Positions 1 to 21,810 of a stretch of DNA of 21,810 bases are shown here, one piece after another. Under the pieces are notes generated by a model. That model was given only the letters and a program-made list of their open reading frames with translations. It was not told the origin of the DNA and did not search any database. The first letter of the stretch is position 1. The number at the start of each line of letters is the position of its first letter. Source of the stretch: a virus; the IMG/VR virus record IMGVR_UViG_3300031608_000056, positions 1 through 21,810 of that record; one strand, 5' to 3'. The position numbers and the translations under genes are program-made.

Positions 1-525
1 ACCGAAGGTAAATTCCAAAAAGATGACCTTGTATATAACAAACGAACTAAGACCGTTGGTATTGTAAGATTAGGTGATGATAAGAGTGGTGAAGTAAAAA
101 CTGATGCTGATGGTAATGTAGATGTAGATGAATTGGAAAAATATAACCCAATCAAAAATAAACATCAACAAAACGCTAAAGTTGCACCATCTACTGAAAA
201 AGAGGTAAGTAAGCGTGGGTTATTCAATCCATTCAAAAACGAATCTATCACAGAATCATCAGATACATACTTCAAATCATTTGGAGCAGCTGCAGATGCT
301 GCGAGAGCAATGGCTGAGAAGCGTGGGTTCGAAATAACAGAACACGATTGGCAAACGCAAGTTGCAATGGGTGGGAAATATTCTCGTTCAAGACCATCGG
401 TAGGTAAAACTACTTCATTCACAGTAGGATTAACAAAGGGTGGTAAGTCGGCTAGAAAAGCACTTACATTTTCAGTATATGGAATGGATAGTGGTAATTT
501 CGAATTGACTGCATATATAAACTAA
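1..525 (+). CDS. Modular structural protein, 3' part only (5' end outside window)
   Basis: The reading frame is open from base 1, so the gene starts to the left; 174 codons are visible. Window codons 5-50 form a basic, beta-rich segment (V-Y-N-K-R-T-K-T-V-G-I-V) that resembles a KOW/SH3-like fold, which is inference. After a linker, codons 81-85 read E-S-I-T-E, matching the hydrophobic-x-Glu rule of T4-type prohead proteases. The remaining ~89 residues (86-174) are a compact module beginning S-S-D-T-Y-F-K-S-F-G and ending Y-E/F-E-L-x-A-Y-I-N style. I have the impression of similar C-terminal modules in marine T4-like phages but cannot name a function. A TTG at 133 could be read as a start, but coding sequence clearly continues upstream of it. 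It lies 10 bases before the next gene, probably in the same operon. Confidence 0.75.
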   Translation, partial: TEGKFQKDDLVYNKRTKTVGIVRLGDDKSGEVKTDADGNVDVDELEKYNPIKNKHQQNAKVAPSTEKEVSKRGLFNPFKNESITESSDTYFKSFGAAADAARAMAEKRGFEITEHDWQTQVAMGGKYSRSRPSVGKTTSFTVGLTKGGKSARKALTFSVYGMDSGNFELTAYIN

Positions 526-535
526 GGGTTGTATT

Positions 536-925
536 ATGGATAAGAATTGGGTATCAAACTATGTTAATGAATTATCATCATCGGATGATGAGGTGGTTTA
601 TATTGACTTTATGAATAAGGATATTGGGTTTAGAACTGATAGAAAATACTTCAAAGGTAAAAATGCATATAAAGATGCAATTAAATGGGCTAAGAAGAAC
701 TTTGAGAAATTTAATTTAGATATGATTCATTATGAAAGTAATAGAACTGAATCTACTAATGAGGGATTATCTTCATCAGAAAAGGCTGGGTACTACAAAT
801 TACTTCAGATGGCACTAAAAGCTATGCCAGGTTCTCCAAAGCAAAAAGAGATAATAAAGCAGATTAATATATTACGAATCAAGGATGGTAAGACGCCATT
901 AAAAGAAACCACCACTAAGAAGTAA
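536..925 (+). CDS. Small two-part protein, function unknown
   Basis: This 129-aa protein was not recognised. Residues 1-66 look like one small alpha/beta unit (V-V-Y-I-D-F strand, then a Lys-rich helix A-Y-K-D-A-I-K-W-A-K-K). Residues 72-76 read E-S-T-N-E, similar to the E-S-V-N-E spacers of the genes at 7582 and 9623, although Thr replaces the hydrophobic residue. What follows (77-129) is a short helical module (G-Y-Y-K-L-L-Q-M-A-L-K-A-M-P-G) with a Thr/Lys-rich tail. It starts 10 bases after the upstream gene, so the two are probably co-transcribed. No Shine-Dalgarno sequence is obvious. A possible late promoter (949-957) begins shortly after its stop, so this is likely the last gene of its unit. 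Confidence 0.7.
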   Translation: MDKNWVSNYVNELSSSDDEVVYIDFMNKDIGFRTDRKYFKGKNAYKDAIKWAKKNFEKFNLDMIHYESNRTESTNEGLSSSEKAGYYKLLQMALKAMPGSPKQKEIIKQINILRIKDGKTPLKETTTKK

Positions 926-948
926 TTGTATTTATTAAAAACATTTAC

Positions 949-957
949 ATATTTATT
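949..957 (+). promoter_or_regulatory. Candidate late promoter word (variant ATATTTATT)
   Basis: This is a one-base variant of the ATATTTATA word found before the transcription units of this window. It lies in the 63-base gap between genes and ends 31 bases before the ATG at 989. Confidence 0.45.
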
Positions 958-988
958 ATTATAAAGTAAACTTAAAAACAAAGACATT

Positions 989-1321
989 ATGAACACAATT
1001 TTTATTATTATCGGAATTTTAGCCGTATTAGCCATTACAATGGTAATCCTACAACGAGTAAGTGTAATCAAAGATACAGATGGTGATTTAATTCCAGATG
1101 TAGTCGAAGATGCTATTGAAGAAGTAACTGAAACTGCCGTAAAGGTTAAGACTGAAGTTAAACGTAGAGTTAAAAACGTAAAGAAAGAAATCACCGATGT
1201 TGGGAACGCTGTGAAGGAAGTTGGTAATCAAGCTGGTGATGTAGTTGATGCTGTAAAAGGTAAGACTCGTAGAGGTAGAAAGCCATCAAAATCACCAAAG
1301 CAAACTATAACTAAGAAGTAA
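989..1321 (+). CDS. Small membrane-anchored protein with charged amphipathic tail
   Basis: This 110-aa protein starts with one hydrophobic helix (residues 4-21, I-F-I-I-I-G-I-L-A-V-L-A-I), followed by D-T-D-G-D-L-I-P-D, which resembles a Ca-binding loop of the thrombospondin type 3 or dockerin kind. Residues 40-92 alternate Val with Lys/Glu and should form a long amphipathic or coiled helix. The C-terminus is very basic (T-R-R-G-R-K-P-S-K-S-P-K). No enzyme motif is seen. Its stop codon overlaps the next ATG by one base (TAATG), so the next gene is translationally coupled to it. It is the first gene of the unit that includes the terminase. Holin-like or head-membrane roles are possible, but nothing in the sequence decides. 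Confidence 0.75.
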   Translation: MNTIFIIIGILAVLAITMVILQRVSVIKDTDGDLIPDVVEDAIEEVTETAVKVKTEVKRRVKNVKKEITDVGNAVKEVGNQAGDVVDAVKGKTRRGRKPSKSPKQTITKK

Positions 1322-1917
1322 TGATTAAGCAAGTGTTTGGTAATTTAAAAAATGTACTAATAGTAGTATTGATTGTAATAATCGTATTATTAAGGTCGTG
1401 CGATGGTAACTCCATTGATTCTATTACCAAGCCTGCTAGAGTTATAACCAACACCATAGTGAAGTATGATACGATTGTAAAGGAAATTCCAACGTACATA
1501 CCAAAAATAGTTACTAGAGTAGTGAGAGATGTAGATACTATATTAATTACTCAAAAGATTGATACGACTGCTATATTAAAGGATTACTTTGCAACATACG
1601 TTTATTCTGATGTTCACAAAACCGATTCGTTAAATTTAGAAATTATAGATAGTATATCTCAAAACAAAATACTGTCTAGAAAAATAAAATACGATTTAAT
1701 CTACCCAACCGTAACTGTTACCGAAACTGAGTTCATTAATCAACGTGAATTCTATTGGGGATTTGGTATCGCTGGTAAAACCAGTCAACTTAACTATGTA
1801 GGTGCACAGATATTATATAAAAATAAGAAGAAGCAAGCATTTGGTTTAGGTATTGGTTTAGATGAACAATTAAAACCAATACTATCAGCTCAGTTTCTTT
1901 GGAAAATTGGCAAGTAG
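1321..1917 (+). CDS. Signal-anchored envelope protein with beta-rich C-terminus
   Basis: This 198-aa protein has a strong hydrophobic segment at residues 11-24 followed by R-S-C, so it is anchored in or exported through the inner membrane. The L-x-S-C pattern recalls a lipobox, but Arg at -2 makes lipidation doubtful. The middle (45-130) is a Val/Ile/Thr-rich segment with frequent charges. The end (about 143-198) shows alternating hydrophobic strands with Gly and aromatic residues (Y-W-G-F-G-I-A-G; F-G-L-G-I-G-L; L-S-A-Q-F-L-W-K-I), like paired outer-membrane strands. A spanin-like lysis role would fit an inner-membrane anchor with a periplasmic body, but that is inference. It overlaps the upstream gene by one base and ends one base before the terminase ATG. 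Confidence 0.75.
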   Translation: MIKQVFGNLKNVLIVVLIVIIVLLRSCDGNSIDSITKPARVITNTIVKYDTIVKEIPTYIPKIVTRVVRDVDTILITQKIDTTAILKDYFATYVYSDVHKTDSLNLEIIDSISQNKILSRKIKYDLIYPTVTVTETEFINQREFYWGFGIAGKTSQLNYVGAQILYKNKKKQAFGLGIGLDEQLKPILSAQFLWKIGK

Positions 1918-1918
1918 T

Positions 1919-3490
1919 ATGAGTAAATCCATAAAAGAACTTATTTCAGAAGAGTATGTAAAGTGCGCTTCAAATCCAATATACTTTTTCAGAAAGTATT
2001 GTTACATTCAACATCCAAAACGTGGGAAAATTCTATTTGACTTATTTGAGTTTCAAGAAGACCTTATGGATGATATTGATGAACATCAATTCAATGTAAT
2101 TCTTAAATCACGTCAATTAGGTATATCAACATTATCAGCAGGGTACTCTTTGTGGATGATGTTATTTCATGCTGATAAGAATATATTAGTAATCGCAACA
2201 AAGCAGGAAGTAGCAAAGAACTTAGTAACTAAGGTTCGATATATGCACGAAAACCTTCCATCTTGGTTAAGGGGTGATACTATAGAGGATAACAAATTAT
2301 CATTAAGATTAGGAAACGGTTCACAGATTAAAGCAACATCCGCTAGTGGTGATGCTGGTCGTTCTGAGGCACTATCAATGTTAATCATTGATGAGGCTGC
2401 ATTTATTAAAAATGTAGATGAGATATGGGCATCAGCCCAATCAACACTTTCGACTGGTGGGAAAGCAATTGTATTATCAACTCCAAATGGTGTTGGTAAT
2501 TTCTTTCATAAGACTTGGCAAAAGGGTGAGCAGGGTGATGGTTGGAATCCAACTAAATTACATTGGACTGTACATCCTGAGCGTGATGAAGCGTGGAGAG
2601 ATAAGCAAACGCAATTATTAGGTGAGAAGATGGCAGCACAGGAATGTGATTGTGATTTCATTTCATCTGGTTATACTGTTGTTGATGGTGAACTCTTACA
2701 ATGGTATGAAGAAACGTATGTACAAGACCCGGTTGAAAAGCGTGGGTTTGATGGGAACTATTGGTTATGGCAACAGCCAAATTATAGTAGAGATTATGTA
2801 GTAGTAGCCGATGTCGCTAGGGGTGATGGAAAAGATTACTCAGCATTTCACGTTATTGATATAGAATCATTAGAGCAAGTAGCAGAATATAAAGGTAAGA
2901 TAGATACCAAAGATTACGGTAGAATGTTAGTTAATGTAGCAACCGAATGGAATGATGCATTATTAGTAATTGAAAACGCAAACATTGGGTGGGCTGTAAT
3001 TCAGGAAGCTATCGATAGGAACTACACAAATCTATACTATTCATATAAGGATGTGGGTTATGTAGATAACGATATTCATTTGAATAAGGGATTTGATTTA
3101 AAGGATAAATCTCAGATGGTTCCTGGATTCTCAATGACAAGTAGAACTCGTCCATTGGTTATATCTAAACTAGATACTTATATGAGAGAACGAACTCCCA
3201 TCATTCGCTCTAAGCGATTAATTGATGAGTTGTTTGTATTTATTTGGAATGGTAGTAGAGCAGAAGCCCAACAGGGATACAATGATGATTTAACTATATC
3301 ATTCTCAACGGCACTGTGGGTAAGGGATACCGCATTAAAATTAAGACAACAAGGGATAGAATTAAATAGAAAGGCTTTATCATTAACCTCAAAGAGTACT
3401 GGGGTTTTTAAAACAACATCAACTCAAGCGAAGAATGCTTGGAAGCATAACACTGGAAAAGGTGATGAAGATATGAGTTGGTTATTATAA
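1919..3490 (+). CDS. Terminase large subunit, gp17-like DNA-packaging motor
   Basis: This is the ATPase/nuclease that pumps phage DNA into the prohead and cuts concatemers. Seen in the 523 aa: a P-loop-like K-S-R-Q-L-G-I-S-T (63-71), Walker B L-I-I-D-E (155-159, D158/E159), coupling motif L-S-T-P-N-G (186-191), then an RNase H-like nuclease with D298 and D306 (A-D-V-A-R-G-D-G-K-D-Y-S), E352 (V-I-E-N) and D456/D457 (Y-N-D-D-L-T). These match T4 gp17 D401, D409, E458 and D542. The classic P-loop Lys is Ile here, while a Lys stands at the start of the loop, as in lambda terminase. The ATG at 1919, one base after the previous stop, is preferred; a TTG at 1907 would overlap the upstream gene. It lacks part of the N-terminal region of T4 gp17 (610 aa). 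Confidence 0.96.
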   Translation: MSKSIKELISEEYVKCASNPIYFFRKYCYIQHPKRGKILFDLFEFQEDLMDDIDEHQFNVILKSRQLGISTLSAGYSLWMMLFHADKNILVIATKQEVAKNLVTKVRYMHENLPSWLRGDTIEDNKLSLRLGNGSQIKATSASGDAGRSEALSMLIIDEAAFIKNVDEIWASAQSTLSTGGKAIVLSTPNGVGNFFHKTWQKGEQGDGWNPTKLHWTVHPERDEAWRDKQTQLLGEKMAAQECDCDFISSGYTVVDGELLQWYEETYVQDPVEKRGFDGNYWLWQQPNYSRDYVVVADVARGDGKDYSAFHVIDIESLEQVAEYKGKIDTKDYGRMLVNVATEWNDALLVIENANIGWAVIQEAIDRNYTNLYYSYKDVGYVDNDIHLNKGFDLKDKSQMVPGFSMTSRTRPLVISKLDTYMRERTPIIRSKRLIDELFVFIWNGSRAEAQQGYNDDLTISFSTALWVRDTALKLRQQGIELNRKALSLTSKSTGVFKTTSTQAKNAWKHNTGKGDEDMSWLL

Positions 3491-3517
3491 AATTAGGATA
3501 TATAAAATATTTTTCGT

Positions 3518-3526
3518 ATATTTATA
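3518..3526 (+). promoter_or_regulatory. Candidate late promoter word ATATTTATA
   Basis: This exact copy lies in the 65-base gap before the portal gene and ends 29 bases before its ATG. The upstream bases 3501-3510 can pair with it (one bulge), making an AU-only hairpin, which may be chance in such AT-rich DNA. Confidence 0.6.
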
Positions 3527-3555
3527 AATTATAAGAAGTATATACACAAACAATT

Positions 3556-5433
3556 ATGGCAGATAACTCATTATACAGTAGATTAAGGAAATTATTCTCA
3601 ACTCAAGTCGTTGTACGACGTGTTGGTAAGAATAAAATAAAAGTAGTGGATTCATCGAAACTACAAAGCGCCGGTGCTGGTGGTAGTTCGAAAGGGTACG
3701 ATAAGTACGGTAGATTACATGGTTCTAATTCTAGAAAGAATTGGCAAACGTATAACGAACGATTCGCATATCATGCAAATAAATTAGAATTGTATTCTGA
3801 TTATGAAGCAATGGATAAAGATTCTATTATCTCATCGATATTGGATATATATTCAGATGAATCAACTCTTAAAAATGATATGGGTGATGTTCTTAGAATT
3901 AAATCATCAGATGAGAAGTTAAAGAAAACATTACACAATTTATTTTACGATGTATTGAATATTGAATTCAATTTATGGTCGTGGGTTCGTGGTATGGATA
4001 AGTATGGTGATTATTATTTGTATTTAGATATAGATGATGAATTGGGTGTAGTAAACGCACAACCACTATCGGTATATGAAACTCGTAGAGAAGAGGGATA
4101 TGATTTAGATAACCCATATTCAGTACGATTCGAAGTAGATGAGCAAAACACAACTAGAGGCGCTCATCAAACCGATTCTAAATTCTTAGAATCATTTCAA
4201 GTAGCACATTTCAGATTATTAACTGATACAAACTTTCTACCTTACGGTCGTTCGTTATTAGAAGGTGCAAGAAAGACTTGGAAGCAATTAGTTCTTATGG
4301 AAGATGCGATGATGATTCACAGAATTATGAGAGCACCTGAAAAGAGAATATTCAAAATTGATATTGGTAACATCCCACCTGCTGAGGTAGATACTTATAT
4401 GGCAAACATCATTGAACAAATGAAGAAAGTTCCATATATAGATGAAGAGACTGGTGAGTACAACTTAAAATTCAATATGCAGAATATGCTAGAGGATTAT
4501 TACTTACCTGTAAGAGGTGGGCAAAGTGGTACTGAGATTGACTCTCTTAGTGGTATGGAATTCGGTGGTATTGATGATATCGAATATTTAAAGAATAGAA
4601 TGTTAGCAGCACTTAAAGTTCCAAAGGCATTTATTGGATACGATGAGGGTGTAGATGGAAAGGCTACGTTAGCACAACAAGATATCAGATTCGCTCGTTC
4701 AGTAGAGAGAATTCAAAAGATTGTATTATCAGAATTAACTAAGATTGCAATAGTTCACTTATACTCACAGGGTTATGAAGATGCAGAGTTAGTAAACTTT
4801 GAATTGGAGTTAACAACTCCATCTATTATATATGAGCAAGAGAAAGCAAACTTATGGAGTGAGAAAGCTTCATTGGTAAGGGATTTAAAAGACCTTAAAA
4901 TGGTATCACAAGAATGGATGTATAAAAACATTTTCAATATGAGTGATGATGAGTGGAAGGCTGAGCAGATGAAGGTTATTAATGACCTTAAATTAGGATT
5001 CAGACAAGAACAGATTGAGAGTGAGGGTAATGACCCGATTAAGACTGGTGAATCATTCGGAACTCCACATGACCTTGCTACTGTAAGCCAATCATCAGAT
5101 GGGGAAGCTTCTCAACCACAAATTGAATCTGAAACACCAGAGGGTGGTTATGAAGGTGCTGGTAGACCTAAAGAGGGTAATACTTATGGGAAGGATAAAT
5201 CCCCATTTGGTAGAGACCCACTTGGTAACAAAAGTATTAGTATAAAAGCAGAAAGTTCAAATGGTTATAACGCAAATGAGGTAGTAAATGCAAAGGCTAC
5301 TAAATCAATGTTAAATCAGATGAGAATGAAAGTAAAATCAAATAAAATAATCACAGAATCTTTAAAAATTGATGATGGTATTATAGAATCTCCATTATTA
5401 GATGAGAAAAACATAATGGATTCTGATAATTAA
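3556..5433 (+). CDS. Portal vertex protein, gp20-like
   Basis: The portal is the dodecameric ring at one capsid vertex through which DNA enters and to which the tail joins; it also nucleates prohead assembly. Family signatures visible in the 625 aa are R-I-M-R-A-P-E-K-R-I-F-K-I-D-I-G (256-271), Y-Y-L-P-V-R-G-G-Q-S-G-T-E-I-D-S-L (315-331) and K-V-P-K-A-F-I-G-Y-D-E-G (354-365). T4 gp20 has 524 residues; the extra length is mainly a Gly/Ser/Asn-rich tail from about residue 490 (G-A-G-R-P-K-E-G-N-T-Y-G-K-D) that ends with I-I-T-E, a possible prohead-protease site. The start has no clear Shine-Dalgarno sequence. It is flanked by its own promoter word and by another 2 bases after its stop, so it may form its own unit. 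Confidence 0.95.
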   Translation: MADNSLYSRLRKLFSTQVVVRRVGKNKIKVVDSSKLQSAGAGGSSKGYDKYGRLHGSNSRKNWQTYNERFAYHANKLELYSDYEAMDKDSIISSILDIYSDESTLKNDMGDVLRIKSSDEKLKKTLHNLFYDVLNIEFNLWSWVRGMDKYGDYYLYLDIDDELGVVNAQPLSVYETRREEGYDLDNPYSVRFEVDEQNTTRGAHQTDSKFLESFQVAHFRLLTDTNFLPYGRSLLEGARKTWKQLVLMEDAMMIHRIMRAPEKRIFKIDIGNIPPAEVDTYMANIIEQMKKVPYIDEETGEYNLKFNMQNMLEDYYLPVRGGQSGTEIDSLSGMEFGGIDDIEYLKNRMLAALKVPKAFIGYDEGVDGKATLAQQDIRFARSVERIQKIVLSELTKIAIVHLYSQGYEDAELVNFELELTTPSIIYEQEKANLWSEKASLVRDLKDLKMVSQEWMYKNIFNMSDDEWKAEQMKVINDLKLGFRQEQIESEGNDPIKTGESFGTPHDLATVSQSSDGEASQPQIESETPEGGYEGAGRPKEGNTYGKDKSPFGRDPLGNKSISIKAESSNGYNANEVVNAKATKSMLNQMRMKVKSNKIITESLKIDDGIIESPLLDEKNIMDSDN

Positions 5434-5434
5434 G

Positions 5435-5443
5435 ATATTTATA
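5435..5443 (+). promoter_or_regulatory. Candidate late promoter word ATATTTATA
   Basis: This exact copy lies just after the portal stop codon and ends 41 bases before the ATG at 5485. It would drive the six-gene head-assembly operon 5485-10210. Confidence 0.6.
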
Positions 5444-5484
5444 GTTAAACGTATATTAGACTCTACCGAAAATAGAAGGCACTC

Positions 5485-6330
5485 ATGAAGAAAATGAAAC
5501 ATAGTAAGTATAAAAATACAGGTATTCTATTTGAATTACTTGTAAGACAGATTGCAAATGATACGTTAAATAACAGAGATTCTAAGGCGACTTCTATTAT
5601 TAGAACGCATTTTAGTAAAAATACGGATTTAGCAAAAGAATTGAGATTATATCAATCGGCTATCAAAGAAACCTTTACAACCGAGTATAAGGCTAGTGAA
5701 TTTCTTAATATTATTATTAAAGAGCGAGTTAAACTAACCTCAGCTGTATTGAATAAGCAAAAATACAATTTAATTAAAGATATTAAGAGTGCATTTGTAC
5801 TTGAGGACTTCTTTAACTATAGAGTTAGTAACTATAAAGAGAACGCATCCATCTATAAGTTGTTTGAATACGCTAATTCAGATAATCCAAAGGAATATGT
5901 TGAATGTAAATCAACTTTGATGGAACATTTGACTGGGAAATCGGTTGATGAATCATCAGTAGTAACTTCTATAAACGAAGATTACGCAAAACAACCTAAA
6001 GAAATTAGATTACTTGCATGGAAAATGTTAGTTGATAGTTTTAACAACAAATATACACATTTATCGGATAAACAACAATCTATTTTAAAGGAATATATCA
6101 ATTCTATTGATAATTCTGTGAAATTAAAGAATTTCGTTATAAAAGAATGTACTTTATTAACGAAAGGTATAAAGGCTGTGAATATAACGGATAAAGTTAC
6201 TAATATTAAGATAAATGAAGTTGTACGATTAATTACTAAGGTAAAGACATCAAAAACTATAACTGAATCTCAAATCTTATCATTATTACGTTATAATGAA
6301 TTGTATGACGAATTAAAAAGGACATTTTAA
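5485..6330 (+). CDS. Conserved head-region protein between portal and protease, function unknown
   Basis: This 281-aa protein is mainly helical and Lys-rich, with no membrane segment and no catalytic motif. It opens M-K-K-M-K-H-S-K-Y-K-N-T-G-I-L-F-E-L-L-V-R-Q, which looks like a conserved block. I associate such proteins with the gp20-gp21 interval of marine T4-like phages, from memory only. In T4 this interval holds the prohead core genes 67 and 68, so a core or scaffold-associated role is a reasonable inference from position. The start at 5485 has an AAGG eight bases upstream; a second ATG at 5494 is possible. It shares one base with the next gene (TAATG), indicating translational coupling. 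Confidence 0.85.
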   Translation: MKKMKHSKYKNTGILFELLVRQIANDTLNNRDSKATSIIRTHFSKNTDLAKELRLYQSAIKETFTTEYKASEFLNIIIKERVKLTSAVLNKQKYNLIKDIKSAFVLEDFFNYRVSNYKENASIYKLFEYANSDNPKEYVECKSTLMEHLTGKSVDESSVVTSINEDYAKQPKEIRLLAWKMLVDSFNNKYTHLSDKQQSILKEYINSIDNSVKLKNFVIKECTLLTKGIKAVNITDKVTNIKINEVVRLITKVKTSKTITESQILSLLRYNELYDELKRTF

Positions 6331-6818
6331 TGAAAAGTTTACTAAAAGAAATGAACGATAAGTTCGATGAGATAGAAGAAGCTAATGTTACTGCTAACAT
6401 TGATGGTGGTGCTGGGGCTATTAAATCACCAAACGTATTTGCTAAAGATACCGATGAGGATGAGTTAGATACAGACCACGTTGAGGTTTTGGGGTATAAG
6501 AAATCTAAAAAATCTAAAAAGAACATTAAAACAATGGAATCTTTAGAGGATAAGTTAGAAGCTAAGATAAATGAGATATCTTATAAGGAGTATAAGAAGG
6601 ACGATAGTAGAAAGGATTACCAGAAGGTAAATGATTCTATTAAAAAGATTAACCGTATGATGTTCGAAATGGAACGTATAGTTAATCAGAATACTAAGTT
6701 AAAGACTGAAGCTGGAGTACATACTGGTCAGTATTGGAAATCAACTCAACAGCGATTTGGTAAAATCTCTGAAAGGTTGTTAAAAGTAGCACATAAACTA
6801 AAAGAGTTGAGCTCATGA
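6330..6818 (+). CDS. Small helical head-region protein, candidate prohead core component
   Basis: This 162-aa protein was not recognised. It begins M-K-S-L-L-K-E, a short leader ending L-x-E like those of the other head proteins here. A Gly/Ala-rich stretch (N-I-D-G-G-A-G-A-I-K-S-P-N-V-F-A) is followed by an acidic patch (D-E-D-E-L-D-T-D) and a Lys/Ser run (K-K-S-K-K-S-K-K-N). Residues 72-162 are a charged, probably coiled-coil region. The charge pattern and position between portal and protease suggest a core protein analogous to T4 gp67 or gp68, but no sequence match is claimed. It overlaps both neighbours: one base with the gene before, and ATGA four bases with the gene after. Confidence 0.8.
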   Translation: MKSLLKEMNDKFDEIEEANVTANIDGGAGAIKSPNVFAKDTDEDELDTDHVEVLGYKKSKKSKKNIKTMESLEDKLEAKINEISYKEYKKDDSRKDYQKVNDSIKKINRMMFEMERIVNQNTKLKTEAGVHTGQYWKSTQQRFGKISERLLKVAHKLKELSS

Positions 6819-6952
6819 TTCCAAAAAAGAAAAAAATCATTAAAGAAGCACTTTCAAATAAGGATTTGGAAGATATCAGACTACTTATTAGATATGAGGT
6901 TGCGCAAATTATGTTTGATTTATATAAGAAACGAAAAGTGTGGGATAAATAA
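6815..6952 (+). CDS. 45-aa basic protein between head-core gene and protease
   Basis: A short reading frame of 45 codons fills the only gap in this operon exactly. Its ATG overlaps the upstream stop (ATGA at 6815-6818) and its TAA shares one base with the protease ATG at 6952. The protein starts M-I-P-K-K-K-K-I-I-K-E-A-L and ends L-Y-K-K-R-K-V-W-D-K; the middle (L-E-D-I-R-L-L-I-R-Y-E-V-A-Q-I-M-F) is a likely amphipathic helix. Perfect overlap on both sides is strong evidence for translation, since nothing else would be encoded in these bases. The function is unknown; it sits where T4 has its small core gene 68. Confidence 0.8.
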   Translation: MIPKKKKIIKEALSNKDLEDIRLLIRYEVAQIMFDLYKKRKVWDK

Positions 6953-7566
6953 TGAGTAAACTATTAGTAGATATAATACCGTTTAGTATAACGCCGAATC
7001 AACTTAACGAATCCATGTCAAAGAACAATGGTCGTTTAATAGTTGAAGGTGTATTACAACGTTCTGAAGCAGAAAACCAAAACGGAAGAATCTATCCAAC
7101 TGAAATTCTCAAACGAGAAGTAAAGAAGTATATGGGTAGAGAAGTAAAAGAAAATAGAGCATTCGGTGAGTTAGACCATCCAGATGCATCTGTAATAGAA
7201 TTAAAAAATACATCTCATATCATACGTGATATATGGTGGGAAGGTAATGATGTAATTGGAAAGGTAGAGATACTAAAAACTCCATCAGGAAATATCCTTA
7301 AAGAACTGTTAGAAGCAGGATGTACGGTTGGTATATCATCTAGGGGATTAGGTTCAGTTAAAGAATCATCTGATAATGGAACGGTTACAGTTGATGCTGA
7401 TTTTGATTTAATCTGTTGGGATTTCGTATCGAACCCATCAACACATGGTGCATTTATGAGACCTGTTAATGAATCCGTAAAAAGGGGTTCTACAAAATCA
7501 TATAAAAAAATTAATACATTAGTACGTGACATCATCTGTGAAATTGATGGTGTTTGTACAATATAA
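6952..7566 (+). CDS. Prohead maturation protease, gp21-like
   Basis: This is the serine protease that enters the prohead with the scaffold and trims capsid, scaffold and internal proteins during maturation. The 204 aa are close to T4 gp21 (212 aa). Visible are the opening block G-R-L-I-V-E-G-V-L-Q-R-S-E-A-E-N-Q-N-G-R (27-46), the His of E-L-D-H-P-D (H76), the Ser of V-G-I-S-S-R-G-L-G-S (S129 or S130) and D157 in C-W-D-F-V-S-N-P-S; the family uses a His/Ser/Asp-type site, though I cannot fix the third residue. The C-terminal region contains P-V-N-E-S (171-175), which fits the hydrophobic-x-Glu cleavage rule, so self-processing near residue 174 is likely. It lies directly upstream of the presumed substrates at 7582 and 9623. 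Confidence 0.95.
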   Translation: MSKLLVDIIPFSITPNQLNESMSKNNGRLIVEGVLQRSEAENQNGRIYPTEILKREVKKYMGREVKENRAFGELDHPDASVIELKNTSHIIRDIWWEGNDVIGKVEILKTPSGNILKELLEAGCTVGISSRGLGSVKESSDNGTVTVDADFDLICWDFVSNPSTHGAFMRPVNESVKRGSTKSYKKINTLVRDIICEIDGVCTI

Positions 7567-7581
7567 AACTTAGGTAATACA

Positions 7582-9618
7582 ATGAAAAAACTAAAAGACT
7601 TATTGAATGAAGCAATGAACCCAACTGTGGGTAAAGTTTATTCAGACCCATACGCAACATCGTTTGTAAAGGAGCAAGATGAACAATCTAAAGAGAGTGA
7701 TGAATTTACATCCGAACAACGTGAAGTATTCTTAGAAGCTGTTAAACAGTATAAGAAGTTTGGTGAATCTATTTACAGAAAAAGTGAATTAAAGGAAGTG
7801 TGTAATTCTATCAAAGGTTTAGTTGAGGTTGCTAATAAGGTAACTATCAAAGAGACTGGTGATTGGTTCGATGGTGTAACCGTTTCTCGTCATATGAAGA
7901 GAATGAATGAATCATATAGAGTATTTGAAAAAACGCTTACCGAAGTTGCAACATTACAACAACGTATGGAATCATCTTATGATGAGATTGGTGAAGTTCT
8001 TGGAAAGTATTATGAAATCCATAATGGTGATAGTGATTTAGATGAAGGGAATGAATTTGGTGCTGCAAGAGCAAAGGCAATCGCAAATGGTAGTGATTCA
8101 TTCGAAGTTGATGGTGAAACATTCCCAGTTAAGGATGTAGATTCTGATGATAAAGAAAACGCTAAAGAATTCGCTAAAGAATCAGTAGTTAACGAAGGAA
8201 GAGTATCAGCTGTAAAATTACTTAAATTAGTTGCCGCAGGTAAATCTAAGGAAGTAGAGGGAATTAAACTTTCAAAAGAAATGGCTGAACATTATATTTA
8301 TTGGATAAATACATCAGCATTCGGTAAAGCATACGGAACATTACCTTGGTATCAATTATTTAGTGCATCATTCAATTGGGGTATTGAGCGTGGTACTGAT
8401 AAGTTATTAAAAAAAGAACTAATGAAATTAAAAGCATTGAGTAAGAAAGTTAAATCGAATGAATCAGTAAATGAAACTAAGTTCATCGCATTCTATAATA
8501 ATAAACAACATAAGATAGAAGGTAAAGATTTATGGGATGCAAAGTTAAAAGCAATTAAGCAATTAAAAATTCCTAAATCAAAGCAGGGGTTGTTGGCAAT
8601 CAAATCAGAAAAATCAATGGCTAATCAGGACTTCAGATACGAATCAGTAAATGAGGGTTCTAAGAATGTTTGGAAAAGTAATGATACCTTATATGTAGAT
8701 ACTGATTTTGTTAATGCTTGTAAAGGAAAATTACCACATTCTGAATTAAAACATATGGGTGGTGGTGATTTTATGTTACAAACTGAAGAGGGTAATATAT
8801 TATTCATTAGAACAAATGAGAAGTTTAAGAATCAATCAGGTAGAGCACATAAGATAAAGGATAATGAAAACGGTAAGTTAGTAGCTAAGTTAATCAAAGC
8901 AATGAGTGGTAAGATTCAGAATGAAGCCGTAAATGAAGCAGTTGCATATGATATCGGTATGGCAAGAAAAGGAAATGGTATCACTATCTATAATAAAGCA
9001 GTAGAAGAAAATGGTGATTTTAAAAATATAGCACATATAGATAACAAAGGTAACGTGAAATTCTTTGATAAAAAACTTCCATCTAAAATCAAAAAGATGA
9101 TAGAGTTAGAAGCAAATAAAATGAAAGAATCAGTAAACGAAATAGGAAACACAATGAAATTAAAAGATTTAATAAAAGAATCAATTGGTCTTGGTGATTT
9201 ACCATCATCTAAGTTAATGAAAATGAAAATGACATTAAAGGAGTTAGAGGAATCAGAGAAATCAGAACCTTCAATGAAATTAGCTAGTATGGTAAGTAAC
9301 ATTGGAACATTACCATCATCTAAGTTAATGAAAATGAAAATGACATTGGCTGAATTAGAAGCATCTGAGCGTGGTGAGGTTGTAACTTCATTAAAAGAAG
9401 AGCAATTGAAGTTCGACAAATTAAACGAAGGATTTGCTATGTGGGAAATGAGTTTCGCAGCAATGACTCTTAGTGGTGTTAAATTAGACCCTAAAAAGAA
9501 ATACAAAGTAAAGGCTAGAAATACAGTAGAGGCTATTAAGAAGGCATCTAAGATGGCTGGATTGACTGGAAGTGATTGGATGGCAACACAAACTAACTCA
9601 TTAAAAAAAATAGGATAA
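7582..9618 (+). CDS. Multi-module capsid internal polyprotein, predicted substrate of the prohead protease
   Basis: The 678-aa protein is Lys/Glu-rich, has no membrane helix and no enzyme motif. It opens M-K-K-L-K-D-L-L-N-E, a 10-residue leader ending L-N-E. It is then divided by near-identical pentapeptides: E-S-V-V-N-E (200-205), E-S-V-N-E (294-298, 354-358, 516-520), E-A-V-N-E (448-452) and K-L-N-E (613-616). All fit the hydrophobic-x-Glu rule of gp21-type proteases. The intervals (about 60-95 aa) look like separate small domains unlike each other. A second leader-like start, M-K-L-K-D-L-I-K-E (525-533), follows the 520 site. Residues 540-558 are duplicated at 578-596. Its ATG has AGG 8 bases upstream. 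Position directly after the protease supports an internal head-protein role; this is inference. Confidence 0.85.
   Translation: MKKLKDLLNEAMNPTVGKVYSDPYATSFVKEQDEQSKESDEFTSEQREVFLEAVKQYKKFGESIYRKSELKEVCNSIKGLVEVANKVTIKETGDWFDGVTVSRHMKRMNESYRVFEKTLTEVATLQQRMESSYDEIGEVLGKYYEIHNGDSDLDEGNEFGAARAKAIANGSDSFEVDGETFPVKDVDSDDKENAKEFAKESVVNEGRVSAVKLLKLVAAGKSKEVEGIKLSKEMAEHYIYWINTSAFGKAYGTLPWYQLFSASFNWGIERGTDKLLKKELMKLKALSKKVKSNESVNETKFIAFYNNKQHKIEGKDLWDAKLKAIKQLKIPKSKQGLLAIKSEKSMANQDFRYESVNEGSKNVWKSNDTLYVDTDFVNACKGKLPHSELKHMGGGDFMLQTEEGNILFIRTNEKFKNQSGRAHKIKDNENGKLVAKLIKAMSGKIQNEAVNEAVAYDIGMARKGNGITIYNKAVEENGDFKNIAHIDNKGNVKFFDKKLPSKIKKMIELEANKMKESVNEIGNTMKLKDLIKESIGLGDLPSSKLMKMKMTLKELEESEKSEPSMKLASMVSNIGTLPSSKLMKMKMTLAELEASERGEVVTSLKEEQLKFDKLNEGFAMWEMSFAAMTLSGVKLDPKKKYKVKARNTVEAIKKASKMAGLTGSDWMATQTNSLKKIG
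9154..9618 (+). other. In-frame internal start with leader-like sequence inside the polyprotein gene
   Basis: Codon 525 of the 7582 gene is an ATG preceded by AGGA (9144-9147) at normal ribosome-binding spacing. The 17 bases 9143-9159 match 15 of 17 with the bases around the true start of the same gene (7571-7587), ribosome-binding site included. The encoded M-K-L-K-D-L-I-K-E resembles the gene's own opening M-K-K-L-K-D-L-L-N-E. This looks like the preserved start of a once separate gene now fused in frame, and may still give a 154-aa product. Confidence 0.55.
9199..9347 (+). repeat. Pair of 38-bp perfect direct repeats inside the polyprotein gene
   Basis: Bases 9199-9236 and 9310-9347 are identical, 111 bases (37 codons) apart and in frame. 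They encode L-P-S-S-K-L-M-K-M-K-M-T-L twice, each followed by a Glu-rich helix (E-L-E-x-S-E). Exact identity suggests a recent duplication or gene conversion. Confidence 0.9.
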
Positions 9619-9622
9619 CATT

Positions 9623-10210
9623 ATGAATAAAACAGATATATTACAGGATATTTCAGTTGACTTATCTCAATTGGTAAAGAAACACTTAAAAGAAATCAAA
9701 AAATTAGATGCAACTGACCAAAAAGCATTTGGTAAGATTTTCGGAATGATGAAAGATGCAATTGATGATTTAAGTGAAACTAATGAATCAGTAAATGAAT
9801 CAGCATCAGTAGAAGCATTAAGTATTTCAAAATACACTGGAACTCGTAAGGATGCAGTTCAGACATTCATTGATACTAATAACTTAAACGCTAAGGGTCT
9901 TTTATCGTATGTAGCAAAAGGAAAGATGAAGGAACGTATGGAGTTTGTATCAGCATTAGCTGGTAACGATGGAAATAAATCACAAAAGAACATTATAAAG
10001 ATGTTTTCTGAATCAGTTAATGAGGCTAAAAGTAAAATAGCATTCTTAAACAATAAGTTAGTTGGTGATAGAATACAAAAATCAGGACTGTTACCTTTAT
10101 TAGGTGATAATAACGCAAGTTTAAATAAAAACAAAATGAATTTCATTAAAGATTTAAACAAAAGTTTATTAAGTTTATTTAAAAAGTACGGAACTTTACC
10201 AATAAAGTAA
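9623..10210 (+). CDS. Second modular capsid internal protein with protease-site spacers
   Basis: The 195-aa protein carries two E-S-V-N-E spacers (55-59 and 130-134), dividing it into about 59, 75 and 61 residues. The first part is a helical unit (I-L-Q-D-I-S-V-D-L-S-Q-L-V-K-K-H). The second begins S-A-S-V-E-A-L-S-I-S-K-Y-T-G-T-R-K-D-A-V and has no match I recognise. The third is a Lys-rich, leucine-rich helical unit ending K-Y-G-T-L-P-I-K. It follows the 678-aa gene by four bases, with AGG at 9612-9614 as ribosome-binding site, and is the last gene of the operon before a terminator. The same logic applies as for its neighbour: a chain of small internal head proteins cut by the gp21-like protease. 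Confidence 0.82.
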   Translation: MNKTDILQDISVDLSQLVKKHLKEIKKLDATDQKAFGKIFGMMKDAIDDLSETNESVNESASVEALSISKYTGTRKDAVQTFIDTNNLNAKGLLSYVAKGKMKERMEFVSALAGNDGNKSQKNIIKMFSESVNEAKSKIAFLNNKLVGDRIQKSGLLPLLGDNNASLNKNKMNFIKDLNKSLLSLFKKYGTLPIK

Positions 10211-10229
10211 TTTTAATAAATAAAAAATC

Positions 10230-10238
10230 ATATTTATA
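10230..10238 (+). promoter_or_regulatory. Candidate late promoter word ATATTTATA, abutting a terminator
   Basis: This exact copy ends 51 bases before the bS21 ATG. Its last base is also the first base of the terminator stem at 10238-10267. Confidence 0.6.
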
Positions 10239-10271
10239 TACACCTGTCATTAGTTTGATGGGTGTATTTTT
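10238..10271 (+). terminator. Intrinsic terminator after the head-assembly operon
   Basis: Bases 10238-10249 pair with 10256-10267: 12 pairs including two G-U wobbles, with a 6-base loop. The stem runs directly into TTTTT (10267-10271) and then ATTT. It follows the stop at 10210 by 27 bases. Confidence 0.75.
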
Positions 10272-10289
10272 ATTTCACAAAACAAATAT

Positions 10290-10541
10290 ATGCAAGAGAA
10301 ACGTAAGAACAAACGAGTTACAACAAATGATATGATGATTCCTGGCGCAGCATTGGCTGTAAAGGTAATCGGTGGTAACTTAGAACCAGCACTTAGATTA
10401 TTCAAAAAGAAGATGAAGGATAGTGGTAAATTGGAGGAGCTTAAAGCTCGGAAAGAATTCCTAAAACCATCCGTAATCAAAAGAAGAAAAATGCAGCTCG
10501 CAAAACGAGTTCAATGGAGAAAGGATAATCCCGATATTTAA
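10290..10541 (+). CDS. rpsU: Phage-encoded ribosomal protein bS21 homologue
   Basis: bS21 is a small 30S subunit protein near the 3' end of 16S rRNA that affects translation initiation. Residues 24-83 carry the family pattern: V-K-V at the start, then A-L-R-L-F-K-K-K-M-K-D-S-G-K-L-E-E-L, R-K-E-F-L-K-P-S and a basic tail K-R-R-K-M-Q-L-A-K-R. Bacterial bS21 reads I-K-V ... A-L-R-R-F-K-R ... R-R-E-F-Y-E-K-P in the same places. The 83 aa exceed the usual ~70 because of a 23-residue N-terminal extension. Phage-borne bS21 genes are known from marine phages. It has no visible Shine-Dalgarno sequence, whereas the scaffold and capsid genes that follow have good ones. It has its own promoter word and stands alone between two units. 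Confidence 0.9.
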   Translation: MQEKRKNKRVTTNDMMIPGAALAVKVIGGNLEPALRLFKKKMKDSGKLEELKARKEFLKPSVIKRRKMQLAKRVQWRKDNPDI

Positions 10542-10597
10542 TAAACACAGTTCTTAGTGTTTTCATTATTGATACACTATTTATTGTAAATCAAGAT

Positions 10598-10617
10598 ACC
10601 GTCTCCCAATAGACGGT
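10598..10617 (+). terminator. Hairpin after bS21 gene, weak terminator candidate
   Basis: ACCGTCT (10598-10604) pairs perfectly with AGACGGT (10611-10617) around a 6-base loop. It is followed by TTATATATTTATA, not by a clean T-run, so termination may be partial. The promoter word at 10621 starts three bases later. A weaker 6-bp hairpin (10543-10562) lies just after the stop. Confidence 0.4.
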
Positions 10618-10620
10618 TAT

Positions 10621-10629
10621 ATATTTATA
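10621..10629 (+). promoter_or_regulatory. Candidate late promoter word ATATTTATA before scaffold/capsid genes
   Basis: This exact copy ends 62 bases before the scaffold ATG at 10692 and would drive the scaffold and major capsid genes, which need the highest expression. The ribosome-binding site AGGAG lies at 10680-10684. Confidence 0.6.
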
Positions 10630-10691
10630 ACACTACTCTATTAAGATTTATAATAATCTTATTTCCGTAAAACAAATTTAGGAGAATTACA

Positions 10692-11690
10692 ATGGCAAGA
10701 AAAGACTTGTTATCAGAAGCAATTGCTGATGCAAAAGCTGTCAAAGAAACAGCACTAGCAAACGCTAAATTAGCGTTAGAAGAGGCATTTACACCTCAAC
10801 TTCAATCTATGATATCTGCAAAGTTGGCTGAAGAAGCTGATGAAGATTTAGAAGATGAAATGGAATTAGACACTGATTCAGAAATTGAATTAGAAGAAGA
10901 TGAAATGGAATTGGATATTGATTCAGAAGATGAATTAGAAGAAGATGAATTGGAAGATGAATCTGAAGAAGAAGAAATGGATATGGACTCTGAAGAAGAA
11001 GAAATGGACATGGATTCTGAAGAAGAAGAAATCGAATCAGAAGAAGAAGAAACTGAAGAAGAAGAAGAAATCGAATTAGACGGTGAAGAAGATGAGTTAG
11101 ATTTAGAATCTATCATTAAAGAACTAGAAGATGAAATGAATTCTGAAGAAGAAGAAGAAATGACTGAAGATGAGGAATTAGATTCTGAAGAAGAAGAAAT
11201 TACCGAAGATGAAGAATTAGATTCTGAAGAAGAAATCGATTTGGATGAAGTTATCAGAACATTGAAAGAAATGGAAGATGCATCAGATGAAGAAGAAATC
11301 ACAGAAGATGAAGAATTAGAAGATGAAGAAGATACATCTGCAGATTTAGAAGAAGCTTATAAAACAATTGAAAGTTTACAAAAAACTATCAACGAAGTTA
11401 ATCTATTGAATGCAAAACTTCTTTATACTAACAAATTATTCAGAACATTTGATTTAAATGAAAATCAAAAAGTAAAAGTTCTTGAAAACTTTGATAGAAC
11501 ATCATCAGTAAGAGAAGTTAAGTTAGTATTTTCAACATTAGCTGAGAATCTTAACGTAGCTAAGAAAAAGAAAGTAGTTGTTAGAGAAGGTTATGCTTCA
11601 AAAGCAACTAAGAGTTCTGCCCCAAAGAAAATAATTTCTGAAGGAAATGAAATGGCCGCTCGCTGGAAAAAGCTTGCCGGTTTAAAATAA
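10692..11690 (+). CDS. Acidic prohead scaffold protein, gp22-like
   Basis: The scaffold forms the prohead core around which gp23 assembles and is then degraded by the protease. The call rests on position directly before the major capsid gene, extreme acidity and the ends. Residues 1-9 (M-A-R-K-D-L-L-S-E) are a leader ending L-S-E. Residues 48-216 are almost only Glu, Asp, Ser, Leu, Met and Ile in imperfect repeats (D-M-D-S-E-E-E-E; I-T-E-D-E-E-L-D-S-E-E-E). Residues 217-260 are a predicted coiled coil. The tail has I-I-S-E (314-317) followed by a basic end, A-A-R-W-K-K-L-A-G-L-K. At 332 aa it is longer than T4 gp22 (269), mostly through the acidic repeats. AGGAG at 10680-10684 is a strong ribosome-binding site. 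Confidence 0.88.
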   Translation: MARKDLLSEAIADAKAVKETALANAKLALEEAFTPQLQSMISAKLAEEADEDLEDEMELDTDSEIELEEDEMELDIDSEDELEEDELEDESEEEEMDMDSEEEEMDMDSEEEEIESEEEETEEEEEIELDGEEDELDLESIIKELEDEMNSEEEEEMTEDEELDSEEEEITEDEELDSEEEIDLDEVIRTLKEMEDASDEEEITEDEELEDEEDTSADLEEAYKTIESLQKTINEVNLLNAKLLYTNKLFRTFDLNENQKVKVLENFDRTSSVREVKLVFSTLAENLNVAKKKKVVVREGYASKATKSSAPKKIISEGNEMAARWKKLAGLK

Positions 11691-11709
11691 AAATAAACGG
11701 AGAAATAAA

Positions 11710-13344
11710 ATGAATTTAAAAAATATCCTTAGTGAAGGTACTTCCCATACCGCTAGATTATCTGAAGCGACAAGAGCTTTAGCTGGTAAATGGGAAAAGA
11801 CTGGACTTTTAGAAGGAATTAGCAACGATGTTGAAAGAGCAGGTGTTGCAACCCTTTTAGAAAACCAAGCAAGACAATTAGTAAAAGAAGCATCATCTAC
11901 TGGTGGTTCTAATTCTGAAGAATGGGCGGGTGTAGCTCTTCCATTAGTAAGAAGAATCTTTTCAGAAATCGTAGCAAAAGAATTTGTATCAGTTCAACCA
12001 ATGAACTTACCATCAGGTTTAGTATTCTATTTGGATTTCAAATATGGAACAGGTCAGCCTGGTTTCGCAACTGGTTCAGGTAAAGATTCACAAGCTGATT
12101 CTGTATTCGGTGTTACCGATACTACAGCAGATGCATCAGGTGGATTATATGGTGCAGGAAGATTTGGTTATACAATCAATGATACTGCAACAGTAGAACA
12201 AGCGTATGGAGCAGCAGCTGGAACAAATGTATTTACTACAGGTTCAGCAGCAGGTGCAAGTGCACACAATTATGATTCTGCATTTAGTGCATCTTATAAT
12301 ACTGAGTTATCATTAGATACTCCAACTGTATTTACAGTAATAGTACCAATGGCTTCTATGCCAGGTTTAGATACTAAAGGTGTTAGAGCATTCAGATTAA
12401 ATGACGCTGCAATTGTTGACCAATTTCCACAATTTACGAAAGTAGTTGGAACGGATGTTGTATTTGTTGTAAAATCAGCTGGATTAACTACTACTAGAGT
12501 TAAGTATCACAAACAACCAACAGATTCATCTCGTGGTGATTTTGAAGCAACAGGTTTATCAAATAACCCTGAAACTGATTCTGATATCCCAGAATTGAAT
12601 GTTGAGATGAAATCAGAACCTATCGTAGCTAAGACTAGAAAGTTAAAAGCACAATGGACTCCTGAATTCGCACAAGATTTAAACGCTTACCATAGTATTG
12701 ATGCAGAAGCTGAATTAACTTCAATGTTATCAGAATACATCTCACAAGAGATTGATTTTGAAATCTTAGATATGTTAATTTCTGAAGCTAAGACTACTGG
12801 TCACTGGTCAACGCAAGTTGGTAGAGAATGGAATGGTACTGGTTTTGCAGATTATTCTACAACAGCAGCACAAGCATCTTCTTACAATCAGGGACAATGG
12901 TTCCAGACTTTAGGAACAGTTATTGCTGGTGTATCTAATAAGATTCACTCTAAAACACTTAGAGGTGGAGCAAATTTCATCGTAGTATCTCCGGATGTTG
13001 CAACAATAATCGAATCTATCCCAGGATATGCTAGTTCAGCAGATAACGGTGATGCACAATTCGCATTTGGTGTACAGAAGATTGGTGCTTTGAATAGCAG
13101 ATTTACTGTATATAAGAATCCTTATATGAAAGAGAACGTAATCTTAATGGGTTACAGAGGAAATCAATTCCTTGAGACTGGAGCAGTTTATGCACCATAT
13201 ATTCCATTAATTATGACTCCTTTAGTATATGACCCTAAAAACTTCACTCCTCGTAAAGGTGTTATGACACGTTACGCGAAGCAGATGTTAAGAGGTGAAT
13301 TCTACGGTAAAGTTTATGTAGATGCATTGAACAAAATTCAATAA
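11710..13344 (+). CDS. Major capsid protein, gp23-like
   Basis: This HK97-fold protein forms the head lattice. The 544 aa (T4 gp23: 521) open with a pro-region, M-N-L-K-N-I-L-S-E-G ... K-W-E-K-T-G-L-L-E-G-I ... L-L-E-N-Q-A-R-Q-L-V-K-E (to residue 60). Then come W-A-G-V-A-L-P-L-V-R-R-I-F (72-84) and V-S-V-Q-P-M-N-L-P-S-G-L-V-F (93-106), which align with the T4 segment following its cleavage at Glu65. Cleavage after E60 (L-V-K-E then A) is therefore predicted. The end, F-Y-G-K-V-Y-V-D-A-L-N, is typical of the family. GGAG (11699-11702) is the ribosome-binding site. The gene follows the scaffold by 19 bases and is closed by a strong terminator. Confidence 0.96.
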   Translation: MNLKNILSEGTSHTARLSEATRALAGKWEKTGLLEGISNDVERAGVATLLENQARQLVKEASSTGGSNSEEWAGVALPLVRRIFSEIVAKEFVSVQPMNLPSGLVFYLDFKYGTGQPGFATGSGKDSQADSVFGVTDTTADASGGLYGAGRFGYTINDTATVEQAYGAAAGTNVFTTGSAAGASAHNYDSAFSASYNTELSLDTPTVFTVIVPMASMPGLDTKGVRAFRLNDAAIVDQFPQFTKVVGTDVVFVVKSAGLTTTRVKYHKQPTDSSRGDFEATGLSNNPETDSDIPELNVEMKSEPIVAKTRKLKAQWTPEFAQDLNAYHSIDAEAELTSMLSEYISQEIDFEILDMLISEAKTTGHWSTQVGREWNGTGFADYSTTAAQASSYNQGQWFQTLGTVIAGVSNKIHSKTLRGGANFIVVSPDVATIIESIPGYASSADNGDAQFAFGVQKIGALNSRFTVYKNPYMKENVILMGYRGNQFLETGAVYAPYIPLIMTPLVYDPKNFTPRKGVMTRYAKQMLRGEFYGKVYVDALNKIQ

Positions 13345-13367
13345 TTAGAATTAAAATTCAATAATTA
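13333..13367 (+). repeat. 15-bp tandem duplication across the capsid gene stop
   Basis: AAAATTCAATAATTA occurs at 13333-13347 and again at 13353-13367. The first copy contains the last codons and stop of the major capsid gene; the second is non-coding. Confidence 0.8.
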
Positions 13368-13371
13368 AATT

Positions 13372-13400
13372 AAGGGCTTACTTCGGTAGGCCCTTTTTTT
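13372..13400 (+). terminator. Strong intrinsic terminator after the major capsid gene
   Basis: A 10-bp stem (13372-13381 with 13386-13395, one G-U) closes a TTCG tetraloop (13382-13385) with a C-G pair, the especially stable cUUCGg form. A run of seven T (13394-13400) follows. It lies 27 bases after the stop codon. Confidence 0.92.
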
Positions 13401-13441
13401 GTGCTTTATTGTATTTTTCTATTGTAATACTTTTGAATTTA

Positions 13442-13450
13442 ATATTTATA
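13442..13450 (+). promoter_or_regulatory. Candidate late promoter word ATATTTATA
   Basis: This exact copy lies between the capsid terminator and the PhoH gene and ends 29 bases before the ATG at 13480. Confidence 0.6.
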
Positions 13451-13479
13451 CTAAAGGTTATTTAAGATAGGATTTATAT

Positions 13480-14139
13480 ATGATAGAGAACAGATTGAAG
13501 AAAGTACCGAAGGGAACAGTCAAATTCACAGTAAGTTTATCAGATGAGCAGAAGCTTTCAAAAGCAGAAATTCTCGCCCATCCATTTAGTTTCGTAATAG
13601 GAAAAGCTGGGAGTGGTAAAACTCTTTTAGCTTGTCAAATTGGACTAGATATGTTTTTTAAACGAACTGTAAACAAAATAGTAATTACTAGACCCACAGT
13701 TTCAAGTGAGGATAATGGATTTCTTCCAGGTTCGTTAGAAGAGAAAATGGAACCTTGGTTAGTTCCAATCAAATCAAATATGAGGAAGGTTTATAACAAA
13801 CCAGCTATATTAGATAAGATGATGGTAGATGAGCAAATTGAATTAGTATCATTATCTCATTTTAGGGGTAGAACTTTCGAAAACTCCATAGTTATAGTAG
13901 ATGAGTTCCAAAATCTAACTAAACAGCAACTTCGTATGGTATTAGGTAGAGTTGGTAAGGGTTCTACTATGATATTATGTGGTGACCCACATCAATGTGA
14001 TTTAAAATCAAAAAATGATTCGGCGATACATGAAGTTCCAAAATTAAAGGGTTCTAAGTGGGTGTATGATGTTGTATTAAAAGATAACCATAGACATGAA
14101 TCGTTAGATGAAATATTAAAATTGTTAACTGAATATTAA
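13480..14139 (+). CDS. phoH: PhoH-family P-loop ATPase
   Basis: PhoH proteins are cytoplasmic P-loop ATPases related to the motor half of superfamily 1 helicases, and are common accessory genes in marine phages; the exact role is unsettled. In the 219 aa: Walker A G-K-A-G-S-G-K-T (41-48), I-T-R-P-T (69-73), G-F-L-P-G-S-L-E-E-K-M-E-P-W (80-93), F-R-G-R-T-F (128-133), Walker B I-V-I-V-D-E-F-Q-N (137-145) and G-D-P-H-Q-C-D-L (168-175). This is the complete motif set, so the protein should be active. It is a single-domain form without the extra RNA-binding or PIN domains of some bacterial homologues. It sits alone between the capsid terminator and the fibre genes, with promoter words on both sides. 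Confidence 0.95.
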   Translation: MIENRLKKVPKGTVKFTVSLSDEQKLSKAEILAHPFSFVIGKAGSGKTLLACQIGLDMFFKRTVNKIVITRPTVSSEDNGFLPGSLEEKMEPWLVPIKSNMRKVYNKPAILDKMMVDEQIELVSLSHFRGRTFENSIVIVDEFQNLTKQQLRMVLGRVGKGSTMILCGDPHQCDLKSKNDSAIHEVPKLKGSKWVYDVVLKDNHRHESLDEILKLLTEY

Positions 14140-14157
14140 CGAAAGATGATATTCAAC

Positions 14158-14166
14158 ATATTTATA
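14158..14166 (+). promoter_or_regulatory. Candidate late promoter word ATATTTATA
   Basis: This exact copy ends 32 bases before the GTG start at 14199. Confidence 0.6.
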
Positions 14167-14198
14167 CTTAGAATAGAAAATAAACTTGGAGATGTATA

Positions 14199-14831
14199 GT
14201 GGCAGACTATAACGGCACATTTAGTGGTTCGTATGAGGGGGATGGGAGTCAATTAAAGAATATTGATTACTTTACGCTGTCAAACTTACCCAAAACAATA
14301 ACTAATTTTGATGAAAACTCAATAAGAGCTAACTCAGCATTCAGAGATTTATTTACAAAAAATGTAAAGACTCGACTTGATGCAGAAAGTGTGATATCAT
14401 CATCCACTCAACTCCATACTGATTTTGATATACGGTATGGTAATGAGGAAGGTGATGGGTTAGTAAGTGGTTCAGCTCAGATTCAGTTAGTAGTTGATGA
14501 TACTTATATGTCAGCATCTTTGGCAAAGCAGGGATTTGGTAAAGCTGGAGAAGCAGTACCACTTATATGGAAGCAGATACTAAACGTGCCGGGTGGTATA
14601 GTGAGTAGCTCAGCTCAATCAATCGCTAACTTAGTAGGTTCTAATTTAGTAGTTGATAGTATAACGGCAAACACATACATAATAAGCTCATCAGTAACAC
14701 ATATGACTACCTCATTCAGTAGTGGTTCGACTGTATTTGGCGATGACATAACAGATACGCATCAAATAACAGGTTCACTATCAATTTCGGGTTCAATAAA
14801 CTTCGTTACCATCGATGGTGGTAACTTTTAA
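14199..14831 (+). CDS. Tail-fibre-like structural protein
   Basis: The 210-aa protein is rich in Ser, Thr, Gly and Ile with short beta-strand repeats, such as S-S-S-T-Q-L, G-S-A-Q-I-Q, S-S-S-A-Q-S, H-Q-I-T-G-S-L-S-I-S-G-S. This is the style of fibre or baseplate-attached proteins in marine T4-like phages. The opening, Y-N-G-T-F-S-G-S-Y-E-G-D-G-S-Q-L-K-N-I, contains the F-x-G-D-G-S-x-L-x-x-I block shared with the fibres at 15274 and 17148. The start is GTG, chosen because GGAG (14188-14191) sits at proper distance and no in-frame ATG lies nearby. It is followed 12 bases later by another fibre-like gene. Confidence 0.75.
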   Translation: MADYNGTFSGSYEGDGSQLKNIDYFTLSNLPKTITNFDENSIRANSAFRDLFTKNVKTRLDAESVISSSTQLHTDFDIRYGNEEGDGLVSGSAQIQLVVDDTYMSASLAKQGFGKAGEAVPLIWKQILNVPGGIVSSSAQSIANLVGSNLVVDSITANTYIISSSVTHMTTSFSSGSTVFGDDITDTHQITGSLSISGSINFVTIDGGNF

Positions 14832-14843
14832 AACGGATAATTA

Positions 14844-15236
14844 ATGGCTGGGCAAATAAAAATAAAAAATAGTAGAGTAGGAGCTAGAATTCCAGGTGTA
14901 TCCGAATTAACATTAGGTGAACTTGCAATTAATACATTTGATGGGAAATTATTCTTTAAAAAGAATAATGGTTCAGAATCGTTACAGAGTATAGTAACCA
15001 CAGATGCACAAATAACAGGTTCTATTAATTTAACAGGTACAATGTTATCTTCGGCTACTGTAATAGAAAACACAAAAGAAAACAAATCGGATGTATTTCT
15101 AATTAAAGTTGATGGGGTGGATAAAATATCCATCAATTCAGAGGGAACATTAATACTAAGTGATACAGTAACATTACCAAGCGGAACATCGGGCGCACTG
15201 TCTGTTAGTGGAAGTAATTTATTTATATATTTATAG
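14844..15236 (+). CDS. Short fibre-associated protein
   Basis: The 130-aa protein opens A-G-Q-I-K-I-K-N-S-R-V-G-A-R-I-P and then has L-T-L-G-E-L-A-I-N-T-F-D-G-K-L-F-F-K-K (about 22-40). This block (x-E-L-A-x-N-x-x-D-G-K-L-F-x-K) is often seen at the start of phage tail-fibre proteins. The rest is beta-rich with I-T-G-S-I-N-L-T-G-T repeats. It is much shorter than a full fibre, so it may be an adaptor or one segment of a multi-protein fibre. The last codons contain the ATATTTATA word proposed as promoter of the next gene, so coding and control sequence overlap here. Confidence 0.75.
   Translation: MAGQIKIKNSRVGARIPGVSELTLGELAINTFDGKLFFKKNNGSESLQSIVTTDAQITGSINLTGTMLSSATVIENTKENKSDVFLIKVDGVDKISINSEGTLILSDTVTLPSGTSGALSVSGSNLFIYL
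15227..15235 (+). promoter_or_regulatory. Candidate late promoter word ATATTTATA inside the end of a gene
   Basis: This exact copy lies within the final codons of the 14844 gene and ends 38 bases before the ATG at 15274. Confidence 0.5.
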
Positions 15237-15273
15237 TAACAAACAAAAAACAAAAAACAAAAGGGAATTTATT

Positions 15274-16782
15274 ATGGCAAATTGGAAAAAGGTAATTGTA
15301 GCCGGAGCAGAGGCTGAATTACTAAATATAGATGTAACAAACGCAGTTACCGCATCAGCATTCAAAGGTGATGGTTCTGCATTGACTGGACTTATACATC
15401 CAACTTATAATGTACAAGATGGGCAGTTTTCAGAGGTTAGTTTTACAGCTCTTGATAACACCAAATTAGGTGATATAGAAGCTGACGCTGATATAACAGA
15501 TACTCAAAATGTTGTTGCAGCACTTACAGCCGGAGCAAACATTACAATCGCAGCAGATGGTACGATAGCTGGAACTGCTGATACGCAAGATTTATCAATA
15601 GTTGGGCATACTATATCATTAACAAATGGTGGAAGTGTAACTGTACCTGATAATAACACACACTTAACAACGGCTGATGTAAGAGGTAAATTTACAGCAG
15701 GAGCAAACATTACAATAGTAGGTGGAGCAATTGCTGGAACTGCTGATACACAATTATCAACATCTGATGTAAGAGGTAAATTTACAGCAGGAACTAATGT
15801 TTCTATTTCAGCTGGTGGTGTAATATCTTCAATTGATACGAATACCGATACGAATACATGGAGAGATGAATATATCCTACCTGTTTCAGTTGTACATGCT
15901 ACTGAAGTTGGTGCATTACATGCTACTGATGCGCTTAGAGTTAGTGGAAAATCGGTTAGTTTGTATAAAGGTGATGGTTCATCTGAAACTATAACAACAC
16001 AAGATACACACTTATCAACATCTGATGTAAGAGGTAAATTTACAGCAGGCGCTAATGTTTCTATTTCAGCTGGTGGTGTAATATCTTCAACTGATACAAA
16101 CACAAATACCAATACACAATTATCAGGCAATAAGGTTAAGGACTTCGTTGGTGAGATGTTGGATAATAATACCGAAACTGGTATTAACGTAACATATGAT
16201 GATGCAACTCATACTATCGATTTCGTAGTAGCAACACAAAATCCTTCTTTAGGTGGTGATGTTACTGGATTGGGTTCAACAAACACAGTAACAAAATTAC
16301 AAAATGTAGCAATTACTAAGGCTGAGGTAAATCAGTTAGCTAACATTGGTACTTCTACTATATCATCAACACAATGGGGTTACTTAGGTGGTTCAAACCA
16401 AAATGTAAAAACTAATTCGAATGTTACTCATAATAACTTAACGTTAACTGGTAACTTAGATGTACAAGGAACAACAACAACTCTTCATACAGCTAATTTA
16501 AATATTGAAGATAAGTTTATCTTATTAGCATCCGGTTCTGAAACGACAGTTGATGCCGGTATTATATTCCAAAACAACAAAGATGGTTCAGGTGAAGCAT
16601 TTGTATATGACTCAGCAACGACACGACCAGCTTGGTCAACTACGGGTGTAGCATTTAACGCTACCTCAGTTGCACCAACTTCATTTATTCCTAGAGTATT
16701 TGATGAAGATGCATCTCAATCTGTAATTAATGAACGTGGTTCAATAAAAATTAAAGGTGAAGATATTTTTATCTATAGCTAA
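15274..16782 (+). CDS. Long tail-fibre protein with internal repeats
   Basis: The 502-aa protein starts at the ATG after AAGGGA (15260-15265); an upstream in-frame start near 15208 lies inside the previous gene and is rejected. N-terminus: M-A-N-W-K-K-V-I-V-A-G, then F-K-G-D-G-S-A-L-T-G-L. The shaft has repeats of D-V-R-G-K-F-T-A-G-x-N-x-x-I (three copies) and S-I-S-A-G-G-V-I-S-S, Thr/Asn/Asp-rich. The C-terminal part (about 400-480) has L-D-V-Q-G-T-T-T-T-L-H-T, I-E-D-K-F-I-L-L-A-S-G and G-I-I-F-Q-N-N-K-D-G-S-G, blocks I associate with fibre tips of marine myophages. No chaperone or glycosidase motif was seen. A fibre role is likely; the place on the virion is not determinable. Confidence 0.85.
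   Translation: MANWKKVIVAGAEAELLNIDVTNAVTASAFKGDGSALTGLIHPTYNVQDGQFSEVSFTALDNTKLGDIEADADITDTQNVVAALTAGANITIAADGTIAGTADTQDLSIVGHTISLTNGGSVTVPDNNTHLTTADVRGKFTAGANITIVGGAIAGTADTQLSTSDVRGKFTAGTNVSISAGGVISSIDTNTDTNTWRDEYILPVSVVHATEVGALHATDALRVSGKSVSLYKGDGSSETITTQDTHLSTSDVRGKFTAGANVSISAGGVISSTDTNTNTNTQLSGNKVKDFVGEMLDNNTETGINVTYDDATHTIDFVVATQNPSLGGDVTGLGSTNTVTKLQNVAITKAEVNQLANIGTSTISSTQWGYLGGSNQNVKTNSNVTHNNLTLTGNLDVQGTTTTLHTANLNIEDKFILLASGSETTVDAGIIFQNNKDGSGEAFVYDSATTRPAWSTTGVAFNATSVAPTSFIPRVFDEDASQSVINERGSIKIKGEDIFIYS
15754..16090 (+). repeat. 79-bp near-identical repeat pair in the fibre gene
   Basis: Bases 15754-15832 and 16012-16090 differ at only two positions, 258 bases (86 codons) apart, in frame. 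A third, partial copy of the first half lies at about 15664-15710. The units encode L-S-T-S-D-V-R-G-K-F-T-A-G and S-I-S-A-G-G-V-I-S-S. Confidence 0.88.
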
Positions 16783-16788
16783 AATGGA

Positions 16789-16998
16789 ATGTTTAAAACA
16801 ATAATAAATAAAGTTATGAGTACACTAAGTAATTTAAAGAAAAATGCCGTTGTTAATCCGACTGAAAGTTTAGAACTATCAAAGGTTGAGGTTGAATTCC
16901 TATTGAAAACAATTGCCAACTCAAAATTTGAGGGACGGGATGTTCAGTTAGTATATGAAACCGCAGTTAAACTACAAACGTACTTAATGACAAAGTAA
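16789..16998 (+). CDS. Small helical protein after the fibre gene, function unknown
   Basis: This 69-aa protein follows the fibre gene by six bases and ends just before a terminator. Its second half (S-L-E-L-S-K-V-E-V-E-F-L-L-K-T-I-A ... V-Y-E-T-A-V-K-L-Q-T-Y-L-M) should form two or three amphipathic helices. Similar 'E-V-E-x-L-L ... A-x-K-L-Q-x-Y-L' proteins seem familiar from marine phages, but no function is known to me. An alternative start at 16816 (M-S-T-L-S-N-L-K-K) gives 60 aa. There is no good Shine-Dalgarno sequence for either start, so coupling to the fibre gene is likely. Confidence 0.7.
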   Translation: MFKTIINKVMSTLSNLKKNAVVNPTESLELSKVEVEFLLKTIANSKFEGRDVQLVYETAVKLQTYLMTK

Positions 16999-17006
16999 AT
17001 TAAAAG

Positions 17007-17035
17007 AAACCTCCACAGTAATGTGGGGGTTTTTT
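17007..17035 (+). terminator. Strong intrinsic terminator after the fibre operon
   Basis: An 11-bp stem (17007-17017 with 17022-17032, one G-U) closes the loop GTAA, a GNRA-type tetraloop, and runs into six T (17030-17035). It lies 9 bases after the stop at 16998. Confidence 0.92.
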
Positions 17036-17056
17036 AGTTTAATACTGAAATATCTC

Positions 17057-17065
17057 ATATTTATA
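17057..17065 (+). promoter_or_regulatory. Candidate late promoter word ATATTTATA
   Basis: This exact copy lies 22 bases after the terminator T-run and 82 bases before the ATG at 17148, the longest leader in the window. It would drive the five adhesin genes 17148-21141. Confidence 0.6.
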
Positions 17066-17147
17066 TGAGAACAGCTTTATGTTGGCCCTATTATAGGGGA
17101 GTGGGCTTTTAAAATCTAGTAACCAACCGCAATAAAGGAACGAATAT

Positions 17148-17660
17148 ATGCCAAATTGGAAAAAAGTCATCACAACTAATAGTGATGCAGAATTAAATTC
17201 ATTAATCGTAAAAGACCAAGTGATTGCCGACACATTCGAAGGTGATGGTTCTAAGTTGACTGGGATTACCGATACCAACACAACCTATTCGGTTGGAGAT
17301 GGTGGATTAACACAAAAAAACTTTACAACTGCTTTAAAAGCAAAATTAGAAGCTATCCCGGTCGTAATATCTAACACTAACGTTGATATTGGAACTGAGT
17401 TTGTAAATGCAGTAGATTACAGAACAGTATCAGCCGCATTTTTTGATTTTGTAGTAAAAAAGGGAACAAACTTACGAGCTGGTACTGTAACAGCAGTGCA
17501 TGATGGTAATAAGGTTGAATATACCGAAACATCGACTTCCGATTTAGGAAACACAACACCATTAACACTTTCGGTAACATTATCGGGTGTAGATATGGTA
17601 TTATTTGCAACAGCAACATCAAATGATTGGGAAGTTAAAACTTTAGTAAGGGCAATATAA
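17148..17660 (+). CDS. Short tail-fibre protein with tip-like C-terminal domain
   Basis: The 170-aa protein begins M-P-N-W-K-K-V-I-T-T-N and has F-E-G-D-G-S-K-L-T-G-I, the same opening as the long fibre at 15274, so both may dock to the same partner. Residues about 85-170 form a beta-rich domain (D-Y-R-T-V-S-A-A-F-F-D-F-V-V-K-K-G-T-N-L-R-A-G-T-V and S-G-V-D-M-V-L-F-A-T-A-T-S-N-D-W-E-V-K), which I recognise in style as a fibre tip or knob of marine phages. It lacks the repeated shaft of the 15274 protein, so it looks like a head-and-tip version. AAGGA (17135-17139) is the ribosome-binding site. Confidence 0.8.
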   Translation: MPNWKKVITTNSDAELNSLIVKDQVIADTFEGDGSKLTGITDTNTTYSVGDGGLTQKNFTTALKAKLEAIPVVISNTNVDIGTEFVNAVDYRTVSAAFFDFVVKKGTNLRAGTVTAVHDGNKVEYTETSTSDLGNTTPLTLSVTLSGVDMVLFATATSNDWEVKTLVRAI

Positions 17661-17661
17661 T

Positions 17662-18315
17662 ATGGGAATATTCAGAGGGCCAAATATAGTTAGAAGTGGG
17701 TTAGTATTAGCATTGGATGCAGGTAGTGAAAGAAGCTATCCTGGGACTGGGACTACTTGGAGTGATTTGAGTGGTGAGGGAAATGATGCTCAACTAGAAT
17801 CCACACCCACATTTTCAAATGGTCATTTTAATTTCGATGGTAGCGGGGCAAAAGCCAGAATCGACTCCCCAATTGGTGGAGCAGGTAAGACTACAGCACA
17901 CATATGGTATAAGCGTGATGAAAGTAGTAGTTCTACTTCATGGCGTACATTAATAGGTGCAAATTCCGCAAATATCCACCATTTAATAAGTAAAGCATCA
18001 TCGAGGGAGTTAGGGGTATGGGATGGCTCATTTAGAGGATTTGGATATACACCAGTAGCTGATGGGTTATATCATAATTATGTTATTATATACGATAGTG
18101 CTACTACCGCATCATTGTACGTTGATGGTTTATTTGTTAGTACGATTGTTGTAGTTGTAAATCTAACTACATATCCAATAGGTAACATCGGGAATTGGGG
18201 TGGTGGTAGCTATTGGGCAGGATATATTGGTAGTGTACTATTATATGACAAAGAACTAACCTTGGATGAAATAACACAAAATTATAACGCACAAAAAAAT
18301 AGATTTAATTTATAA
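17662..18315 (+). CDS. LamG/concanavalin-like adhesin (paralogue 1)
   Basis: The 217-aa protein has the concanavalin A-like (LamG) glycan-binding fold pattern: G-P-N-I-V-R-S-G-L-V-L-A-L-D-A-G at the start, W-S-D-L-S-G-E-G-N-D-A (32-42), F-N-F-D-G-S-G (56-62), W-Y-K-R-D, L-Y-V-D-G-L-F-V, I-G-S-V-L-L-Y-D-K-E-L-T-L-D-E-I and the closing N-Y-N-A-Q-K-N-R-F-N-L. Phage proteins of this kind are virion-surface adhesins that probably bind cell-surface sugars. There is only one domain here, against two in the paralogues at 18651 and 19822. It begins one base after the previous stop, in a tight five-gene unit. Confidence 0.85.
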   Translation: MGIFRGPNIVRSGLVLALDAGSERSYPGTGTTWSDLSGEGNDAQLESTPTFSNGHFNFDGSGAKARIDSPIGGAGKTTAHIWYKRDESSSSTSWRTLIGANSANIHHLISKASSRELGVWDGSFRGFGYTPVADGLYHNYVIIYDSATTASLYVDGLFVSTIVVVVNLTTYPIGNIGNWGGGSYWAGYIGSVLLYDKELTLDEITQNYNAQKNRFNL

Positions 18316-18319
18316 AGAT

Positions 18320-18649
18320 ATGTTTAAAAATAGAAGATGGTTGGTAATACCAACTAATTTAACAGAATCAATTAACTTTAACCAAATACATCAACCATCA
18401 ATCGATACATTAAGAGTATCACTTGATGGTGCTAGTACATTTGTTAAGTATGATATAGTAGATGTAACGGAATCGTATGATACTACTTTCACAGACCCAG
18501 AAACGGATGATGATGTAACTACAACTACTAATGCTGGAATTTATGGTAGACCTTCAATTTATAGTTCGAGTTACGGTGAATATACACATACGGAAATATT
18601 AAATATACTAACTGGTAGTAATTGGTCAACCCCAATAGAAGGAGAATAA
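18320..18649 (+). CDS. Small protein between adhesin genes, function unknown
   Basis: The 109-aa protein starts M-F-K-N-R-R-W-L-V-I-P-T and has I-N-F-N-Q-I-H-Q-P-S-I-D-T-L-R-V-S-L-D-G-A-S-T-F-V-K-Y (20-45). It then has an acidic Thr/Asp-rich stretch (F-T-D-P-E-T-D-D-D-V-T-T-T) and ends S-Y-G-E-Y-T-H-T-E-I-L-N-I-L-T-G-S-N-W. I have a vague memory of such proteins next to fibre genes in marine T4-like phages, possibly as adaptor or assembly factor; that is not evidence. There is no signal peptide and no membrane segment. It is packed between two LamG genes (4 bases before, 1 base after), so it is probably part of the same structure. Confidence 0.72.
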   Translation: MFKNRRWLVIPTNLTESINFNQIHQPSIDTLRVSLDGASTFVKYDIVDVTESYDTTFTDPETDDDVTTTTNAGIYGRPSIYSSSYGEYTHTEILNILTGSNWSTPIEGE

Positions 18650-18650
18650 T

Positions 18651-19820
18651 ATGGCAACGACAGGGGGACCAAATATAGTAACAGATGGGTTAGTATTCGG
18701 GTATGATACTGGCTTCCCATCGGCAAATAATGATACACCTCTTAGGTTTTATAATGGAGAGCCTACTGTTAATAAAATAACCGATGATATAACCGCTAGT
18801 GGTATTGATGGTTCGGGTCAATCTTCAATCGGAACTCGGGTTGTTCTTGGAACGCAGCATATTAGAATAACGGATGTTGCATCTAATAGTAGACAATCAA
18901 CGCTTGTCCAAGGATTAACAGGTGGCGCAAATTACACAGTTAGTATCCAATATAAAAAAATAGCAGGAGCTCCAACATTTAGGTTTCAACTACAAAATTA
19001 TAATGGGAGTAGTTATGTAAGTACAATCGCATTCCCAACTACAGTACAAATTGGGTTGGTCGATGTTAGTGGGTGGCAGACCGCAACATATTCATTCACA
19101 TTAGCCTCTGGTGCTAATGGCATGCGTGTTTGGTATCAAGATGGAAACGATTATACCACATATACTCATATATATGAGATAAAAAATCCACAATTGGAAC
19201 AAAACTCCCACAGAACACCCTATACGGCAGCTGCTGATGTACGCTCAGTATCAGGCTCTCTTATGGATTTAGCAGGAATATCTGATATTGATGTATCGAA
19301 TATCTCATTTGATTCAACAGCACATCCCACATTTGATGGGACTGATGATAAGCTTACAATTTCAAATAATAATCAAGTTGCATTTGGTTCTGGTGATTTT
19401 ACATTAGAGGTAGTGACAAAACCAACTAGCTTTAGTACATACACTCATTTAGTTTCATTACCATTACAAAGTACGTTTTCTTTAAAAGCTACCAAACATG
19501 ATGGTAATTTGTATTTTTATTCACCTAGCTTTACCACATTCGGCTCAACTGATGGGTGGAATCTTACTCTTAATGAGTGGAATAGCGTTGTGTTGGTTCG
19601 TAAATCAGGAGTAGCGTATTGTTATTTAAATGGCACTCTCATAGGTACAAAATCAGGGTTCAATAATATCCTTACAGCACAAGATGTGAATATTGGATGG
19701 GGGTGGGGGTCTGAATACACCCCACAATCCATTCCAATCGTAAGAGTTTACAATGTAGGGCTTACTGATGATGAGGTAGAACAAAATTTTAACGCATACA
19801 AACATAGATTCGGGATATAA
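18651..19820 (+). CDS. Two-domain LamG-like adhesin with carbohydrate-binding N-terminal domain (paralogue 2)
   Basis: The 389-aa protein starts G-G-P-N-I-V-T-D-G-L-V-F-G-Y-D-T-G as in paralogue 1. Residues about 40-195 resemble a CBM4/9-like or galactose-binding jelly roll: Y-T-V-S-I-Q-Y-K-K, W-Q-T-A-T-Y-S-F-T-L, then N-P-Q-L-E-Q-N-S-H-R-T-P-Y-T, the last being a hallmark of that family in tail proteins. Residues about 205-389 are a LamG domain: F-D-S-T-A-H-P-T-F-D-G-T-D-D (near 220-233), F-T-L-E-V-V-T-K-P, W-N-S-V-V-L-V-R-K and the closing N-F-N-A-Y-K-H-R-F-G-I. AAGGAGA directly before the ATG is the strongest ribosome-binding site of the unit. Confidence 0.85.
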   Translation: MATTGGPNIVTDGLVFGYDTGFPSANNDTPLRFYNGEPTVNKITDDITASGIDGSGQSSIGTRVVLGTQHIRITDVASNSRQSTLVQGLTGGANYTVSIQYKKIAGAPTFRFQLQNYNGSSYVSTIAFPTTVQIGLVDVSGWQTATYSFTLASGANGMRVWYQDGNDYTTYTHIYEIKNPQLEQNSHRTPYTAAADVRSVSGSLMDLAGISDIDVSNISFDSTAHPTFDGTDDKLTISNNNQVAFGSGDFTLEVVTKPTSFSTYTHLVSLPLQSTFSLKATKHDGNLYFYSPSFTTFGSTDGWNLTLNEWNSVVLVRKSGVAYCYLNGTLIGTKSGFNNILTAQDVNIGWGWGSEYTPQSIPIVRVYNVGLTDDEVEQNFNAYKHRFGI

Positions 19821-19821
19821 T

Positions 19822-21141
19822 ATGTATATAGGACCAAACACAACACATACTGGAATTCTATTTGGCTTTGATGCTGATAATAGAAGTACACGCTCTTACA
19901 AAGGTAAGACTTTACTATATGATAACAGCGATTGGCCAACTGACTCCAGTCAGAGTACAAACCGGTGGTCGGCTTGGGCTGGTGGTAACACTCGAACTAC
20001 CGCTACAGACCCTTGGGGAAATCAATCAGTTGTATGGAAATCATCAACAGAGAATTCTACGGCAAGTAGAGGAGGGTTATATGGGAAATCAGTTGCTATT
20101 GATAATACTAAATTATATAGAATATCCTTTTGGGAAAATAGAGTAACTAATAATAGTGCTACTTATGGTCGATATTATCTTGGATGTAATGGGTATGGGA
20201 CTACAAATGGAGTTGGTAATTTAGGTTCAGGTACAGCAAACACAAACCCATATTTTTTTAGTACTTCACGTAATGGTGTTCCTATAGATACTTGGGTATT
20301 AGTGGTAGGTCATATTCACCCATATAATTACACCTCAACCGATGAACACGCTGATTCGGGTCGATGGCTACAAAATGGTACTAATTATAGTAATATCAGT
20401 ACTGATTATATGTGGTTACCACAAACAACATCAGCTCGTCCCAGGTCGTTAGCAATTTACCAAGGAAATGTAGCTGGTATGGTACATCATACAATACATC
20501 CAAGAATGGATTTATGTGATGGTACTGAGCCGAGCTTAGATGACCTACTTAATGGAACACATCATAAATTAATTAATCAAGCTGATAAGCAAGAAGTAAA
20601 TTTATCCAATATGAGTTTTGATTCAACCGAGCATCCCATTTTTGATGGAACTGATGATTCTATAGTTATTGCAAACCCAGGTACAAGCAATACGACTGGA
20701 TTTACTATAGAGATGATTATAAAGCCCGATAGTTATTCAAACGCACCTATGATTATTACACCCAACAGTCATGGGATAGACCATTATATTAGAATAAACA
20801 CAAGCGGTAAAATAAAAATGGTAACTGTTGTAGCAGCGGATTCAACAAGCCAATCCTTCACCTCACAATCTACCCTAACCGCTGGTGAAAATCATCATAT
20901 CATATTTACATACGATTCTGTTTCGGGTGGTCGTGTTTATTTTAATAATGAACTAGAGCGCTCAACTTCACCCAACTTTACGGCTAAGGAGTGGGAAGGT
21001 ACGTGGGCAATAGGTCAGCGTGGTAATTCTACCTATTTTTTTAATGGAAGTTTACCTATCTTAAAAGTTTATAATAAGGTACTCACTCCCAATGAAATAA
21101 GAAGAAACTTTAAAGCATACAAAAAGAGGTTTAATCTATAA
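19822..21141 (+). CDS. Two-domain LamG-like adhesin (paralogue 3)
   Basis: The 439-aa protein starts Y-I-G-P-N-T-T-H-T-G-I-L-F-G-F-D-A-D-N-R-S and ends N-F-K-A-Y-K-K-R-F-N-L, like paralogues 1 and 2. The N-terminal ~230 residues are an aromatic- and Asn-rich domain (W-S-A-W-A-G-G-N; F-W-E-N-R-V-T-N-N; G-R-Y-Y-L-G-C-N-G-Y-G), different from that of paralogue 2. The C-terminal LamG domain carries F-D-S-T-E-H-P-I-F-D-G-T-D-D (about 266-279), F-T-I-E-M-I-I-K-P and G-R-V-Y-F-N-N-E-L. So the C-terminal domain is shared while the N-terminal sensor domain has been exchanged. It starts one base after the previous stop and ends the operon. Confidence 0.85.
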   Translation: MYIGPNTTHTGILFGFDADNRSTRSYKGKTLLYDNSDWPTDSSQSTNRWSAWAGGNTRTTATDPWGNQSVVWKSSTENSTASRGGLYGKSVAIDNTKLYRISFWENRVTNNSATYGRYYLGCNGYGTTNGVGNLGSGTANTNPYFFSTSRNGVPIDTWVLVVGHIHPYNYTSTDEHADSGRWLQNGTNYSNISTDYMWLPQTTSARPRSLAIYQGNVAGMVHHTIHPRMDLCDGTEPSLDDLLNGTHHKLINQADKQEVNLSNMSFDSTEHPIFDGTDDSIVIANPGTSNTTGFTIEMIIKPDSYSNAPMIITPNSHGIDHYIRINTSGKIKMVTVVAADSTSQSFTSQSTLTAGENHHIIFTYDSVSGGRVYFNNELERSTSPNFTAKEWEGTWAIGQRGNSTYFFNGSLPILKVYNKVLTPNEIRRNFKAYKKRFNL

Positions 21142-21146
21142 CACAT

Positions 21147-21155
21147 CTATTTATA
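21147..21155 (+). promoter_or_regulatory. Candidate late promoter word (variant CTATTTATA)
   Basis: This copy differs from the common word only at the first base. It ends 40 bases before the ATG at 21196, in the 54-base gap after the adhesin operon. Confidence 0.5.
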
Positions 21156-21195
21156 GTATATAAGATATTAACCTGGAAAATGAAAGGTAACAACT

Positions 21196-21810
21196 ATGGC
21201 AAATGAATTTAAAGTAAAAAAAGGCCTCATCGTAGAAGGCTCAGGTTCGGCAGTATTAACTGTTCAGGGCTCACAAGGACAACTATTCTCAATAACTGAT
21301 GATTTAACCGGAAACCTATTTTCGGTATCAGATATATCAGGTATACCAATACTTAACGTAAACTCAAATGGGACAACTACTTTAGATGGACCTCTTAATG
21401 GAGTGTCGGCAACATTTACAGAAATTCCAAACGGTGTTAGTGAAACTATGATAATAGTGATAGATGAATCTGGGCAATTAAAAAAGCGTAGTAATTTATC
21501 ATTAACAGGCCCACGGGGTTATATTGGACCGAAAGGAACGATTGGGGCTACCGGTCCAACCGGACCTGCTGGTGATAGGGGTATCACAGGCGCAATTAGT
21601 ACAGTAGCCGGACCAAAGGGTTCGACTGGAGATACAGGTTCGACTGGAGCAAGGGGAGGAACGGGTCCTAGAGGAGCACAGGGTAATGCAAGTTCAGTAG
21701 CCGGACCAAAGGGTTCGACTGGGTCTGTTGGTGGAGTTGGTCCAAAGGGTTCGACTGGAGATAAAGGTTCGACTGGAGCAAGGGGATTGACAGGATTAGC
21801 AAGTACAGTA
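21196..21810 (+). CDS. Collagen-like tail fibre, 5' part (continues past window)
   Basis: 205 codons are visible and the frame is open at the edge. Residues 1-104 form a beta-rich head (A-N-E-F-K-V-K-K-G-L-I-V-E-G-S-G-S; G-Q-L-F-S-I-T-D; L-F-S-V-S-D-I-S-G-I-P-I-L), a block I recognise from marine phage fibres. From residue 105 the chain is a collagen-type Gly-X-Y repeat, about 30 triplets, interrupted twice and ending at the window edge with a third break (S-T-V-A, S-S-V-A, S-T-V...). Such repeats form trimeric, rod-like stalks. AAAGG (21183-21187) serves as ribosome-binding site. A distal receptor-binding domain would be expected beyond the window. Confidence 0.88.
   Translation, partial: MANEFKVKKGLIVEGSGSAVLTVQGSQGQLFSITDDLTGNLFSVSDISGIPILNVNSNGTTTLDGPLNGVSATFTEIPNGVSETMIIVIDESGQLKKRSNLSLTGPRGYIGPKGTIGATGPTGPAGDRGITGAISTVAGPKGSTGDTGSTGARGGTGPRGAQGNASSVAGPKGSTGSVGGVGPKGSTGDKGSTGARGLTGLASTV
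21508..21810 (+). repeat. Collagen-like Gly-X-Y coding repeat
   Basis: The sequence is a 9-base periodic repeat with recurring GGTTCGACTGGA units. Blocks of 10, 9 and 11 triplets are each followed by the break S-(T/S)-V-(A). Near-identical codon strings between blocks suggest expansion by recombination. Confidence 0.9.

Follow-up and report, generated by a model that had tools for sequence, protein, structure and literature searches.

Chain genes behind the prohead protease of a T4-type viral contig: probable polyproteins of head-internal cargo modules

In a 21.8-kb viral contig with a T4-type head cassette (21,810 nucleotides; this whole stretch is hereafter the window), we observed two consecutive genes, A and B, in which small modules are joined by a recurring junction motif, E-(S/A)-V(V)-N-E. 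The sequences establish that the chain is modular and that its protease-like junctions are conserved. The best explanation, to which we give a probability of about 0.7, is that the chains are polyproteins of head-internal cargo modules processed by the prohead protease.

The genes of the cassette are ordered as terminase (1907), portal gp20 (3556), two head-region genes, S77 protease (6952), A and B, followed 3′ of B by a ribosomal S21-like gene (10290), an acidic gene in the gp22 position (10692) and gp23 (11710). In T4 and in cyanophage S-WAM1, gene 22 comes directly after gene 21, whereas here A, B and the S21-like gene intervene; these three are therefore extra relative to both phages. The protease upstream of A had been called gp21-like by a sequence-only reading of this DNA, and profile searches bore this out: it matched Peptidase_S77 and a PHROG head maturation protease. 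The landmarks around A and B are as follows.

1..525 (+), 3′ part of a second chain gene, with modules U2 and U3 joined at ESITE (241-255)
6952..7566 (+), prohead protease, gp21-like Peptidase_S77 (PF03420, E=1e-34; phrog_207, E=6e-56)
10692..11690 (+), acidic gp22-like scaffold, assigned by position and composition, without a Pfam/PHROG family match
11710..13344 (+), gp23-like major capsid protein, inferred propeptide site VKE|A at residue 60 (11881-11889)

The upstream chain, when complete, has 311 aa (L058:1639-2574, same contig). In the window at 536-925, second chain-type locus upstream of terminase, there is a weaker junction, ESTNE, with T at P3; chains of the upstream locus are as long as 808 aa in relatives. 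The S21-like gene (10290-10541), between the chains and the scaffold gene, is kept in most relatives and in Microcystis phage Mel-JY01. After the capsid gene, 13480-14139 may encode a PhoH-like ATPase with the P-loop GKAGSGKTLLACQ, and PhoH is annotated slightly downstream of the capsid genes in Mel-JY01 and Flavobacterium phage immuto. Further on, 17662-21141 encodes paralogous proteins, probably of tail or fibre, that start GPNxVxxGLVxxxD and have an LTxDEIxxNxxAxKxRF-like C-terminal end; a collagen-like GxxG repeat protein follows them from 21196 on.

All seven junction sites that the sequence-only reading had placed in A and B were located at their residues, and its open reading frames and coordinates were likewise recovered. 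Shuffled A+B contained 0.004 such sites on average and 0/100,000 shuffles reached seven. The features of the two chains are listed below.

7582..9618 (+), chain A, predicted polyprotein of 678 aa, first gene 3′ of the prohead protease
7582..7611 (+), N-terminal leader MKKLKDLLNE|A of chain A, resembling T4 IPII/IPIII MKTYQEFIAE|A (PMC9026906)
7612..8196 (+), module A1+A1b, residues 11-205, helical, kept in nearly all relatives
8179..8196 (+), site ESVVNE, A residues 200-205, motif; pLDDT < 50 at 201-205
8197..8475 (+), module A2, residues 206-298 including its terminal site; position varies among relatives
8461..8475 (+), site ESVNE, A residues 294-298, motif; pLDDT < 50 at 293-296
8476..8655 (+), module A3, residues 299-358, predicted alpha/beta fold; core residues 301-340 at pLDDT 90-94
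8641..8655 (+), site ESVNE, A residues 354-358; pLDDT < 50 just before, at 348-352
8656..8937 (+), module A4, residues 359-452
8923..8937 (+), site EAVNE, A residues 448-452, motif; pLDDT < 50 at 444-453
8938..9141 (+), module A5, residues 453-520, KYDIGMARKGNG family, with 25 different upstream sequences
9127..9141 (+), site ESVNE, A residues 516-520, within the predicted helix 501-523 that closes A5
9154..9180 (+), embedded leader MKLKDLIKE|S in chain A, a sign of ORF fusion
9181..9429 (+), module A6, residues 534-616, ending in site LNE|G; a stand-alone gene in L027/L030
9430..9615 (+), module A7, residues 617-678
9623..10210 (+), chain B, 195 aa: B1 (1-59), B2 (60-134), B3 (135-195)
9785..9799 (+), site ESVNE, B residues 55-59, motif, in predicted coil
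10010..10024 (+), site ESVNE, B residues 130-134, motif

Beyond the seven sites, we observed more hydrophobic-N-E sites in A at residues 8-10 (the leader) and 614-616, the embedded leader at A residues 525-533, the upstream chain gene and a PVNE|S sequence at the C-terminus of the protease. As in a polyprotein, each reading frame has several independent domains with protease-like sites at the borders. Module A6 contains an internal LPSSKLMKMKMTL repeat; LPSSKLMKMKMTLxELE is present twice within the module (window 9181-9370).

Such arrays could also stem from chimeric assembly of metagenome contigs or from low-complexity repeats that arose by chance, and the sequences do come mostly from uncultured contigs. 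However, the motif count was never reached in the shuffles, identical chains occur in different samples (L012, L013, L015), the frames are long and open throughout, and the cultured phage immuto carries an ESVNE-bearing gene of 841 aa (gene 191) upstream of its terminase, with several other hydrophobic-x-E sites. We regard an artefact as very improbable.

Family searches gave little: Pfam returned no domain above cut-off for A, B and the chains of ten relatives, PHROG profiles matched the chains only with families without known function, and PADLOC produced weak matches only. The structure of chain A was predicted by AlphaFold with 34 alignment rows, picked by known module positions (pLDDT 68.6, pTM 0.26); the low pTM fits independent units. 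Confident modules were obtained at about 207-292, 299-347, 360-443 and 454-522, with pLDDT < 50 also at 523-562, and most intervals were predicted as compact folds of differing kinds at pLDDT 80-95. The sequence-only reading had held that domains crossing the sites would speak against it. No globular domain crosses a site in the model, and confidence dips at or beside the sites; the terminal helix of A5, in contrast, runs through 516-520. In chain B (eight rows), B2 (61-131) reached pLDDT 82-90, and B1 and B3 were of low confidence. Foldseek with the chain A model found no match in the PDB at E<=0.001; its best viral matches were weak (a Tenacibaculum phage pT24 protein, E 2e-3), and it also returned short phage proteins of 53-59 aa with probability 1 but E about 0.2-0.3. 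None of these fold matches pointed to a function.

Since splitting the chains at the motif would make its agreement with module borders circular, unsplit chains (136 proteins) were aligned too. The ends of homology blocks peaked at offsets -1/0, that is, at the last residue of the motif, and 34% lay within 6 aa of [VILF]NE, compared with 10% at random; two controls, NE after a non-hydrophobic residue and [VIL]xD, were only slightly raised. Among 197 boundaries with at least four supporting alignments, 59% had [VILF]xE within 3 aa (21% at random) and about 41% had none within that distance; as the contigs are related, neither these boundary counts nor the context counts below are independent events. 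The boundary Glu was preceded by V/I/L/F at P3 in 68% of cases versus 32% for other Glu, and by Asn at P2 in 51% versus 14%. In each of the 25 upstream contexts listed, A5 starts no more than two residues from [VILM](N/S)E, and A2 starts ISAIGG alike after the leader MIKLKDILTE, the leader MKLTDIKNSLNE or the linker ESINE. The idea that strict ESVNE is abundant in all relatives was rejected; many junctions are [VIL]xE variants.

Next, we compared the leaders and sites with those of T4. In the T4 capsid-targeting sequence, residues 4 and 7 serve targeting and residues 8 and 10 processing, and gp21 is reported to cut after L/I-x-E, preferring L/I at P3 (PMC9026906). Chain A begins with a leader of about 10 aa ending in hydrophobic-x-E, as T4-type internal head proteins do (MKTYQEFIAE|A at the N-terminus of T4 IPII and IPIII). 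A strict leader pattern was present in 57/142 proteins of the downstream locus versus 65/579 elsewhere, the latter including other head proteins; of 19 upstream chains, only two had it. Full leaders embedded inside chains, 45 of which were counted in relatives, are expected if genes have fused. Most junctions have V at P3, unlike the L/I reported for T4 gp21. In 34 aligned capsid proteins of the lineage, residue 60, which we take to be the counterpart of the maturation position of T4 gp23, is the last of a V/I-x-E before A, so that V at P3 is plausible for the protease of this lineage. Judged from this alignment position, the capsid protein of the phage would be matured at VKE|A; the chain sites agree with it in chemistry. 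For gp21-type proteases, the sequence-only reading had noted cutting after hydrophobic-x-Glu. The C-terminal region of the protease has a conserved PVNE|S or nearby variants (E at 7471-7473), a predicted self-cleavage site.

Loci of relatives, nearly all metagenome contigs, were gathered by A (57) and by the protease (80). The closest cultured relatives by protease are Mel-JY01 (53%) and immuto (50%); in Mel-JY01 the gene 3′ of the protease encodes one protein of 154 aa, which matches A residues 30-147. When the chains of about 80 contigs were split at the motif, 529 pieces fell into 163 module clusters, 62 of them with two or more members. Single-linkage clustering had merged unrelated modules and was dropped in favour of another clustering.

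Profiles of the window modules, used to locate them in genes of relatives, showed that one module can occupy gene A, gene B, the upstream chain or a stand-alone gene with its own leader. A2, for example, comes third in the window. It has a C-terminal place in L002 and an N-terminal one in L026 and L008, lies within gene B in L037, and stands alone as a 100-aa gene in L029. B2 belongs to gene B in the window, but L002, L008 and L070 have it in gene A, and in L065 it lies upstream. From the upstream chain, U2 turns up in chain A of L026, L008 and L077, and L059, L062 and L081 have U3 as a 98-aa gene. In L027 and L030, A6 makes up a gene by itself. Several relatives encode B1 as a 52-aa gene; in L073 and L074 it follows A6 in a fusion. 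Ordered module pairs numbered thirty, and stand-alone module genes occur only in relatives (L027-L030, L037, L059, L081). In the comparison of close pairs, several differences were contig ends; L096/L100 and L004/L005, however, have complete chain genes and protease DNA 99.2% and 97.6% identical, respectively, yet differ in chain content or order. Module turnover, as read from near-identical protease DNA beside different chains, is fast. The shuffling of intervals between conserved spacers, which had been proposed as something to look for among homologues, is thus seen; like the modules, the candidate sites and their match to the boundaries, it can be read directly from the sequences.

These observations also bear on the possibility that the chains are prohead core or scaffold, like T4 gp22, gp67 and gp68, cut many times so that the pieces exit the head, the modules being spacers and not cargo. 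The chains do lie between the protease and scaffold genes, and A1 is conserved and helical; moreover, gp21 cleaves T4 core proteins into several pieces, which for the most part are removed (PMC9026906). Most intervals, however, have predicted folds that are compact and differ in kind, they are quickly gained, lost and swapped and also occur as stand-alone genes, and the acidic gp22-like gene is separate. We consider a core or scaffold role unlikely.

The linker is conserved as DNA too. In the window its 15-nt form matches 6 times (<=2 mismatches), where 0.19 matches would be expected. Of 63 ESVNE copies with 40-aa flanks <50% identical, 35 have the exact spelling GAATCAGTAAACGAA, compared with 5.4% expected from the codon use of the chains (binomial p=6e-28). 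AAC predominates as the Asn codon of the linker, but in the rest of the chains AAT is used more often. Outside the 15 nt, conservation falls to background. Variant linkers (ESLNE, KSVNE, DNVNE, ESITE, leader ILTE or LINE) still keep hydrophobic-x-E, and DNA and protein levels therefore both appear constrained. Being conserved as DNA, the linker may double as a recombination joint, and it is probably such a joint for module swaps; shared ancestry of duplicated linkers would also explain the identical spelling.

The exact 15-mer in dissimilar contexts, with conservation lost outside it, would also suit uncut multidomain head or injected proteins, in which ESVNE is merely a flexible linker and DNA joint spread by recombination. 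This we find improbable, as linkers of other spelling or residues retain hydrophobic-x-E, and the same pattern recurs at the capsid-protein maturation position and at the protease C-terminus.

Across nine large records, a degenerate ESVNE/ESINE pattern gave 26 matches versus 1 for the reversed control. Sequences coding for ESVNE/ESINE in seven related contigs are mainly in the two head loci, with matches outside them in at least three contigs (G001 95.8 kb, G004 59.0 kb, G007 90-91 kb). In the last of these, a 633-aa chain outside the two usual loci (L136:1988-3889) ends in a phrog_5268 domain that carries a P-loop-like GGAGSGKG motif and resembles a kinase or zeta-type domain. Gene 203 of immuto (L133:10955-12196), scaffold-like and in the gp22 position, has a duplicated block, GFEQWLDSVSAQMDKFGKNNPTIQ..., whose first copy comes directly after VNE; this arrangement suggests module insertion into the scaffold too. 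L137 carries a C-terminal AEYQGR module, matches to which were found in phages of Pelagibacter and Roseobacter.

From these data we infer the following course of targeting, cutting, packaging and injection. A, B and the upstream chain would be polyproteins of small head-internal modules, each brought into the prohead core by its N-terminal leader. As the head matures, the gp21-type protease encoded alongside would cut the ESVNE-type linkers after hydrophobic-x-Glu, removing the leader and releasing each module within the head. Processing of the chains by this protease is likely. The variable modules would most likely be carried in the capsid and delivered to the host with the DNA, like the T4 internal proteins and Alt, and A1/A1b, which is conserved, may belong to the core. 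The cargo role is assigned to the modules by analogy; that the cargo stays in the head and is then injected is plausible. The conserved linker DNA would probably have a second use, as a joint where recombination exchanges modules. More tentatively, the whole could form a modular delivery platform of tailed phages, an array of interchangeable cassettes where one 15-nt linker is at once protease cut site and recombination joint, and capsid-delivered effectors, strung together, may be rearranged, acquired and lost while remaining packaged and releasable.

If this holds, the chains amount to a growing list of small proteins delivered by the capsid, each bounded by a readable cut site and perhaps serving host takeover or counter-defence. 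Modules could be discovered and tested directly, and the chain would be a natural blueprint for filling a phage head with several proteins. The DNA-conserved linker would tie the processing of the protein to the recombination of its modules in a concrete way that can be tested.

In eukaryotic viruses, processed polyproteins are well known. For tailed phages, we found no description of a head-cargo polyprotein in the literature searched, most subscription journals being outside its scope. Polyvalent proteins of phages and conjugative elements have many swappable domains per chain, are thought to enter the host with the DNA and were likened to viral polyproteins by their authors (PMC5512222). 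They contain recognised enzyme domains, which are released by peptidase domains within the chain (PMC5512222), whereas here the predicted protease is a separate head-maturation enzyme and no Pfam domain, effector or peptidase, stood above the cut-off in A, B and the chains of ten relatives. The giant phages SPN3US and phiKZ also process several internal head proteins after a short x-x-Glu motif by prohead proteases; in SPN3US the cuts remove propeptides, 13/14 sites being N-terminal, and a module chain was not reported (PMC10052503). The T4 core proteins gp22, gp67 and gp68 share the gene neighbourhood and are cut at several hydrophobic-x-Glu sites, but the modules here are unrelated, shuffled and predicted to be folded.

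The T4 internal proteins IPI, IPII and IPIII have a leader of the same length and pattern as chain A, M-K-x-hydrophobic-x-acidic-hydrophobic-hydrophobic-x-E (PMC9026906). In both systems these are head genes with the same protease family and a content that varies between relatives. A and B had no significant Pfam/PHROG match relating them to IPI, IPII or IPIII, and only the leader pattern is in common. Each T4 internal protein is a separate small gene away from gene 21, whereas here many are chained with internal sites, and the one-small-protein-per-gene trait is absent (chains of 678 and 195 aa). The chained, shuffled arrangement, which we did not find described in the literature searched, appears new relative to the T4 system. 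Sharing leader, protease family and genomic setting, the chains are best set beside the T4 internal-protein system.
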